This document shows positions 1-64,000 of a DNA stretch of 64,000 nt, in pieces; the first letter of the stretch is position 1; every line of letters starts with the position of its first letter. Below the pieces are notes generated by a model. The model worked only from the letters and a program-made list of their open reading frames with translations, ran no database searches and was not told the origin of the DNA. Source of the stretch: Halobacteriovorax sp. (GTDB lineage: Bacteria; Bdellovibrionota; Bacteriovoracia; Bacteriovoracales; Bacteriovoracaceae); the NCBI GenBank assembly GCA_002720865.1, contig PBIO01000030.1, positions 1 to 64,000 of the forward strand. Reading direction: 5' to 3'. Both the position numbers and the translations under genes were made by a program.

Positions 1-60
1 AAAAAGAAAGTAGCTAAAAAGAAAGTAGCTAAAAAGAAAGTAGCTAAAAAGAAAGTAGCT
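1..60 (+). repeat. 15-bp tandem repeat, four exact copies
   Basis: The unit aaaaagaaagtagct occurs four times without a mismatch and encodes KKKVA each time. The array may continue to the left of the window. The lack of synonymous drift suggests recent slippage or expansion. Confidence 0.9.
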
Positions 61-576
61 AAAACTGCTTCTGCGAAGAAGCAGGGCAAGAAAAAGAAAG
101 CTGCTAAGACTGCTTCTGTAAAGAAGCAGGGTAAGAAAAAAGCTGCTCCTAAGGCCAAAGAAAAAAAATTAACTGCTGCCGAATTAAAAGAACAAGCAAA
201 AGCAGAGGCAATTAGAAGATATAAAGAAGCTCAAAAGCAAAATGAGGATTTATCGGACCTCGTTGATGAAGAAGATGAAGAGCAGGAAAAAGAACTAGTT
301 GCTGCCGTTGAAGATGTTGTTGATGCTGTCCCTCTAGAGGAAGTTCAAGAAAGTTCTGACGGTGGATTTCAGCCCGCTAAAAATAGTGAGGAAGGATCGA
401 CAAGACTGAACGAAGAATATAACCCTGACGACGAAACTGAAAATGAGAATGAAGGCGAATATGGTTTTGGTTGGGGATATAATGAAGCCTTTGACAAGCC
501 CGATGATGAAGGTTCCTCTGATTTTATTGATGAGGATGAGCTATATGCAAAAGGCTTGGACAAGAAAAAATCATGA
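1..576 (+). CDS. Lys/Ala-repeat protein with acidic C-terminus (5' end outside window)
   Basis: The reading frame is open from base 1 and ends at TGA 574-576, so the start lies to the left of the window. The visible part opens with four copies of the pentapeptide KKKVA and then two longer imperfect repeats (TASAKKQGKKKKAAK and a shorter variant). A charged helical stretch follows (about residues 55-80), then a strongly acidic tail rich in Glu, Asp and Asn. Basic KKxA repeats resemble the tails of bacterial histone H1-like and AlgP-like DNA-binding proteins, so nucleic-acid binding is possible, but there is no diagnostic domain. The stop overlaps the next start (ATGA, 573-576), so the two genes are translationally coupled. 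Function is not known. Confidence 0.7.
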   Translation, partial: KKKVAKKKVAKKKVAKKKVAKTASAKKQGKKKKAAKTASVKKQGKKKAAPKAKEKKLTAAELKEQAKAEAIRRYKEAQKQNEDLSDLVDEEDEEQEKELVAAVEDVVDAVPLEEVQESSDGGFQPAKNSEEGSTRLNEEYNPDDETENENEGEYGFGWGYNEAFDKPDDEGSSDFIDEDELYAKGLDKKKS

Positions 577-833
577 GTTCACCAAAATTAGCTTTATATT
601 ATTTTGAATCTTGCCCATTTTGCGTCATGGTGATTAATTTAATTAATCAGCTCAATCTAGATGTTGAATTTAGAGATATTTTTACCAATCAAGATCACCT
701 AAACAAGCTCATGTCCGACACGGGAAAAAGAACTGTCCCATGTTTATATATTGACAATAAACCCATGTTTGAATCTTCCGATATTATGGCTTGGCTAGAA
801 GAAAATTCATCAAATCTTAGCAAGAAGGCATAA
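573..833 (+). CDS. glutaredoxin-like protein (thioredoxin fold, CPFC)
   Basis: This 86-residue protein has the glutaredoxin layout: a first beta strand (LALYYFES), the redox motif CPFC at about residues 14-17, and the cis-proline strand TVPCLYID. It ends with an ESSDIMAWLEE helix of the kind that binds the glutathione glycine end in glutaredoxins and GST N-domains. The size is normal for a monomeric glutaredoxin or a lone GST N-terminal domain. It is expected to reduce disulfides or mixed glutathione disulfides in the cytoplasm. Its ATG overlaps the upstream stop, and its stop overlaps the next ATG (TAATG at 831-835). Family assignment is firm; the substrate is unknown. Confidence 0.85.
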   Translation: MSSPKLALYYFESCPFCVMVINLINQLNLDVEFRDIFTNQDHLNKLMSDTGKRTVPCLYIDNKPMFESSDIMAWLEENSSNLSKKA

Positions 834-2140
834 TGGAAGTTAGAGATCCTGTTCACGGTTCAATTCATATTCTTGATGAAGAAATCCCAATTATTCAACA
901 TAGCTTTTTTCAGAGATTAAGAAATATTAAACAACTAGGATTCTCGGACCTCATCTTTCCAGGTGCAACCCACACTCGCTTCCTTCACTCAATCGGAGTT
1001 ATGTATGTTGGGAACAAGGCCTTTGATGGTCTCTTTAAAGGAAGGCTTGGAAATAAAGAAGTCTTAAAATTAAAAGAGACCTTTAAGCTAGCTTGCCTAC
1101 TTCACGATATAGGACATGCTCCATTGAGCCATTCAACTGAAACGGTAATGCCCCAACTTTCAGAGTTAAAAATTCCTGAACAGTTTCTTAAAGGGAAAGA
1201 TAAAAATAGAGACCGTCAGGCTACTCATGAGGACTATACGATAAAGTCGATTGCCGATAGCTCGTTCGCGGAATCCTTTAAGTTAGTAGAGGAAGAGTTT
1301 GGTGTTGAAAGAGTTCGAATTGCAGACTTGATTGTAGGTCAAACTACGGCCCCAGAATATTATACCATTGAAGGTATCGATTATTTTCCAATACTACATC
1401 AATTAGTCAGTAGTGAATTAGATTGTGACCGAATGGATTATCTATTAAGAGATAGTTATTTTTGCGGTGTTAGCTATGGTGGCTATGACCTAGATTGGCT
1501 TTTAGATAATCTAGAACCTTGTATCACCGAAAACAGAGCCTTTCTTGGTATAAATGAAAGAGCCGTTGTTACTTTCGATGATTTTCTTCTCAGTCGTTAT
1601 CATATGTTCATGATGGTATATTTTCATTATCGCTCGGTTGCTTTAGAACAATTGCTCTATAAATATTTTGCAACGTCTCCAGAAGAATACAAAATCCCCG
1701 CTGATATAGAGGCTTATGTAGAGCATGATGATTACTTGCTCATGAAAGTTTTGAAACTCAGCGATAACAAATATGCCAAAAGCTTAGTTCAAAATAAGAT
1801 TCCTCAAAAAATCTTTGAATCATTTAACGAGACTCAGCTTAAAACTCTTGATCAAGTTCAAAATTATCTTGAGCAAGAAAATATTGAATTCATTAGATGT
1901 TCTTCACTCGGAAGATTATCCAAGTACTATACTGAGGACTCTCCAAGCGATAAGTTTACAATGAAAGTATCGAGAGAACTTTTTGAATCGGGAAAAAAGA
2001 AGTATTTTGATATTAACGACTCTACTGACCTTTTTCAGAAGTTTTCAAATTCCCATGCGGTAAATAGGCTCCATTGCGAGTTTGAGCAGCTTCCAGAAGC
2101 CAAGCAGAAGGCCATTTTAGCTATAATTCATTCAACTTGA
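833..2140 (+). CDS. HD-domain phosphohydrolase (SAMHD1/YdhJ-like)
   Basis: A 435-residue protein with the metal-binding HD signature: H52 in RFLHSIG, H91-D92 in LLHDIGH, and a later Asp in the SSELDCDRMDYLLRDS segment near residue 200. The N-terminal RDPVHGSI and the order of motifs are typical of the dGTPase-like/SAMHD1 branch of HD hydrolases. Those proteins remove phosphate or triphosphate from nucleotides, using two metal ions. The tail (about residues 300-435) is a helical region like that of YdhJ-type proteins. Start coupling to the glutaredoxin gene suggests co-expression. The exact substrate (dNTP or another nucleotide) cannot be read from sequence. Confidence 0.85.
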   Translation: MEVRDPVHGSIHILDEEIPIIQHSFFQRLRNIKQLGFSDLIFPGATHTRFLHSIGVMYVGNKAFDGLFKGRLGNKEVLKLKETFKLACLLHDIGHAPLSHSTETVMPQLSELKIPEQFLKGKDKNRDRQATHEDYTIKSIADSSFAESFKLVEEEFGVERVRIADLIVGQTTAPEYYTIEGIDYFPILHQLVSSELDCDRMDYLLRDSYFCGVSYGGYDLDWLLDNLEPCITENRAFLGINERAVVTFDDFLLSRYHMFMMVYFHYRSVALEQLLYKYFATSPEEYKIPADIEAYVEHDDYLLMKVLKLSDNKYAKSLVQNKIPQKIFESFNETQLKTLDQVQNYLEQENIEFIRCSSLGRLSKYYTEDSPSDKFTMKVSRELFESGKKKYFDINDSTDLFQKFSNSHAVNRLHCEFEQLPEAKQKAILAIIHST

Positions 2141-2147
2141 GTATAAG

Positions 2148-2160
2148 CCCTACTTTAGGG
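2148..2160 (+). other. small hairpin after the HD gene
   Basis: CCCTA-CTT-TAGGG forms a 5-bp stem eight bases after the HD stop codon. No T-run follows, so this is at best a weak terminator or a 3'-end stabiliser. Confidence 0.3.
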
Positions 2161-2196
2161 ATAATATTAGGACAACAAGCTAATTGGATGAATTGA

Positions 2197-2880
2197 TTGA
2201 ATAAGCTCTCACTTTATACATTGCTCATACTTTTGTTTTTAGGACTATCTAAAAACTTCTCTCCTTCTGAACAAAAGACTCCACTTATTCCTAACGAAAA
2301 AGTCTTGGGACACTACTTTGTTGGTGCTCCTCTTAGTGTTGTCCTCACAGAAAATTTTCAAATCGGATTTTTGATTAAAACCTACTTTATGAGATTAAAG
2401 GTTGTTCATGGGTTCAAGAGTCCCGAAGAGACAATCGTTCGAACATCTAAAGAATTCTGGGAAAGAAATAAAGCCAATATTGGAATGTCTATTTTTAGAA
2501 GAGATGAAAATAAACAAGAAGAAAGCACTATTCCTCAACCCCCAGGTTCCCTTTATGTAGGGAACCTAGCATTTGGGAGATGGGGTTATGCAAATTCAGG
2601 TGAAAAAGTCTGGAAATTTCATAAGCCTTATCAGCACTATAGTAAGATTTTCGGCTGGCTTGAATTTACTCCTAATTTTGAATTTTATAAAAAAATGAAA
2701 ATCCATTTAAAAAACGAACAAGCTTTTTATGGATTAAATAATGAGTTTGGTGCCAACGGCAGCATTACTCAAAAAGCGTTTAAAGAAAGAATCGGAACAA
2801 GTGATTTTGAAAAGTTAACTTTAAAACAGTTTTTTAAAAAGTTTATAAAGTATCCGACTTGGGACCATAGGAAGAAATAG
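2197..2880 (+). CDS. predicted exported protein, function unknown
   Basis: A 227-residue product. TTG at 2197 is the first possible start because an in-frame TGA sits immediately upstream, and no in-frame ATG occurs before the hydrophobic leader. The leader (about residues 1-20, LYTLLILLFLGLS) looks like a signal peptide. The body is rich in Phe, Lys and Tyr and carries the motif GNLAFGRWGYANSGEKVWKFH (quoted in part: GRWGYANSGEKVW). I do not recognise a family. The stop lies two bases before the start of the next gene, a membrane protein, so the pair is probably co-transcribed and may act together at the envelope. Confidence 0.6.
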   Translation: MNKLSLYTLLILLFLGLSKNFSPSEQKTPLIPNEKVLGHYFVGAPLSVVLTENFQIGFLIKTYFMRLKVVHGFKSPEETIVRTSKEFWERNKANIGMSIFRRDENKQEESTIPQPPGSLYVGNLAFGRWGYANSGEKVWKFHKPYQHYSKIFGWLEFTPNFEFYKKMKIHLKNEQAFYGLNNEFGANGSITQKAFKERIGTSDFEKLTLKQFFKKFIKYPTWDHRKK

Positions 2881-2882
2881 CT

Positions 2883-3791
2883 ATGAATGAATTATTTGAT
2901 AAATTAATCCTCAGAATTGTCCTCACAATTTTTATCTGTCTACTACTGCTTGTTTATAAATATGCTCACGTCGTACTATATCCTTCATCTAGGCAGCAAC
3001 TGTTTAAAAGGTTTTACCCTTCTAAGAACTCACCCGATACCCTTCATTTATTCTCTAGATTGTTAGGTATTGGAATACTCTTCACCCAATTCAAATTTTT
3101 TATGGCGGAAGGTTTCTGGTTTGCCCTAATTGATTTTTTTATTCAGGCGATTACCGCCTGTGTTCTTTACCTTGGCTCAATCTATATTCAAGAGAGCATT
3201 GTTCTTTATAATTTTGAATATCAAGATGAAATTCCAAAAAGAAAAAACTTTGCCTATGCTCTCATTTGTTTTACCCATGCCATCGCTATCGCTTATATTC
3301 TCAAAACCATTATTTCAGTTGCCGACGGCTCTTTGATTAATTTGGCGTTTCTTTGGTTGCTCTCAATGGTTCTCATGGGCTTTGCCACTAAAACCTATTC
3401 AATAATGTCTAAGCTATCTTTTAATCGTCTTTTAGTTCAAAAAAGTATGGCCTTAGCCGTAAGTTATCTAGGCTTTACCTGGGGCTGGACAATGCTCATT
3501 GCTGGTTCCTTAAATCATGAGTTAAGAGATATTAAATGGTACGGAATTCAAGTTATTCTTAAGCTCATCCTGGCCCTTATTATTCTTCCAGTTTTTATTA
3601 AAGGTCTAAAATTTATCTTCAAAATGCAGGACGACCTCCCTTTAGTAGAATCTGTAGAAGGAAAAATGGAGCATGATGAAGTCGAATTTGGCTATGGAGT
3701 CTTCGAAGGAGCAGTCTATTTCACTGCTGCTTTCTTAACTACTGTAATTACAGGAAATATTATCTTTGGAGACTTTTACCCTATCTTTTAG
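2883..3791 (+). CDS. multi-pass membrane protein, DUF350-like
   Basis: A 302-residue protein with about seven to eight hydrophobic segments, the first at residues 10-32. The pattern of one loop plus helix, IPKRKNFAYALICFTHAIAI, resembles the DUF350 (YjfL) signature in which a charged N-A-A helix follows a short loop. The fold seems to contain two such repeats (about residues 60-165 and 175-300). Known DUF350 proteins are small inner-membrane proteins of unclear function. Start is ATG, two bases after the preceding stop. Assignment to DUF350 is by pattern only and should be treated as tentative; membrane location is clear. Confidence 0.6.
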   Translation: MNELFDKLILRIVLTIFICLLLLVYKYAHVVLYPSSRQQLFKRFYPSKNSPDTLHLFSRLLGIGILFTQFKFFMAEGFWFALIDFFIQAITACVLYLGSIYIQESIVLYNFEYQDEIPKRKNFAYALICFTHAIAIAYILKTIISVADGSLINLAFLWLLSMVLMGFATKTYSIMSKLSFNRLLVQKSMALAVSYLGFTWGWTMLIAGSLNHELRDIKWYGIQVILKLILALIILPVFIKGLKFIFKMQDDLPLVESVEGKMEHDEVEFGYGVFEGAVYFTAAFLTTVITGNIIFGDFYPIF

Positions 3792-3807
3792 GTCGGGCGT
3801 TATTTAC

Positions 3808-3851
3808 CTCCTGCGAAAATCCCCTCAAAACCTATAAAATAGAGGCAGGAG
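3808..3851 (+). other. inverted repeat pairing with the Shine-Dalgarno of the rhodanese-like gene
   Basis: CTCCTGC (3808-3814) is the exact reverse complement of GCAGGAG (3845-3851), and the second arm contains the AGGAG ribosome-binding site of the gene starting at 3858. On read-through transcripts the site could be masked. On a transcript starting near the TATAAA at 3833-3838 the first arm would be absent. Confidence 0.35.
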
Positions 3852-3857
3852 TTTTAT

Positions 3858-4364
3858 ATGAGTATTAATATTCTTCAGACTTTAGAGTTCATTAATAATA
3901 GATTGAGCAATATCGAAAATAATATCGCCCGAATGGAAGATAAATTAGATTTCTCAATTCAACTTCAAAGAAACCATCTTATTAGAATTAAAAATGGCGA
4001 AGAGATAGACGACAATATGGTTCTTATGGGTCGTCCCTATAATGATCTAAACCCCAGTAAGGCTTATAGTATTTATAATAATCCAGATCACGACTTTATA
4101 CTCGTTGATGTGAGTGCAGTTGATTATCAAGGTAAAAAAATTGAAGGCTCAATTCATATTCCACTAGAAGAACTTGGTAGAAGGTACGCAGAAATTCAAA
4201 GTAGAACTCTTCCAGTATTAATCGTTTCCGAACAAGGTCTAAGATCAATTCAAGCTTCAGAAATGCTTGTAAAAAAAGGCTTTTTCAATATAAATAATGT
4301 CAGTGGTGGATTAAAGTTCTGGCCAGGCTTTAGGCTTAAAGAAATAACTACGCCAGCTGGCTAA
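3858..4364 (+). CDS. rhodanese-like protein lacking the catalytic cysteine
   Basis: 168 residues. Residues 1-45 form a heptad-rich helix (LEFINNRLSNIENNIARMED), and residues 60-160 form a rhodanese fold: GRPYNDLNP, ILVDVSAVD, IEGSIHIPLEEL, then IVSEQGLRS and the closing VSGGLKFW. In active rhodaneses the loop reads CxxGxRS; here the cysteine position is Ser124, so sulfur transfer is unlikely and a binding or regulatory role fits better. The helical N-terminus suggests oligomerisation or a partner. A good ribosome-binding site (AGGAG, six bases before ATG) sets the start. It ends tail-to-tail with the MarR gene, sharing CTAA. Confidence 0.8.
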   Translation: MSINILQTLEFINNRLSNIENNIARMEDKLDFSIQLQRNHLIRIKNGEEIDDNMVLMGRPYNDLNPSKAYSIYNNPDHDFILVDVSAVDYQGKKIEGSIHIPLEELGRRYAEIQSRTLPVLIVSEQGLRSIQASEMLVKKGFFNINNVSGGLKFWPGFRLKEITTPAG

Positions 4365-4822
4365 AGATTTAGGTTTAATTGATCTTTAGAAGCGTTGTTT
4401 AATTTGGAATGAAAGTTCTTTAAAAGATGTTCAACTCGATCAAGCTCAACTTCTCCTACAATACTAGAATAATTTGACTCAATATCACTTATACAGTCAA
4501 AAAGATTAAACTTAAATCTCTCACCATACTCAGTTAAAAAGATGTTTTGCTCTCGCTTATCCTGAGGATTGATTTTTCTTTCAACATATCCTCTCTTTTC
4601 AAGCTCATTCAAATGACTCGTCATAGTTTGTTTTTTTAGACCACAGCCGGAGCCAATTTGCTTGATAGAAGGTCCGTCGTTTTCACAGATAAATAAAAGA
4701 ACCTCAAGGAAACTTGGGCGCAAATCGGTAAAGCCTCTTTGTTGTAAAGAAGTCAGAAGTTCCGAGCTATAAACTCGATAAATTCTTTTTAATAGGCTTC
4801 CGATTAGCGAAATCTTTTTCAT
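4361..4822 (-). CDS. MarR-family transcriptional regulator
   Basis: 153 residues with the MarR order: N-terminal dimer helix, then the winged helix-turn-helix (PSIKQIGSGCGLKKQTMTSH and LNELEKRGYVERK, about residues 52-85), the wing signature DKREQNIFLTEYGER (the usual D-x-R motif is D82-K-R-E), and C-terminal dimer helices. MarR proteins bind palindromes and are usually released by small ligands or oxidation; Cys48 and Cys60 are present but their role is unknown. The start is supported by GGAG five bases upstream. A nested palindrome covers its own promoter, which argues for autorepression. No divergent target gene is adjacent, so the regulon lies elsewhere or is itself. Confidence 0.85.
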   Translation of the reverse strand: MKKISLIGSLLKRIYRVYSSELLTSLQQRGFTDLRPSFLEVLLFICENDGPSIKQIGSGCGLKKQTMTSHLNELEKRGYVERKINPQDKREQNIFLTEYGERFKFNLFDCISDIESNYSSIVGEVELDRVEHLLKNFHSKLNNASKDQLNLNL

Positions 4823-4864
4823 AAAGTCTCCGCATACATAATTAGTATGCTTTTAAGACTTTAT
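4821..4864. promoter_or_regulatory. nested palindrome, likely MarR operator
   Basis: Outer arms ATAAAGTC (4821-4828) and GACTTTAT (4857-4864) and inner arms GCATAC (4832-4837) and GTATGC (4845-4850) are perfect inverted repeats. They lie between the -10 element and the start codon of the MarR gene. This is the usual arrangement for MarR autorepression. Confidence 0.7.
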
Positions 4865-4888
4865 AACAGCTTGTACCAATCCGTGCAA
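4860..4888 (-). promoter_or_regulatory. sigma-70-type promoter of the MarR gene
   Basis: On the minus strand TTGCAC (4888-4883), a 17-base spacer and TATAAA (4865-4860). The -10 overlaps the outer arm of the palindrome, so repressor binding would block it. Confidence 0.55.
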
Positions 4889-4927
4889 GTAATTGAAATT
4901 CGGTAGGGTAACTATTTGAAATTTAAA

Positions 4928-4942
4928 GGGCTTCTATTGCCC
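4928..4942 (-). terminator. possible weak terminator of the small exported-protein gene
   Basis: GGGC-7 nt-GCCC spans the stop codon and is followed on the minus strand by TTTAAATTT. The stem is only 4 bp, so the call is weak. Confidence 0.3.
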
Positions 4943-5185
4943 ACGAGCCTTCTTAAGGGCCTTTGAGAGCTCTTCAGGCATGTTTAAAGAGGTATTAGCA
5001 TCCTTAGATTCTTCTTCAATCTGATGCTCTACTTCTTCCATACTTGGTCCAGAAACACCCATATACCAAAGGCTCTTTCTAACTTTCTTAAAGGTGGGGT
5101 TTTTTATTTTATTGGCGTGGGCATTACCTGAAAGTCCAATCATCAAGACGGCTACAATTGTCCAAACTTTAGTCATTTTCTTCAT
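4934..5185 (-). CDS. small exported protein, function unknown
   Basis: 83 residues with a classic signal peptide: MKKMTK, a hydrophobic core (VWTIVAVLMIGLSG) and a likely cleavage after NAHA (residue 24-25). The mature part is about 58 residues, charged and without cysteines, with an acidic middle (MEEVEHQIEEESKDA) and a basic end. GGGAG lies upstream of the ATG. It follows the rodA operon in the same direction after a 70-base gap, so it may be read-through or have its own promoter; I see no convincing -35/-10 pair. I recognise no family. Confidence 0.6.
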   Translation of the reverse strand: MKKMTKVWTIVAVLMIGLSGNAHANKIKNPTFKKVRKSLWYMGVSGPSMEEVEHQIEEESKDANTSLNMPEELSKALKKARGQ

Positions 5186-5255
5186 GTAATTCTCCCATAT
5201 TAAGAGTGCTTAGTTACTCTCTGCCTTTTTAAATGCAATGCATATGCCAGAGCCC

Positions 5256-6368
5256 TTAAAAAAGATTTCTTGAGTTACTGATGGAAGTGGCCACTCCACA
5301 ACATATGCCAAAGGTCATTAGACTAGACCCTCCATAGCTCATAAGCGGAAGTGGCAGTCCTACAATAGGTAGTAACCCAGTAACCATCGCCATATTTATA
5401 ATGGTATGCCAGAAAAATAATGAGGCGATTCCTATGACTACGATAGAATCAAAAATCCGCGTGACCGAAGTGGCGAGCCAAACAAAACGAATAAACAAGA
5501 TTAAATAAAGAGCAATCAAAAATAAAGAGCCCACAAACCCATGCTCCTCATTGAAAATCGAGAATACAAAGTCAGTATGATTTTCCGGCAAATAATTGAG
5601 AGAAGCCTGGGAAGATTTTTTAAACCCCTTACCCAAAAATTTTCCAGAGCCAATAGCGATCTTTGATTGAATAGCATTGTAACCAGAACCCCTGGCATCT
5701 GATCCAGGATTTAAAAAAGTTAGGACTCTCTTCTTTTGGTATTCTTTGAGACCAAAGTTATACATTATAACACCGCTCAACATCCCAAGGATTCCAATGA
5801 TTGCAATGGTCCTCCATTTCAACTTCCTATAGAAAGCTATGGCCATAAAGATTAAGAGTACTAATAGACCGGTACCAAGATCGGGTTCTAAGATAATTAA
5901 AATGGTAGGAATGGCTGCTAAAACAAATGGAACGAGTAAGTCCCTTAGACCAAGTTCCTTATCAGGGTTGTACTTGGCAAAAAATCTGGCTAAGACAAAG
6001 ATCACAGATAATTTTGTTATTTCCGATGGCTGCAGTCTTAGTGGTCCTAGAACAATCCATCTTTGTGCCCCCATCCCTTTATGACCAAGAAAAAGTACAA
6101 GAACTAGCAGAAAAATTGTTAGTAAATAAAAGAAGATACTATAACGATAAAAGTTTTTAGGTTGTATAAAGCTAACTGCCATTCCAATAATTATCGCCGC
6201 AAAGAAATAAATTAATTGCGTTTTATAAAGACTAGCTAAATGTGCTGAAGCAGATGCGTGAGTTGCAGAATAAAGGTTTACAATACCCATCATAAAAATG
6301 GCACCGCAGGTTCCAAAGAACGAAAAATCATATTTTTTGAGAACTTCCAATAACGCTGATAAATTCAT
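5256..6368 (-). CDS. rodA: RodA, SEDS peptidoglycan glycosyltransferase
   Basis: 370 residues and about ten membrane spans, the size of RodA. SEDS signatures are present: GAQRWI and LQPSEITKLSVI near residues 100-120, the motif LPENHTDFVFSIFNEEHGF near 260-280, and the closing PLPLMSYGGSS near 335-345. RodA polymerises lipid II glycan strands with its partner PBP2 in the elongasome at the inner membrane. The ATG overlaps the stop of the PBP2 gene by four bases, giving strict coupling of the two partners. It is the last gene of the mreC-mreD-mrdA-rodA operon. Confidence 0.95.
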   Translation of the reverse strand: MNLSALLEVLKKYDFSFFGTCGAIFMMGIVNLYSATHASASAHLASLYKTQLIYFFAAIIIGMAVSFIQPKNFYRYSIFFYLLTIFLLVLVLFLGHKGMGAQRWIVLGPLRLQPSEITKLSVIFVLARFFAKYNPDKELGLRDLLVPFVLAAIPTILIILEPDLGTGLLVLLIFMAIAFYRKLKWRTIAIIGILGMLSGVIMYNFGLKEYQKKRVLTFLNPGSDARGSGYNAIQSKIAIGSGKFLGKGFKKSSQASLNYLPENHTDFVFSIFNEEHGFVGSLFLIALYLILFIRFVWLATSVTRIFDSIVVIGIASLFFWHTIINMAMVTGLLPIVGLPLPLMSYGGSSLMTFGICCGVATSISNSRNLF

Positions 6369-8362
6369 TCTTCACCCTCTGAGTTTTCGGAACTCGCTTC
6401 AGCTTCTTGCTTTTTCTTTTCTAGTTCTTCTTTTTTTCTCTTTGCAGCTAACCAAGCTTTTTTTGCAATAGCTTTATCTTCTTCAGCATATTTTGCGTGT
6501 AACTCTGGCTCATATTTTTTCATATAGGTTGTTATAATATCCCTAGCAACTGGAGCCGCTGCAGATGAGCCATGGCATCCATGTTCTACAATGACGGCCA
6601 CAGCAACTTTTGGATCATCATAAGGAGCAAAGGCAGCAAAAAGACCATGATGCCTTTGCCGATAGGGCATCTCTTCACATTTTGAAAATAGCTCATCTTT
6701 TGTCATAGACATGACCTGACTAGTACCTGTTTTACCGGCCATTCTAATTCCACGCCCTCTATACCACCAAGCTGTGCCCCCTTGCATATTGGCAACTTGG
6801 TATAGCCCCTTTCTTACTGCATCTAAATTTTCTTTTTTATACCCAACTCTACTAACAATCTCAGGCTCAATCTTCTTTAAGATATCTCCATTATTATTAA
6901 ATATTTCTTTTATTAAATGTGGCCTATAGAGAATTCCTCCATTAGCTATAGCCGCATAAGCCATGGCTAGCTGAATTGGAGTTACCAGAACAAAACTTTG
7001 CCCAATGGCACAACTTAATGTTTCACCTTTTTGCCATTCCTCACCATTTCTTTTCTTTTTCCATTCCTTAGTTGGGATAAGCCCGCTCGTTTCTCTTGGT
7101 AGAGTAATTCCTGTCTTACGCCCAAACCCCAATTCCATGGCATACTTAGCTAGTACATCAATATCCATTAGTGTCGCTATTTTATAAAAATATACATCTA
7201 CCGACCTTCTTAAGGCTTTATAGACATCGGTTAAACCATGTCCCCCACGTTTCCAATCATGATAATACCTTCGACCAAACTTAAATGCTCCACCGCACAT
7301 CCATTCTGTGTTTGGAGTAACAATCCCTTCCTCAAGTGCCGCTAAAGCTGTAATCGTCTTAAATGTCGATCCAGGTGAGAAGTGGTCTTGAATATTTCTG
7401 TCCCTAAGTGGATTATTTTCATCGTTAACAAGTTGGGCCCAATATTCGGAAGTTAAACCTCTAGAGAATTTTGACGGATCAAAGCTAGGCCTACTCACCA
7501 TCGTCAAAATTTCACCAGTTTTAACATCTACTGCGACAGCGCCGCCAACTTTGCCTTCTAATGCCTTGAAGGCCGTTATTTGCATATCCCTGTCGATGGT
7601 TAGTCTGACGCTATTTCCAGGAGAAGCTGGTCTATTTTCAATTTCTCCAAAAAGAGGTCCAGAGCTAACAACCCTTTTCATTCTTCCTCTGGCATCGACT
7701 TCCATAAACTGAAAGCCATCATCTCCCCTTAGGTCCAGGTCAAATTTCTCCTCGATTCCTGCCTTTCCAATAAAGTCTCCTAACTTATAATCAAAGTTAT
7801 CTCTCTTTCTGTATTTAGGTAATTGGGTTTGAGATATCTCACCGATATACCCAAATAAATGTCCGCCAACTTCTGCGTCTCTATATTCTCTACTTATAAA
7901 AGTATCTACCGATACCCCTGGCATCTTAGCTGCTTCCGTTTCAAGAACGGCAACTTCTTTTTGCGAAATATTTTTCTTAACAACAACCGGTCGATATCTT
8001 GCTTGTGAGCGATTTTTTTTCAAAATCTTTTCTATCGATTCAAGTGGCATATTTAAGGTTTGAGAAAGCTTTTTTAAAGTAGTCTTTTTATTCTTTAAGT
8101 ATTGAGGTGTAACTATGGCATCAAAACGTGGAATATTATTCACCAACAATTGATTATTGCGCGAAAAGATTAATCCTCTCGGAGCTTTGACCACTTCCTT
8201 TCTTAACCGATTTTCCAAACTATACTTATAGAGAACGTCTCCCCTGTAGATTTGTAAATACCACAGTCTGACGATGATGATGATAAAGGAGAGGATTATC
8301 AAATTGATGATAATAGCTGCTCTAGCCTTATGGGATTTTACAATATCATCTTCACCAAACAT
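6365..8362 (-). CDS. mrdA: penicillin-binding protein 2 (MrdA)
   Basis: 665 residues. One N-terminal membrane span (about residues 15-37) is followed by the PBP dimerisation/pedestal domain with RGLIFSRN and the transpeptidase domain. Active-site motifs are SPGSTFK (SxxK, near residue 340), SVD (in place of SxN, as in PBP2 orthologues that carry SAD or SCD) and GKTGT near 555. The protein crosslinks peptidoglycan during elongation with RodA. A charged, Lys/Glu-rich tail of about 60 residues (KRKKEELEKKKQEAEASS) extends beyond the usual end. It follows mreD after one base and overlaps rodA. Confidence 0.95.
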   Translation of the reverse strand: MFGEDDIVKSHKARAAIIINLIILSFIIIIVRLWYLQIYRGDVLYKYSLENRLRKEVVKAPRGLIFSRNNQLLVNNIPRFDAIVTPQYLKNKKTTLKKLSQTLNMPLESIEKILKKNRSQARYRPVVVKKNISQKEVAVLETEAAKMPGVSVDTFISREYRDAEVGGHLFGYIGEISQTQLPKYRKRDNFDYKLGDFIGKAGIEEKFDLDLRGDDGFQFMEVDARGRMKRVVSSGPLFGEIENRPASPGNSVRLTIDRDMQITAFKALEGKVGGAVAVDVKTGEILTMVSRPSFDPSKFSRGLTSEYWAQLVNDENNPLRDRNIQDHFSPGSTFKTITALAALEEGIVTPNTEWMCGGAFKFGRRYYHDWKRGGHGLTDVYKALRRSVDVYFYKIATLMDIDVLAKYAMELGFGRKTGITLPRETSGLIPTKEWKKKRNGEEWQKGETLSCAIGQSFVLVTPIQLAMAYAAIANGGILYRPHLIKEIFNNNGDILKKIEPEIVSRVGYKKENLDAVRKGLYQVANMQGGTAWWYRGRGIRMAGKTGTSQVMSMTKDELFSKCEEMPYRQRHHGLFAAFAPYDDPKVAVAVIVEHGCHGSSAAAPVARDIITTYMKKYEPELHAKYAEEDKAIAKKAWLAAKRKKEELEKKKQEAEASSENSEGEE

Positions 8363-8363
8363 C

Positions 8364-8900
8364 TTAGACTTCTTCCCCTAGCATCCCCTCTTTTGAAGCA
8401 ACTCCCCAAATTCTATCCATTAGAACAAAGAAAACCGGTGCACAAAAAGAAATAAAAATACTTTCTGGTAGGAAGCGCCAAAACTTGTCTACGATCATTC
8501 CGAAGTCACCTAGCTTTAAATATAAAATTGCGGACATTATAAGAAACCAAAAAACTTGAAATAACTGAGTCACCAAAATCGTAATAATTGCAGATGAAAA
8601 ATGGAGAAGCTCTTTTAAGTAACTAATAATGACACAAATAAAAATTCCCGCGATCGTTCCCATTTCCCAACCTTCGATTGAGAAAAAGGAATGAAAGTAT
8701 TGGAGGACAAAAATAAAAATCGCGATAAATGGCGACTCAACTTTGAAGCCTAAATAAAGAACAATTAAAATATTAAACGGTATTCTGTAATTTTTAATTC
8801 CAAGAGCCGGAAAAAAAGCTGTTGTAACGATTTCAAATAAAACGAGAATTACGATTGTTAAAAGTAGTGAACCTATATGATGTTTAATCTCGTTTCTCAT
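8364..8900 (-). CDS. mreD: MreD, rod-shape membrane protein
   Basis: 178 residues with about five to six hydrophobic spans, the usual size and topology of MreD. Sequence conservation in this family is low, so the call rests on topology and on position directly after mreC (stop and start share TAATG) and one base before mrdA. MreD is an inner-membrane component of the elongasome linking MreC to RodA/PBP2. Confidence 0.85.
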   Translation of the reverse strand: MRNEIKHHIGSLLLTIVILVLFEIVTTAFFPALGIKNYRIPFNILIVLYLGFKVESPFIAIFIFVLQYFHSFFSIEGWEMGTIAGIFICVIISYLKELLHFSSAIITILVTQLFQVFWFLIMSAILYLKLGDFGMIVDKFWRFLPESIFISFCAPVFFVLMDRIWGVASKEGMLGEEV

Positions 8901-9778
8901 TACTCCGCCCCCTCCGCTTCATCTAGGGCCTTCCATTCCTTTTCTCTTAGTTCATCTTTAGGCGAAACAAGAACGACCACTTCTTCTAATGAAGAAAAAT
9001 CTATTGAAGGTTTGATTTGAATTGTCTGAGTAATGCCGTAACTCTCTCGTTCAACTCTCGTAATTTTTCCGATTTTAAGACCTTTAGGATAAATATTTCC
9101 TAGACCTGAGCTCAGCACTAAATCACCGAGAATTACCGGCTCAGTTCCTGCTAAATATTTCATTATCGCTCTACTTTTTGAGTAGCCTTCAACGATTCCA
9201 TGAGAACGAGTTCTTTCAACCAAAGCGTCGACTCTATTATTAGGATCAAGAATCGTAATAATATCTGCGTAATGGTCAGTTAGCCTAAAGATATATCCCA
9301 CCAGACCTTCTGAAGTAACAACAGAAGATTGAAGTTCAATTCCATCTTCTTTACCTTTATTAATTCTTAGTACCCTAAAATCACTATTAGCATCCCAGGC
9401 AATAATCTGGGCCAAGACTTTTTGAAAACCAGTTTCACTTCCAAACTGAAGCAATTCTTTAAGTCTCTTATTTTCTTTGGCTACTTGTTCATACTGAAAT
9501 AATTGACTCTTTAACTCTCCTATACCCTTTTTGAGCTCTGCGTTCTCTCGACTTGCGTCAATATTTGCAACGTAGAATTCAAAAAAGTTTGATGTTTTCT
9601 GACGCATATAGGTTACGGAGCTTTGCATTGGAGAAAACATATCCACCATAAAGTTCTCAAAGGCCGTAGTTTCGTCGAATACAAACTCTCTACGACTCAA
9701 ACTAAATAACGAGATCGCTAGCACTGCAACATTTAAGAATATTTTATGCCTCTGCCCAGCCTCTTCCAAAATTTTCAT
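8900..9778 (-). CDS. mreC: MreC, rod-shape-determining protein
   Basis: 292 residues: a single N-terminal membrane helix (about 12-28), a coiled coil (about 75-112, ENAELKKGIGELKSQLFQYE) and the periplasmic beta-barrel domain with VVTSEGLVGYIF, ITILDPNNRVDALVERT and GDLVLSSGLGNIYPKGLKIG. These are standard MreC features. MreC scaffolds PBP2 and activates RodA-PBP2. mreB, often the first gene of such operons, is not adjacent here; the gene upstream is a divergent chaperone. The promoter sits in the shared 153-base gap. Confidence 0.95.
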   Translation of the reverse strand: MKILEEAGQRHKIFLNVAVLAISLFSLSRREFVFDETTAFENFMVDMFSPMQSSVTYMRQKTSNFFEFYVANIDASRENAELKKGIGELKSQLFQYEQVAKENKRLKELLQFGSETGFQKVLAQIIAWDANSDFRVLRINKGKEDGIELQSSVVTSEGLVGYIFRLTDHYADIITILDPNNRVDALVERTRSHGIVEGYSKSRAIMKYLAGTEPVILGDLVLSSGLGNIYPKGLKIGKITRVERESYGITQTIQIKPSIDFSSLEEVVVLVSPKDELREKEWKALDEAEGAE

Positions 9779-9809
9779 AAAATCCTATTGAAGTAATTAA
9801 GACTAAAAA

Positions 9810-9839
9810 ATTTTATCTAAAAAGCGCTGGAAGTGTCAC
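9810..9839 (-). promoter_or_regulatory. promoter of the mreC-mreD-mrdA-rodA operon
   Basis: On the minus strand GTGACA (9839-9834), an 18-base spacer and TAAAAT (9815-9810); a GATAAA with a 16-base spacer is an alternative -10. It is placed back-to-back with the ppiD promoter. Confidence 0.5.
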
Positions 9840-9845
9840 CCTTTC

Positions 9846-9874
9846 TTTACGAATTTGGGGGTTTAAGGGATAAT
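9846..9874 (+). promoter_or_regulatory. promoter of the ppiD-ferredoxin operon
   Basis: TTTACG (9846-9851), a 17-base spacer and GATAAT (9869-9874). Its -35 lies only six bases from the -35 of the divergent mreC promoter. Confidence 0.5.
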
Positions 9875-9885
9875 TTGCGAACTTT

Positions 9886-9904
9886 AGCTCAAGAACCTTG
9901 AGCT
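9886..9904 (+). other. leader hairpin followed by T-rich run (possible attenuator)
   Basis: AGCTCAA-GAACC-TTGAGCT is a perfect 7-bp stem followed by TTATTTAGG. It would lie just after the predicted transcription start of the ppiD operon and before its ribosome-binding site. Confidence 0.45.
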
Positions 9905-9931
9905 TTATTTAGGCAATATTTAGGAGAAAAC

Positions 9932-11428
9932 ATGTCTTCATTTACAAAGAGTACTTCAAATTTATTTCTCACCATTTTTATTGGTTTAATTGTGGTTTCT
10001 TTTCTCGTTACAGGATACGGAACACTTCAAGGTACGCCAGACACTGTTATAAATGTTGCTGGGATTCCCGTAAAAATTTCTGAATATCAAAGAGAATATC
10101 AAAGACAAACAGAGTTCTATAAAAGAATTTTTGGTGGAAAAGACCTAACAAGAGCTCAAATTGAGCAATTTAAAATTAAAGACAATGCCATTAGAAATTT
10201 AGTTCAAAGAAAACTAATGGTAAGAATATCTGATGACATGGGAATCAATCCCAGTGATGCTCAAATTAAAGACGAAATTAAAAAATTACCTTATTTTCTC
10301 ACAAATAAAGTTTTTGATATTAATAAATATAAGCAATTACTTGCAGCAAATGGTTATACCCCTTCCGATTTTGAAGCCACTTTTAGACAAGACTTAAAAG
10401 GTCAGTTAGCAAATGAAATTTTAACAGCCTATCCAGGATCTAATGCCTATTTTGAAGCTTTAGATAAGTTTAAGTCTCAAGAAGTTAAAGCAAATATAGC
10501 TACGATAAATAAGGACGCCTTAAAGTCTTATATCAAAATTAGCAGTACAGAGGTAAAGAGTTTTCTTTCTAATAAAGAAAATAAAGAAAGAGTTAAAAAC
10601 CTTTTTAATGATAGAAAAGCTTCGCTCAGCCAGCCAGAACAACTTAGAGCTAGCCATATACTTTTAAGAACCGAGCCAGATTCAGATCTTAAAAAAATAA
10701 AGGCCAAAGCTGAAAAGATAAGAAAAGAAGTGACTCCTTCAAATTTTGCAGCAAAAGCAAACAAATATACAGAAGACCCATCTGGAAAAGGAAAAGGTGG
10801 GGACCTAAACTTTTTCGCAAGAGGAAGAATGGTTCCCGAGTTTGAAAAAACTGCTTTTTCTATGAAGAAAGGTGAGATCTCAAACCCAATTAAAACGAAC
10901 TTTGGTTATCATATTATTTATGTAACTGATAAGAAGGCTGCCGTTGAAGCGAAATTAGCTGAACATGAATCTAATATAGCGAGAGAATTAATTAGGGCCA
11001 ATAAAGCTGATGATCATAAGAAGCTTCTTGCCTCGGTAACTAAAGAGCTATCAGCTGCTATTAATAAAAATAGCAAAAGTTCTATCAATAGACTTGTTAA
11101 GAACTACTCTGACGCTATTAAAGTAGAAAATGAAGCCACGATTAATCGCCTTGAAGGGGCTGGTGTTGAGCTCAACCTAACTGGAGATTATTTAAAAGAT
11201 ATCTTCAAAAAGGGTTCCACGTCTTCTCATAATTGGGATGAGGCTACTCGAGTCGTTCTTGTCGAAGTTCTTCCTGGAGCTCCAAAAAAAGAAGCTCAGA
11301 AGCCTGAAGATATTGAGCAAACAAAAAGAACTACTAAATTAGCCTGGGGAAGAAAGTTTTCACAGGAAGCTCTTAAAGAACTAGAAGAGAATGTTAAGGT
11401 GACAGTAAATAATAATTTACTTCGCTAA
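9932..11428 (+). CDS. ppiD: PpiD/SurA-like periplasmic peptidyl-prolyl isomerase
   Basis: 498 residues. One N-terminal membrane helix (about 10-28) anchors a periplasmic protein made of a SurA-N-like helical chaperone domain (about 40-200), a parvulin domain (about 235-340) and a helical tail. The parvulin part shows RASHILLR, the conserved middle GKGKGGDLNFFARGRMVPEF and the end TNFGYHIIYVTDK. The domain order matches PpiD, which assists folding of newly exported outer-membrane proteins, but is shorter than the ~620 residues of E. coli PpiD. SD AGGAG is five bases before ATG. A ferredoxin gene follows after three bases. Confidence 0.85.
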   Translation: MSSFTKSTSNLFLTIFIGLIVVSFLVTGYGTLQGTPDTVINVAGIPVKISEYQREYQRQTEFYKRIFGGKDLTRAQIEQFKIKDNAIRNLVQRKLMVRISDDMGINPSDAQIKDEIKKLPYFLTNKVFDINKYKQLLAANGYTPSDFEATFRQDLKGQLANEILTAYPGSNAYFEALDKFKSQEVKANIATINKDALKSYIKISSTEVKSFLSNKENKERVKNLFNDRKASLSQPEQLRASHILLRTEPDSDLKKIKAKAEKIRKEVTPSNFAAKANKYTEDPSGKGKGGDLNFFARGRMVPEFEKTAFSMKKGEISNPIKTNFGYHIIYVTDKKAAVEAKLAEHESNIARELIRANKADDHKKLLASVTKELSAAINKNSKSSINRLVKNYSDAIKVENEATINRLEGAGVELNLTGDYLKDIFKKGSTSSHNWDEATRVVLVEVLPGAPKKEAQKPEDIEQTKRTTKLAWGRKFSQEALKELEENVKVTVNNNLLR

Positions 11429-11431
11429 AAA

Positions 11432-11662
11432 GTGGCTGATAAAAACCAAAAATTCCCCCAGAATACTGGGGGAAAATTCTATGTCGATGATCAGTGTATT
11501 GCTTGTGATGCCTGTGTAATCGAAGCTCCAAATTTTTTTTCCATGAATAACGATGATGGTCATGCATTTGTTCATGCTCAGCCTAAGACAGCAGAAGAAG
11601 AAAAAAACTGCATGGTTGCCCTAGAAGAATGTCCTGTAGAAGCAATAGGATGTGATGGCTAA
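11432..11662 (+). CDS. single-cluster 4Fe-4S ferredoxin
   Basis: 76 residues from a GTG start three bases after the ppiD stop. Cluster ligands are visible: CIACDAC (CxxCxxC, residues about 22-28) and a distal ECPVEAI (CP motif near residue 70); this is the single [4Fe-4S] pattern of small bacterial ferredoxins, with the fourth cysteine in the CP motif and an additional Cys in NCMVALEEC. It transfers electrons in the cytoplasm; the partner enzyme is not evident nearby. The pairing with a periplasmic chaperone gene is probably only transcriptional. A strong hairpin follows the stop. Confidence 0.85.
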   Translation: MADKNQKFPQNTGGKFYVDDQCIACDACVIEAPNFFSMNNDDGHAFVHAQPKTAEEEKNCMVALEECPVEAIGCDG

Positions 11663-11670
11663 AAGCAAGA

Positions 11671-11700
11671 GGGGGAAGTGCCTGCAAAAACACTTCCCCC
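11671..11700. terminator. strong 10-bp hairpin after the ferredoxin gene
   Basis: GGGGGAAGTG (11671-11680) and CACTTCCCCC (11691-11700) pair perfectly across a 10-base loop, nine bases after the ferredoxin stop. No good T-run follows on the plus strand; on the minus strand the hairpin is followed by TCTTGCTTTTAG. It probably ends the ppiD operon, or both converging operons. Confidence 0.65.
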
Positions 11701-11727
11701 CTTAATCGCTGCCCAAATTCTTGGACA

Positions 11728-11769
11728 TAACTCTAATGAGGTTGAGAACTAATCCTCTTTAGAGAGTTA
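11728..11769 (-). terminator. imperfect hairpin at the 3' end of the flagellar operon
   Basis: TAACTCT..AATGAGG (11728-11741) pairs with CCTC..TTTAGAGAGTTA (11754-11769) with a small bulge. It starts four bases after the flgE stop. No clear T-run follows, so it may stabilise the mRNA end rather than terminate alone. Confidence 0.4.
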
Positions 11770-11773
11770 GAGA

Positions 11774-13054
11774 TTATCTCTTAATCTGTAAAACATCCTG
11801 TAGCATCTGATCTGCTGTCGTTAATGTTTTCGCGTTCGCAGAAAAGTTTCTTTGACCTTTCATAAGATCAACGAACTCATTTGCGATATCAACATTTGAA
11901 AGCTCAAGTGACTTAGACAGAACTTCACCTCTACCAAACTCTCCTGGCTTCCCGTTGGCAACCTGCCCCGACTTACGGGATTCCTTAAATAGGTTTTTAC
12001 CAACTTTAAATAGGCCTTCATTATTTTCAAATTTTGCAATGGCAATTTGAGAAATGTCTCTCGATTCACCATTATCATAAACCGCTGTCAAAATTCCATC
12101 ATCATCAAAAGACATCGAGGCTAGCGTACCTGCTTGGAATCCATCCTGTGTATGTCTTGCAACATTGGAGTTCGTACCATACTGAGTGGCGGCATCAATC
12201 CCGTCACCACCTTCAGCAATTGATTTACCGAAGTTAAACTTGATCTGCTGCCCTTGTGCGGCACCTTTATTAAAATTAAAGGCATTGGACTCTTCAATTT
12301 CTTCTTGAAGTACACCTTTGTCATTAAATTTTAGCGTTCCGGAAGCCATTTCTGTAAATTTACCTTCAACTCCACCTTCAGCTTCTGCCCCATCTACCAT
12401 GGCGTGGTACTTGAATTGATTTACTCCTGTCTTTTCATAAAAGAGAGTAACCTGTCTTTGCGTTCCAATATTGTCATAGACAGTAATAGAGTGAGCAAAT
12501 TGAGAAGTGTTTTCTGGGTCTTCTGGATTAAAAGGAACGATATCAGCTCTAGAATCTAAGTTAATATTAAGTTTAACTTCACTAGTTCCCGCTGCAGGGA
12601 TCGCTGTATTTCCAATTTTTATGGCATCCATTTTATTAGTAATTTTACCTTCAGCGTCGGCAACATAACCAAGAACTGGATACTCATCACTATTTACAAG
12701 TTCACCTTCTTTATTAAAGTGAAAAGAGCCATCTCTTGTATATCCAGGTCCAAAAGGAGCTTTGATATTAAAGAAACCGTCTCCGTTAATTGCAATGTCG
12801 GTAATAGAATCTGTTCTGGCAACATCACCTTGAGTCATGATTGGTTTAATATGAGCTAGTCTAGTACCTGCACCAAACTGATCACCACCATCAATACCTT
12901 TAAGAGAAGTTGCGAGCACGTCTTGAAACTCTGCTCTTGAACCTTTGAAACCATTTGTCCCGGCGTTGGCGATATTATCAGCAATCACACCCATACCCTG
13001 ACCGGTTGCAGTCAAACCTGATACACCAACGTTAAACGAACGTAAAATTCCCAT
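11774..13054 (-). CDS. flgE: flagellar hook protein FlgE
   Basis: 426 residues. The N-terminus has the rod/hook family signature (SGLTATGQGMGVIADNIAN, then GTNGFKGSRAEFQDV) and the C-terminus the matching helix (LELSNVDIANEFVDLMKGQR, with NFSANAKTLTTADQMLQDVL). The central part holds the FlgE D1/D2 segment. FlgE subunits build the curved hook outside the cell after export by the flagellar type III system, on a scaffold made by FlgD. A very good Shine-Dalgarno (GGAGGG) precedes the ATG. A 99-base gap separates it from the upstream operon gene; I see no confident promoter in it. Confidence 0.95.
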   Translation of the reverse strand: MGILRSFNVGVSGLTATGQGMGVIADNIANAGTNGFKGSRAEFQDVLATSLKGIDGGDQFGAGTRLAHIKPIMTQGDVARTDSITDIAINGDGFFNIKAPFGPGYTRDGSFHFNKEGELVNSDEYPVLGYVADAEGKITNKMDAIKIGNTAIPAAGTSEVKLNINLDSRADIVPFNPEDPENTSQFAHSITVYDNIGTQRQVTLFYEKTGVNQFKYHAMVDGAEAEGGVEGKFTEMASGTLKFNDKGVLQEEIEESNAFNFNKGAAQGQQIKFNFGKSIAEGGDGIDAATQYGTNSNVARHTQDGFQAGTLASMSFDDDGILTAVYDNGESRDISQIAIAKFENNEGLFKVGKNLFKESRKSGQVANGKPGEFGRGEVLSKSLELSNVDIANEFVDLMKGQRNFSANAKTLTTADQMLQDVLQIKR

Positions 13055-13153
13055 TTTGTCCCTCCTAGACCTAAATGTAGAAACTCGAGAAAGTATTTAG
13101 ACACTACGGGACTAAACAAGGCTTCCGGAAAGGACCAGCCAAATTCTCAAATC

Positions 13154-13555
13154 TTATATCATCAATGTTGAATCGATCTTTGTAAAAACATTCTCGGCCA
13201 TTTCAGCTTTATCGATTGCAGTAACAACTCTGTTGTTATTTACATCGACAATGTATGCGGCTTTGTCAGTAATTACTAAAGAATCTCTTCCTCCCTTTTG
13301 CTTTAATTTCTTAACAGCATCTTGAAGTTTAAAAAACTCATTCGTATCCATCTTTAAGTCACGCTCTTCTAACCTTTTGGCCGCGTGCTTAGAGATCTCT
13401 AGGGCCTGCTCTTTTTGAGGCTCTAATGTTTTATTTAATAAATTTTGGAATTCGTCAGGCTTATTGGAGTTTGGAGACTTCAGGTTTTCAGATTTCTTAG
13501 TTGAAACCTTGTTCACCTGAGGGATAAGAATGTTTTTGATCTTATCGTTAGTCAT
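13154..13555 (-). CDS. flagellar operon protein (TIGR02530 type)
   Basis: 133 residues. The C-terminal two thirds match the TIGR02530 'flagellar operon protein' pattern well: SKHAAKRLEERDL, then KLKQKGGRDSLVITDKAAYI, NRVVTAIDK and the ending NVFTKIDSTLMI. The N-terminal 50 residues are variable and polar. Members sit between flgD and flgE in Firmicutes and deltaproteobacterial-type operons, exactly as here; their function is poorly known, but they have been linked to hook assembly. Family recognition is from memory of the motif, not a search. Confidence 0.85.
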   Translation of the reverse strand: MTNDKIKNILIPQVNKVSTKKSENLKSPNSNKPDEFQNLLNKTLEPQKEQALEISKHAAKRLEERDLKMDTNEFFKLQDAVKKLKQKGGRDSLVITDKAAYIVDVNNNRVVTAIDKAEMAENVFTKIDSTLMI

Positions 13556-13563
13556 ACGCTCTT

Positions 13564-13579
13564 AACACACTAGTGTGTT
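13564..13579. repeat. 16-bp perfect palindrome over the flgD stop codon
   Basis: AACACACTAGTGTGTT is a perfect palindrome centred on CTAG. It contains the flgD stop codon (minus strand TAG at 13572-13570) and lies nine bases upstream of the next start. In mRNA it could fold as a 6-bp stem with a CUAG loop. Confidence 0.85.
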
Positions 13580-14448
13580 TGCTCCTTCACATTATTATAC
13601 TGATTAGTTGCTTGTTTTTTCAATGTAGGCATTTTTGACGCACCACTCGCCTTTTCAGGCATTTGGAAGCTTAAGGCATCTCTTAAGAAAACTTTTTTCT
13701 TATGATCGACCTCTAAAATAACTTCGCCGTCATTAAAGCTAACACCGGTTACTGTACCAATTGCATTTGTTTCACCAGTAAAATCAGCACCGGTTTCATC
13801 TTTTGCTCTAATGGCATACCTATAAGTATCTTTTACAGCGGGAGTTCCATCCATTGCGATTCCATCCCAAACAAAGTTTTGAGGACCTTTAGATACATTT
13901 TCTTTTTCTATCTTCGCGATCAAATTATTATTGCTATCCATTATATTGATCGTTAATGAAGTAGCATCATCTGGAAGACTATAAGGCAGGTTCACTCGAC
14001 TTTGATCCCCTGGATATTCAACAGAGGTACCTTTTGTCGTAACCTTTTTACCAATAAAGCTAGCTCCATAGAACTTACTTTCCATTGGCGCATTGGTTCC
14101 CATCCCTTCTATATTCTTATTCATCTGGGTCATCTGCTCTAATTGTGAAAATTGAGCCAGATCTGTAGCAAATTGTTTTTGATCCATTGGCTTAAAAGGA
14201 TCTTGATTTTGCATTTGAAAAGAAAGGAGCTTTAAAAAGCCATTCTTATCCATTTTATTATGATCTTTTTTATCTACGAATTGAGAATCTTGCTTAACCC
14301 CGGCCATACGGTTTAGCTCTTTACCAACTGAACCTTTATCTGCTTTTTTACTATTAGGATTTGCTCGAGGTCTTCTTTGTGAAGGATTCGCCTTACGGAT
14401 ATTTCCGAATTGATTTGATCCTGAAGCTGGTCTGCCCATTCCTGGCAT
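13570..14448 (-). CDS. flgD: flagellar hook cap protein FlgD
   Basis: 292 residues. The FlgD N-terminal motif (MDKNGFLKLLSFQMQNQDP, then FKPMDQKQFATDLAQFSQLE) is at about residues 65-105, followed by the FlgD Ig-like and Tudor-like domains (VNLPYSLPDDATSLTINI, GPQNFVWDGIAMDGT, GTVTGVSF). FlgD caps the growing hook and promotes FlgE assembly. Unusually, the export motif is preceded by about 60 residues of strongly basic, Pro/Asn-rich sequence (PSQRRPRANPNSKKADKG); FlgD normally begins within about 20 residues of this motif. No internal start with a better ribosome site was noticed. Confidence 0.93.
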   Translation of the reverse strand: MPGMGRPASGSNQFGNIRKANPSQRRPRANPNSKKADKGSVGKELNRMAGVKQDSQFVDKKDHNKMDKNGFLKLLSFQMQNQDPFKPMDQKQFATDLAQFSQLEQMTQMNKNIEGMGTNAPMESKFYGASFIGKKVTTKGTSVEYPGDQSRVNLPYSLPDDATSLTINIMDSNNNLIAKIEKENVSKGPQNFVWDGIAMDGTPAVKDTYRYAIRAKDETGADFTGETNAIGTVTGVSFNDGEVILEVDHKKKVFLRDALSFQMPEKASGASKMPTLKKQATNQYNNVKEQTH

Positions 14449-14465
14449 TGGCGATCCTTTATAAA

Positions 14466-15665
14466 TTATGCACTGGCATATTCAGCATTTTCTTTAAATG
14501 CTTGCCATAGATGTCTTCTTCTTTGAGAGTCTGAGTTCTCTCCTTGTCTCTGACCAAATTGACCTTGCTGTCCTTTCTGTCCAGAGAATCCTTCAGAGAA
14601 TTCCTTTCCACCACTTTCCGCATTTGCTGTGAATGCATTTTCACTGCTTAATGCAATTTTAAAATTTCCAAGTTTAATTCCACTTTGGTTCAACGTTTTT
14701 GCTAATTGTGATTCATTTTCTACGAAAAAGTTGTGCCCAATTTTATCTTTAGAAATAATTTTTAAATCTAATTGATTTGTATCAGCATTTTTAGAAGCTT
14801 CAATTTTAAACTGTCCAAGCTCATCGTGCTTAACAGTAACTTCCATATTATCTGCTGATTTAATATTGTTCTTTTCAATCAACCTTGAAATTTCATTTAT
14901 CAAATTATTTGAATCTGTAGAGTTAACATTTGAAAGGTTAACTACTTTCTCTTGTGCACCCATTTGAGAAAAGCTCATCTCAGCCCCATCTGACTTTAAC
15001 TGAGCCATTCCAACTGCTGCCTCTGGAATCTCAAGAGTAGCCGTTTGGCTAATTATATTTGAATCAAGGTTTTTAGACTCTTTAGAGTATTGATTTAATC
15101 CATTCATCTTCTTCGGCACAATGGCTTCATTTGTCATGCCAGCTTTTTGTACTGAATTTTTTGTTTGAACAAAATCATCTCCAGAAGGAAACAATGTTTG
15201 GGACTTACTTGAAGCATTATCAAAACCAAGCTCGTGACTTTTAAGAAGATTTCTCACTTCCATGGCCTTGGCGTCATTATTAACGACAGCTTCTCCAGTT
15301 TTTTGTCCTAATAACTCTGGCTTTAGTTCTTTTATTTTACTTAAAATGTCATCGACCTGAATTGGCTTGCCGGCGTCATTAAGAATCGTTGACCCGTCAA
15401 ATCTAAATTCTTGGCTGATAAAACTTAAAACATCTTTTGGTAATTGGGTTAAGGCATCTGGATTTTCTTTTGCCGCCTTTAACACTTCAAGAAGGTCTGG
15501 ACTCTTAGTTTTATTGGCACCACCAAGTATGTCCATAAGATTTGCGAACTCACCTGCTTCAGCCACTCCAACCTGATTTCCAAATAGAGTTTTGCCCGCA
15601 GAAGAATTAACTCCCTGAGCTGCTCCATTTTGAATCTGTTTCATGTCTAAACCAAATGCTTTCAT
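14466..15665 (-). CDS. fliK: flagellar hook-length control protein FliK
   Basis: 399 residues. The C-terminal part (about 280-360) shows the FliK conserved core: MEVTVKHDELGQFKIEASKN, LKIISKDKIGHNFFVENESQ and LAKTLNQSGIKLGNFKIAL, followed by a Gly/Gln-rich tail (GQKGQQGQFGQRQGEN). The N-terminal 270 residues are low-complexity and export-like, as in other FliK proteins. FliK measures the hook and switches export specificity through FlhB. Position between the MotE-like gene and flgD is the usual one. SD AAGGAT precedes the ATG. Confidence 0.9.
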   Translation of the reverse strand: MKAFGLDMKQIQNGAAQGVNSSAGKTLFGNQVGVAEAGEFANLMDILGGANKTKSPDLLEVLKAAKENPDALTQLPKDVLSFISQEFRFDGSTILNDAGKPIQVDDILSKIKELKPELLGQKTGEAVVNNDAKAMEVRNLLKSHELGFDNASSKSQTLFPSGDDFVQTKNSVQKAGMTNEAIVPKKMNGLNQYSKESKNLDSNIISQTATLEIPEAAVGMAQLKSDGAEMSFSQMGAQEKVVNLSNVNSTDSNNLINEISRLIEKNNIKSADNMEVTVKHDELGQFKIEASKNADTNQLDLKIISKDKIGHNFFVENESQLAKTLNQSGIKLGNFKIALSSENAFTANAESGGKEFSEGFSGQKGQQGQFGQRQGENSDSQRRRHLWQAFKENAEYASA

Positions 15666-15712
15666 CTTATCCTTTTCGCTGCTTTATAACGCGCGCAGCA
15701 ATTCACATTCTC

Positions 15713-16294
15713 TTATTTTTTCATAGTCATGTACTGTTTTTGAAGTCGGGCAGATATTTCCTTCTTCATTAAGTTGAATATTTTACTCACCTTCTCCGGT
15801 GGCAGCATCCCTAGGATCTTTATAGAAATGTCTGCATCCTGCACTGAAAGCACTTCTGCCGCACTTTGGGGCTTCATACCGCTTACAACATCTACCATAT
15901 GAGTGATCCTTTTCTCTCTTTGTTTATCCGACTCATCAAGGCATCCCAAGAATTTTAACTGACGGTTTTGAAAGGTCTTTACCTTTTTTTCGAAATCACC
16001 TGAGTTCATATAAAGCTGTTCAGCTCTTTTTTCTAGCTCAATCTCTTTTAACTTTAAAACTTCCTCTTTCTTCATAAGCTCTTTAGAGAAACCAATAATT
16101 TTGCCTCGGCCTAGTCGCTTTAGTTGTTTCTCAACTCTTTCATTAACAGCATCTTGAAATTCATCGTAGGAGTATTTCTTATCTCTTGGATCTTCAATTT
16201 TCTTTTTTACACTTTCATCTTCAGCCTTATCTTCCTGGGCCATTAGCGGAGTAAAACTTAAAACTAGTAATGTTAAAATTAATAATTTTTTCAT
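15713..16294 (-). CDS. MotE-like flagellar chaperone/envelope protein
   Basis: 193 residues with an N-terminal signal-type helix (MKKLLILTLLVLSFTPLMAQ), a long coiled coil (about 60-125, MKKEEVLKLKEIELEKRAEQ) and a C-terminal MgtE-N-like helical domain (VDVVSGMKPQSAAEVLSVQD, ISIKILGMLPPEKVSKIFN). This order is that of MotE, a periplasmic chaperone of the motor protein MotC, and of the similar 'flagellar protein between fliJ and fliK' in many operons. It is probably anchored in or exported across the inner membrane. Exact role in this organism is inferred. Confidence 0.75.
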   Translation of the reverse strand: MKKLLILTLLVLSFTPLMAQEDKAEDESVKKKIEDPRDKKYSYDEFQDAVNERVEKQLKRLGRGKIIGFSKELMKKEEVLKLKEIELEKRAEQLYMNSGDFEKKVKTFQNRQLKFLGCLDESDKQREKRITHMVDVVSGMKPQSAAEVLSVQDADISIKILGMLPPEKVSKIFNLMKKEISARLQKQYMTMKK

Positions 16295-16296
16295 AA

Positions 16297-16740
16297 CTAC
16301 TTCCTACCACCTAGACTTAAAATTCTCATTTCTTCTAAAGTCTCGAAATCTTTTTTATTCTTATTCTTTTTAAATTCTTTTTTTTCTTTTTCTTTTAGCT
16401 TATCAATAACTTTAGTTTCACCACGAGCAACCTTCATTTCTTGTACTTTAATTTCATATTGCTCTTGAAGAATAGCCAATTTCTCTTGTTCTTGTTTAAT
16501 TGCTGAGTTCTTCCCTTCAATAAAATATGGGAAAAACTTAATAGTCTCTCCCCTTGTGTTATCACTTAAAATATTTTCCTGTCCTGCGTAAGCCTCTCCA
16601 ATATGTTCATGATAGCTTTCAATTCGACTTTTACATTCCTGAATACCTTTTAGAATATTCCCAAGCTCAACCTTTAACTGTTTCTCTTTAAATTCTCTGA
16701 GCTTTAAAAGTCCATCTAATTTAAACTTAAACTTTGGCAT
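16297..16740 (-). CDS. fliJ: flagellar export chaperone FliJ
   Basis: 147 residues, almost wholly helical coiled coil, beginning FKFKLDGLLKLREFKEKQLK, the usual FliJ opening, and rich in Lys and Glu. FliJ is a cytoplasmic part of the flagellar export apparatus that binds FliI and FlhA. The call rests on this motif, the size and the place directly after fliI (two bases after its stop). Confidence 0.9.
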   Translation of the reverse strand: MPKFKFKLDGLLKLREFKEKQLKVELGNILKGIQECKSRIESYHEHIGEAYAGQENILSDNTRGETIKFFPYFIEGKNSAIKQEQEKLAILQEQYEIKVQEMKVARGETKVIDKLKEKEKKEFKKNKNKKDFETLEEMRILSLGGRK

Positions 16741-16742
16741 TA

Positions 16743-18113
16743 TTATTCCTCAAGAGCTTCAGGATTAACTGAACGTTCAGCTTTTCTCGCTAATTCCACC
16801 ATATGGTCATACAGCTCTTCAATTTTGTAAGACTCATGCATACCTTGTTCTTGTTTTAATAAGTTCATTAACTCGTCGTAAATGGCTAAGGCTTTATCTA
16901 CTTTTGGATTCGATCCTCTTGCATAAGCCCCAACGTTGATAAGGTCCTCATTTTCTCTGTATGAGGCCATAAGATCTCTTAAGAAAGAGGCCACGACTCG
17001 GTGTTCTCCCGTTACAACTTTGTTCATTACCCTAGAAATAGACTGAAGGACATCAACGGCCGGAAAGTGGTTTCTAGAAGCAAGGTCTCTACTTAAAACG
17101 ACGTGACCATCAGAAATGGCTCGAACCGCATCTGAGATAGGCTCGTCCATATCATCACCCTCAACTAGCACTGTATAAATCCCTGTGATTGTTCCTGATT
17201 CAGCTTTTGTTCCGGCCCTTTCCATTAGTTTTGGAAGTTTGGCAAAAACAGAAGGTGTATAACCCTTTTGACCTGGTGGCTCTCCAGAGCCTAGACTTAT
17301 CTCTCTATTCGCCATAGCAAATCGAGTAATAGAATCCATCATTAAAAGGACATCTTTATTTTTATCTCTGAAGTATTCAGCGATAGTCGTTGATACATAA
17401 GCAGCTTTTGATCTAATGAGTGGAGATTGATCCGAAGTCGCAACAACGATAACAGATCTTCGAAGTCCTTCTTCACCAAGATCACTTTCAATAAACTCAA
17501 GGACCTCGCGACCCCTTTCTCCGATTAGAGCAATTACATTTATATCGGCGTTAGTATTTTGGGCGATCATCCCCAAAGTAACGGACTTACCAACACCCGA
17601 GCCGGCCATAATAGCAAATCGTTGCCCCATCCCAGCTGTCATAAAACAATTTATACTATGAATTCCAGTATCAAGAGGCTTTCTTATCGGAGGTCTTTGA
17701 AGAGGGTTTAAAGGTTCACCAAAAATACTTCGAACTTCATCGACCTCAGTTTCAATTGGACCTTTTCCATCTATAGGGTTCCCTTGAAAGTCGATAACTC
17801 GCCCAAGTAGTCCCTCAGATAACTTTAATGTGGTCGTTAATTCCTTTAAATAGACTCTCGTTTCAGAGTTTATTCCTGAAAGCTCTTCGTAGGGCATGGC
17901 CATACATCTGTGACCGTTTATTCCGACAACTTCACCAAAGCATCTATCACCAAACTCTGTAACAAACTCAACATTACTTCCAATCACAGCACGGCTTAAA
18001 TTTATCTCGTAAATCCCACCTTTATTTGAATGAACTTTTCCTACTTTTTCATAAGGAATTGAGTAGTCGTAAGCTTTGATAATAGGAGATAAATCAAGTG
18101 ACAGATTACTCAT
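16743..18113 (-). CDS. fliI: flagellum-specific export ATPase FliI
   Basis: 456 residues from ATG 18113, chosen because GAGGAG lies four bases upstream; the frame stays open 51 bases further but that part would lie inside fliH and lacks such a site. Motifs: Walker A AGSGVGKS, the FliI/HrcN segment ALIGERGREVLEFIESDLG, Walker B VLLMMDSITRFA, and SLGSGEPPGQKGYTPSVFA. The hexameric ATPase powers and orders export of rod, hook and filament subunits. It overlaps the end of fliH by eight bases. Confidence 0.95.
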   Translation of the reverse strand: MSNLSLDLSPIIKAYDYSIPYEKVGKVHSNKGGIYEINLSRAVIGSNVEFVTEFGDRCFGEVVGINGHRCMAMPYEELSGINSETRVYLKELTTTLKLSEGLLGRVIDFQGNPIDGKGPIETEVDEVRSIFGEPLNPLQRPPIRKPLDTGIHSINCFMTAGMGQRFAIMAGSGVGKSVTLGMIAQNTNADINVIALIGERGREVLEFIESDLGEEGLRRSVIVVATSDQSPLIRSKAAYVSTTIAEYFRDKNKDVLLMMDSITRFAMANREISLGSGEPPGQKGYTPSVFAKLPKLMERAGTKAESGTITGIYTVLVEGDDMDEPISDAVRAISDGHVVLSRDLASRNHFPAVDVLQSISRVMNKVVTGEHRVVASFLRDLMASYRENEDLINVGAYARGSNPKVDKALAIYDELMNLLKQEQGMHESYKIEELYDHMVELARKAERSVNPEALEE

Positions 18114-19092
18114 TTGGCTCCTCATCATCTTTTTTCTCTTCAATATCATCAAAGCTAAAATCATCTAAAGTCTCTTCAGACTCTGTTGCTTTTACCTCGA
18201 CTTCTTCAACACTTGTTTCTGCCTTAATTTCTTCAATAGCTTCTTCAGCTTTCTCTTCTACGGGGATCTCTAGATCTAGTACGGGGTCATCTTTAAAAGG
18301 AAGCCCCACATTAGAGAATAATTTATCTAGATTTTTAAATTGAACTCCAATTCGCCCATTTAAAATTCCATTTTCTGACTGAAGAACAAGTCCAGGTAGA
18401 TCTAAACCGTGGTCCATCTCTACTCTGACATTTGTTAGCTCTCCGAGCCTATTTTGAACTTGCTCAAGAACATCACTCATACCATCAAAAGAGCTTTGGT
18501 TAACGTGAATAAGTAAATTAGATTTCGTTTGCATTTCAAGAATAAGTTTTTCAAGTAGTCTTTCAACATACTCTCCATCATCTTTAAGCTCTCTTAATAT
18601 AATCCATTTGGTCAGAGTTTTTACTGTTTCGTACACCTGAAGTCTTTCATTTTTAAGCATCTCTGATTTTGTTCGAAGCACGTCATTTACCATCTCACTT
18701 AAAGTTTGAATCTTCTCGTCAGTGGCCGCTTGAGTTTCTCTAAAGACTTCGTCTCTTCCGTCTTGTTGCCCTCTTTCAAAACCCTTAGCGTAAGCTTCTT
18801 CTTCAATTTGCAAAAGCCTTCTATTAACTTCATTTTGAATCTGATTTTCTCTTTCAGTTTCTTCCTGTCTGATCATCCCTCGGTGTTCCCGAACAATAGG
18901 AGCAACCTTAAAGTTACTTCTCACAGCATGATCCCGTTCAATCTTTATCGTTTTTTCATGCTCCTCTGCTTGGCGAGGAGAAACCGAGTTAATGTCTTGA
19001 AACTCATAGTCAGAGGTCGCTTCATTAAGAGGAGTACCTTTCAAATCTTGAAATTGATACTCACTTACATCTAATACTTTTGCCTTTTCCAT
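18106..19092 (-). CDS. fliH: flagellar export regulator FliH
   Basis: 328 residues. The middle (about 80-240) has the FliH pattern: a long charged helix (NRRLLQIEEEAYAKGFERGQ, with GxxxG-like spacing) and the globular part (MSDVLEQVQNRLGELTNVRV, LPGLVLQSENGILNGRIGVQ). FliH holds FliI at the export gate. It is longer than typical (about 230-270) owing to an N-terminal segment with a repeated YQFQDL/YEFQDI motif and an acidic C-terminal tail (DFSFDDIEEKKDDEE). The position between fliG and fliI supports the call. Confidence 0.9.
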   Translation of the reverse strand: MEKAKVLDVSEYQFQDLKGTPLNEATSDYEFQDINSVSPRQAEEHEKTIKIERDHAVRSNFKVAPIVREHRGMIRQEETERENQIQNEVNRRLLQIEEEAYAKGFERGQQDGRDEVFRETQAATDEKIQTLSEMVNDVLRTKSEMLKNERLQVYETVKTLTKWIILRELKDDGEYVERLLEKLILEMQTKSNLLIHVNQSSFDGMSDVLEQVQNRLGELTNVRVEMDHGLDLPGLVLQSENGILNGRIGVQFKNLDKLFSNVGLPFKDDPVLDLEIPVEEKAEEAIEEIKAETSVEEVEVKATESEETLDDFSFDDIEEKKDDEEPNE

Positions 19093-19116
19093 AATTAAGC
19101 AACCTCTCTCAATTCA

Positions 19117-20154
19117 TTAAACAAGGGCATCACCTTCACCACCTCTGGAGATGAACGCTTTACCTTGACTCTCAAGCTCTTTAGCTTTGTTAACAATTTC
19201 AGCTTGCGCTTTTTCCACATCGGATAGCTTCGTTGGACCAAGGGCCTCCAAATCTTCCAGTAACATGGTCGCCGCACGGTTTGACATGTTTTTGAAAAGC
19301 TTCGCTTTAATATCTTCTGGTGCTGTTTTAAGAGCAATAACAAGTTTTTGGTTATCAACTTCTTTGAGAAGAGTTTGAATACCTTTATCATCCACAAAGA
19401 TAAGATCTTCGAAAACAAACATGAGCTTTCTGATTTCTTCTGCAAGCTCTGGATCCTTCTCTTCCACTCGAGACATGATATTTTTCTCGCTGGACTTGTC
19501 CATCATGTTTAGCATGTCTGCAATTGGTTCCACTCCACCAAGCTGCTGAGTATCGATAGATCCAAGAGTTGATAGTTCTGTTTTTAATACATCATCAAGC
19601 TGCGCGATTAATTCTGGAGACACATAATCCAGGTTCGCCACTCTTAGAACAACTTCCGCCTGAAGTCCTTCTGGAAGTCTTCTTAAGACATCCACTTTTC
19701 TTTCAGCATTTAAGTGAGCACATATTAGAGCAATTGTTTGTGGGTGCTCGTTAATTAAAAAGTTAGCTAGAGTTCTTGTATCAACAAGCTCTAGAGATTC
19801 AAGAGTGTTTGACGTTCCCACATCAACAATCTGTCCAAGAAGTTGTTTCGCTCTATCTTCACCAAGAGCATTAATGATAAAGTCTCGCCCACGGTTCTCA
19901 GAGAAAAGAAGATCATTTTCTTCATTTAGCTGCATATAAAAGTCTTCTAGAACTTTCTTAATTAGCCAAATGGGTGCCCTACTTACATTCGACATGGCGT
20001 TAATCATACGCTTCACATCGTTATCTCTCATATGAGAGAAAATAAGCTGAGTTGTCTGAACCCCTAGGGAACTTAAAAGGAGACCTGCCTTATCTTGACC
20101 AGATAATAAACTATACTCCAAATCGGGATCAATATTTGCTTCTTCCGCTGCCAC
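19117..20154 (-). CDS. fliG: flagellar motor switch protein FliG
   Basis: 345 residues, GTG start with GGAGG eight bases upstream. FliG hallmarks: EHPQ in NEHPQTIALICAHLNAERK, the ARM middle domain, and in the C-terminal torque domain MSNRAATMLLEDLEALGPTK. FliG sits on the FliF ring, binds FliM and interacts with the stator to generate torque and switching. Length and domain order are standard. It follows fliF after 14 bases. Confidence 0.97.
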   Translation of the reverse strand: MAAEEANIDPDLEYSLLSGQDKAGLLLSSLGVQTTQLIFSHMRDNDVKRMINAMSNVSRAPIWLIKKVLEDFYMQLNEENDLLFSENRGRDFIINALGEDRAKQLLGQIVDVGTSNTLESLELVDTRTLANFLINEHPQTIALICAHLNAERKVDVLRRLPEGLQAEVVLRVANLDYVSPELIAQLDDVLKTELSTLGSIDTQQLGGVEPIADMLNMMDKSSEKNIMSRVEEKDPELAEEIRKLMFVFEDLIFVDDKGIQTLLKEVDNQKLVIALKTAPEDIKAKLFKNMSNRAATMLLEDLEALGPTKLSDVEKAQAEIVNKAKELESQGKAFISRGGEGDALV

Positions 20155-20168
20155 GACACTTTCCTCCG

Positions 20169-21857
20169 TTAGGCAATTTCTTTATTAGATTCAGTCGAGT
20201 GAATCATTTCATGAACAATCTGCGCAGCCTTTCCAGGATTTGCTTCTACTAATGAAATGAGTTTCTCTCGTAACATATTTCCTTCAATCTTTTCAGGATT
20301 GAGCTTTTCTTCTATTTGCGGCAAGGCATCCTCTAAACCAGGTAACTTCTGATTAGCCTGTACCTTCTCAAGCTCTTCAAGAGTTTTAGGTAAGAAGTCC
20401 TCAACTGTTTCAACTGTATTATCAGTAACCCATTGGATAAATGGTCTTACTACTAAGAAGAAAAAGAGTGAGATTGTAAGACCTACAGCAAGGTACTTCA
20501 TAATATTCTTAAGAAGCTCTCTGTTCTCACGTTCTCTCATAGCTGCATCAATCGCGGCTAAATCTTCTTGAGCAAACTCCATATTTTTAATCGTCAGCTG
20601 ATCACCTCTTTTGGCATTGATTCCAATTGTGCTAGCAACGATAGCAGAAAAATTAGCAAGATCTTCTTCTGACCATCTTTCATACTTTGTTTTAGTTCTT
20701 CCATACTCATCGACTACGGCCACACCATTTTCATCTAAAACAGGTACCCTTTTCCCATCGAGCATTACCGCAACACTTACGTTCTTAATTCCTGCGGTTG
20801 GCTGCTTAGAGCGAATGACCTTTTTAGGAACATTATAATTTTTGGTCGTTAGGTTCTTATCGACATTATTTCTGGTTTCAGGGATTCCAGGCTGCGGAGT
20901 TTCTCCTGGCAGATTAGACCTTGCTCCTGGTATACCCTGTGGACTAGGTCTTGAACCATTAATTCTTTGTGAGTTTTTTACTTCAGAAAGAACAGCTGTG
21001 TTTTCCTGATCATATTTAGTTTCCTCGGCAATTGACTCAGTAAAATCCATCGCCACTGCAACTTTTGCAATAACCTTTCCTTGCCCAACTACTTTTTGAA
21101 GAATCTCCTCTACTTGTGATTCATATTTTCTATTAAGCTTACTCTCAAGAGCCATTCTATTGGCCGTATTGGCCGTCATAGCGTCGCCAATATTCTCCGA
21201 TAGTTTCTTCCCTCTGGCATCTAAGATTACTACAGCCTCAGGCCTCATTCCATCAATTGAACTTGAGACCAAGCTTTGAATACCTTTAATTTCCTGAGGG
21301 GTAATCGTAACGCCTCTTTGAAGCTCTAAAACAACAGAAGCTGAAGGTGGTTTTTTCTCTGAGACAAATGGACTCGACTCAGGAATAGATAAGTGAACTC
21401 TCGATCTCTTAACTCCTCTAATATACTTAATTGTTTTAACTAATTCCCCTTCAAGGGCTCTTTGACGATTTACTTTTTGAACAAAGGTCGTAGTTCCAAA
21501 AGATTGTTTATCAAAAACTTCATAACCAACCGTCCCTGAGAAGGAAACTCCCATAGTGGCCAATTGTAGTCTCCAAATCTCTACCATATCCTCTGGAATC
21601 TTAATTGTTTTTCCGTCTTGAGCTGTCTGGTAGGGAATCTTCTTCTCTTCTAAGATCACAGCTATTTTTTTACTGTCCTCTCTATTGAGATCTGTGTAAA
21701 GCACTTGGAATCTAGTTTTTGAGGCCCAAATAGACACTCCAACTAAAGAGATGAGAACAAATATACCAACGGCAATTAGTCCCATTCTCTTCCCTGGCTC
21801 TAAACCAATGAAGAATTCTTTAAAATTGTTAATGACCTTTTCTATAAAATCCTGCAA
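20169..21857 (-). CDS. fliF: flagellar MS-ring protein FliF
   Basis: 562 residues from a TTG start supported by AGGAGG six bases upstream. Two membrane helices (about 25-45 and 445-465) flank the periplasmic ring-building motifs with FQVLYTDLNREDSKKIAVIL, IKYIRGVKRSRVHLSIPESS and VSSSIDGMRPEAVVILD. A Pro-rich loop (RPSPQGIPGARSNLPGE) precedes the second helix, as in other FliF proteins. The C-terminus (near 525-560) is the FliG-binding segment. FliF forms the MS ring that seeds basal-body assembly. Confidence 0.96.
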   Translation of the reverse strand: MQDFIEKVINNFKEFFIGLEPGKRMGLIAVGIFVLISLVGVSIWASKTRFQVLYTDLNREDSKKIAVILEEKKIPYQTAQDGKTIKIPEDMVEIWRLQLATMGVSFSGTVGYEVFDKQSFGTTTFVQKVNRQRALEGELVKTIKYIRGVKRSRVHLSIPESSPFVSEKKPPSASVVLELQRGVTITPQEIKGIQSLVSSSIDGMRPEAVVILDARGKKLSENIGDAMTANTANRMALESKLNRKYESQVEEILQKVVGQGKVIAKVAVAMDFTESIAEETKYDQENTAVLSEVKNSQRINGSRPSPQGIPGARSNLPGETPQPGIPETRNNVDKNLTTKNYNVPKKVIRSKQPTAGIKNVSVAVMLDGKRVPVLDENGVAVVDEYGRTKTKYERWSEEDLANFSAIVASTIGINAKRGDQLTIKNMEFAQEDLAAIDAAMRERENRELLKNIMKYLAVGLTISLFFFLVVRPFIQWVTDNTVETVEDFLPKTLEELEKVQANQKLPGLEDALPQIEEKLNPEKIEGNMLREKLISLVEANPGKAAQIVHEMIHSTESNKEIA

Positions 21858-21930
21858 GTGAATCCTCCTGATTCGCTAGGTGAGATTTCTGGCGTCCTGC
21901 CTACTCAACCCTGCAGTTAACTTCCTAAAT

Positions 21931-22299
21931 TTAAACCTGCATTCTCATAACTTCTTTATAAGCATCAATCACTTTCATTCTTACTTGATTCATGGCCTTA
22001 AAAGCTATATCGGCTTTTTCAACGGCTAATAGTGTTTCATGAAGATTTTTTGATTCTCCAGTTACTAACTTTTGGATAGCCGTATCAGCTTCTTTTTGAA
22101 GTCCATTTACTTCATTGATACTGCTTGAAAGCATTTCAGAAAAAGACTTTCTATTGTCAGTTCCTTTCAACTCATCTTTAAAAAGAGAGGAGTCCAGCTC
22201 ATTAAAAGACTTGGTATCTAGCTTTGCACTCTTGGTCCATTTACCGGCATCATAGTTGCCAAGAATTTGTTTTAGAGAACCTGTAGTTTCAATACTCAT
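21931..22299 (-). CDS. fliE: flagellar hook-basal body protein FliE
   Basis: 122 residues. The FliE core is at about 45-122: FSEMLSSSINEVNGLQKEAD, LVTGESKNLHETLLAVEKAD, IAFKAMNQVRMKVIDAYKEV ending MRMQV, the classical FliE C-terminus. FliE connects the MS ring with the proximal rod. The 45-residue N-terminal part is variable. It lies 29 bases after flgC, with a palindrome in the gap. Confidence 0.95.
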   Translation of the reverse strand: MSIETTGSLKQILGNYDAGKWTKSAKLDTKSFNELDSSLFKDELKGTDNRKSFSEMLSSSINEVNGLQKEADTAIQKLVTGESKNLHETLLAVEKADIAFKAMNQVRMKVIDAYKEVMRMQV

Positions 22300-22317
22300 A
22301 ATTCACCTCGCGGTTAA

Positions 22318-22332
22318 CTAGTCTAAGACTAG
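22318..22332. repeat. 15-bp interrupted palindrome over the flgC stop codon
   Basis: CTAGTCT-A-AGACTAG contains the flgC stop codon (22331-22329, minus strand) and lies upstream of the fliE start. Like the flgD palindrome it is bounded by CTAG sequences and sits exactly at a gene junction. Confidence 0.8.
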
Positions 22333-22766
22333 CGTCCGATCTCCAGGGCCTTAAGGGCCATACTCTTTGTTGTATTCATTGCATTTATATTGGCTTCATA
22401 TGATCTCGAAGCTGAGATCATATTCGCCATTTCTTCCATAACATTGATATTCGGGTAAGCCACATAACCCTGCTCATTTGCGTCAGGATGGTGAGGTTCA
22501 TACTTTAAAATTGGAGGTTTGTTTGTGGATATGACTTCCGTTGCATGAACTTCCTTAGCTTGAGCATCGAGCTCACCCTCTAATATTTCACCAAAAGATT
22601 CCCTAGCTGGCTCTGCTCCAAACACTACTTCTTTTTTACGGTAAGGACCACCTTCCGCAGTTCGTGTTGTCTGTGCATTAGCAATATTTGAAGAAATTGC
22701 TCCCATTCGCTTGCGATTTGCAGCAAGACCAGAAGCGCTAATTTTCAAACTTGTAAGCAGATCCAT
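22329..22766 (-). CDS. flgC: flagellar basal-body rod protein FlgC
   Basis: 145 residues. N-terminus LLTSLKISASGLAANRKRMG with AISSNIANAQTTRTAEGGPY and C-terminus NINVMEEMANMISASRSYEA with NAMNTTKSMALKALEIGR are diagnostic of FlgC. It forms part of the proximal rod together with FlgB, FlgF and FliE. Size and order (flgB-flgC-fliE) are standard. Confidence 0.97.
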   Translation of the reverse strand: MDLLTSLKISASGLAANRKRMGAISSNIANAQTTRTAEGGPYRKKEVVFGAEPARESFGEILEGELDAQAKEVHATEVISTNKPPILKYEPHHPDANEQGYVAYPNINVMEEMANMISASRSYEANINAMNTTKSMALKALEIGR

Positions 22767-22779
22767 AAGTTTCTCCTAG

Positions 22780-23187
22780 TTACCTTTCAGAATTGATGGC
22801 GTATTTCATCAACCCAAGTTTCTTGTTCAGAAGCTGAACAGACGCATCATAAAGAATTTTGTTTTTCGCCATTTGTGACATTTCATAATCTCTATCTACG
22901 GTGTTCCCATCCTCTGAAGCATTTCCATTCGGGTCTTCGTAAATTTCTGGTTGAAGATTTGCAAATCCTCCAGAACCTACATCGTAATGCCCATCATCTG
23001 ATGTTCCTAAACTTTGCTCTCCATCAACATCAAGAGCTCTTGCTAAGGCCTCTTCAAAACCGAGACGCTTAGACTTGTATCCTGGAGTATCAGCATTTGC
23101 GATATTGGACGTAATAACCTCTTGGCGCATTTCGCGCATTTTAATACTCGCGGCTAGTGCTTTAACGGTTGCGTCGTCAATCTTCAT
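22780..23187 (-). CDS. flgB: flagellar basal-body rod protein FlgB
   Basis: 135 residues. The N-terminal motif MREMRQEVITSNIANADTPG and the C-terminal YEMSQMAKNKILYDASVQLL followed by NKKLGLMKYAI match FlgB. It forms the most proximal rod ring. The gene starts 15 bases after the AAA+ regulator gene, so it is probably transcribed with it, not from a promoter of its own. Confidence 0.96.
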   Translation of the reverse strand: MKIDDATVKALAASIKMREMRQEVITSNIANADTPGYKSKRLGFEEALARALDVDGEQSLGTSDDGHYDVGSGGFANLQPEIYEDPNGNASEDGNTVDRDYEMSQMAKNKILYDASVQLLNKKLGLMKYAINSER

Positions 23188-23202
23188 TGCTACTCCTCTT
23201 CC

Positions 23203-24135
23203 TTATCTCAAGTTTACGAAATAAGCGTTTCCTGCACCTCTATACTCGTTAATCTTATTTCTAAGAGTACGAATAGAAACACCTAGGATCTTTGCCGCTT
23301 GAGTTCTGTTTTCGCTTGTATGAATAAGAGCCTTCTTAATAAGAAGTTTTTCAGCTTCTTTAAGAGACATAAGTCTAATACCTTCATTATCTTCATCAGT
23401 AATAAGACTAACTGCTTTCTTCTCACCAATTTCTAGATCAGCTTCTGAAAGAGTGTTTCCATCACCATTATTCACAGAATTTTCAAGAACCGCTTTTAGC
23501 TCTTGAACATTATGAGTCCAATAGTGACTTAAAATCTTTTGAAGAGCTGAAGGCTCAACTTGAACATTATTTCCACCTGAAAACTCAGTTAGGAAGTAAC
23601 GAGTTAGCATCTCAAGATCACCTTCACGTTCTCTTAGTGGTGGGATTGTAATCGCGTTATTAGAGACTAGTGTGTAAAGCCCTCTATAGAATCTTCCTGA
23701 TCCTACTAGCTTTGATAGATTCTTCGTCGTTGTTGCAACGATACGAACATCAATATCGTAATCACCTAGTTCATTTAAAATTTTGTGTAGTTTCTTTTGG
23801 AATTCATCCTCAAGCCCATCAATATTAGCAAAGATAACAGTTCCACCGTTGGCCGCTTCTAATACGCCTCTAGTAAAACGCCCTGTCTCGTCATCACGAA
23901 ATCCTAAGATTTTGTTTTCGACATCTTTCGCTTCCATTGAACAGTCAACAACTTCAATTGTTTTACCTGCTCTCGTTGAGCTTTCATGAATAAAATTAGC
24001 TAGAGCTTTTTTTCCAACGCCTACTTCACCAATAATAAGCACTGGAGCTTTAGTAACTGATACATTTCTTGCTACTGCTACTGCCTTTTGAACTTTTGGG
24101 TCCATTCCGAACAATTCAACCTTTACTGTACTCAT
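23203..24135 (-). CDS. degenerate sigma-54-type AAA+ regulator (FlbD/FlgR-like)
   Basis: 310 residues from ATG 24135, chosen because AGGAGG lies four bases upstream; an ATG 15 bases earlier is possible. The protein has an AAA+ domain (residues 8-225) and a Fis-type DNA-binding helix (ENRTQAAKILGVSIRTLRNK, about 274-298), but no receiver domain. Motifs are decayed: Walker A GEVGVGKK (36-43) is near normal, GAFTGA reads GRFTRG (85-90) in a shortened loop, and Walker B reads TVIFANID (99-106) where DE is expected. It therefore may not hydrolyse ATP or contact sigma-54 in the usual way. Its place directly before flgB points to flagellar regulation. Confidence 0.8.
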   Translation of the reverse strand: MSTVKVELFGMDPKVQKAVAVARNVSVTKAPVLIIGEVGVGKKALANFIHESSTRAGKTIEVVDCSMEAKDVENKILGFRDDETGRFTRGVLEAANGGTVIFANIDGLEDEFQKKLHKILNELGDYDIDVRIVATTTKNLSKLVGSGRFYRGLYTLVSNNAITIPPLREREGDLEMLTRYFLTEFSGGNNVQVEPSALQKILSHYWTHNVQELKAVLENSVNNGDGNTLSEADLEIGEKKAVSLITDEDNEGIRLMSLKEAEKLLIKKALIHTSENRTQAAKILGVSIRTLRNKINEYRGAGNAYFVNLR

Positions 24136-24177
24136 TTGACCTCCTGTCATATCCGTCTCTCATCCTGAGAGTTATAC

Positions 24178-26889
24178 CTAAAGGGTTCTTTCTTTTATTT
24201 TTAAAAGCGATAACTCGCTTCTTGCCATCTCCTTAACGTAATCAGAAATCGACTTGTCATCTACGATCTTAGTCAAGATTTCCTTTCCTTCTTCTACCTT
24301 TTCATTCTTTAAAAGAGACACAGCTAGTAAGTAGCTTAGTCTTCCTTTGTATGTTGATTTATCAAATTCCTTAAAGAATCTCTTAATTCGGCCTTCAAGA
24401 ATGATAAAAGACTCTTTAGACTTTTGACCTGCTAAAAGCTCGATATTTAAATAAGCAATTCTCTCTCTAATTTCGAACATGTAACGGTTCTTTGGATTGT
24501 AATACTCAGTATCATTTAAAACTGCTTCCGATACTTTCTTAAACTTATCAATTGCACCAGTTTGATAAAGAGAGTCCGTATAAGCTCTCATCATCTCTGC
24601 AACTTCATATGGGTCAAAGATTGACTTTCCTTTTTCTCTGGTCAAAAAAGTCTCTATATGGATTGGTGCTGTTTTATAGTCTTTCTGATAAAAAGCGATA
24701 ATCCCTTTGTAGTAATTTGTTTTGTTATAGCCTTTCATTAGCTTAGAGAACTCACCCAGGTTCTTTTTCGCCAGTGACCAGTTCTTCAAATTGATATTTT
24801 TAATAAGCTCCATCTCTTTAAGTAGAGCAAGTCCCCATACTTTTATATCTCTGTCGTACCATACTGGAAAAGTTTTTGCTGGGGTTCTACTTAATTTCTT
24901 ATAGTTAATGTAGTGATTATCGAAAGCTTCATAAAGCCCCATTTTCATATACGACTTAGCGACGATAAAATTAAGGTAAGCATCAGCAGCTACCTTGTTA
25001 ACATATCTGTCTTTGTAAATTTCCCAAATCCTAACAAGGTTTGAGTAATCAGACTTTTTAAAATAGTTATCGATTAGCCCGTATACGATCTCTGCCCCGT
25101 CAGCTTCAAAAACTCTTTTCTCGCTTGGTTTAAGGCTAGTAACAGGTATCGCATTTAAGTAACTTAAGGCTTTTGTATAATTTCTATCAACGATAAAAGT
25201 TCTAAGTCTAACTAACCAAAGAAGTTTCTTTAGATTCTTATCAATTAGTTTCTTTTCCTTATCATCTAGCTCTAGAAAAATCCTCTTTTCCATGTCTAGG
25301 TCTGTAGGCTTTCTTTTTCTAATTGAATTCAGTCCAACATACCTAAGTCTTGCCTCATAACTTGTTTTAAAATCCTGAGATCTATCAATCGCATTTTTAT
25401 AAAGCTGAAGAACTTTTGCTTCACTCTTTCCAAGAAGATCATAAGCTAAGGCGATTCTCATACGAGCTTGAGAGCTTTTTGGGTGATAAGAGTGCTGGGA
25501 GATGAAGTTATCGAATAATCTAACAGCTACCGGATAGTTAGCTTCTCTAAAGTAAGACTCAGCTACATTGAAGAGAAGAACCGGGTTTACTGGTTTTGTT
25601 AGTCCAGATTTAACTTTATTATATTCTTTTAATACTTCTTCTATTTGTCCCAACTTGAAAAGAGCATAAATTTTGTATCCAACCATCGTTTGTGCTGGAA
25701 GCAGTTTCTTTATAGTCTTCTCTTTTAGGATTTCTCTGATTTTTTCGATTTGATTTAGATGAGTTAGATTAAAAAGAATTGCTTCTGCGGCTTTATTACT
25801 TTCTTCATAGTCAAAGTTCTGTTTTGATTCAACATAAAGCTTCTTAGAGAATTCTAAAGAATTAATATTGTCCTTAGCATCCATATAGTATTGAAGAAGG
25901 TATTTATAAATCCCCTTCTTCATATCGTAATTCTTAGTTCTTGCGGCAATATTGGTAAACATTGATACGGCCATCTTTACTGGCTGCATATTATCTTTAC
26001 CAAAGTTTGTTCTTAAAATAGCATTGGCCTTTAAATACTCATTAAAGTTAACAGCAGTATCTTCTCCATATTTCTCGTGAAAGAGCTTAATTGACTTATA
26101 CATTAAGCCCCATTTCTTCTTTCTATAAAGATTAATATTTAGCTGAAGGTGGGCTTCTTGTTCCCCTTTATCAAAAGCTCTATTTTTAATCGGATAAAAA
26201 TACTCTGGCGTCTTTCTATCCAGGTTAAGGTAAGGCTTCATCGTTGGCTTAAGAGCCTCATAATCCCAAACAAAGGCAGCACCGTATCTAAAATCTCTAT
26301 AAGGCTCAAGTTTCTTTACTACTTTTCTAGGCCCCTGCTTTTTAGTGGCTCTTTTCTTTCTTGGTTTTTTTGTAAATGTTATCTTATTAGACTTTTTACC
26401 AACAGGTGCTACTACTCCAACTTCCTGAGAATCTTTTTTAGCTTTCTCAATATCACTAATTTTCTTTTGAACAGCAGCATTGGCAGCATTTACTGAGTCT
26501 GCATCTCTCCAGAAGTCGACGACATATTTCTTTTCTCTATCTCTATAGAAGTTAAAAAGTTCAACATCCGGTGATGAAAGTTTTATCTCAATACTTTCAA
26601 TATTATTATTTTTTGCTGAAGGTTCATTATAAGAAATTGACTTAAAATATTTTGTAACTGGCTTTAATGGAAGTAATTCTTTTTTTAGATTATTAAGAAC
26701 GCCTGTATTAAGAGATTTAATAAAAACAGATGTTCCTCTTTTTTCAATTACGACCATATCTCTTTGAACAAAAAGGTGAAGACGATAATGTGTTTTCGTA
26801 ACATTCTGCTGAACTAGTTCAGCAAAAACTTCCCCAGCGGCAAAGATGGCCACAAGCAAAGTCAAAAATTTGAAAACTCTTTTGATCAT
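24178..26889 (-). CDS. large exported TPR protein at the head of the flagellar operon
   Basis: 903 residues. A signal peptide (VFKFLTLLVAIFAAGEVFA, cleavage about residue 23) is followed by a beta-rich N-terminal domain with RGTSVFIKSLNTGVLNNLKK and KYVVDFWRDAD that resembles an AMIN-type module, a basic linker (about 165-190, KKPRKKRATKKQGPRK), and then about 650 residues of degenerate TPR helices (for instance LFNVAESYFREANYPVAVRL, SYHPKSSQARMRIALAYDL). It is probably periplasmic or outer-membrane associated and binds other proteins or murein. It precedes the AAA+ regulator by 42 bases. Similar long TPR proteins accompany flagellar genes in Bdellovibrio relatives as I recall, but the role is not established. 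Confidence 0.7.
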   Translation of the reverse strand: MIKRVFKFLTLLVAIFAAGEVFAELVQQNVTKTHYRLHLFVQRDMVVIEKRGTSVFIKSLNTGVLNNLKKELLPLKPVTKYFKSISYNEPSAKNNNIESIEIKLSSPDVELFNFYRDREKKYVVDFWRDADSVNAANAAVQKKISDIEKAKKDSQEVGVVAPVGKKSNKITFTKKPRKKRATKKQGPRKVVKKLEPYRDFRYGAAFVWDYEALKPTMKPYLNLDRKTPEYFYPIKNRAFDKGEQEAHLQLNINLYRKKKWGLMYKSIKLFHEKYGEDTAVNFNEYLKANAILRTNFGKDNMQPVKMAVSMFTNIAARTKNYDMKKGIYKYLLQYYMDAKDNINSLEFSKKLYVESKQNFDYEESNKAAEAILFNLTHLNQIEKIREILKEKTIKKLLPAQTMVGYKIYALFKLGQIEEVLKEYNKVKSGLTKPVNPVLLFNVAESYFREANYPVAVRLFDNFISQHSYHPKSSQARMRIALAYDLLGKSEAKVLQLYKNAIDRSQDFKTSYEARLRYVGLNSIRKRKPTDLDMEKRIFLELDDKEKKLIDKNLKKLLWLVRLRTFIVDRNYTKALSYLNAIPVTSLKPSEKRVFEADGAEIVYGLIDNYFKKSDYSNLVRIWEIYKDRYVNKVAADAYLNFIVAKSYMKMGLYEAFDNHYINYKKLSRTPAKTFPVWYDRDIKVWGLALLKEMELIKNINLKNWSLAKKNLGEFSKLMKGYNKTNYYKGIIAFYQKDYKTAPIHIETFLTREKGKSIFDPYEVAEMMRAYTDSLYQTGAIDKFKKVSEAVLNDTEYYNPKNRYMFEIRERIAYLNIELLAGQKSKESFIILEGRIKRFFKEFDKSTYKGRLSYLLAVSLLKNEKVEEGKEILTKIVDDKSISDYVKEMARSELSLLKIKERTL

Positions 26890-27149
26890 AGAACCGAAAC
26901 TTCCTGTTTCATTTTATTGTTACTTTTTCTGCGCAAAGGCTTCAAAGCATCGACAATCCCGTTCTTCCTGAACAGCTCGTCTAGGTAAAGTGTATCAATT
27001 TTTGGGGTAATTTACAGGAAAATTTTTCTCGGCGGACATTTTTTCCTAGTGATTTTTTGACACCACCATAGGACCAACTAATTACGGCTTCTTAGGTTGT
27101 CTAAAAACCTAACACCCTAGTCGGACTCAATAGTATTTAATTGATTAAT
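26890..27149. other. 260-base gap between the response regulator and the flagellar operon
   Basis: No gene. It holds two inverted repeats: AGGAAAA (27016-27022) with TTTTCCT (27041-27047), and TTAGGTT (27092-27098) with AACCTAA (27106-27112). The second could be the 3' hairpin of the response regulator gene, but no T-run follows it on the minus strand. The promoter of the TPR/flagellar operon must lie here; I cannot pick a convincing -35/-10 or -24/-12 pair. Confidence 0.5.
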
Positions 27150-28703
27150 TTAATGGGTGACGTAGAGAAGTCCCTTTTTCTTCATCTTTTCGATGAGAGT
27201 GGTCCTATTCATGGTCAAAAGCTTCGAAGCCTGATTCTTATTCCCACCAGTCATCTCAAGGGCCTGAGAGATTAGGGAGTCTTCAATATCAGATAGTGTC
27301 TTCTTTAGATCTAGGCCTTCGTTCGTAAGCTGAATAATGCTATCGTATTTTTGAACATAGGTTGGGTTATTTTGAAGTATCTTTATAGGTAGATCATTTG
27401 GCTTAATTAATGAACCACCTCTTAAGATAACAAGCCTTTCGATAAGGTTCTCTAGTTCCCTAACGTTTCCTGGCCAGTCATAGCCCATGAGCATCTCAAG
27501 TGCTTCATCATCAAATTCTATTGAATTTCTTCCATCGGCACTTACAAATCTTTGCAGGAAATAGCTTATTAAAAGAGGAATATCTTCTCTTCTTTCACAT
27601 AGGGAAGGTACCTTAATTGGAATTACATTTAGACGGTAAAAAAGATCTTCTCTCATATCCCCGTCTTTTACTGCTTTTTCTAAATCCCTGTGAGTCGCCG
27701 TGATAATACGAACATTCACAGGAAGGGTTTTAGTTCCGCCTACAGGCTCAATCTCTCTATTCTGAAGTACTCTTAAGAGTTTAACCTGAAGAAGAAGAGG
27801 CATATCCCCGATTTCGTCGAGAAATATAGATCCTTTATCTGCTAACTCAAATCGTCCCTTTCTATCACTAATAGCGCCAGTAAAAGCACCCTTAACATGT
27901 CCAAACAGCTCACTTTCAAGTAGCTCTGAAGGGATTGCCCCACAGTTAACTGAAATCATGTCACATGCTTGCCTAGGAGATAAGGTATGGAGAGCTTTAG
28001 AAACAAGTTCCTTACCAGTCCCTGAAGGTCCATTGATAAGAACTGTCGAATCAGAGTTAGCGACTTTTTTAATTCTCTCAAAGACTTGTTTCATTTGAGG
28101 GCTTCTACCAATCATTCCACAAAAGATATCTTCTTCCTTAGGTGGTTCGATCTTAAATTTCTTAAAGATCGGATTGTCTTTTTTAGCAGCATCAGACTTA
28201 ACAATATTTTGTAGATGAATATCTTCATAACCATAACGAGATAGAGCCTTTAGAACTAAGTCTGCAAGAACATCCATTTCAAATGGTTTAGTTAAATAAT
28301 GAAAGACACCTTTTTTAGTGGCATTAATAGCAGTTTCTATTGAGGCAAATCCAGTCATCACAATGGAGACAAAGGAATGTCCTTTTTCTTTTAGAAGATC
28401 TACAAGAAGGAGACCGTCTGCACTTCCTTCATCAAATGAGATATCGCTAACTAAGCAAAAGGGTTTTTGATTTTCAATTCCTTCCGCATCTAGCTTTAAA
28501 TCTAAGGCCTGAATACATTCACTTGGATTCGGGAAGTAATGAACAACTAGACCTAGCTTCTTTTGAAGAAAGGTACGAAGTGCCTTTGCAAAGATCTTAT
28601 CGTCCTCAACCAAATAAATATCTGGCGGAGTACTTACGGCCTGCTTATTAGAGGCAGGCTTATCTTGGTCAAAAGCTGTATGTAGAAAATGAAAATCGTT
28701 CAT
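27150..28703 (-). CDS. NtrC-family sigma-54 response regulator
   Basis: 517 residues in three intact domains. Receiver (27-155): acidic pair E33-D34-D35, phospho-acceptor D87 in LVSDISF, T117 and K139 in YLTKPF. AAA+ (193-430): Walker A GPSGTGKE (225-232), GAFTGA (272-277) and Walker B D296-E297 in FLDEIGDM. Fis-type helix-turn-helix at the end ([20 protein letters not shown]). It should activate sigma-54 promoters when phosphorylated. No histidine kinase gene is adjacent. Standing upstream of the flagellar operon, it may be the active partner of the degenerate regulator, but this is inference. Confidence 0.92.
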
Positions 28704-28734
28704 TGAATCCCCAGGCTATTTATCAGCCACAAAA

Positions 28735-28764
28735 ATCCTACCAATGGAAAGCAACCAGTGTCAA
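28735..28764 (-). promoter_or_regulatory. sigma-70-type promoter of the response regulator gene
   Basis: TTGACA (28764-28759, consensus), an 18-base spacer and TAGGAT (28740-28735) on the minus strand, about 30 bases before the ATG. A GGGGA ribosome site follows. Confidence 0.5.
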
Positions 28765-28818
28765 TTTCTTGTCACTAACATTCTCTAGCTTGGCGTTATT
28801 TTGATTAATTTCAATGAC

Positions 28819-29058
28819 TTAATTCATGATTGCGTGAATAGCTTCCCGGAAATAATAGACTGCTTGACGCGGGCTTCCGGCCCATATGTAGTAAATCAGA
28901 GCAATCGATGAGATTCCAATTAGGCCCCCACATAGGACCACTACAGCGCGGCTCTCTTTAAGCCACCACACATAAGCAAATCGACCTGCTATCATTATAG
29001 TAGGAACGGCCCACCAAGGCGTATAGCGCAAAGCAAAATAAATAGTGTCCATTATCAT
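28819..29058 (-). CDS. small two-TM membrane protein, function unknown
   Basis: 79 residues with two hydrophobic segments (about 12-30, WWAVPTIMIAGRFAYVWWL, and 38-60, VVVLCGGLIGISSIALIYYI). The sequence is rich in Trp and Tyr and has a short tail (RQAVYYFREAIHAIMN). There is no ribosome-binding site; an extended -10 box ends six bases before the first ATG, so the mRNA is likely leaderless. A second ATG two codons later is possible. No family recognised. Confidence 0.6.
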   Translation of the reverse strand: MIMDTIYFALRYTPWWAVPTIMIAGRFAYVWWLKESRAVVVLCGGLIGISSIALIYYIWAGSPRQAVYYFREAIHAIMN

Positions 29059-29064
29059 TTGTAA

Positions 29065-29073
29065 ATTATAGCA
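29065..29073 (-). promoter_or_regulatory. extended -10 promoter giving a leaderless mRNA
   Basis: TGCTATAAT on the minus strand (29073-29065) is a perfect TGnTATAAT. It begins right after the T-run of the metK terminator and ends six bases before ATG 29058. No -35 match is visible, as expected for an extended -10 promoter. Confidence 0.65.
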
Positions 29074-29074
29074 G

Positions 29075-29097
29075 AAAAAAGGGCCCGTATGGGCCCT
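29075..29097 (-). terminator. Rho-independent terminator of metK
   Basis: On the minus strand AGGGCCC-ATAC-GGGCCCT is followed directly by a run of six T (29080-29075), seven bases after the metK stop. It is the clearest intrinsic terminator in the window. Confidence 0.92.
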
Positions 29098-29103
29098 CGC
29101 TTA

Positions 29104-30255
29104 CTAGAAATGTGATTTTAACTGATCCATCATATCTAATTTTTCCCAAGGGAAGTCACGTCCGAAGTGACCATAAGATGATGTTGGATTATAGATTGGC
29201 TTAAGAAGATCTAATCTTTCAATTAGTCCCTTAGGTCTCATATCAAATACTTCATTGATTGCTTTATTAATTTTTGCAACATCAACAGTCTCTGTACCAA
29301 AAGTATCAACTAGAAGTGACATTGGCTCTGCAACACCAATTGCATAAGCAACTTGAACAAGAGCTCTTTCAGCTAGACCAGCGGCTACGATATGCTTAGC
29401 AATATGTCTTGTAGCATAGGCTGCTGAACGGTCAACTTTTGAAGGATCTTTTCCAGAGAAAGCACCACCACCGTGAGCTCCATGTCCACCATAAGTATCA
29501 ACGATAATCTTACGACCCGTAAGACCACAGTCACCCATAGGACCACCGATAACAAATTTACCAGTTGGGTTGATGAAAAATTTTGTATCGTTATCAATTA
29601 GGTTTGCTGGAACAATTTTATTAATAACTTCTTCTCTGATTCCCTCTTGAACTTGCTTAAGAGTCATTTCCTCAGCGTGCTGAGTTGAAACGACGATGGC
29701 ATCTAGGCGAGATACTTTTCCATCTACGTACTGAGCGCTTACTTGTGTTTTACCATCAGCTCTTAGCAGAGGAAGAGTTCCATTCTTACGAACTTCAGAT
29801 AGCTTGGCAGCAAGCTTATGAGAAAGATCAATAGTAAGAGGCATAAAGCTATCAGTTTCATTGACGGCATAACCAAACATTAGACCTTGGTCACCAGCTC
29901 CTTGCTCAGAGTATGAACCTTCACCTTCGTTAACACCTTGGGCGATATCAGGAGATTGCTTATCAAGGGCAACCATTACAGAACAAGTATTACAGTCAAA
30001 ACCTTTATCGCTATGATCGTAACCGATATCCTTAATTTTATTTCTTACGATTTCTTGGAAATCGACTTGTGCTTTAGTTGTGATCTCACCAGCTAGAACT
30101 ACAAGACCAGTTGTGATCATTGTTTCACAAGCAACTCTTGATTTAGGGTCTTGGGCAAGCATAGCATCTAGAACAGAATCAGAGATTCCGTCGGCCATTT
30201 TATCAGGGTGACCTTCGGTCACAGACTCAGAAGTAAATACATAATCTTTTAACAT
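29104..30255 (-). CDS. metK: S-adenosylmethionine synthase MetK
   Basis: 383 residues, normal length. Signatures: [20 protein letters not shown] near the start, the hexapeptide GAGDQG (in [15 protein letters not shown]) and the nonapeptide-type [16 protein letters not shown] near residues 260-275. It makes S-adenosylmethionine from methionine and ATP in the cytoplasm. The gene has its own promoter and terminator, so it is a single-gene unit. A repeat-rich leader without an obvious SAM riboswitch precedes it. Confidence 0.98.
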
Positions 30256-30283
30256 GTTAAGCTCCGTTATTCGCTAAGCGTCA

Positions 30284-30308
30284 GTACATTAGAGTACATT
30301 TTTTGTAC
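30284..30308. repeat. GTACATT repeats in the metK leader
   Basis: AGTACATT occurs twice (30283-30290, 30293-30300), and the second copy forms the inverted repeat GTACA-TTTTT-TGTAC ending at 30308. The cluster lies between the predicted -10 and the metK start and could be an operator. Confidence 0.5.
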
Positions 30309-30313
30309 GGGGA

Positions 30314-30342
30314 ACTATACATAGATTAACTTGAGTAAACAA
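30314..30342 (-). promoter_or_regulatory. promoter of metK
   Basis: TTGTTT (30342-30337), a 17-base spacer and TATAGT (30319-30314) on the minus strand. The -35 is weak and the -10 matches five of six. Confidence 0.45.
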
Positions 30343-30346
30343 TGGT

Positions 30347-32062
30347 TTAAGGGCGTTTTATGACTTTCTTAAAATATGTAAAATAATGGGGGTTTCTATA
30401 TTTATAAAACCTTTTATTCTTCGGGTCATAGACATAGGATTTTTCCTTAATTTCCAAGACCTTATATAAATGCCCCTCTTCACTCTCGAACTGATAGAAG
30501 AACTGGTAGGAATTTTTATGTAATGCCCTTTTTAAGTGTGCATCATTTTTAATCCTGTTCCCCACTCTCTCCGGCAAAGGCTCAAAGTCATCCCATAGAC
30601 TTCGCATGTCAATTCTTCCTAGCATTGCAGCTCGGCTAAAATACCTTACAGCATTAAATTTAGGATTTGGATTTCTGAGTAGTTTCATGGCCAAAAAGAG
30701 ATTTTGCTTTCTAAGAATTTTTCCATACCTAGTTTGTTCGGGACAAAAAATTCTAAGGCTTCCACCAATGAAAAAATAGGTAAAACTAAACTCGCCTTCT
30801 TTAAATAATAAATTTAACCAAGGGTATTTAACTAGGGGTTTGCCATCACTTCTAAGATTAACATAATCATAAAATGGCTCTGAAGAATCAATTTGATTAT
30901 ACTCTTTTAAAAAGCGCCGATTTATCACCACTTGGGTAACATCTTTTCTTTCTAGAGCGTCCTTCCCATCAATGGCGCCAACTTCATTATAAAGAATCGT
31001 CTCGATAGAAAACAGGGCTCGGTTTAATTCGCTCTCTTTCATCCAAAATTTAAAAGACTCCGCTTCTTTTTCTAAGACATATTTCTTTAAGGCATATCGA
31101 CCAGAAACTCTTTCTTTAACTAAATCATCTGCTGTTAATTTTTTATTTCCCTCTAATACTATATTGTTTCTTAGTCTTTTATAAAATTCGAGATTACGTG
31201 TGGTCCTCTTCTCCCACTCACCAAATCTTTTTAACTGATACCTTTTTCCCTTTTTTAAGATTCTCTCTAATCCTGAAAAAGCCGAATTTAAATCATATCT
31301 TAAGTTCTCTTCAATCAAGTCAGAATTTATAGAGAACTCTCTAATAATATTATCTAAGTTTGCCCTTAGAAATTTATCACTTTTACTTCTATCGGGATTT
31401 AGAGCTCCATCTTGAACTATCTTTCGATAAAAATATATTTCATTAGATCTCTTCCTTTCTTCATCCGTTCTTTTTTCTTTCACCAGATCATAAGTTTCTC
31501 TTAACTCCACATGATCAACAGGAAATCGATAGCTAACGAGAAATTCTATTCTTTCGAGGAACTGCCTAAAACGTACTTTAAATTTAATTAGTGAATATTT
31601 CGATTTATTTAAAACACTTCGCTTTTTATTCTTAGACTCTGATTCGTAATATTCTTGTTTATAATCTACAAGCTCATGATAACTTTTCTCAAGAGCCTCT
31701 AACTCCTTTAAGTAGGACTTAAAGTTTTTTGTTTTTTCCACATTTTTCTTTACCGAACTAATCCAAGAAACTTTTCTCTCTAGCTCAGGAATGAATCGAT
31801 TAATAGTAAGCCGGTCTAATTTATCATTGGATAGCATTGGGATATAATGTCCATCCCCCCTAAACTTACTGTATAAGTTCCAATATTTTTGTTCTGTTCC
31901 AGGTGTACATAGCTCTTTAAAAAAGACTTTATGCTTTTTGAGGTACTCATCGATAATTTTATTATCGCGTCCTTTTATTTTAAGTACAGGGGCGGGTTTT
32001 CCAAATGCACTTGAAAGCAGTATGCAAAAAACAAGAAAGCTATTTTGTAAGATTTTTAACAA
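30347..32062 (-). CDS. predicted exported protein, function unknown (571 aa)
   Basis: TTG at 32062, inside the end of mpl (23-base overlap), is the only start that keeps the signal peptide (LKILQNSFLVFCILLSSAFG, cleavage near residue 22). The mature protein is very rich in Lys, Arg, Glu, Phe and Tyr and mostly helical in its first 330 residues; the last part (KEGEFSFTYFFIGGSLRIFCPE) is more beta-like. Nothing matches a family I know. The overlap indicates translation coupled to mpl, so a link to envelope or murein metabolism is plausible, but there is no direct evidence. Confidence 0.6.
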   Translation of the reverse strand: MLKILQNSFLVFCILLSSAFGKPAPVLKIKGRDNKIIDEYLKKHKVFFKELCTPGTEQKYWNLYSKFRGDGHYIPMLSNDKLDRLTINRFIPELERKVSWISSVKKNVEKTKNFKSYLKELEALEKSYHELVDYKQEYYESESKNKKRSVLNKSKYSLIKFKVRFRQFLERIEFLVSYRFPVDHVELRETYDLVKEKRTDEERKRSNEIYFYRKIVQDGALNPDRSKSDKFLRANLDNIIREFSINSDLIEENLRYDLNSAFSGLERILKKGKRYQLKRFGEWEKRTTRNLEFYKRLRNNIVLEGNKKLTADDLVKERVSGRYALKKYVLEKEAESFKFWMKESELNRALFSIETILYNEVGAIDGKDALERKDVTQVVINRRFLKEYNQIDSSEPFYDYVNLRSDGKPLVKYPWLNLLFKEGEFSFTYFFIGGSLRIFCPEQTRYGKILRKQNLFLAMKLLRNPNPKFNAVRYFSRAAMLGRIDMRSLWDDFEPLPERVGNRIKNDAHLKRALHKNSYQFFYQFESEEGHLYKVLEIKEKSYVYDPKNKRFYKYRNPHYFTYFKKVIKRP

Positions 32063-33464
32063 ACTCTGATTCCCATAATCCTAAACAAGTTCCATTACTT
32101 AGAACTAGTATAATACTTTTTTCGGAACTATGGTCTTTAACCCAAGAAATCACATCATCTAATTCAGATAAAATCTGAGTTTTCACATCTTCTTTTTCTA
32201 AACCAGTCTTCATCGCTGCCAAATCAAGATCGCCAGCTTTTTTAACGGTGGTCGACCTCTTTAGTTTGGTTATGGCAACATTATTGGCGGACAGAAATGC
32301 CCTCTGGAAATCCTCTTGGAAAACATTACTTCTTGCTGTGGCGGAATGCGGTTCAAATAGAACATTAATTTCTCTATCAGGATAGCGCTGAGAAATAGCC
32401 TGGATGGTTGCTTCAACGGCCCTTGGGTGATGAGCAAAATCATCGATAATAGCTGCGCCATTATGCCAGCCTCTTACCTCTTGCCTTCTTTTAACCAAGG
32501 ACAATTTTTTAACTGATTCTTTAATTTTTCCTAACTCAAAGTCTTCACCAAGAGCAAATAAAATTAAAGAACTAATATTTTTGATATTGTGCAGACCCAC
32601 CGCTGAGGTTTCAAACCTTTCAGTAGAGTTTCCAATATTTAATTCAAAAATAGTTGAATTCGTTTTTGCCTCTACTATTCTTGGGCCGATTTCTGATTCA
32701 TCTCCATAATAAATTACTTCTTTTGAAAACTCTTTTAGCAATGAGGTTGTAGCTGGATAATCAGAGCAAGCTATAATTCTCCCATCTATCTCTTTAACCA
32801 AGGGACGAAATTGATCCTTAATATCTTCTATCGAAGTAAAAATATCAGCGTGATCAAATTCAATAGAAGTAATAATCAAATTTTTAAGCTCATATCTTCT
32901 AAACTTAGAAACTTTATCAAAATAGGCACAGTCATACTCATCTGCTTCTAGGAAAAAATAGTCTCCTTTTCCAATAGCAGAACTCTTCTTTCCCTCTAGA
33001 ACGCCACCTATAAAGTAGCCAGGAGCTTCACCTAAGTTCTCAAACATTTGAGTTGCAAAGTAAGTAGTCGTAGTTTTTCCATGTGTTCCAGAAAGACCTA
33101 CAGTTTTTCGTCCCTTTAAGACAAGTCCGCCTAGAGCTGAAGGGAAAGAAGTTAGGGGCACATCTAAAGACTCGATTAATTTTGCATCTTCAGATTCTCT
33201 TGGAACTACATTGCCTACAACAATAAGATCGAATTTTTTTAAAAAATCGGCGTCAATATCATCTAGCTTATGTAAATCAATTTCTAGGTCTTTTAAGTAA
33301 GTGCTCATAGGAGGGTTAAAAAGACTATCGGCACCAGAGACTTCATAACCGGCCTCTTTTAAAAGGCATGCTGCGGCACCCATTCCAGTACCGCAAACTC
33401 TGAAGAAAAAGACTTTTTTTATTTGATCTTTTCTTTCTAAAAGATCAGCACTCGTTAAAATCAT
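32040..33464 (-). CDS. mpl: Mpl, murein tripeptide ligase
   Basis: 474 residues with Mur-ligase architecture: an N-terminal Rossmann-like domain (GTGMGAAACLLKEAGYEVSG), ATP loop GLSGTHGKTTTTYF, and the Mpl-type central signature EADEYDCAYFDKVSKFRRYE followed by SIEFDHADIF. Mpl joins L-Ala-gamma-D-Glu-mDAP recovered from murein to UDP-MurNAc, bypassing MurC, D and E. The motif EADEYD with FDHADIF separates it from MurC. In a predator this would feed murein peptides back into wall synthesis; that is inference. It follows the large lipoprotein gene by 21 bases. Confidence 0.92.
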   Translation of the reverse strand: MILTSADLLERKDQIKKVFFFRVCGTGMGAAACLLKEAGYEVSGADSLFNPPMSTYLKDLEIDLHKLDDIDADFLKKFDLIVVGNVVPRESEDAKLIESLDVPLTSFPSALGGLVLKGRKTVGLSGTHGKTTTTYFATQMFENLGEAPGYFIGGVLEGKKSSAIGKGDYFFLEADEYDCAYFDKVSKFRRYELKNLIITSIEFDHADIFTSIEDIKDQFRPLVKEIDGRIIACSDYPATTSLLKEFSKEVIYYGDESEIGPRIVEAKTNSTIFELNIGNSTERFETSAVGLHNIKNISSLILFALGEDFELGKIKESVKKLSLVKRRQEVRGWHNGAAIIDDFAHHPRAVEATIQAISQRYPDREINVLFEPHSATARSNVFQEDFQRAFLSANNVAITKLKRSTTVKKAGDLDLAAMKTGLEKEDVKTQILSELDDVISWVKDHSSEKSIILVLSNGTCLGLWESEFVKNLTK

Positions 33465-33485
33465 AATGTTAGTCTACGAGCAATC

Positions 33486-36400
33486 TTACAGATTGCCTAG
33501 GAAGAGCTGCATTATCTTCTTACAAGTTTTAGGAGATTTGGCTACTGTTACACCCTTTGGATTGATTGAATCCCACCATTCTTGTGTTGGATTTAATTTA
33601 TTCCAAGCGCTTCTGCCATTCTTCTCTTTGGCCGTAACACTCCTACCAATCTTTTGTTTAATATCATTAAAAAACTTAGCTTGATCGAGACTTCCGTTAG
33701 TGTAATCATCAGGATCTTCCATTCCCATGGCCACAATCTCATCGGGAAAGACAATAAGCGGAAGCATTCTTTCCATTTCACCGTAGTCACTAATAGCATT
33801 TGTCATAAATCTGTCCTTATCCATAAAAATGGCAGCGATTGAATATCCTCCACGGTCTCCATCTGAAAATGAACGAGCCGTACTAAAATCTGATGCGGAT
33901 AGATAAGGAGATCCATTTGGTTCATGGCTATGGGCCTGCATAATTGAAGCAAGCGATGGAATACCAGTGTTTACCTGAACACCAACTTTTTTAACCATTT
34001 TTGTTCTATAGGTTTTAAGAGAACGAAGCCTCCTAGTATAGTTTCCTTGATTTTTAGTTAAGAGTTTAGCCATCAAGAAGTACTCTCCTTCATTAGCTCC
34101 CTCTCTAACTAAGTCTCCCTCAAGACCTCTAAACATTAGAACCTTATTTTTCTTATTAGTTGTCGGCTTTTCCATGGCCTTTAGCCATTTTTGCCAGGCC
34201 GAGACCTCAGTTGGTTCCATATCTTCCCAAGGCATAAAGGTATTAATAAGTTCAACAACCTTCTTTCTATTTCCCTGAGCAATATAATCATCTAGCTTTA
34301 GATTTGCGTCTTGCATCTGCTTTTGAACCGTAGTCCATTGCTTGGCCATGGCATTACGTTTTTTCTTTTCTAATTTTTCAAGCTTCTTTAATTCTGCATA
34401 CTGCTTTGTCGCATGGGCTTTTCTCTTTTGAATATATTGGTCTACATCTGAATTATCATAGATACCAAAATCTTCTAAAAGATCATTAGTAATCACGTCC
34501 ATAGCATCAATTTCAGCCTTCGCTAGAAAAGCCTGACTTCTTGCTGATCCAAATTCAGCGTTTTTTGTCGCCTCGGCCCAAAGCATGGGATTTCCAAAAT
34601 AACCTTCGGTAGAATTAAAACTCCCATAACCACCACTAGATATAATTTGCTTCAGATGAGCCATTTCTTCTAGAACCACCATCGGATTGCTCTTTCCTTC
34701 ATTGGTGATTTTTAGATTAACAACAAGTCCTTTTGATTTACTATACTCTGGAACAATCTCAGCAAGCCTTCCATCTGGTAGACTGCTTACGGTTGTCATC
34801 TTAACTGTTCCCTTAAAGTCTCCTCTAAAAGCTTTAATTTCATTATCCATTTGTGAAACGAATTCTTTTAATTTTTGTTGAGGATTAATTCCACTAATAC
34901 TAGAAAGTCGGTCTAGAAGCTCTCTAGTTGAACTATCTGGGGCAAAGTAAGCAAGGGAGCAAAACTTTTTGGCAGCATCACATACCTTAGTTTGTTTTTC
35001 TGTTGGTAAGAAGTGATACTTAATATTTCCGTTGTAAGTAACTTCATAGTCGAGTCCGGCCTGACGGAAACCGGCTTCTGCGTAAACCTTAACGAGAAAG
35101 TCCTGATCAACATAATTATCAGGTTTAACCGTCACCATTCCAGCTGGGGGAGGTCCTCTTACAACTTCATACTCACTCCAGTTTGAGACATTATCAACCA
35201 TATCTTCAAATTCAACCAGGGCCGCCTTAAAGCGCGCTTCTTGAGCGGCCGAACTAGCGTAAATTTGTATTTTCATCTTTCCATTTTTAGGATGCCACTT
35301 CCCTTCAACGAATTCTTTATCAATACCAATCTTTGGCATGGCATCTTCATCAGTAATTCGCCTTACGATATTCGCTAGGGCCTCACTAGATGAAACTAAT
35401 CTTTGGTTAAAATAATTATCAGAGAAATTGGGAAAACTTCCTTCAAAAGCCTTTAGCTCATCGATCGAAGGAAGAGGCTGATCTTTAAAGTGAGCAAATA
35501 AATAGTATCTAAGAGTAGCTCCTTTAGATCCAAAGACGTCGTCAATTAAACCTCTTAGTTTTTCCACCTTAGTATCATAAACTTCTTCTATGGCCTTAGG
35601 AGATACGGCCTTATCCCTCTTGAAAAGTGCATTTAATAAATTATTTAAGCTTTTTCTTCTTTTACTACTACTGGCATGAGCGAGACTTTCTCCTTCAGTT
35701 CCAACAATATCTGAAACGAGAAGATAGGCACGCATATGATCTTGAGCCCCGTTGAAAATTCTTGCTAAATAATTAGTCTCAATTTCAACCATATCAGCTT
35801 TATTCTTAGTGGCATTGAACCAAGATACGGTTTCAGTAAAAGGAGAAGGTACATGCTCTACAACCCCTCCTACTTTTGCTCCCTCAATGCTCATGGCAGA
35901 ACCACGAAATTTAATTTTTCCTTTCGCATCTCTGGCATGAGAAGGAATAACAAGATCCCCTACTTCATAACCTTTTCCCTGAAAGGCTCCAGTGGTTCCC
36001 ATATAAGTTACGTTCTTATTTCCTGTAGCTTTTAAGGCCTTAGCGAGTGGAACGATCTCGTCGCCCCAAACATTTCCAATTACTCTCCAACGGACCTCTT
36101 TACCGGCCTGGTTTTTAAAAACATAGTCCGCCATTTCAGTCGTCGTGTTATCAGAACTAAATTTTCTAAAAACTGGAGGTTTAAATCCCTCACTGCCTTC
36201 TATCGTTGATTTAACTTTATCGTAAGAACCCTCAACAACTTTTTTAATGCTAAAAATATCAAAATCGGTATCGGTCCCTTTTAAGATGCCTTCTAAAGTC
36301 GAGAAGTTTTCAGCACCAATTTTGGCCTTCAACCCAGCTTTATTAGACTTATAAAGGGCGCGCATGCCTTCAATCTTCCAATGAAGATTAAAAACTCCAT

Positions 36401-37346
36401 CGATTGCCCCTTTTTGTCCAATGATAACCCTATTGGCCTTAGGCAAATGCTTCATTTGACCTGTTAGTTTTTTAAATAACCTTTCATGAAACTCTTCTAG
36501 GTTTCCATAAATTTCAACTTTGTTTTTAAGAACCTTATTTGACAGTTTACTAAGTGAAAGATGATGAACAAGATGCTCTAATCTATCGGCTCCACCTACG
36601 TTCGTAATAGCTAGGCGATAAGAAGTATCTCCAGGGTATTTAACAAGAAAAATCTTATTATAATTTCTCGCCATTGGCTTAAGCTCATAAAGAATCTCGC
36701 CTTCATTACGAGAAATATTTTTCAAGAACTCCCTGCTATCTCCTAAATGAAATTCAACTTTTCTGTCTTTAGCGACGGCATCCCAAAAAGCGGCCCTAGT
36801 CGTTCTATTAGAAATATAGTGTCCACTATCCAAAGTTTGAGTTTCTGGGTTGAGATTAGAAAGTACAAGTTTTTCGGCCTCTTCACCCGGAACAACAAAG
36901 TCGTCATGGTATAGAATTTCTTCAAGTTTAGTTGGTCTTAGACTAAAAGCTTCATTCAATTTGTTTTTTAAAAAATTATAGCCCCACTTAACTTGATCTT
37001 TTGGAGCATGTAGATCTGGATAATGACGTTTTAAATACTTCCAAATCATTAAGTCATAGTTTTGAGCTTTCTTTAATTGAGTTACTGAGTAACCCTCATC
37101 AATTAAATCTTGCGGCTTAATGGCCCTTAGTGCATCAATCACTTCGTCATCAAGCTTTCCTTCTTGAAAGTTTGAAAATTCATTAATGTAATAATGAAAT
37201 CTATCAATACCAAGAAGATGTTCAATATCACCAGTTGGGTTAGCAAGAGATCTGAAACTTACTGTTCGATCTCCCATTCCAAGCCAGGAACAAGACACAA
37301 GACTTACGGACAAAGCCATTAGAAGGATTAAGCTAATTCTTTTCAT
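33486..37346 (-). CDS. 1286-residue lipoprotein with phosphorylase-like and ADP-ribosyltransferase-like regions
   Basis: Lipoprotein signal with lipobox LVSC (Cys19). Residues 20-400 are helical and unrecognised. Residues about 420-545 resemble a nucleoside phosphorylase fold: TYMGTTGAFQGKGYEVGDLV, then ADMVEIETNYLARI and AYLLVSDIVG. Residues 880-950 contain VLEEMAHLKQI (E893-E894-x-x-H897). Residues 970-1020 are a Lys-rich coiled coil. The C-terminus has the order of an R-S-E ADP-ribosyltransferase: MFRGLEG (R1073), SPYLSASDFSTARSFS (S1150 region) and ISDYGEMERMLPLIVF (E1190-x-E1192). These matches come from motif order only. A TATAAT at 37418-37423 (minus strand) may be its -10. It heads an operon with mpl. 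Toxin or effector function is a hypothesis. Confidence 0.65.
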   Translation of the reverse strand: MKRISLILLMALSVSLVSCSWLGMGDRTVSFRSLANPTGDIEHLLGIDRFHYYINEFSNFQEGKLDDEVIDALRAIKPQDLIDEGYSVTQLKKAQNYDLMIWKYLKRHYPDLHAPKDQVKWGYNFLKNKLNEAFSLRPTKLEEILYHDDFVVPGEEAEKLVLSNLNPETQTLDSGHYISNRTTRAAFWDAVAKDRKVEFHLGDSREFLKNISRNEGEILYELKPMARNYNKIFLVKYPGDTSYRLAITNVGGADRLEHLVHHLSLSKLSNKVLKNKVEIYGNLEEFHERLFKKLTGQMKHLPKANRVIIGQKGAIDGVFNLHWKIEGMRALYKSNKAGLKAKIGAENFSTLEGILKGTDTDFDIFSIKKVVEGSYDKVKSTIEGSEGFKPPVFRKFSSDNTTTEMADYVFKNQAGKEVRWRVIGNVWGDEIVPLAKALKATGNKNVTYMGTTGAFQGKGYEVGDLVIPSHARDAKGKIKFRGSAMSIEGAKVGGVVEHVPSPFTETVSWFNATKNKADMVEIETNYLARIFNGAQDHMRAYLLVSDIVGTEGESLAHASSSKRRKSLNNLLNALFKRDKAVSPKAIEEVYDTKVEKLRGLIDDVFGSKGATLRYYLFAHFKDQPLPSIDELKAFEGSFPNFSDNYFNQRLVSSSEALANIVRRITDEDAMPKIGIDKEFVEGKWHPKNGKMKIQIYASSAAQEARFKAALVEFEDMVDNVSNWSEYEVVRGPPPAGMVTVKPDNYVDQDFLVKVYAEAGFRQAGLDYEVTYNGNIKYHFLPTEKQTKVCDAAKKFCSLAYFAPDSSTRELLDRLSSISGINPQQKLKEFVSQMDNEIKAFRGDFKGTVKMTTVSSLPDGRLAEIVPEYSKSKGLVVNLKITNEGKSNPMVVLEEMAHLKQIISSGGYGSFNSTEGYFGNPMLWAEATKNAEFGSARSQAFLAKAEIDAMDVITNDLLEDFGIYDNSDVDQYIQKRKAHATKQYAELKKLEKLEKKKRNAMAKQWTTVQKQMQDANLKLDDYIAQGNRKKVVELINTFMPWEDMEPTEVSAWQKWLKAMEKPTTNKKNKVLMFRGLEGDLVREGANEGEYFLMAKLLTKNQGNYTRRLRSLKTYRTKMVKKVGVQVNTGIPSLASIMQAHSHEPNGSPYLSASDFSTARSFSDGDRGGYSIAAIFMDKDRFMTNAISDYGEMERMLPLIVFPDEIVAMGMEDPDDYTNGSLDQAKFFNDIKQKIGRSVTAKEKNGRSAWNKLNPTQEWWDSINPKGVTVAKSPKTCKKIMQLFLGNL

Positions 37347-37440
37347 GAAAATCTACCTTTATAGTGAATCTACTCTCAGGTATCTTTTCGGCAAAAAATT
37401 TGAAAAATTTTAACTAAATTATAGGTGTAAACCTTTGAAA

Positions 37441-38331
37441 TCAGTACTGTTTCCAGACAATACTTCCAAGACCTCGTCTTAGATCGTTGAGCGCTTTTCT
37501 ATGGTACCAATAGTTCTGTGTCGAGTTGGTCAAAAGGACCCAACCAAGGCTCTTATTGGCGTCAATCCAAATCGATGTACCTGTGAAGCCAGTGTGACCA
37601 AAAGTATTAAGTGAGCACCCAGGTCCTGCCAAAGTTGTATCAGGTGAATCAACCGTATCCCAACCTCTTAGAAAGCGTCCCGACTTTTTTCCCGTATCAA
37701 AAAGCTTTTTAATATGTTCAATAAACCCAGTCTTTCCATCGAGGTTTAAGAGGGTTTGTGAAACTCCCTTTATTGTTCCAAACAATCCGGCATGAGATAA
37801 AAATTCCCCAATGACATAAGCATTATCATCATGGACTTGCCCTCGTATAACTTTCTTTCTTCTAAATCCTGTTTCAGGACAGTGATAATACTCAGGCAAA
37901 TCCTGCCAATGCATTAGCTCATCACTCCATGTTGGTGAACAAAGCTCTCTTAGCTTTTTCCCACTTTTATTTTCAATCTCAATCATTGTTCGAAGTGCCG
38001 AGATATCAGAATACAAATAGGGGCTATCGACGATAGAGAACTTAGTCACGGTTTCCCGCCAACCACTTTGTGAGAATCTACCCCAAGAAGGAAGGCCGGC
38101 CCTATGCTCTAAAAGCAAAATCTCATCTTCACCAAATAGCTCAGGATGTTGATGATAAGTATTGGCCAAGGTTAAAACTTTTGTAAGACTCGCTAAATCA
38201 AACCAAATATCTCCCTGATACCCTCTTTGAGTGGACTCAAAACTACCATCTTTAAAATTAATAACAGAAGCGGCCATATGATCAAATTGGCATGCAGGAA
38301 AAAGTTCATCTATGGCCTGATCTAAAATCAT
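37441..38331 (-). CDS. beta-lactamase-fold serine hydrolase
   Basis: 296 residues with the class C/PBP-like triad of motifs: SLTK in FDLASLTKVL (near residue 48), LYSDIS (YxN-like Tyr, near 105) and GHTGFTGTS (HTG in place of KTG, near 250). It belongs to the serine beta-lactamase/esterase/D-alanyl peptidase group; substrate is not predictable. No signal peptide is seen, so it may act in the cytoplasm, unlike most relatives. Its ATG overlaps the ppdK stop by four bases. The C-terminus ends near the promoter of the lipoprotein gene. Confidence 0.8.
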   Translation of the reverse strand: MILDQAIDELFPACQFDHMAASVINFKDGSFESTQRGYQGDIWFDLASLTKVLTLANTYHQHPELFGEDEILLLEHRAGLPSWGRFSQSGWRETVTKFSIVDSPYLYSDISALRTMIEIENKSGKKLRELCSPTWSDELMHWQDLPEYYHCPETGFRRKKVIRGQVHDDNAYVIGEFLSHAGLFGTIKGVSQTLLNLDGKTGFIEHIKKLFDTGKKSGRFLRGWDTVDSPDTTLAGPGCSLNTFGHTGFTGTSIWIDANKSLGWVLLTNSTQNYWYHRKALNDLRRGLGSIVWKQY

Positions 38332-40991
38332 TTCTCTCCTATACTCGCTTGAGCAGCAGCAAGTCTTGCAACTGGCACCCGGTAAGGAGAACAGCTTACA
38401 TAATCAAGTCCCGCCTTATGACAAAAATGGATCGAAGCAGGGTCTCCTCCATGCTCTCCACAAATTCCTAAGTGAATATCCTTATTAGCTTCTTTTCCTA
38501 ATTTACAGGCATGCTTAACAAGATACCCTACTCCTTTTTGATCAAGAGAGACGAAAGGATCAACTAAGAGGATTCCTTTTGAAACATATTCCCCAAGGAA
38601 TTTTCCTGAGTCATCTCTTGAAAGACCAAAGGTTGTCTGAGTTAGATCATTTGTTCCAAAGCTAAAAAAGTCTGCATGTGGTGCAATCTCATCAGCGGTG
38701 ATGGCAGCTCTTGGAAGTTCAATCATCGTTCCTATTTTGTACTCAATCTTATCTTGTTTTTGATTAAAAATTTCGTTGATTGTTTCAAGAGCTTTTTCTT
38801 TTAACATTGAAAGCTCTAAATCAATTCCTACGAGAGGTATCATAATCTCAGGTTTAACGGGAATACCTTTTTCCTTACAAATAAAAGCCGCTTCAATAAT
38901 GGCCCGAACCTGCATTTGATAAACCTCAGGATAAGTCACTCCAAGACGACATCCTCTATGTCCAAGCATGGGATTAAATTCGTGAAGCCTATCAATTCTT
39001 TCTTCAACTTCTTTTAATTCAATATCTAAGTGTTCCGCCAATTGATCTCTTTCAGAATCTTGGTGAGGCAAGAATTCATGAAGGGGAGGATCAAGCAGTC
39101 TAATATTTGCTGGTTTTCCCTCAAGAGCAGTAAAGATTTCGACAAAATCCTTTCTTTGAAAAGGAAGTAGAGTCTCTAAAGCTTTTTCACGGTTAACTCG
39201 TGTTTCAGCGAAGATCATTTCTCTTACGGCCAAAATCCTTTCTGGATCAAAAAACATATGCTCCGTTCTACATAGTCCAATGCCCTCTGCTCCAAATTTT
39301 AAAGCGACCTTAGCATCTTCAGGATTATCGGCATTTGTCCTAATATCAAGCCTTCTCCTTGAATCAACCCAAGACATAAACTTCGCAAAATTTTCATCAA
39401 TAGAAGCTGCGATAGTTGGAACTAATCCTTCTATGACTTCACCAGTAGCCCCATCGATCGTTAAAAGATCGCCAGCCTTAAAAATTTTACCAGCAACCAT
39501 CATAGTTTCATTATGCGAATCGATCTTGATGTCTGAACATCCGGCTACACAAGGTTTTCCCATACCTCTTGCCACTACCGCAGCGTGAGAAGTCATCCCT
39601 CCCCTTGCTGTTAAAATTCCTTCACTTGCAACCATCCCAGAGATATCTTCTGGGCTTGTTTCTTGCCTAACTAGAATAACTTTTTTTCCATTCTCAGATT
39701 GCATATGAGCAGAGTCGCTATCAAAACAAATCTCTCCTCCAGCAGCACCAGGCGAAGCCGGAAGTCCTTTTGTTAAAACGGTTTTATTATATTCAGGGTC
39801 AAGCCTAGGGTGAAGAAGCTGATTTAGATCTTCCGGAGCTACTCTCATAATAGCTTCTTCTTCACTTAAAATATTTTCTTCAACAAGGTCAACTGCGATT
39901 TTAATAGCAGCGGCCGTTGTTCTTTTTCCATTTCTCGTTTGTAATAAATAGAGCCTATCTTTTTCGATAGTAAATTCTATATCCTGCATATCGCGGTAAT
40001 GAGCTTCTAGCTTTTTATAAACTTCAACAAGTTCATTATATGCGGCCGGCATAACTTCTTCCAAAGTTGAAAGACTGTTATTGGTTTCGTTTTTAGATTC
40101 TGAATTTATTGGATGAGGAGTTCTTATTCCCGCCACCACGTCCTCACCTTGGGCATTAACAAGAAACTCACCGAAGAATCTTTTATCTCCCGTACTAGGA
40201 TCTCTTGTGAAACAAACACCTGTAGCTGAGTCGTCCCCCATATTCCCATACACCATGCTTTGAACATTAACCGCGGTTCCCCATTCATGAGGAATAGCGT
40301 GAAGTTGTCTATAGGTGATGGCGCGGTCATTATTCCAAGATCCAAAAACAGCAGAGATAGCTAACCAAAGCTGCTCCATTGGGTCGTCAGGAAAGGTCTG
40401 TCCACTTTCTTGAGAGATTAAATCTTTATAAACGGTGCAAAGCTGCTTTAAATCATCTGCCGTCAGGTCAGTATCTAGCTCAACTTCTCTAGCTTCTTTT
40501 AAGTCTTCGAGAGTGGACTCAAGCATAGAGAGATTAAAGTTCATTACGACATTGGCATACATTTGAATAAAGCGTCGGTAAGAATCCCAGGCAAAGCGCG
40601 GGTTTTCAGTAAGTTTAGCTAAGCCCTCGACGGTCGTTTCATTTAAACCTAAGTTTAAAACGGTATCCATCATTCCTGGCATAGAGACTCTGGCACCAGA
40701 GCGAACGGAAAAGAGAAGAGGATTGCTAGAGTCCCCAAACCCCTTTCCTGTATTTTTTTCTACTTCTTTAATGGCCGAGATTATCTGCTCTTTCACTTCA
40801 TCAGAAAATTTATTCTGATTTTTTTCATAATCAAGACAAGCTTCAGTAGTGACAGTAAAACCTGGAGGAACCGCGATTCCTAAGGAGGACATTTCGGCCA
40901 AATTAGCCCCCTTTCCTCCTAGAAGATTTTTTAGTTCCCTATTACCTTCTGTCTTTTCCGGACTAAATCCATAAACCCATTTCGTGGTCAT
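38328..40991 (-). CDS. ppdK: pyruvate, phosphate dikinase
   Basis: 887 residues, standard for PPDK. The nucleotide-binding domain starts with LLGGKGANLAEMSSLGIAVP; the phospho-histidine domain has ARGGMTSHAAVVARGMGKPC (catalytic His near residue 455); the PEP-binding barrel has GAEGIGLCRTEHMFF, and the end HLGICGEHGGDPASIHF carries the catalytic Cys. It interconverts pyruvate, ATP and Pi with PEP, AMP and PPi and can feed gluconeogenesis from amino acids. It follows glyS by nine bases and overlaps the hydrolase gene. Confidence 0.97.
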   Translation of the reverse strand: MTTKWVYGFSPEKTEGNRELKNLLGGKGANLAEMSSLGIAVPPGFTVTTEACLDYEKNQNKFSDEVKEQIISAIKEVEKNTGKGFGDSSNPLLFSVRSGARVSMPGMMDTVLNLGLNETTVEGLAKLTENPRFAWDSYRRFIQMYANVVMNFNLSMLESTLEDLKEAREVELDTDLTADDLKQLCTVYKDLISQESGQTFPDDPMEQLWLAISAVFGSWNNDRAITYRQLHAIPHEWGTAVNVQSMVYGNMGDDSATGVCFTRDPSTGDKRFFGEFLVNAQGEDVVAGIRTPHPINSESKNETNNSLSTLEEVMPAAYNELVEVYKKLEAHYRDMQDIEFTIEKDRLYLLQTRNGKRTTAAAIKIAVDLVEENILSEEEAIMRVAPEDLNQLLHPRLDPEYNKTVLTKGLPASPGAAGGEICFDSDSAHMQSENGKKVILVRQETSPEDISGMVASEGILTARGGMTSHAAVVARGMGKPCVAGCSDIKIDSHNETMMVAGKIFKAGDLLTIDGATGEVIEGLVPTIAASIDENFAKFMSWVDSRRRLDIRTNADNPEDAKVALKFGAEGIGLCRTEHMFFDPERILAVREMIFAETRVNREKALETLLPFQRKDFVEIFTALEGKPANIRLLDPPLHEFLPHQDSERDQLAEHLDIELKEVEERIDRLHEFNPMLGHRGCRLGVTYPEVYQMQVRAIIEAAFICKEKGIPVKPEIMIPLVGIDLELSMLKEKALETINEIFNQKQDKIEYKIGTMIELPRAAITADEIAPHADFFSFGTNDLTQTTFGLSRDDSGKFLGEYVSKGILLVDPFVSLDQKGVGYLVKHACKLGKEANKDIHLGICGEHGGDPASIHFCHKAGLDYVSCSPYRVPVARLAAAQASIGEK

Positions 40992-41000
40992 AATTGATCC

Positions 41001-42320
41001 TTAGAATTTAAGTTTGTCGTTAAGATAATTAACAACATTATCTAAAGAAATCCTTTCTTGAGACATTGAATCTCTATCTCTAACCGTCACTGCTTGATCC
41101 TCAAGAGTGTCAAAGTCAACTGTTAAACAAAATGGCGTTCCAATCTCGTCTTGCCTGCGATAGCGCTTACCAATCGAACCAGCTAAATCATATTCAGCTC
41201 TATAATGTTTTTGAACTTCGGCGAATAGTTTTTTGGCAGGCTCTTCTAGTTTTTTCATTAGCGGAAGAACAGCTACTTTTATTGGTGCAAGTTTTGGATC
41301 AAACTTTAAAACAGTTCTCTCTTTTTCTTTATCACCCTCGAATTCTAGACGATAAGCATCTGACATAAGAGCGAGCAAGCAGCGGTCACAGCCCACTGAA
41401 GTTTCAACTACGTAAGGAATATATTTTTTATTATTATCCTGTGTATCTAAATACTCTAGTTTCTTTCCTGAAAATTCCTGATGCTGTTTTAAATCAAAAT
41501 CAGTTCTTGAGTGAATACCTTCCATTTCATCAAAACCATGGGGAAATTCGTATTCAATATCGGTAGCCGCATCAGCATAATGTGCTAATTCATTACCTTC
41601 GTGGGCATGCCAACGAAGCTTTCCAGGTCTTAGACCATTTTCTAGGTGCCAGTTCCAACGAATCTCTTTCCATTGCTCCATGGCCTCTTTTTGAGTTCCA
41701 GGCTTTAGAAAGTATTGCATTTCCATTTGCTCAAATTCGCGAGTTCTAAAAATAAAGTTCCCTGGAGAAATTTCATTTCTAAATGCCTTTCCAATTTGAG
41801 CTATCCCAAAGGGAAGTTTTTTTCTCATGGTTGTTTGAACATTTAAGAAGTTTACAAAAATACCCTGAGCAGTTTCCGGTCTTAGATAAACTTTCGAGTT
41901 ATCATCTTCCACGGGACCCATCTGAGTATTAAACATGAGGTTAAAGTCTCGGGCCTCTGTAAAAGAATCCTTAGCCCCACATTTTTGACATGGCTGACTT
42001 GGATCAATCTTATCTTCTCGATATCTCTCTTTACAGTTTTTACAATCAATCATGGGATCATTAAATCCATCCACATGTCCTGAAGCTTTCCAAACAGTTG
42101 GGTGCATAAAAATAGAAGCATCAACACCGACCACATCATCTCTAAAAGTCATGGCCTTCCACCATCTTTCTTTTAGATTATTTTTAAGCTCAACTCCAAG
42201 AGGTCCGTAATCCCAACAAGATTGCAGGCCTCCATAAACTTCTGAACTTTGAAAAATAAAACCTCGTCTTTTACTTAGACTAACGAGATCCGACATGGAC
42301 TTGAGATTAGATTCTGACAC
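41001..42320 (-). CDS. glyS: glycyl-tRNA synthetase (alpha2, GlyQS type)
   Basis: 439 residues, class II. Start is GTG 42320 with AGGAG seven bases upstream. Key motifs: [26 protein letters not shown], a zinc ribbon (CKNCKERY and CQKCG, about 85-120), motif 2 [15 protein letters not shown] and motif 3 [14 protein letters not shown]. The C-terminal anticodon-binding domain has [15 protein letters not shown]. It charges tRNA-Gly; it is the dimeric eukaryote/archaeal-like form and not the GlyQ-GlyS tetramer. A stable hairpin stands in its leader. Confidence 0.97.
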
Positions 42321-42344
42321 AGCGCCTCTCCTGCAATTTTTTAT

Positions 42345-42375
42345 TGTCTGCTCCGGCTCCTGCCTACAGCAGACA
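42345..42375 (-). other. stable hairpin in the glyS leader
   Basis: TGTCTGCT (42345-42352) and AGCAGACA (42368-42375) pair perfectly, with an internal GGC-TCCT-GCC mini-stem. It lies about 25 bases upstream of the GTG start, after msbA's promoter-side gap. No T-run follows on either side in terminator order. It may control or protect the glyS mRNA. Confidence 0.55.
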
Positions 42376-42422
42376 TACCGTCCTTCCTGGACATAAAAGT
42401 ACCCTATTAGAGGCGTTTTTGG

Positions 42423-44138
42423 CTATGCTTTCTGAGAGAGTTCGTAAAGTTTGGCGTACTCACCATTCTTGTTCATTAGCTCGTGATGAGGACCTGACTC
42501 AATGAGCGATCCTTCCTTAAGTACGTAGATACAATCGTAATCTTGAACAGTTGAAAGCCTATGGGCCACAGCAACTACAGTTTTCCCGCCAGCCGCATTC
42601 TCTAAGGCCTTTTGAACTACCTTTTCTGACTCATTGTCCAAAGCAGAAGTGGCCTCGTCAAAGAGCATTATATCTTTATTTTGAAGGAAGGCCCTGGCTA
42701 TTGTGATCCTCTGCTGCTGTCCACCTGAGAGCCTTGTCCCGCGGTCACCAACAATGGTTTCGAGACCCTCTGGAAGTTCGTGAACGAATTCATCTGCATA
42801 AGAAACTTTTAACGCTTCTTTAATCTCTTTCTCGGAGTAATCCCCCCCAATGGTTAGGTTATTTCGGATTGTATCGTTAAATAAAAATACATCTTGAGAT
42901 ACAAGGGCCGTCAACCCGCGCATGGATTCTAATTCATAATCATTAATATCTTTTCCATCAATAAATATACTTCCAGGTGAAACTGGGTAAAGTCCGAGGA
43001 GTAAATTAATAAGAGTTGATTTTCCTGAGCCTGAAAGTCCCACCAAAGCGACCTTTTTCCCTTTAGGTATTTCTAAACTTAGGTTATCGATGACCTTTCC
43101 GTCACCGTAATCAAAACTAAGGTTTTTAACTTCGAGCCCATTAGCTAAATGAGAGACCTTATGACCTCCACCAAAGTTTTCTTCTGGTAATTCAAGTAAT
43201 TCAAAAATCCTATCTCCAGCCGCCTGTCCTTGGGAAAGCCTCACATTAGCCTGAGAGAATTTTCTTATGGGATCCATAAAAAGAGCCAGTGCCGCGACAA
43301 ATGAGACAAATTCACCAATGGTAGTTGCACCTGATTGAATTCGATGGTGAGCAAATACGATGACACAACTAAAGGCAATCGTTCCGACAATTTCCACAAA
43401 AGGATGGGCCATTTCTTCCACAAATGTGGTTCTCATTTGAGCATTAAAAAATAGCTTTTGAGCTTTTTCAAATCTCTCACTTACAAAATTTTGCAGATTA
43501 AAAGCTTTAGTAAGCTTCTGAGCCGCGATTCCTTCTGCCGTATTATGAGTTAATTCTCCGTGCTCTTTTTGGACATCTGACTGATTATTTTTTACCTTCT
43601 TCCCACTGATCGAAAAAATCAAAATAAGAAAAGGCGCGATGATAAAAATAACCAGAGTCAATTGCCAATCGGCCCAAAAGGCCATTCCTAAATAAACAGC
43701 ACCTTTTAATGGTTCACGAATAAGGTCAACGATGGCCCTAAAGCCCGTTGAGAAAACCTGGGTATCGTTAACAACATTTGAAATTAGCTGTCCCTGCCTC
43801 GCCTTAGTAAAAAAACTAACGGGAAGCCTCTGTAGTTTTTTAAAAATATCGTACCGAACACTGCATGTGGCGTTGTCGACGATATAACGGATCCAGTAAA
43901 AGTGAAGAAAGCGGCAAGGAAAATGAAGTAGACCAAGACCTAGCAATTTACCGGCTAGGATATAAACTTCCCTATCTGTAGCTCCAGCGCTAAGGCCGTG
44001 ATCAAAGATGGGCTTAACTAAACTAACTTGAAGCCCACCAATTGCTGCAAGAGCAAAAGAAAAAAGAATGGTAATTATAACCTTTCCTTTATGGGGCTTA
44101 ATATAGGGCATTAACCGTTGGTTAAGAAATGCTAGCAT
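42423..44138 (-). CDS. msbA: MsbA-like ABC exporter (lipid A / LPS flippase)
   Basis: 571 residues: six membrane helices in the first 310 residues and an ABC domain with Walker A GLSGSGKS (near 370), Q-loop LVSQDVFLF, signature LSGGQQQR, and Walker B MLFDEATSALDNES. The half-transporter layout and length are those of MsbA. It flips lipid A-core across the inner membrane. The motif LQRLPVSFFTKARQGQLISN matches MsbA coupling helices. It lies 12 bases downstream of nothing but upstream of glyS (102-base gap) and follows recO by 12 bases. Other lipid exporters of the same family cannot be excluded. Confidence 0.88.
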   Translation of the reverse strand: MLAFLNQRLMPYIKPHKGKVIITILFSFALAAIGGLQVSLVKPIFDHGLSAGATDREVYILAGKLLGLGLLHFPCRFLHFYWIRYIVDNATCSVRYDIFKKLQRLPVSFFTKARQGQLISNVVNDTQVFSTGFRAIVDLIREPLKGAVYLGMAFWADWQLTLVIFIIAPFLILIFSISGKKVKNNQSDVQKEHGELTHNTAEGIAAQKLTKAFNLQNFVSERFEKAQKLFFNAQMRTTFVEEMAHPFVEIVGTIAFSCVIVFAHHRIQSGATTIGEFVSFVAALALFMDPIRKFSQANVRLSQGQAAGDRIFELLELPEENFGGGHKVSHLANGLEVKNLSFDYGDGKVIDNLSLEIPKGKKVALVGLSGSGKSTLINLLLGLYPVSPGSIFIDGKDINDYELESMRGLTALVSQDVFLFNDTIRNNLTIGGDYSEKEIKEALKVSYADEFVHELPEGLETIVGDRGTRLSGGQQQRITIARAFLQNKDIMLFDEATSALDNESEKVVQKALENAAGGKTVVAVAHRLSTVQDYDCIYVLKEGSLIESGPHHELMNKNGEYAKLYELSQKA

Positions 44139-44150
44139 TGAATGATAATA

Positions 44151-44939
44151 TCAAAGTTGAAAAACCATAGAAAGGGATTTGAAGCTTCCTTGATTCATTT
44201 GAAATTGATAGAAAAAATAGTCCATTAACTGCCTTGAAACGCCTTTATTCTCAATTTTAAGGGGAACGAGCTCCGGGTATTTCTCCGATCCAATCGGTCC
44301 AAGCACATACCAAAGCTCTCGGGTCATGGCAGAATCTCCTCTTGCAGGGCTACAATTTAGACAAGTAAAGCCCCCGTGCTCAAGGTTTAATAGACTAATA
44401 TTCTGGGCCGTTAGCTCCAGGTCACAAAGACAGCAATTTTCTCTTTGAGGAAAAACTCCCTGTTCTCCTAAAAGCTTTCCCAAAAAGACCGTAAGCTCTT
44501 TATGCATATTAAAATTTCCAGAATCGACTGCCTTCTCAATATAAAAAAGGGCATTACTTACAACCCTAAAAATTCCTTCATGCTCATCTGTTAAATCTTT
44601 TTGATGAAGATCTTCTTCACCGACAATCTTTCCTGCTATTTCACAAATCAAGCATACCGCGGTGAAAGCTCGGTGATCTGTTCGAATTTTTTCTGCTCGC
44701 CAGATAGGTTTCCACTCTTTAGCTCGATAAACTTCTGAGCTTGACTTAGAAACAGAAAGTTCGATTTCTAACATGGACCCCAGATCGAGCTGGGAAGGTT
44801 TTTTCTTTTTTCCTCCACCTTGGCCACCATAAAAAAGCACTGAAACCTTTTTTCCAGTTCTTAAGAGAAGCGAGCAAATAAGATGCCTTTCTTGAAAGTC
44901 GGTTTTATTTAGAAGGAGACCCTCTATCTTAGTACGCAT
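44151..44939 (-). CDS. recO: DNA repair protein RecO
   Basis: 262 residues, RecO-like: an N-terminal OB fold (KIEGLLLNKTDFQERHLICS and KVSVLFYGGQGGGKKKKPSQ, the latter being the family RR/GG region) followed by a helical domain and a C4 zinc site (CCLCDLEL at about 170 and FTCLNCSPARG at about 195). RecO anneals single strands and loads RecA with RecR in the RecFOR pathway. The unusual QGGGKKKK loop is more basic than in most. It lies three bases after an SF2 helicase gene on the same strand. Confidence 0.85.
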   Translation of the reverse strand: MRTKIEGLLLNKTDFQERHLICSLLLRTGKKVSVLFYGGQGGGKKKKPSQLDLGSMLEIELSVSKSSSEVYRAKEWKPIWRAEKIRTDHRAFTAVCLICEIAGKIVGEEDLHQKDLTDEHEGIFRVVSNALFYIEKAVDSGNFNMHKELTVFLGKLLGEQGVFPQRENCCLCDLELTAQNISLLNLEHGGFTCLNCSPARGDSAMTRELWYVLGPIGSEKYPELVPLKIENKGVSRQLMDYFFYQFQMNQGSFKSLSMVFQL

Positions 44940-44942
44940 GCC

Positions 44943-45887
44943 CTAAGCATAAAAGAGCTGAAGGTATCGGTCAAAGAGCTTGGTTTTTAACTTATTCCAA
45001 AGACTTGCCTTCTCTTTTCGATGGGAGAAAAGCTCAAATCCTCCTCCCTTTCTTCCACCTCTGGCCATCATTTGTAAAAACAGATCCCAATCCTTCACGT
45101 CATAGGTTATAAAAACTTTTTTTATATCTCCTAGGTTAACTCCGTGACTTAAAGTTGAAGTGCAGACAATAACAGAAGGAAAGCCACCAAGCCTACAGTC
45201 GTCCATAAACTTTAGACTCTCACCACCGACACAGGTCTTAACAATTAGTCCCAGACCTTCAATCTTTTGGCTAATCCTTTTAACTTCTTCACGGTACTGA
45301 CAAAACACAATACAGTTCTCCCCCTTTTCAAGTTCATAAATCATTCGCCTTAAAAAGAGACTCCGTTGCAAGCCATAGAAACTGATTTCTACGGAAGGAG
45401 GATTTTGAGTCATTCCGTTTCCAAAATCTAGTATTTGAAAGTCATATCCACCTTGTTTAAAAAGACTTTCCCATTCAATCTCGTATTCATCTCGAAGCGT
45501 GGCACTTAAAGCTAAAATCGGATAACCATCATTAGCAATCTGATAAAAGCACTCCCAAAGTCTATGGCGAAACCTATTTCCCCAAAAATTCCAAAGGTGT
45601 ATTTCATCGAAGATAACGAGGAGATTTTGTCGCTCTTTTTTTGATAGAGTATCTAAGAATTTATTAACTCTCTCTGCAGTCAAGGACTTAAAGAAATACT
45701 CTTCTTTTTCAAAGAATAACGCTTTTTCTTCAACCTCCTTTTCTAGTGCTTTTAGAGGGGAGATGAAGAGAATATTTAGTTTATTTCTTTGAAAAAGCTC
45801 AAAGATAAGAGTCGTTTTGCCCCATCCAGCCGGAGCTAACAAAAAAATGGCCCTATATTTTTGAAGCTTTTCCACAATCCTTGGCAT
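44943..45887 (-). CDS. compact superfamily 2 helicase-like protein
   Basis: 314 residues with a full helicase core in a very short frame: motif I LLAPAGWGKTT (about 16-26), Ia LFISPLKALE, II VIFDEIHLW (DEIH), III ILALSATLRD, IV NCIVFCQYREEV, V VIVCTSTLSHGVNLGDIK, and VI-like LFLQMMARGGRKGG. No accessory domain is present, and the N-terminus begins directly at motif I (no Q motif). It probably unwinds or remodels nucleic acid. It starts three bases before recO, suggesting joint expression in repair, but this pairing is not a standard one I know. Confidence 0.8.
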   Translation of the reverse strand: MPRIVEKLQKYRAIFLLAPAGWGKTTLIFELFQRNKLNILFISPLKALEKEVEEKALFFEKEEYFFKSLTAERVNKFLDTLSKKERQNLLVIFDEIHLWNFWGNRFRHRLWECFYQIANDGYPILALSATLRDEYEIEWESLFKQGGYDFQILDFGNGMTQNPPSVEISFYGLQRSLFLRRMIYELEKGENCIVFCQYREEVKRISQKIEGLGLIVKTCVGGESLKFMDDCRLGGFPSVIVCTSTLSHGVNLGDIKKVFITYDVKDWDLFLQMMARGGRKGGGFELFSHRKEKASLWNKLKTKLFDRYLQLFYA

Positions 45888-45941
45888 AAAAGCTCGAGCG
45901 CGGTACTAATATTCTAAATTATGAATTATAGGTAGATTATT

Positions 45942-46649
45942 TTGAACAACTTACTTTTATTTGAGCACGAAATTCAATCTGAGAATCAATATTTGATTGA
46001 ATCTCCTGAAAGAGTTCAGCATATTATTCAGGTCTTGGGAAAAAGGGTTGGAGATGAGCTAAATATTTGTGAAGTTAATAAATCTTTAGGAACAGCTCGA
46101 ATTGATAAACTTACGGAGAACTCTGTAGAGCTTTTAGTCCAAAGACGTGAAAAGGGAGTCTCATTCGATATTAAACTTTTTGTCGCAATATCTAGACCCC
46201 CTACAATGAAAAAGATTTTGGAGCATGGCACTTCACTAGGCGTAAGTGAGTTTCATTTCTATAGACCTGAGCTCACTGAGAAAAGTTATCTCGACGCAAA
46301 ATTATTTAAGGAAAAGCTTTTTACTTCCCAAATTGAACTTGGTCTCTCTCAGTCAAAGGTTTTCTGGAAACTACCAAAAGTCATTCTTCATCAAGAACTT
46401 CCAAAGTTTGATGATATTGAACTTGGTCAAAAGTATCTTCTAAAGATGCAGGCAAAGAAAAAGTTTAGCGATTTTCCACCGGACTTAAAAAAACCGATTA
46501 GCCTAGTTATTGGACCAGAGAGAGGACTTATTCCCTCTGAAAATCTTTTCTTTGAAGAATCAGGCTTTACTCCAATTGAGGTATCCCCATCCACCTTAAG
46601 AGTTGAAATTGCCACCTTCGCAGCATTATCTCAACTCTTCTTATTTTAA
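45942..46649 (+). CDS. rsmE: RsmE, 16S rRNA m3U1498 methyltransferase
   Basis: 235 residues from TTG 45942; AGGTAG lies six bases upstream and no ATG start is possible (in-frame stops). The SPOUT fold shows HIIQVLGKRVGDELNICEV at the N-terminal PUA-like part and IGPERGL, EVSPSTLRVEIATFAALSQL at the knotted SAM site; these are diagnostic of RsmE. The enzyme methylates U1498 in 16S rRNA of the 30S subunit. It is divergent from the helicase gene with only 54 bases between. Confidence 0.93.
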   Translation: MNNLLLFEHEIQSENQYLIESPERVQHIIQVLGKRVGDELNICEVNKSLGTARIDKLTENSVELLVQRREKGVSFDIKLFVAISRPPTMKKILEHGTSLGVSEFHFYRPELTEKSYLDAKLFKEKLFTSQIELGLSQSKVFWKLPKVILHQELPKFDDIELGQKYLLKMQAKKKFSDFPPDLKKPISLVIGPERGLIPSENLFFEESGFTPIEVSPSTLRVEIATFAALSQLFLF

Positions 46650-46673
46650 TTCTGCGCGGCGCACCAGTATTTC

Positions 46674-46702
46674 TTAACATGTAGTTTAGTTAGGCGTAGA
46701 AT
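46674..46702 (+). promoter_or_regulatory. promoter of the O-antigen ligase gene, giving a leaderless mRNA
   Basis: TTAACA (46674-46679), a 17-base spacer and TAGAAT (46697-46702), five of six matches each. The -10 ends six bases before the ATG at 46709, and there is no Shine-Dalgarno, so transcription should start at or next to the A of the ATG. Confidence 0.6.
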
Positions 46703-46708
46703 AAGCAA

Positions 46709-47920
46709 ATGCTAAAAGCTTCTATGAATCTCACATTTGCCGGTCTTATTGTTCTTAGTTTAGGGATCTTTACCTCTATTTCAATCGGTGCTATTTCCCA
46801 TATTCTCTTAGCCCTTGGGATCATTGCCTTAATCATACATGACCCAAAAAATTATTTAGAAGAACTTCTATCGAGAAAACACTTAGTTTATTCACTCTCC
46901 GCTTTTATCCTGGCTATTATTGTTTCGGTTCTTTTTAACTGGACCGAAATTGAGAGGCCTTTAAAAAATATTTTAAAAGCAAAGTATTTCTTAATACCTC
47001 TTTTGAGTATTCCGACACTATCCTTACTTTTTAAGGATCATTTTAGTAATAAAAAATTAAAGATCTTGCTTTATCTTTTTGCCATCGCAACAACCGTAGC
47101 GACTCTTTCTGGAATTATTGGCCTCTATACGGGATACAACCCTCTTAAATTTAAAGCTGCCTGTCATGAAAACAGGGCCTGCGGCTTATATGGAATGTAT
47201 ATGACCTACGGTTATGGCATTTCTCTTTTTATGGTCCTTTCTATGGGCTCAATTATATACATAAAGAGGATCAAAGAGTTTGTATCACCCCTCCTTCTTA
47301 TTCCAGTTTGGATTATTAACTTAGCGGGGCTTATCCTTTCTTATGCTCGAGGGGGCTGGTTAGGGTTTTTCTTTGGCATTCCATTTTTTGCCCTTAAGAA
47401 AAATCCAAAAAAATTCTGTCTTTCAGTCCTATTTATTTTGATTTCTTTAGTTGGGGCTATTGCCATTTCGCCGACTCTACAAACAAAGTTCTTAACCTCA
47501 AGAGAAGGATCCAATAATCAAAGGATCGCCTTTTACAAAACCGCCATTAAGGCCTTTCAAGAAAAACCAATCATAGGATGGGGTTATAAGAACTACGAAC
47601 CAAATGTTAAGGCCTTAAAGAAAAAATATAATATTGCCTACGCACATTTTGGTGCAGATGCTCATAATATTTTTTTAGAAGTCATGGCATCTACGGGAAT
47701 CATTGGTCTTTTTTGTTTTTTATACTTTTTAATTGTTTGGGGATATGAGGCCTACTCTGGATTTACTCTCGTGCATCTTTTAAGCTTTCCATTTATTGTG
47801 TCCATCTGTATTTCTGGGATGGTTCAAAATATATTTGGGGATGGGGAAAACCTCTTTTTTATTATGCTGGTTTGGTCTCTTCTCGGTGCAGCTCCAAAAG
47901 AAAGAAGGCAGATCGCATGA
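46709..47920 (+). CDS. O-antigen ligase/polymerase family membrane protein
   Basis: 403 residues with about ten to twelve hydrophobic spans and one large periplasmic loop (about 275-325) carrying RIAFYKTAIKAFQEKPIIGW followed by H-containing AHFGADAHNIFLEVMASTG. The G-x-G-x(n)-P-x-H-N-like end of the loop (DAHNIFLE) is the WaaL/Wzy-C signature, with catalytic His. It joins O-antigen to lipid A-core or polymerises O-units at the periplasmic face. RSYARGGW in the preceding helix (LSYARGGWLGF) is also typical. The glycosyltransferase gene overlaps its stop (ATGA). Confidence 0.85.
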   Translation: MLKASMNLTFAGLIVLSLGIFTSISIGAISHILLALGIIALIIHDPKNYLEELLSRKHLVYSLSAFILAIIVSVLFNWTEIERPLKNILKAKYFLIPLLSIPTLSLLFKDHFSNKKLKILLYLFAIATTVATLSGIIGLYTGYNPLKFKAACHENRACGLYGMYMTYGYGISLFMVLSMGSIIYIKRIKEFVSPLLLIPVWIINLAGLILSYARGGWLGFFFGIPFFALKKNPKKFCLSVLFILISLVGAIAISPTLQTKFLTSREGSNNQRIAFYKTAIKAFQEKPIIGWGYKNYEPNVKALKKKYNIAYAHFGADAHNIFLEVMASTGIIGLFCFLYFLIVWGYEAYSGFTLVHLLSFPFIVSICISGMVQNIFGDGENLFFIMLVWSLLGAAPKERRQIA

Positions 47921-48798
47921 CCGATGTTTCTGGATTTACTTTTATCAAAAATGGTCTGACTCTCGGATACCCCATCTTAGAAAGTGTTAAGAGTATTGAA
48001 CCTTTATGTGATGAGATCATTATCAATGTTGGATTCGATGATAAGGAATTAACTAAAGATGATGGAACCTGGGACTTTTTAAATTCTCATTTTAGTCATT
48101 CTAAATTTAAATTTTTAAAAAGTTACTGGGATCCAAGCTTAACAAAGCAGGGACTTATTTTAAGTCAACAAACCAATATCGCCCTTGAAGCTTGTCGTGG
48201 AAAAATCTGTCAATATATTCAAGGTGACGAAGCTATTCACGAAAAAGATTTCCCTGCCATTCACGATGCTTATATTGAAATGATGAGAAATCCTAATATT
48301 GAGGGACTCGTTTTTAAGTACACACATTTTTATGGAAATGTAGATATTGTAAAGCACACTAGAAATATTTATCGAAGAGAAGTAAGAACAGTTCGAAATG
48401 ATATAGGTGTTGTGAGCCACCTAGACGCTCAAGGTTTTAAAAAAAATGGAACAGATAAACTAAACTGTATTCAAATTCCGGCCAGTATCTATCATTACGG
48501 TTGGGCCAGGCAGGAACAGCTTATGGCCAAAAAAACAGAAGCTTTTGAAAAGCTCTACCACGGGCAGGATCATCAAATTGAAGAATATAAGTATGATCGA
48601 ATCTGGGGGCTTAAAAAATTTTCGGGTACTCATCCAAGGGTGATGGAGGAATGGATATCTAAAAACAGAAATGAAATAGACTTTTGGTCACTACCCATGA
48701 GATTCGAATGGAAAAACATAGGCTTAGCTATTTCTGACGCGGTGGAATCTGCCACAGGCTATCGCATGGGCGAATATAAAAACTATCGGCTAATTTAA
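47917..48798 (+). CDS. GT2-like glycosyltransferase
   Basis: 293 residues from ATG 47917, chosen because it overlaps the ligase stop as ATGA; a reading from 47872 would lie in the ligase gene. The N-terminal half is a GT-A-type fold: FTFIKNGLTLGYPILESVKS, CDEIIINVGFDD, and CQYIQGDEAIHEKDF, where GDE replaces the usual DxD. The C-terminal half contains SIYHYGWARQEQLMAKKTEA, seen in GT2-like proteins of LPS clusters. It probably adds a sugar in O-antigen or core synthesis; donor and acceptor are unknown. Confidence 0.75.
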   Translation: MTDVSGFTFIKNGLTLGYPILESVKSIEPLCDEIIINVGFDDKELTKDDGTWDFLNSHFSHSKFKFLKSYWDPSLTKQGLILSQQTNIALEACRGKICQYIQGDEAIHEKDFPAIHDAYIEMMRNPNIEGLVFKYTHFYGNVDIVKHTRNIYRREVRTVRNDIGVVSHLDAQGFKKNGTDKLNCIQIPASIYHYGWARQEQLMAKKTEAFEKLYHGQDHQIEEYKYDRIWGLKKFSGTHPRVMEEWISKNRNEIDFWSLPMRFEWKNIGLAISDAVESATGYRMGEYKNYRLI

Positions 48799-48874
48799 AA
48801 CTTTTCAAAATCATGACAATCTTTAAAATTCACTTTGCTAATATATTTACAAATTAACCAATAAGGAGAAATTG

Positions 48875-49195
48875 ATGAAAAAGAAGAATTTATTATTAAG
48901 TGCCGCTGTAACAGGCCTAGTATTAGGTGCAAACGTAGACACGGCCATGGCCTCAGGGGGAGCGAATAAAGAGAAATGCAAAGGCGTTGCTGCAAAAGGA
49001 GCTAACTCTTGCGGAGCAAACGGTCACGGATGCGGTGGTTTTGCCAAAACAGATTTTGATAAGAATGAATGGGTTTATGTTAAAAAGGGAACCTGTAAAA
49101 AAGTTCAAGCCGCTCTAAAAGATAAAGATGTAATGGAGTTTATTAAAAACACAACAAATAACGCTAGAAAATATAAAGATAATTTTAAGGGTTAA
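48875..49195 (+). CDS. bufferin-like small exported protein (BufA1/DUF2282)
   Basis: 106 residues from ATG 48875 (AAGGAG six bases upstream). A signal peptide (NLLLSAAVTGLVLGANVDTA, cleavage after AMA at residue 26) precedes four cysteines, C35, C46, C53 and C74, in the order EKCKGVAAKGANSCG, HGCGG and WVYVKKGTCKK. This matches the DUF2282/BufA1 pattern (EKCyGVakaGkndC..HsCaG..VPkGTC). BufA proteins are precursors modified by MNIO enzymes (BufB, DUF692) with BufC, and bind copper. No bufB or bufC is in the window. A C-terminal helix of about 30 residues follows the core. A promoter is not clear. Confidence 0.75.
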   Translation: MKKKNLLLSAAVTGLVLGANVDTAMASGGANKEKCKGVAAKGANSCGANGHGCGGFAKTDFDKNEWVYVKKGTCKKVQAALKDKDVMEFIKNTTNNARKYKDNFKG

Positions 49196-49992
49196 TCGCG
49201 GCCCATGATGACCGAATCTTGGATCTTTTCAATCATGGAAAGGTCCAAGTTTACACAAACGACCTTCTCTCCCTCTTCAGCATTTGCAATTATAGTCCCC
49301 CAAGGATCAACCACCATTGAGTGACCGTAGGTAGAAATTTTATCGTTATTTCTTCCCCATTGAGCCGATGCCACTACAAAACATTGGTTTTCAATGGCCC
49401 TTGCTCTTAAAAGAACTTCCCAATGGGCTTTCCCTGTTGGAACAGTAAAAGCAGAAGAGTACGTTAAAATATTAGCCCCAGCTTTTTTGTAAGCTAAGGC
49501 CATTTCTGAAAAGCGTAGGTCAAAGCAAATTCCTAGCCCTACCTTTAATGGTCCGACTTCTAAAAGTTTTGACTCACTTCCAGGAATATAAATATCACCT
49601 TCATCAATTTTTTTATTTTCACCTTTTGGATTCTTGATATCGCAAGAAAAGAGATGGATTTTATCATAATGACCTAAATCTTTTCCACTTGGGTCAAAGT
49701 TATAGGTTCTATTTTTTGAGCCTGTTTTATATTGAGTGGCCGCTGAACCGCCAATCAAATAAACCTGATGCTTCTTCGCTAGGTTTTGAATATTTTCATA
49801 ATGTTCATTATCTTTATGAACCTGGTAAGGTGATGGATCTCTTCCGTCACTCATTGAATAAAAGCATTCAGGTAAAAAAGCATATTCAGCATTCTGATCT
49901 TTTGCTTCAGCGAGAAAGAGGTCCAACTTATCTAGATTTTCTTTAAAATCTAAAGCTGAAGTCATTTGAATAAGAGCTATTTTAACTTTCAT
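49192..49992 (-). CDS. carbon-nitrogen hydrolase (nitrilase superfamily)
   Basis: 266 residues with the Glu-Lys-Cys triad: E in YAFLPECFYS (about residue 41), K in HYDKIHLFSCD (about 116) and C in GLGICFDLRFSEMA (about 152). GRNNDKISTYGHSMVVDPWG near residue 220 is typical of the Nit branch, of which some members (Nit2/NitFhit) repair deaminated glutathione or hydrolyse omega-amides. The exact substrate is uncertain. Its ATG overlaps the ugd stop (TAATG), and its stop shares TTAA with the bufferin gene. Confidence 0.88.
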   Translation of the reverse strand: MKVKIALIQMTSALDFKENLDKLDLFLAEAKDQNAEYAFLPECFYSMSDGRDPSPYQVHKDNEHYENIQNLAKKHQVYLIGGSAATQYKTGSKNRTYNFDPSGKDLGHYDKIHLFSCDIKNPKGENKKIDEGDIYIPGSESKLLEVGPLKVGLGICFDLRFSEMALAYKKAGANILTYSSAFTVPTGKAHWEVLLRARAIENQCFVVASAQWGRNNDKISTYGHSMVVDPWGTIIANAEEGEKVVCVNLDLSMIEKIQDSVIMGRD

Positions 49993-51317
49993 TATTTACT
50001 AATATGTTTTCCGATTGCGTAGTATTCAAAACCTTCACTTAAAACTTTTTCCGTTTGGTAAAGATTCCTTCCGTCAAAAATGACTGGGGTCTTTAAGGCT
50101 GCTTTTATCTTCTTAAAGTCTGGCGCTTGAAACTCTCTCCATTCAGTCATAGTAACAAGCCCATCACAACCATTGATACACTCATACATATCTTTAACAA
50201 GCTCTAATTTTCCTTCTGTTACGGGATAAGCTTCCATCAATTTAGAAAAATTTTCTGAAGCCTCAGGGTCATAAAACCTAACCGTCGCCCCTGCCTGAAC
50301 GAGGGCCTTACTCATATAAATAGCAGGCGCTTCTCGAACATCATCTGTATTTGCTTTAAAAGCCACTCCCCAAAAGGCAAAAGTCTTGCCCTTGAGGTCA
50401 CCATTAAAGTGATTATTGATTTTTTTATACATATAAGTTTTTTGACTATTATTTACTTCTTCAGTCGCCTGAACGATTTTTAAATCAGTCCCCAGCTCTT
50501 TAGCCGTATGAACAAGCGCCTGAACATCTTTTGGAAAACAAGAGCCTCCGTATCCAGGCCCTGGATAAAAGAAATGTTTACCGATTCTTATGTCTGAACT
50601 TATACCTTTTCTAACTTCATTAATATCGGCCCCTGCTAGATCACAAAGACCTGCGATCTCATTAATAAAAGAAATCTTAGTTGCGAGAAAGCAATTGGCC
50701 GCATATTTAGTCATCTCGGCTGAAAGATTAGACATCATATAAATAGGATTACCTTGTCTTACTAATGGAGAATAAAGCTCTTCCATAGCCTTTGCTGCAA
50801 CTTCTGATTGATGACCAATCACAACTCGATCTGGCCTCATAAAATCTTCTACTGCAGAGCCCTCTTTCAAAAACTCTGGATTATTTACTAGGTGAAAAGT
50901 TTTATTCGTTTTTGTGCTAATAAATTCACGAAGTTTTGTTGAGGTTCCAACAGGTACTGTAGATTTAATGACAACAATTCCCCCATCAGGTAATTTTTCT
51001 GCAACAGACTCAGCGGCAGCGTATAGATATTTTAAATCCGCTTGCCCATCAGCTCCGGGTGGAGTTCCTACTGCTAAAAATACCGCATCAGATTCAGCAA
51101 CAGCGTCATACTTTAATGAGAAATTTAAACGCTTTGAGGAAATATTTCTTTTTAACAAATCGGAAAGACCTGGTTCAAATATTGGTGACTCACCCTTCTC
51201 TAGGATAGCTATCTTAGCCTCATCAATATCAATACAAGTTACATCATGACCTATCTCAGCAAAGCAAGTTCCACTTACTAAACCAACATATCCAGTTCCA
51301 ATCATTACTACTTTCAT
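49992..51317 (-). CDS. ugd: UDP-glucose 6-dehydrogenase
   Basis: 441 residues. NAD-binding start MIGTGYVGLVSGTCFAEIGH, catalytic GGSCFPKDVQALVHTA (Cys near residue 260), central VNNPEFLKEGSAVEDFMRPD and C-terminal FAFWGVAFKANTDDVREAPA are diagnostic. It oxidises UDP-glucose to UDP-glucuronate for surface polysaccharide or LPS. SD GGAG five bases before ATG. It is divergent from the YbhN-like gene. Confidence 0.96.
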   Translation of the reverse strand: MKVVMIGTGYVGLVSGTCFAEIGHDVTCIDIDEAKIAILEKGESPIFEPGLSDLLKRNISSKRLNFSLKYDAVAESDAVFLAVGTPPGADGQADLKYLYAAAESVAEKLPDGGIVVIKSTVPVGTSTKLREFISTKTNKTFHLVNNPEFLKEGSAVEDFMRPDRVVIGHQSEVAAKAMEELYSPLVRQGNPIYMMSNLSAEMTKYAANCFLATKISFINEIAGLCDLAGADINEVRKGISSDIRIGKHFFYPGPGYGGSCFPKDVQALVHTAKELGTDLKIVQATEEVNNSQKTYMYKKINNHFNGDLKGKTFAFWGVAFKANTDDVREAPAIYMSKALVQAGATVRFYDPEASENFSKLMEAYPVTEGKLELVKDMYECINGCDGLVTMTEWREFQAPDFKKIKAALKTPVIFDGRNLYQTEKVLSEGFEYYAIGKHISK

Positions 51318-51340
51318 ACAGACTCCATTTGAACTTATAT

Positions 51341-51348
51341 GTTATACT
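51341..51348. promoter_or_regulatory. overlapping divergent -10 boxes (ugd and YbhN-like gene)
   Basis: TATACT on the plus strand (51343-51348) overlaps TATAAC on the minus strand (51346-51341). Neither has a convincing -35, so the call is weak. Confidence 0.3.
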
Positions 51349-51390
51349 CCCTTTTAAATAAGAGAAACAGGTGCTTGGTGCCAGAGTAAA

Positions 51391-52389
51391 ATGATAAAGA
51401 TTATCTTAAAATTCATATTTGCGACGGGAATAGTTTATTGGCTATTTAGTAGCGGAAAGCTTGATTTCGCCCTAATTTCCAAATCTTTCTCGGTGGGTTA
51501 TGGCTGGCTTTTCTGTCTTATTAGCATCATTATTCAGGACCTTATATCCGCATTTCGCTGGAAGTTAATTCTTAGCCCAGGTGTCAAAAGCAAGCTTCCA
51601 AACCTACAAATGATAAAACTGACCTGGATTGGTCTCTTTTTTAATTCTGTTCTACCAGGTGCAGTAACCGGTGATTTAATTAAATTGGTTTACGCAAGGG
51701 ATCTAGATAAAGATGTTTCAAAGACTTTTTTGGTTACGACCGTATTTATGGATCGAATCTTAGGACTCATGGGACTTTTATCGGTTATGGGGTTCTTTAG
51801 CGTTATCTACTATAACGATATTATTAAACTCTCCCCTCAACTTAAGCCTTTAATCCAAATTAATTTTCTTTTATTTTTAGGGGCCATTGTTTTTATGGCC
51901 GTGCTCTTTTTTCCTAAAAAAATACAAGAAAATATCCTAAAGATTACAGATATTGTTCCCATTCTTGGAAAACATATTAGCAAAACGTTAAAACAGGGTT
52001 GGCTTATTGGAGAGAACAAGAAAGTGGTCGCAATAAGCTTTGTTATGTCTGTTGGGCTTCAATTACTAAACGTCTTTTCTTTTTGGATAATCACTTCGCC
52101 ATTTTACGGAAAGGAAGTTCCATTTGAGCATCTTGTCACGATTATTCCACTAGGCTATATCGCCGTGGCCGTCCCAATCTCCCCAAGCGGTCTAGGGGTA
52201 GGGCATCTTATTTTTGATAAGTTGTTTTCCTTTGTTGGAATAGCAGGGGGAGCAAATCTCTTTAATTTATATTTTCTATGCTTGATTGCAATAAATCTTG
52301 TTGGCTTTTTTCCCTACATCTTTAGTGGCAAGAGGCACTCACTTAGTGAAACTCAACAATTCGAAGATATTTCAAGTCCAAGTAATTAA
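51391..52389 (+). CDS. YbhN/UPF0104-like membrane protein (LPG synthase TM family)
   Basis: 332 residues with about eight membrane spans. Family motifs are present: LISIIIQDLISAFRWKLIL, GLFFNSVLPGAVTGDLIKLV (the conserved FNxxLPgsxGgD loop), TTVFMDRILGLMGLL, and PLGYIAVAVPISPSGLGVGH. The LPG synthase transmembrane domain is used in flippase or lipid-linked transport; the catalytic aminoacyl-transfer part of MprF is absent. Some members occur in glycolipid pathways. It ends tail-to-tail with the next glycosyltransferase-like gene (TTAA shared). Confidence 0.85.
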   Translation: MIKIILKFIFATGIVYWLFSSGKLDFALISKSFSVGYGWLFCLISIIIQDLISAFRWKLILSPGVKSKLPNLQMIKLTWIGLFFNSVLPGAVTGDLIKLVYARDLDKDVSKTFLVTTVFMDRILGLMGLLSVMGFFSVIYYNDIIKLSPQLKPLIQINFLLFLGAIVFMAVLFFPKKIQENILKITDIVPILGKHISKTLKQGWLIGENKKVVAISFVMSVGLQLLNVFSFWIITSPFYGKEVPFEHLVTIIPLGYIAVAVPISPSGLGVGHLIFDKLFSFVGIAGGANLFNLYFLCLIAINLVGFFPYIFSGKRHSLSETQQFEDISSPSN

Positions 52390-53309
52390 CTTACGGCAAT
52401 TCCTTTTTCAGACAATTTTAGAATTAACATAAACTCTTTATCCCAAGTATGAGCATTCTTAGCCTTACTCTTTTTTGGAACAAATGACGGTCGAAATATT
52501 TTCTGAAAAAGGGTCGGTTCAACAATGACTGCCTTTGTTCTATCCTCGGCAGGTATCTCAACAATATTTCCCGCCCAGATAATTTTTTTAGCTTTTATTC
52601 TCTCAATAAATTCGGCCTTATAATCCCGCGGTTCACCCAAGATATATACTTTAGCAACAGTTAACCTATCCCAAACTCCTCCCCAATTTTCAATTCTCCT
52701 CTTCATTATAGGGGGCTGAGGACCAAGGTAAGGCAACAGCTCTGACTCGCGATAATCAAGATCTTCCTTTTCTTTTTCCCTTCTCAAGTTTAAATAATTA
52801 AAAATCTTTACCTCAGAATAATAGACCTTTTGATCAAAGATTAATTCTTCTTGTTTGAAATATTCATTTGAACCCAATCTAAAAAGCCTAATACTATGAG
52901 CTGGATATTCATTGGAAATGGAAATATGATGGGGGTCTTTTAAAAAATTTAAATTTCTAAAAGCAATTGCTTCACAGTTTAACTCCGTAGCCCTTTTGAT
53001 ATCTTCTTTTAAAAGTTCTAAGTCCGACAAGTTTAAGACCTCATCAGCCTCTATACTTAAAACCCAAGCCTCTGGGATATTTTCACAACTCTCTCTAAGA
53101 AATTGTAACTGATCAGGTTCACTATCTTCATCAAAAGAGTGTATTTGGAAACCTTCCGAATTTTTTAAAGCAACCTCTGTCCCATCAATACTCTTTTTAA
53201 TAAACACATGGGTCTCATCACAAATTGAATGAAGTGAAGCCACTGACTCTCTGAAGCAGGTATTATCTTTTAAAGCATTAGATAAAACAGATAATCCGTA
53301 AATTTTCAT
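52386..53309 (-). CDS. GT2-like glycosyltransferase, second copy type
   Basis: 307 residues with a GT-A-like N-terminal half: FRESVASLHSICDETHVFIK, WVLSIEADEVLNLSDLELLK and the RLFRL strand. The metal-binding position reads EADE rather than DxD, as GDE does in the glycosyltransferase at 47.9 kb, so the two may be distant paralogues. The C-terminal part (PPIMKRRIENWGGVWDRLTV) is basic and helical. It may modify an envelope sugar; it is coupled to a 208-residue protein three bases upstream. Function is inferred from fold pattern only. Confidence 0.6.
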   Translation of the reverse strand: MKIYGLSVLSNALKDNTCFRESVASLHSICDETHVFIKKSIDGTEVALKNSEGFQIHSFDEDSEPDQLQFLRESCENIPEAWVLSIEADEVLNLSDLELLKEDIKRATELNCEAIAFRNLNFLKDPHHISISNEYPAHSIRLFRLGSNEYFKQEELIFDQKVYYSEVKIFNYLNLRREKEKEDLDYRESELLPYLGPQPPIMKRRIENWGGVWDRLTVAKVYILGEPRDYKAEFIERIKAKKIIWAGNIVEIPAEDRTKAVIVEPTLFQKIFRPSFVPKKSKAKNAHTWDKEFMLILKLSEKGIAVS

Positions 53310-53312
53310 TTT

Positions 53313-53939
53313 TTAAGATTCAAAGATAAAGATTTTTGAAGCATCAACATGACCAAAGCGCTTCCATCTCGTTTTTAAGTTTTCTAATTGCAAAAGAAAG
53401 GCATACTCATTTTCAGGTTCAGCTTTCTTTCTCACTTTTTTAACCTGCTTTTTAATTATGGAACGACCTTCTTTTGGAAGAAGGCAAGTTCCGGCCATGA
53501 GGTGATAGTCCTCTCCTACTTGAAGTATTCTTCCAATAAAAATGTCCGCTTTAAAAACCGGAATAACTGAAGACTCTGAAGAGAAAATATATTTTTTATC
53601 TAATAAGAGATCTTTTACAACCAGTTTCCCACTTAGGTTTTTTCCCGAAAATTCAAAAATAGAGTACCTAAAGTCACTTAAAGCAGTTTTAAGTTCCTCG
53701 TTGATATCGTTATTTTTTAGATACAAGCTTAAGGCAGTTTCTTCCCCTTCGATTGGGTAATGCATAATGAACCAGTCATTAAAGCAACGCATTCTGACTT
53801 CGTAGTCATCATCCTCTTCGTTGGTTAATCCTGTAAGTTCAAAATACTTTTTCTTAGCCTCAACAACTAAGTCGTAATACTTACCTTCTGAGTAAGTACT
53901 TAATATTTTGTCTAAATGTTCTTGAAGATCATTAAGCAT
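53313..53939 (-). CDS. protein of unknown function (208 aa)
   Basis: No signal peptide or membrane helix. A helical N-terminal part (residues 1-105, including MRCFNDWFIMHYP) is followed by a beta-rich middle (LSGKLVVKDLLLDKKYIFSS, with FKADIFIGRILQVGEDYHLM) and a basic linker (KKQVKKVRKKAEPE). It lies between lepA (22 bases upstream) and the GT2-like gene, all on the minus strand. I recognise no family. Confidence 0.65.
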   Translation of the reverse strand: MLNDLQEHLDKILSTYSEGKYYDLVVEAKKKYFELTGLTNEEDDDYEVRMRCFNDWFIMHYPIEGEETALSLYLKNNDINEELKTALSDFRYSIFEFSGKNLSGKLVVKDLLLDKKYIFSSESSVIPVFKADIFIGRILQVGEDYHLMAGTCLLPKEGRSIIKKQVKKVRKKAEPENEYAFLLQLENLKTRWKRFGHVDASKIFIFES

Positions 53940-53961
53940 GACCTAAATTGTAACCGAAAAG

Positions 53962-55761
53962 TTATTCATCCACCTTGAGCACCGCAAGGAAAGCTTCCTG
54001 AGGAACCTCAACACTCCCAACCATTTTCATCCGTTTCTTACCGGCTTTTTGTTTTTCTAGGAGTTTACGCTTACGGCTAACATCCCCACCATAACATTTG
54101 GCCAAAACGTTTTTACGAAGGGCTTTGACCGTTTCTCGGGCCAAAATTTTAGCACCAATTGCAGCTTGAATGGCGATATCAAATTGCTGCCGGCCGATTA
54201 ATTTTCTCAACTTTTCAACCAACATTCTTCCTTTAGTATAGGAGTTTGAGCGGTGACAAATAATGCTAAGAGCATCTACTTTATCTCCATTCAGAAGAAT
54301 ATCGACCTTAACTAGGTCAGCTTCATTGTAGTCCTTAAATTCATAATCCATTGAAGCATAACCCTTGGTCATACTTTTTAATTTATCGTAAAAATCAAAT
54401 ACCATTTCACTTAAAGGAAGATCATACATAATCTGCACTCTATCCTCAGTGATATAACGAATTTCATTTTGAATTCCACGCTTTTCTTCACAAAGAGTGA
54501 TAATTTTTCCGACATACTCATTTGGCACATGAATTGAGATGCCAACGATTGGTTCTGTAACAGATTCAATTTCACCTGGTTCAGGCATGTCCGCTGGATT
54601 ATCAACAGCAATCTGCTCTCCATCCAACTTCGTAACTGTATAGTTCACTGAAGGAGCTGTAGAGATTAGGTTTAAACCAAACTCTCTTTCAAGACGCTCC
54701 TGGATAATATCCATATGAAGCATTCCTAAAAAGCCACAACGAAAACCAAAACCTAGGGCCTGAGAAGTTTCAGGTTCATACGTAAAGGAAGAATCATTTA
54801 GTGCAAGTTTCTCTAAAGCATCCTTTAGTGGTTCGTAGTCCACAGACTCCACTGGAAAAATACCACAAAAAACCATTGGCTTTATTTCTTCGTACCCTGC
54901 AAGAAGCGGAGTATCTTTTTTCTTTGCATTTACAATCGTATCGCCAATTTTAACATCACGAATCGTTTTAATACCGCAAATAAGCATTCCAACTTCACCA
55001 GCTTCTAACTGAGGTACTTCCTCAAAAAAGGGTGAATTGATTCCTAGTTTTAGTACTTCATATTCTTCTTCACAGTTCTTTAAATAAATCTTCTCACGCT
55101 TCTTAAGCGTTCCTTCAACAAGTCTTACAAGAACAACAACACCTTGATAGGGATCAAACCAACTATCAAATATAAGTGCCTGTAGATCATTATCCGGATT
55201 TCCACCCGGTGCTGGCATTTTATGAACAATATCCTCTAGAAGTTCATCAATTCCAATTCCGCTTTTAGCAGAAACTTCTGGAGCTTCACTAGCATCGATT
55301 CCAATTATATCTTCGATCTCAGCCCTAACTTTTTCAATATCAGCGTGTGGTAAATCGATCTTATTAAGCACAGGAACGATCTCTAAATCGTTTTCAATGG
55401 CCATATATACATTGGCCAAAGTTTGAGCTTCCACCCCTTGAGAAGCATCGACAACTAAAAGAGCTCCATCACATGAGGCAAGAGAACGACTTACTTCGTA
55501 AGTAAAATCAACATGACCAGGGGTATCGATAAGATTAAAATAATACTCTTCCCCATCCTTAGCTTTGTACTTAAGACGAACCGTTTGGGCCTTAATCGTA
55601 ATCCCTTTTTCTTTTTCCAAATCCATATTATCGAGAAGACGATCTTTCTTCTCACGGTCTGTAATTGTATTAGTTGCCTCGAGCATACGATCAGCAAGGG
55701 TCGATTTCCCATGATCGATATGAGCAATAATAGAAAAATTGCGGATTTTCTTTTGGTCCAT
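53962..55761 (-). CDS. lepA: elongation factor 4 (LepA)
   Basis: 599 residues, normal. GTPase motifs [29 protein letters not shown] and NKIDLPHAD, then domain II and the LepA-specific C-terminal part ([60 protein letters not shown]). LepA binds ribosomes and helps elongation or biogenesis under stress. Genes before it (PAS sensor, ktrA, trkH) are on the same strand with short gaps. Confidence 0.98.
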
Positions 55762-55773
55762 TTATTCGCGTTC

Positions 55774-57030
55774 TTAGCTAAAAGTGTCTTTGGACATTAC
55801 CATAAGGTAATAATCTAGGGAACTGTCTTTACCACGAATAGGGATAACATTGGCAAAGCCTTTAAAGATAAAGTCCTCTTCTTCGGGAGAAACAACAGCT
55901 TCTCCCTCAGTATTTCCACTACCTTCAGCGGCCTGGATAGCCTCAGCTTCCTCTTTTTGAGCCTGAGCCTGGAGCTCTCCTTCGATATCTTCCTCACCTG
56001 CGGTCTTCTTCTTGGGAATCATAACCTCAGCATTTTCAATCTTAGATCTACGTTTAATTGCTAATTCATAGGCTTCAATGATGGATTGAGGGATGACACT
56101 TTCTGTCATATCTTTTCCAATAACATCTTCTGACTGAACTTGAAGTAAAGAGTACAGCTGGTTATTCATGTAAATAAGTTTACTTTCTGCATTGGCAACA
56201 AGAACTGGCCTTCTCACCAAGTTAGCCAAAGCGTCAAACTTTCGATTCTCGACACCAATCCTATCGGTCCTCAGCTCATCAAAGACTTTGATTGAATGAA
56301 TCATCTTATTCATCTCTCTAGCGATCTCCCCGATTTCATCGTCCTGAGAATAATAAATAGAAACGTCAAAGTTACAATCTTGAAGCTCTCTAATGGCATC
56401 CTTAATCTTTTTAAATGGAAGAGCTATTTTTCCAGGCACCACAAGGGCAAGAATAATTGTCCCAAGGAATCCGATGATAAGAACGATCATCATATGTCGT
56501 TTAGTTTCATTAATAATTTTCTTTATTTTTTTATCTCTTTCGACTGATTGAAAATACTGAATATCTTGAAAATCAGAAAAGGCGTCTAAAATTTTATCCG
56601 CAAGATCACCGACAGAACTCATTCCCAAGGTATCTCTATTACTATAGATTGCGGCCTTGCTTAAAATTAGCTTAAGAGAATCAACGTACGAAAGCATTTG
56701 AGCCACAACTTTTTTAACTTCAGGATCTTGATAAAGAGAATCGAGAGTATGTAATTGAGAGGTGAAAGACTCACAAAGATTAACAACTTTCTCTACTGTC
56801 TTTTGATCTGGCTTTGTAGTTAAGATTCTTCTTTGATACTTAAGAATTGAAACAGCACTTATTCTAATTTCATCCGTTAAAAGAGAGACTCTATTAGACC
56901 TAACTGTAATTGATTCAATATCTTTATTAAGTGAGTTTAAAAAATGAAATACAGTGAACGAAAGGATGAGCACCGCCAGATTGGCGACTATAAAACTAAA
57001 AGCAACTCGGTTTCGTAATGATAAATTCAA
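55774..57030 (-). CDS. membrane sensor: four-helix bundle, HAMP, PAS, no output domain
   Basis: 418 residues. Membrane helices at about 10-30 and 178-198 enclose a periplasmic helical sensor; a HAMP domain follows (about 200-255, PFKKIKDAIRELQDCNFDVS, with DDEIGEIAREMNKMIHSI), then a PAS-like domain (about 270-330, VRRPVLVANAESKLIYMNNQ). An Ala/Glu-rich insert (about 345-390, EGELQAQAQKEEAEAIQAAE) interrupts the PAS before its last strands (ANVIPI...DYYLMVMS). There is no histidine kinase, cyclase or methyl-accepting part. It starts two bases after ktrA and 12 bases before lepA. Confidence 0.75.
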   Translation of the reverse strand: MNLSLRNRVAFSFIVANLAVLILSFTVFHFLNSLNKDIESITVRSNRVSLLTDEIRISAVSILKYQRRILTTKPDQKTVEKVVNLCESFTSQLHTLDSLYQDPEVKKVVAQMLSYVDSLKLILSKAAIYSNRDTLGMSSVGDLADKILDAFSDFQDIQYFQSVERDKKIKKIINETKRHMMIVLIIGFLGTIILALVVPGKIALPFKKIKDAIRELQDCNFDVSIYYSQDDEIGEIAREMNKMIHSIKVFDELRTDRIGVENRKFDALANLVRRPVLVANAESKLIYMNNQLYSLLQVQSEDVIGKDMTESVIPQSIIEAYELAIKRRSKIENAEVMIPKKKTAGEEDIEGELQAQAQKEEAEAIQAAEGSGNTEGEAVVSPEEEDFIFKGFANVIPIRGKDSSLDYYLMVMSKDTFS

Positions 57031-57032
57031 TC

Positions 57033-57728
57033 TTAACTCTCAGATATATCCGCAAATAATTTATTAAAGTTCTTTTCAGATCCAACCAGGACGACAATAT
57101 CATCAGCCTCAATCACATCCATGGGCATAGGGCAGTCGTTAATCTCTACTTTATAAGCAGACTTTCCATCCTCTGCAATATAAGGAACCCTCTTTTGTAG
57201 GGCCACAATATTTAAATTATAGTTCTGTCTAATTTTACTCTCTACAAGAGTTTTGCCTTCGAACTTTTTCCCTAGCTTAATTTCCACAATAGAATATCCT
57301 GCAGCAAAGTTATAACGCTGAAGAACATGTGGTGCCACAATCTTCGAAGCAATAATCTCACCCATCTGCTCTTCAACTTTAATGATTTCCGAGGCTCCAA
57401 TTTCATGAAGAATATGCTCGTGCAAGGTAGAGATCGCTCTAGCAATCACACGTCCAACCCCAAGCTTTCTAAGCATAGTCACGGCCATAATACTTTGTTC
57501 AGAGGAATCACCAATGGCCACAACGGCAACATCTACGTCCGAGATATTAACCCCTCGAAGAGATCTCTCTTCGGTCACATCTAGGGCAGCCGCATGAGTA
57601 ACACGGTCTTTAATTTTCTCAACTAGCTCAGGCTTTTTATCGATGGCGATAACCTCAGCGCCTTTTTCAAAAAGACGAGTGGCTGTTTTCGAGCCAAATG
57701 TACCTAAGCCAATAACTGCAACCATCAT
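57033..57728 (-). CDS. ktrA: KtrA/TrkA-type potassium uptake regulator
   Basis: 231 residues: an RCK-N Rossmann domain (VAVIGLGTFGSKTATRLFEK, D at IAIDKKPE, DVAVVAIGDSS) and an RCK-C domain (about 145-230, SIVEIKLGKKFEGKTLVESK, ending DDIVVLVGSEKNFNKLF). This single-RCK size is that of KtrA/KtrC, which bind NAD(H) or nucleotides and gate a KtrB/TrkH channel. It lies 39 bases after trkH on the same strand, the natural partner. Confidence 0.92.
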   Translation of the reverse strand: MMVAVIGLGTFGSKTATRLFEKGAEVIAIDKKPELVEKIKDRVTHAAALDVTEERSLRGVNISDVDVAVVAIGDSSEQSIMAVTMLRKLGVGRVIARAISTLHEHILHEIGASEIIKVEEQMGEIIASKIVAPHVLQRYNFAAGYSIVEIKLGKKFEGKTLVESKIRQNYNLNIVALQKRVPYIAEDGKSAYKVEINDCPMPMDVIEADDIVVLVGSEKNFNKLFADISES

Positions 57729-57729
57729 A

Positions 57730-57773
57730 GCGTTAACCTTTTGTTTTCATTAATTATACCGCATGCGTTAACC
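57730..57773. repeat. 9-bp direct repeat flanking the trkH-ktrA gap
   Basis: GCGTTAACC occurs at 57730-57738 and 57765-57773; each copy contains the palindrome GTTAAC. Between them lies an ATTATA (57753-57758), TATAAT on the minus strand, that could serve as a ktrA -10. The second copy overlaps the trkH stop. Confidence 0.45.
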
Positions 57774-59501
57774 AATCATAATTCTACCGTCAGGGTAGTC
57801 AAATTTTCCGGTTGATCTCTCCCTCTGAGCAATGGCCAAGAGTAGAGTGAGCGGACCAATCCGGCCAATTAGCATTAATGCTGCTATAGCTATCTTTCCC
57901 ATTACAGAAAGTACTGGAGTAATTCCCAAGGATAACCCCACTGTTCCAGATGCTGAGATCACTTCAAAAAAGATCGCGAGAAATCCTTGATCACTTTCAA
58001 GCCTCATTAGCACCAGGATAAAAATCGAGGTCACAATAATAGAAATAAATGTAATCGCCGTTGCCCTAACAACCAGAGGTCCAGGGATTTTCCTATCAAT
58101 TATTCCAACAGACTTCTCCCCTTTAAGTGTCGCTTTAATCGACTGATAAAGAATAGCGAGTGTTGTTGTCTTTATCCCGCCGGCCGTGGAGCCTGGACTT
58201 CCCCCAATAAACATAAAGAGCGTCATGGCATAAAGGGTGTAAGTATTTAAGTTGGTAAGTGGAATTGAACTAAATCCTGCCGTTCTTAAAGTGATTGATT
58301 GAAAAAGTGAAATCTGTACTTTCTCCCAAACCGTATAGCTATCTAGGGCGTGTAAGAATTCTCCAAAGAAAATAAAGAGGGCTCCAGCAATGGTTAGGAT
58401 AAAGCTAGTTACAATAACAACTTTTGAGTGAAGCCCAAGCCTAACAATACTTTTTCCCCCAACAACAACTTCCTTAAGCTCCTTAATCACAATAAAACCA
58501 AGACCACCCATCGTGATAAGAACCATAATCGTTCCGTGAATTAGGGGTTTAGTTGAATAAGATTCAAGGGAAGTATCAAAAAGGGCAAAACCGGCGTTAC
58601 AAAACGCAGATATACTATGGAAAAAGCCATAGTATATGGCAGAGCCAAATTCATAGCCCTCAAAGGTAAATCCGATTGTTAAGACAATAGCTCCCCAAAG
58701 CTCAATGAAAAAAGTATATTTCATAATACTAACAATCATAGAAAAGAGCTCTTCAAGGCTAGCGACCTCTAGAATTTCTTGCATATTCATACGCTCTTTC
58801 ATTCCCATGGCATTTCCCATAAGAAGTGCCATAGAAGCATAAAGGGTCATGATTGAAAGTCCGCCGACTTGAATCAATATCAAAATTACGATTTGACCAA
58901 ACAAAGAAAAATCATTTTCTAAACTCATAGTAGAAAGCCCAGTCACACAAGTGGCCGAAGTGGCCATAAAAAGGGCATCAATAAAGTTCATGACCTTTCC
59001 AGGATTGGTTGAAACAGGAAGCATAAGCAAAAATGTTCCAATCAAAATCACACCTGAAAAAGAAAGAAGAACTAACTGAGCGGAACCGAGCTTTAAGCCT
59101 TTAAAAACTTCTGATTGAGAAAGCCAAGTTCCTTTTTCGGTTTTAGGTTTTCCACCATCGTCATAAAGAGAGAGAACACTTGAAAGTAAATGAGCTGAGC
59201 CTAACCAAAATGAGAACTCTACATCCCCCCATGTTATAAGAAGGGGAATAAACACCACGATGGAGAAAATATGTTTTCTAAAAAACTCATCCATCGATTT
59301 AGCATTAACGTAGTTCACAATCACGGAAAGGAGTAGAACAAGAGGTACAATCATTCCTCCTGCATTGATAAGAGTTGTGATAAACTCTTTATTCCAAGCC
59401 GCAGGAATCTTTCCCATGGACTTACCTGAAAAAAGTAAGATAAAGCTACCATTGAAAAATAGCTCTAAAATAAATGGGATTTTATGTAAGCCTTGAAGCA
59501 T
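57768..59501 (-). CDS. TrkH/KtrB-type potassium transporter
   Basis: 577 residues with four M1-P-M2 repeats. Selectivity-loop signatures: TSATCVTGLSTM, FHSISAFCNAGFALF, QSITLRTAGFSSI and SASGTVGLSLGI, plus GGSPGSTAGGIKTTT before the last repeat. It carries K+ (with Na+ or H+) across the inner membrane under KtrA control. About 130 residues of extra N-terminal membrane sequence precede the KtrB core. A TATTAT lies nine bases before the ATG, with no clear ribosome site, so a near-leaderless mRNA is possible. Confidence 0.93.
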   Translation of the reverse strand: MLQGLHKIPFILELFFNGSFILLFSGKSMGKIPAAWNKEFITTLINAGGMIVPLVLLLSVIVNYVNAKSMDEFFRKHIFSIVVFIPLLITWGDVEFSFWLGSAHLLSSVLSLYDDGGKPKTEKGTWLSQSEVFKGLKLGSAQLVLLSFSGVILIGTFLLMLPVSTNPGKVMNFIDALFMATSATCVTGLSTMSLENDFSLFGQIVILILIQVGGLSIMTLYASMALLMGNAMGMKERMNMQEILEVASLEELFSMIVSIMKYTFFIELWGAIVLTIGFTFEGYEFGSAIYYGFFHSISAFCNAGFALFDTSLESYSTKPLIHGTIMVLITMGGLGFIVIKELKEVVVGGKSIVRLGLHSKVVIVTSFILTIAGALFIFFGEFLHALDSYTVWEKVQISLFQSITLRTAGFSSIPLTNLNTYTLYAMTLFMFIGGSPGSTAGGIKTTTLAILYQSIKATLKGEKSVGIIDRKIPGPLVVRATAITFISIIVTSIFILVLMRLESDQGFLAIFFEVISASGTVGLSLGITPVLSVMGKIAIAALMLIGRIGPLTLLLAIAQRERSTGKFDYPDGRIMIG

Positions 59502-59566
59502 AACTTAATGATAATACTGAATTTTTAATAAACTACTAAGTGCATAATTTACCGAGCCTATAAAGA

Positions 59567-60667
59567 ATGAAAGAAAACGCTATCAAATTTAAGGTCGAAC
59601 GCCTCGATCCCCTTGCCCAAGGGGTTAGCAAGATAGACGACAGGATTACTTTTATTCCAAAGACCCTTCCTGGAGAAGAGGGAGAAGCTCAAATTACTGG
59701 CAAGAAAAAAGGGGTCCATTTTGCTCAGCTACTTAATTTAAGTAAATCCTCACCAGATCGGATTGAGTCAGCCTGCCCTCATTTTAGTGAATGCTCCGGC
59801 TGTGACTATCTTCACACCAGCTATGAAATCGAACTTGAAAATAAAAAACAAAGCTTTGAGAGACTTTTAAGCTACGGCCCTTTTAAAAACCTACCCATCG
59901 AATGTCATGGAGCGCCAAATAGACTAGGTTATAGAAATAGAATTCAGCTTCACTACGACTTAAAGCTAAAACGACTTGGCTTTTTCAAAGGAAGGTCAAA
60001 TCAGATTTTTGAAGTTCCAAGCTGTTTGGCCCCTCTTGAGTCCATTCAAAACAAACTATCTTCTCTTTATGAAAATCAATCTTGGTTAAGCCTCTTACCT
60101 CCAAGCGCTCCTGCTAAAGGGCATCTTGAGATTTATGAGTCTATCGATGGAGTCCAGCTGGCCTGGAACATGCCCTATGCGTCAGGAGGTTTTTCCCAAG
60201 TTAATAAGATTATGAATGAGCAAGCGCTTAAGCTTTGGAACGAGTTTTATCTAAATGCCGGTGCTCCGAAAATCGTTTTTGACGTTTTTGGAGGATCTGG
60301 GAATTTAAGTAAAAATTTTGAAAGCTCCAAAGTTACTATCTTTGATAATTATAGTGATGAATCGAAGTTAGAAAGTTTCCAATCATTCTCTAAGAAAGAC
60401 CTTTTCAAAGATCCATCCCCACCAGAGGAAAAAGTTGACCTATTACTGTTCGACCCTCCCAGAAGTGGTTTCAAAGAATCCTTGGACTGGATTGAAGCTT
60501 GCGATCCGGACTATATTGGGTATCAAAGTTGTTTTCCTGACACCATGATTCGAGACTTTAAAAACCTTCCTAAACAATACGAAACAATTAAAATTCACCT
60601 TCTCGACTTCTTCCCGAGCACCCGTCATTTTGAGGCTATAATTTTCTTAAAAAATACCCGAGCATAG
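59567..60667 (+). CDS. RNA m5U methyltransferase of the TrmA/RlmD family
   Basis: 366 residues. An N-terminal TRAM-like domain (FKVERLDPLAQGVSKIDDR) is followed by an Fe-S site (CPHFSECSGCDYLH, with the fourth Cys likely SCLAP near 150). The methylase part has VFDVFGGSGNLSKNF (SAM), LLFDPPRSGF and the catalytic Cys in GYQSCFPDTMIRDF. RlmD methylates 23S U1939 and RlmC U747; the iron-sulfur cysteines fit both. The core is short (RlmD is about 430). There is no evident Shine-Dalgarno before the ATG. Confidence 0.88.
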   Translation: MKENAIKFKVERLDPLAQGVSKIDDRITFIPKTLPGEEGEAQITGKKKGVHFAQLLNLSKSSPDRIESACPHFSECSGCDYLHTSYEIELENKKQSFERLLSYGPFKNLPIECHGAPNRLGYRNRIQLHYDLKLKRLGFFKGRSNQIFEVPSCLAPLESIQNKLSSLYENQSWLSLLPPSAPAKGHLEIYESIDGVQLAWNMPYASGGFSQVNKIMNEQALKLWNEFYLNAGAPKIVFDVFGGSGNLSKNFESSKVTIFDNYSDESKLESFQSFSKKDLFKDPSPPEEKVDLLLFDPPRSGFKESLDWIEACDPDYIGYQSCFPDTMIRDFKNLPKQYETIKIHLLDFFPSTRHFEAIIFLKNTRA

Positions 60668-60690
60668 TTATCACCTATCGATCCTGCAGT

Positions 60691-60719
60691 TTGGCAAAGA
60701 GGCTTTAACTCAGTAAAAT
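60691..60719 (+). promoter_or_regulatory. promoter of the TPR lipoprotein-rodZ operon
   Basis: TTGGCA (60691-60696), a 17-base spacer and TAAAAT (60714-60719), five of six matches each, about 38 bases before the ATG at 60758. Confidence 0.55.
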
Positions 60720-60757
60720 AAAGTGGTTCTATAGCGTTTTAGAAATAATGGTGGTCT

Positions 60758-61579
60758 ATGAAAAATATCTTAAAACTTGTGCTTTTGGCTCAACTTATCT
60801 TAGTCGGATGTAGCTCTTCTAAAAAAGAAGCTGAGATGAAAGAAAAAAAAGCTGAGCTTCACTATACTCATGGAACTCAGGCACTTTTAAATAAAGAATA
60901 CACAACGGCACTAGATCATCTTTTAAAATCTAATGCCTACAAACCGAATCAATCGAATGTTTTAAATAATTTAGGAATGGCCTACTTTTTTAAGAAAGAA
61001 AAAAAGCGCGCCTTAAAATCTCTTCTACTATCACTTAAGATTGATCCTAAAAACTCTGATGCAAGAACAAACCTAGCCTCGATCTATTTTCATATGGGTA
61101 ATTTTTCTAAAGCAGAAGAGCATTACAAAATTATTCTCAAAGACCTTGTTTATAAACATCAATATAGAATCCATTATAACTTAGCCTTAATCGAATTAAA
61201 GCGAAGTAATTATGATAAGGCCGTAACGAGACTTAAAAGCTCAATCCAAGAAAAAGATGATTACTGTCCGGCAAATTATAAGCTCGGTGATCTTGCTTTT
61301 AACCGATATGATTATCAATCAGCTCTTAAGTTCTACAAGGATGCCACCAAAGGTAATTGCTATAATTTAGGTGAGCCTCATATGAAGCAAGTTGAATCCC
61401 TTATTCAATTAAAAAAATACGCTGAAGCAAGACTTAAACTTTCAGATATTAAAAATCAGTTCAAGGGAACCCGTTTTGACACTCTTGCAAGAGTAAAACT
61501 AAACGACTTAGATACGCTTGAGAAACAAGAATATTATTCAACTAAAAATAAAAGCTTAAATAACTTCTATAACAAATGA
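60758..61579 (+). CDS. TPR lipoprotein (PilF/PilW-like)
   Basis: 273 residues with a lipobox LVGC (Cys18) after a short signal. About five TPR repeats follow (ALLNKEYTTALDHLLKSNAY, NVLNNLGMAYFFKKEKKRAL, DARTNLASIYFHMGNFSKAE, and more to residue 245). PilF/PilW outer-membrane lipoproteins of this type help assemble type IV pilus secretins, but other TPR lipoproteins share this shape, and there are no pilus genes here. Its end overlaps the RodZ-like start (ATGA at 61576-61579), so they are coupled. Confidence 0.8.
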   Translation: MKNILKLVLLAQLILVGCSSSKKEAEMKEKKAELHYTHGTQALLNKEYTTALDHLLKSNAYKPNQSNVLNNLGMAYFFKKEKKRALKSLLLSLKIDPKNSDARTNLASIYFHMGNFSKAEEHYKIILKDLVYKHQYRIHYNLALIELKRSNYDKAVTRLKSSIQEKDDYCPANYKLGDLAFNRYDYQSALKFYKDATKGNCYNLGEPHMKQVESLIQLKKYAEARLKLSDIKNQFKGTRFDTLARVKLNDLDTLEKQEYYSTKNKSLNNFYNK

Positions 61580-62949
61580 CAAAAAAGAACGATCCCTTTA
61601 ACGGGGCAGAAATAGAACAAGATTCCGAACCTCTACATTTTGAAGAGGCTTCCTCACTCTTTGAAGAAAGCGAAGAGAAAAAGGCTGTTAAACCAGTTGA
61701 ACAACCAATTGAAAAAGAAGAAGTAATCGATACTCAGCCTGCTTCACCATCGGAGCCCGAGGAAGAAATAATGACCCATGATGATGCTCAAGATATTCAC
61801 ACCATTGGCGCTTTCTTAAAGCAAATGCGGGAAGAAAAAGGCATCAATATAAAAATCATAAGCCAGCATACAAAGATTTCTGTAACTAACTTAGAACTCT
61901 TAGAAGCTGACGACTTAGAAAACTTACCAAATCGCGCATATGTTAAAGGTTATGTGAAATCTTACGCAAAAACTCTTCAGTTAAATCAGGCTGATTGTCT
62001 TGAACTTCTTGATGCCACTTATGGCATTGAAAAAGAACCTGAAGAGCCAAAGCCAATTCAAAGCTCAAGAACTGTTTCGAGCGAGTCCGCTTCAAACGAA
62101 GAAGACTCTGAAGCAAACGGAATTAAAATCGGGATAGCCGTTGGAGCTGTTGCCATTATTGTTTTTCTTCTTGTTTTAAATAATACAGGAAAAGAAGAGA
62201 ATACCTCCGATGATGTGGAAGTTGTTAAAGAAGAAAAAGTAGAACCTGTTAAAAAAGTTGTTCCACAAACTCTCGGAGCAACCACTCCATTAAAAGAAAC
62301 CGCAAAACTAGAAGAAGAATTAAGCGTAAAAGTAACCTCTACAGAATCAGATAAACCTGAAGCTATAGCGACACCAGTTCCAAAAGAACAACTAGAAGAA
62401 ATTAAAAAAGTTGAACCCACTCCTGCTCCTGTTGTTGAGGCTAAACCTGAACCGACACCAGTACCAGTAGTAGAGGAAAAGAAGAAAGAAGAAGTTGAGA
62501 AAAAAGAAGAAAAAATCAGCTTTCGCTCACTGGCCTCGTCCCTTTACAGTGACGATACCAACATGCCTAAGGAAGAGATTGATCGTCTTCTTCCTACAAA
62601 ATACCGAGCAGCCGTTGTTGAAGGCAGCCATAATGTATTTATAAACGCCTATAAAGAAGATTCATGGCTTACATATAAAGCAGATGACGGACCAATAAAG
62701 AAATTTGTTCTTAGAAAAGGAAGAACCATTTTAATTAGAGGAAAACTTATTAGAGTTTTTCTTGGAAATCTTGGTGCGGTTAAGGTGTTTAGAAATAATA
62801 TTCCTCAAAAGATAACTAGCTCTTCAGGAGTAAAGTCACTTGTTTTTCCTCAAGAAAGGGCAAGTGAGTTCGTTATCCCATTATTTATCTTTAACAAGAA
62901 CGGCGGAGTTCAAACTTCGGAAGAGTACCTCGCTGAGAACCCTGAGTAG
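61576..62949 (+). CDS. RodZ-like protein with cytoplasmic HTH and periplasmic domain
   Basis: 457 residues. An acidic N-terminal stretch (1-72) precedes a RodZ HTH_25 domain (about 75-150, IHTIGAFLKQMREEKGINIK, NRAYVKGYVKSYAKTLQLNQ). One membrane helix lies at about 184-201 (IGIAVGAVAIIVFLLVL). A Pro/Lys/Glu-rich linker (about 205-315, TPAPVVEAKPEPTPVPVVEE) leads to a C-terminal beta domain (about 340-440) like DUF4115. RodZ links MreB to the elongasome; the MreCD-RodA operon lies 52 kb to the left. The long linker and acidic head are larger than in E. coli RodZ. It ends directly at the convergent permease gene. Confidence 0.8.
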   Translation: MTKKNDPFNGAEIEQDSEPLHFEEASSLFEESEEKKAVKPVEQPIEKEEVIDTQPASPSEPEEEIMTHDDAQDIHTIGAFLKQMREEKGINIKIISQHTKISVTNLELLEADDLENLPNRAYVKGYVKSYAKTLQLNQADCLELLDATYGIEKEPEEPKPIQSSRTVSSESASNEEDSEANGIKIGIAVGAVAIIVFLLVLNNTGKEENTSDDVEVVKEEKVEPVKKVVPQTLGATTPLKETAKLEEELSVKVTSTESDKPEAIATPVPKEQLEEIKKVEPTPAPVVEAKPEPTPVPVVEEKKKEEVEKKEEKISFRSLASSLYSDDTNMPKEEIDRLLPTKYRAAVVEGSHNVFINAYKEDSWLTYKADDGPIKKFVLRKGRTILIRGKLIRVFLGNLGAVKVFRNNIPQKITSSSGVKSLVFPQERASEFVIPLFIFNKNGGVQTSEEYLAENPE

Positions 62950-64000
62950 CTAGCTCATCCAATCAAGTTTTCTATAATAAATCGATCCCACGAGACCGGT
63001 GAGGATTGTCGGTACAAAGACAGTGATGACAGGTGGAAGACCACCCTTTCGAGACAAGCTAACACCAATAAAGAAAAGTGCGTAGTAACCAATAAGAAAT
63101 AGTAAGCCGATTGTTCCGGAACTTTTAGTTCTTCCCCTTCCCTTTTTAATTCCTAAACTAAAGCCAAGAAAAATGAATAGAAAGATTTGTACGGGTGCAT
63201 TGAATCGGCTCCAATACTCTAGCTGGGTCTTAGGTAATCTTGCCTTGATATGGCCAATTTCCTGCTGTTCGGTACTTGTAAGTTTTTCCTTTTTAGATAA
63301 TTCTAAAAGTTTCTTTTTACTATTTTCGATCAACTCACCAAGCTCTTTATTCGTTCGCATGGCATCTTTTGTGACAAACCCAGGAGTATACCCGCCGGTT
63401 AAAATCGGAAAATCATATTCTTTGAACAATATTTTTTCAATTTCATTTCCATTCTCGTCTGTTTTTAAAATATTTCCATCTGATAAATTAAACCTAAGAG
63501 CGGGAATTGCTCCACCTTTTAAAATCTGTTTAATTAGAACACCTTTTTTGGCGAAGATGACTCGATCGACCTTTTTCTTAAAGTCAGTTGTAGAGATAAA
63601 AACATTCTCCATTACAGTGGAGTCTCCAGAAACCTTTTCCGCAAATAAAGTTACACCTGGGATATCAGCAAAAAATTTCTCTGACTTAATATCAGTTAAG
63701 AAACCCTTACTCGTAAGCTTGATGACGGTGTTTTTAAAAAGAGTTTTAGAATGAGGTATCAAGTTTATATTCATGCAAAATAATGTTGCAGAAATAACCA
63801 CCGCCATGGCCAAGAATGGCTTTAAGAGTGAGGCCTTCGTCGTGCCGAAAGAACGCATAGCAACAATCTCAGAATCTTCACTTAATTTATTTAATGTATA
63901 AATGGTGGCGAAAAAAGCGGATAAAGGTATGGCCATGGGCAGAAAGCTTACTGATATATGACCTACAAGCTCTAAAACCTGTCCCATATCTACACCTTTC
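62950..64000 (-). CDS. LptF/LptG-type LPS export permease (N-terminus outside window)
   Basis: At least 345 residues, open beyond the right edge; the first in-frame ATG in the window (63987) is probably internal, since the family starts about 50 residues earlier. Four membrane spans are visible (about 10-27, 58-76, 265-284 and 292-340), surrounding a periplasmic beta-jellyroll (ISTTDFKKKVDRVIFAKKGV). The motif LNKLSEDSEIVAMRSFGTTK is the coupling helix typical of the permeases of the Lpt system (LptFG). It pulls LPS from the inner membrane. LptF and LptG cannot be told apart here. Its stop abuts the RodZ-like stop. Confidence 0.88.
   Translation of the reverse strand, partial: KGVDMGQVLELVGHISVSFLPMAIPLSAFFATIYTLNKLSEDSEIVAMRSFGTTKASLLKPFLAMAVVISATLFCMNINLIPHSKTLFKNTVIKLTSKGFLTDIKSEKFFADIPGVTLFAEKVSGDSTVMENVFISTTDFKKKVDRVIFAKKGVLIKQILKGGAIPALRFNLSDGNILKTDENGNEIEKILFKEYDFPILTGGYTPGFVTKDAMRTNKELGELIENSKKKLLELSKKEKLTSTEQQEIGHIKARLPKTQLEYWSRFNAPVQIFLFIFLGFSLGIKKGRGRTKSSGTIGLLFLIGYYALFFIGVSLSRKGGLPPVITVFVPTILTGLVGSIYYRKLDWMS

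Follow-up and report, generated by a model that had tools for sequence, protein, structure and literature searches.

A flagellar NtrC-type regulator without the sigma54-activator motifs, and the promoter of its operon, in Halobacteriovorax and related bacteria

How a transcriptional activator moves between the sigma54 mode, driven by ATP hydrolysis, and the sigma70 mode, based on recruitment, is an open question, and the known regulators without a GAFTGA motif are scattered, single cases. A gene in the flagellar operon of Halobacteriovorax sp. raises this question within one phylum. Its product, which we call Q (23203-24135, minus strand, in the window analysed here, the first 64,000 nucleotides of contig PBIO01000030.1), has the AAA+ domain of a sigma54 activator and has lost the motifs that define one. 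Here, we ask whether this loss is local or inherited, what happened to the promoter that such a regulator would serve, and what role might be left for the protein.

Altered motifs and conservation of Q

The reading frame of Q is real, starting at an ATG at position 24135 with AGGAGG six bases 5' of it (the ORF listing places the start at an earlier in-frame ATG, 24150). Pfam matches comprised Sigma54_activat (PF00158, 79.5 bits), AAA_lid_14 and HTH_8; the AAA+ domain, complete with Walker A, begins near residue 9, and the Pfam search found no receiver domain. The features of the protein are as follows.

23203..24135, minus strand: Q, a degenerate NtrC-type AAA+/Fis-HTH regulator, 310 aa (ORF, Pfam, alignment, census)
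24010..24030, minus strand: Walker A GEVGVGK, residues 36-42, GK invariant in 81/81 (81-member census)
23944..23946, minus strand: position of the "glutamate switch" Asn, Asp64 in Q, Asp in 80/81 (census)
23857..23910, minus strand: residues 76-93, L1 (GAFTGA) sigma54-contact loop deleted, short hairpin RDDETGRFTRG instead
23818..23841, minus strand: residues 99-106, Walker B TVIFANID, Asp to Ala103 and Glu to Asn104 (alignment, census)
23674..23697, minus strand: residues 147-154, changed arginine-finger segment GRFYRGLY, R151 in 81/81 (census)
23497..23520, minus strand: residues 206-213, sensor II segment WTHNVQEL, without Arg (alignment, census)
23236..23319, minus strand: residues 273-300, Fis-type HTH, near invariant in the family and alike in all flgB-linked orthologues
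23206..23226, minus strand: C-terminal tail AYFVNLR, found in the window's family only, codons varying synonymously

An earlier note, made from the sequence of this stretch alone, had read GRFTRG and IFANID where the protein encoded at 27150-28703 has GAFTGA and DE, and both halves of that comparison were borne out: the loop and the Walker B acids of Q are gone, and the 27150-28703 protein is an intact NtrC-type regulator with GAFTGA, DE and a receiver. Alignment with this protein and with other activators of the same genome showed that the L1 loop of Q is about 7 residues shorter, with RDxETGRFxKG in its place, a deletion and not a substitution. The earlier note did not mention two further changes, FREDLYYR to FYRGLYT in the arginine-finger segment and GNVREL to HNVQEL in sensor II. 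The gene for the intact protein lies between metK and the flagellar operon, and in many genomes of the family it stands about 4 kb upstream of Q.

The AlphaFold model of Q (pLDDT 85.9) has an intact bEBP fold in which strands 78-80 and 87-89 make a short beta hairpin at the expected place of L1. Its closest PDB match is 3m0e, an ATP-bound Walker B mutant of NtrC1 (E 7e-20), and the structures of FlrC and FleQ were matched as well. The NCBIfam model for FlbD was the second best match of Q (E 3e-46), at 158 bits against a curated cut-off of 750. On sequence grounds, Q falls outside the sigma54 activators, whose defining motifs it lacks, and outside FlbD as curated.

Families found in the genome search were coded f1-f28, with f1 the window's own, and the genomes compared are mostly MAGs and assembled fragments. 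Named members of f1 are Bacteriovoracaceae/Halobacteriovorax MAGs and isolates, the nearest being an uncultured Halobacteriovorax (93% identical). Of the first 37 f1 genomes, 34 contained Q (49-93% identity) and the other three are incomplete assemblies; in f1 genomes with flgB it always lies directly 5' of that gene, with a gene for a TPR protein upstream. The GAFTGA loop is absent in 81/81 f1 members, and Walker A GK is retained in all of them. The Walker B Asp is Asp in none of the 81, and the Glu is replaced by Asn in 79; the sensor II Arg is lost, so that Q has neither the Walker B Asp-Glu pair nor this arginine. The glutamate-switch Asn is Asp in 80/81. With the Walker B Glu changed to Asn, the Asn/Glu pair of the switch (named as in PspF) now reads Asp/Asn.

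These changes are strictly preserved. Between Q and its nearest relative dN is 0.047 and dS 0.82 (dN/dS 0.06, likewise 0.06 for the AAA part alone), and the most conserved part is the Fis-type HTH, nearly invariant across f1. The earlier statement that Walker A and the Fis helix are kept thus holds throughout the family. A tail of the form [YF]F[VIL]NLR ends f1 proteins only, while outgroup proteins stop a few residues past the HTH with unrelated ends; since the tail codons vary synonymously, the constraint acts on the protein, and we would guess that the tail touches RNA polymerase or DNA. The orthologue comparison proposed in the earlier note thus gave a family-wide loss, and a local mutation or a pseudogene is ruled out by the 81 conserved orthologues and the dN/dS of 0.06. 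Absence of RpoN as the reason for decay is likewise ruled out, with rpoN in this genome and in nearly all relatives. As had been suspected, Q is not plausibly a sigma54 activator, given the missing loop and catalytic residues across the orthologue census.

Orthologues in other families and history of the losses

We used flgB as an anchor in 290 genomes of the phylum and read the gene upstream of it in some 45 outgroup genomes, where it proved to be the counterpart of Q, receiverless and sharing its recognition helix. The flgB-linked orthologue is intact in nine families (f3, f8, f11, f15, f18, f19, f21, f22 and f27) and degenerate in four (f1, f6, f12 and, partly, f23). The intact orthologues of other families are receiverless too, at about 310-330 aa, so the missing receiver is ancestral and not derived: it is indeed absent from Q, but it does not belong to the loss with which it had been listed. 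In f6 the flgB-linked regulator is more decayed than Q, being about 240-286 aa long with the loop region gone, or missing altogether (L231-L237, L259-L262, L265).

In a tree computed without the trait columns, the flgB-linked regulators form one clade (100/97), apart from paralogues and including one orthologue from a genome without flgB. Q belongs to this flgB-linked clade of the Bdellovibrionota by its position directly 5' of flgB, its TLRNK-type HTH and the clade support. The fewest changes that explain the motif losses on the tree are four. Because a single clade of f1 and f6 was not rejected (p-AU 0.36), a single origin of the two is neither shown nor rejected, and three losses are the safe minimum. 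The stem of f1 is long (1.67 changes per column) and is followed by strong conservation. Read from these sequences, the motif loss is derived and repeated and not a local mutation, and the history of the f1 regulator is one of rapid change followed by new constraint.

The operon promoter and its candidate operators

The regulator lies second in an operon whose gene order and upstream region in the window are given below.

24178..26889, minus strand: 903-aa TPR protein, encoded first in the operon, 5' of the regulator in nearly all lineages
22780..23187, minus strand: flgB, directly downstream of Q, followed by flgC, fliE, fliF, fliG, fliH and fliI
27034..27046, minus strand: distal candidate operator GGAAAAAATGTCC, some 17 bp 5' of its proximal counterpart
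27017..27030, minus strand: proximal candidate operator GAGAAAAATTTTCC, a dyad centred 28 nt 5' of the -10 box
26989..26994, minus strand: -10-like box TACACT (family consensus TANAAT)
26961..26973, minus strand: leader hairpin 1, GTTC-AGGAA-GAAC (GGA-loop type)
26896..26910, minus strand: leader hairpin 2, GAAAC-AGGAA-GTTTC, covering the TPR gene's Shine-Dalgarno

A sigma54 box (TGGCA[CT]-N5-NTGC[AT], sought near the start of the TPR gene) precedes the operon in 28 of the 31 outgroup genomes with a recognisable TPR gene, and the three without it belong to f12, where the regulator is degenerate. Near the operon start of the 70 f1 genomes there was none, with scores at background except for one 0.83 match 366 nt upstream, and no sigma54 promoter above chance was found at the flagellar genes of the window. 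The window's genome contains 11 perfect sigma54 boxes, all before genes other than the flagellar operon. The f6 genomes keep the box before the operon despite their degenerate regulator; since that regulator is the more decayed, motif loss and promoter loss are not strictly coupled.

The genes behind perfect boxes in the window's genome (L219-L228) are mainly of the secreted or lipoprotein-like sort, besides one bEBP gene (C17), and none is recognisably flagellar.

The box distribution bears on two of the three roles offered in the earlier note, in which Q would join an intact sigma54 activator, such as the 27150-28703 protein, in mixed hexamers or act against it in another way. Such a partnership would be compatible with the retained AAA+ fold and Walker A, with the conserved placing of the intact protein some 4 kb upstream in many relatives, with the f6 genomes, where a sigma54 box stands alongside a degenerate regulator, and with work on Caulobacter NtrC, which lacks GAFTGA and whose DNA-binding mutants are able to activate sigma54 flagellar genes (PMC12421884). 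However, Q and the 27150-28703 protein lie on separate branches and have different HTHs, the arginine finger and sensor II of Q are altered, and the f1 flagellar operon has no sigma54 promoter left while the 11 perfect boxes precede other genes. Mixed hexamers thus found no support, and jointly with antagonism we consider them very unlikely. The third role, a DNA-bound regulator, agrees best with the HTH, with the disappearance of the sigma54 promoter and with the dyad described next.

Operons of f1 share a dyad, GNAAAATTTTCC, 28 nt before a TANAAT box. A perfect TANAAT occurs exactly 28 nt from the dyad centre in 41/67, while each of the other distances between 10 and 45 nt accounts for 3 at most. 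Upstream of this proximal dyad, at about 17 bp, there is a second one. No -35 box above shuffled background was found in the f1 operon promoter, and the patterns used gave no FliA promoter at the operon in the window. If TANAAT is the -10 box, the centre of the proximal dyad would lie near -40, the position of a class II activator; an architecture with only a -10 box and one or two dyads fits an activator-dependent promoter of the sigma70 type.

The operon leader (26896-26973, minus strand) also carries AGGA-loop hairpins, at least one of which occurs in 62/67 f1 leaders and two or more in 42, compared to 14/335 shuffled leaders. Their arms are varied but complementary. The hairpins resemble CsrA/RsmA targets, and csrA was present in 9/9 genomes searched.

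We scored dyads with our own weights, taking as the control for flagellin genes the upstream regions of other, non-flagellar loci of the family. Scores of at least 0.88 were reached in 9/28 f1 flagellin upstream regions versus 4/221 other upstream regions (p 4e-7), and several flagellin dyads lie within FliA-like spacers, between TTAAG-like and CCGA boxes. Other flagellar genes have weak dyads or none, and no consistent dyad was found upstream of fliA. A strict genome-wide regulon search for the dyad with TANAAT gave no match (the window's own -10 box is TACACT), and the strict dyad alone gave three matches, of which just one has a promoter context. Outgroups that share the HTH of Q carry dyad-like sites no more than 80 bp from the sigma54 box, just upstream of it, at a higher frequency than dinucleotide shuffles do (Fisher 5.6e-5), with 12/26 at p<=0.1. 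In one genus, 4/4 relatives without flgB and, where searched, without flhA keep the dyad and a TAAAAT promoter together with Q.

It is from the joint retention in flgB-less relatives, the flagellin dyads and the outgroup dyads accompanying the same HTH that we infer binding of the dyad by Q. Alternatively, the dyad may be bound by an unrelated factor, with Q acting elsewhere or only with the TPR protein; the weak or missing dyads at other flagellar genes would agree with this. Yet the dyad promoter stays with Q even after loss of the flagellum, and related dyads stand near the sigma54 box in lineages that share just the HTH, so that a different binder seems distinctly unlikely to us.

If Q is the binder, it could also be a pure repressor or a DNA-architecture protein that limits flagellar expression, acting on the -35 region of its own promoter and on the FliA promoter spacers of flagellin genes, much like FlbD at early Caulobacter promoters. 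The dyad does abut the -35 region, several flagellin dyads sit between the TTAAG-like and CCGA boxes, and for FlbD, repression of the early gene fliF goes together with activation of later ones (PMC3930126). Against this, the operon promoter has no -35 box above shuffles, its fixed 28 nt spacing is typical of activator-dependent promoters, and a pure repressor would have no need of the conserved P-loop. We regard pure repression as unlikely, and activation by Q rather than repression as the reading suggested by the promoter.

Five relatives without flgB and flhA still keep Q (L049, L317-L321; G033, G113, G157, G217 and G029). In G033 and G029 a diverged FliF-like protein is encoded directly after Q, without flgB, flgC or fliE, and FliF-like genes follow Q in L317 and L320 too. 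We read this as a remnant MS-ring gene that has stayed with the regulator.

A probable mode of action and its parallels

Together, motifs that were lost and then strictly preserved and an operon promoter that switched type suggest that Q has probably been re-purposed for the ordinary transcription machinery, as an ATP-binding, non-hydrolysing, DNA-bound regulator that would activate its own operon at sigma70-type promoters. The ancestor would have been a receiverless, flgB-linked sigma54 activator of the Bdellovibrionota. As the f1 sequences show, this lineage has lost the GAFTGA loop for sigma54 contact and the residues for ATP hydrolysis, namely both Walker B acids and the sensor II arginine, while the P-loop for ATP binding, the Fis-type helix for DNA binding and the AAA+ fold were kept. 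Meanwhile, the sigma54 promoter of the TPR-Q-flgBC-fliEFGHI operon gave way to a -10-only promoter with one or two dyads. An oligomer of Q, its shape set by a nucleotide that is bound and not hydrolysed, may sit on the dyad and contact sigma70-type (or FliA) RNA polymerase from the class II position, perhaps via the f1-specific tail. Q would thereby exert autoregulation on the flagellar operon; some flagellin promoters would be targets too, and at the FliA-like ones it could also repress.

We hold this account as a whole, a former sigma54 activator re-purposed along with its own promoter, to be moderately probable. Several observations count against it: the box kept in f6, the single strict dyad in a promoter context, and the flagellin dyads in FliA-like spacers, where binding would rather repress. 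The more detailed version, in which a sigma54 flagellar activator and its promoter became a class II activator of the sigma70 type with ATP as a fixed conformational ligand, an Asp/Asn switch in place of Asn/Glu and a new C-terminal contact peptide, is offered only tentatively.

Regulators of this kind have precedents. TyrR, DhaR and HupR lack GAFTGA and are sigma70-dependent (PMC3162934), and the GAFTGA-less Rhodobacter capsulatus NtrC, VpsR and Caulobacter NtrC act at sigma70 promoters, with R. capsulatus NtrC requiring ATP binding and not hydrolysis (PMC10274813). Like Q, TyrR, HupR, VpsR and the two NtrC proteins combine an NtrC-type AAA+ domain with a Fis HTH and have L1 deleted or altered; they serve sigma70-type promoters, a type that the architecture of the Q operon promoter would fit. 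Unlike them, Q has no N-terminal sensory, ligand or receiver domain, has also lost the Walker B acids and sensor II, lies in a flagellar operon, carries the f1-specific tail and has a promoter replacement that can be traced against intact orthologues. FlbD, an activator and repressor with sigma54 in Caulobacter, resembles Q in being flagellar and in its AAA+ domain and Fis HTH, and the positional orthologues in other Bdellovibrionota are intact; Q differs from it in having no N-terminal domain, GAFTGA or Walker B acids. FlbD binds ftr-type elements of flagellar promoters, and the counterpart for Q is a candidate dyad. FlrC, FleQ and FlgR are flagellar regulators with the same AAA+ fold, but L1 and hydrolysis are retained in the ones cited as sigma54 activators, and their operon context and HTH differ. 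By analogy, and with the same moderate confidence as the account of which it is part, Q would work like TyrR, HupR, VpsR and R. capsulatus NtrC and not like FlrC or FlbD. Attack-phase promoters of Bdellovibrio are dominated by FliA (PMC3627812), which fits flagellar control moving off sigma54, though f6 keeps its sigma54 box.

In the literature searched, we found no paper on the Q gene or its promoter switch, and neither Bdellovibrio nor Bacteriovorax is named in a recent survey of sigma54 regulons, which filtered EBPs by GAFTGA. Within a single phylum, a syntenic regulator occurs in intact and degenerate forms with matching sigma54 boxes or dyad promoters, and since similar motif losses recurred, the regulator of this operon lends itself to direct comparison in its intact and its presumably converted forms. 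The order of events becomes testable, including the gain of new contacts and whether motif loss came before promoter loss, as f6 suggests. These data caution against using "sigma-54-dependent regulator" as the annotation of this widespread gene, and they bear on flagellar control in predatory bacteria.

The same genome encodes a second degenerate NtrC-type protein (L008, G000:C11:402130-402627), on a branch separate from Q. It reads GDFTSP, has INNID at Walker B and the same Asn-to-Asp change at the switch, and possesses an extra N-terminal region that looks GAF-like by eye.
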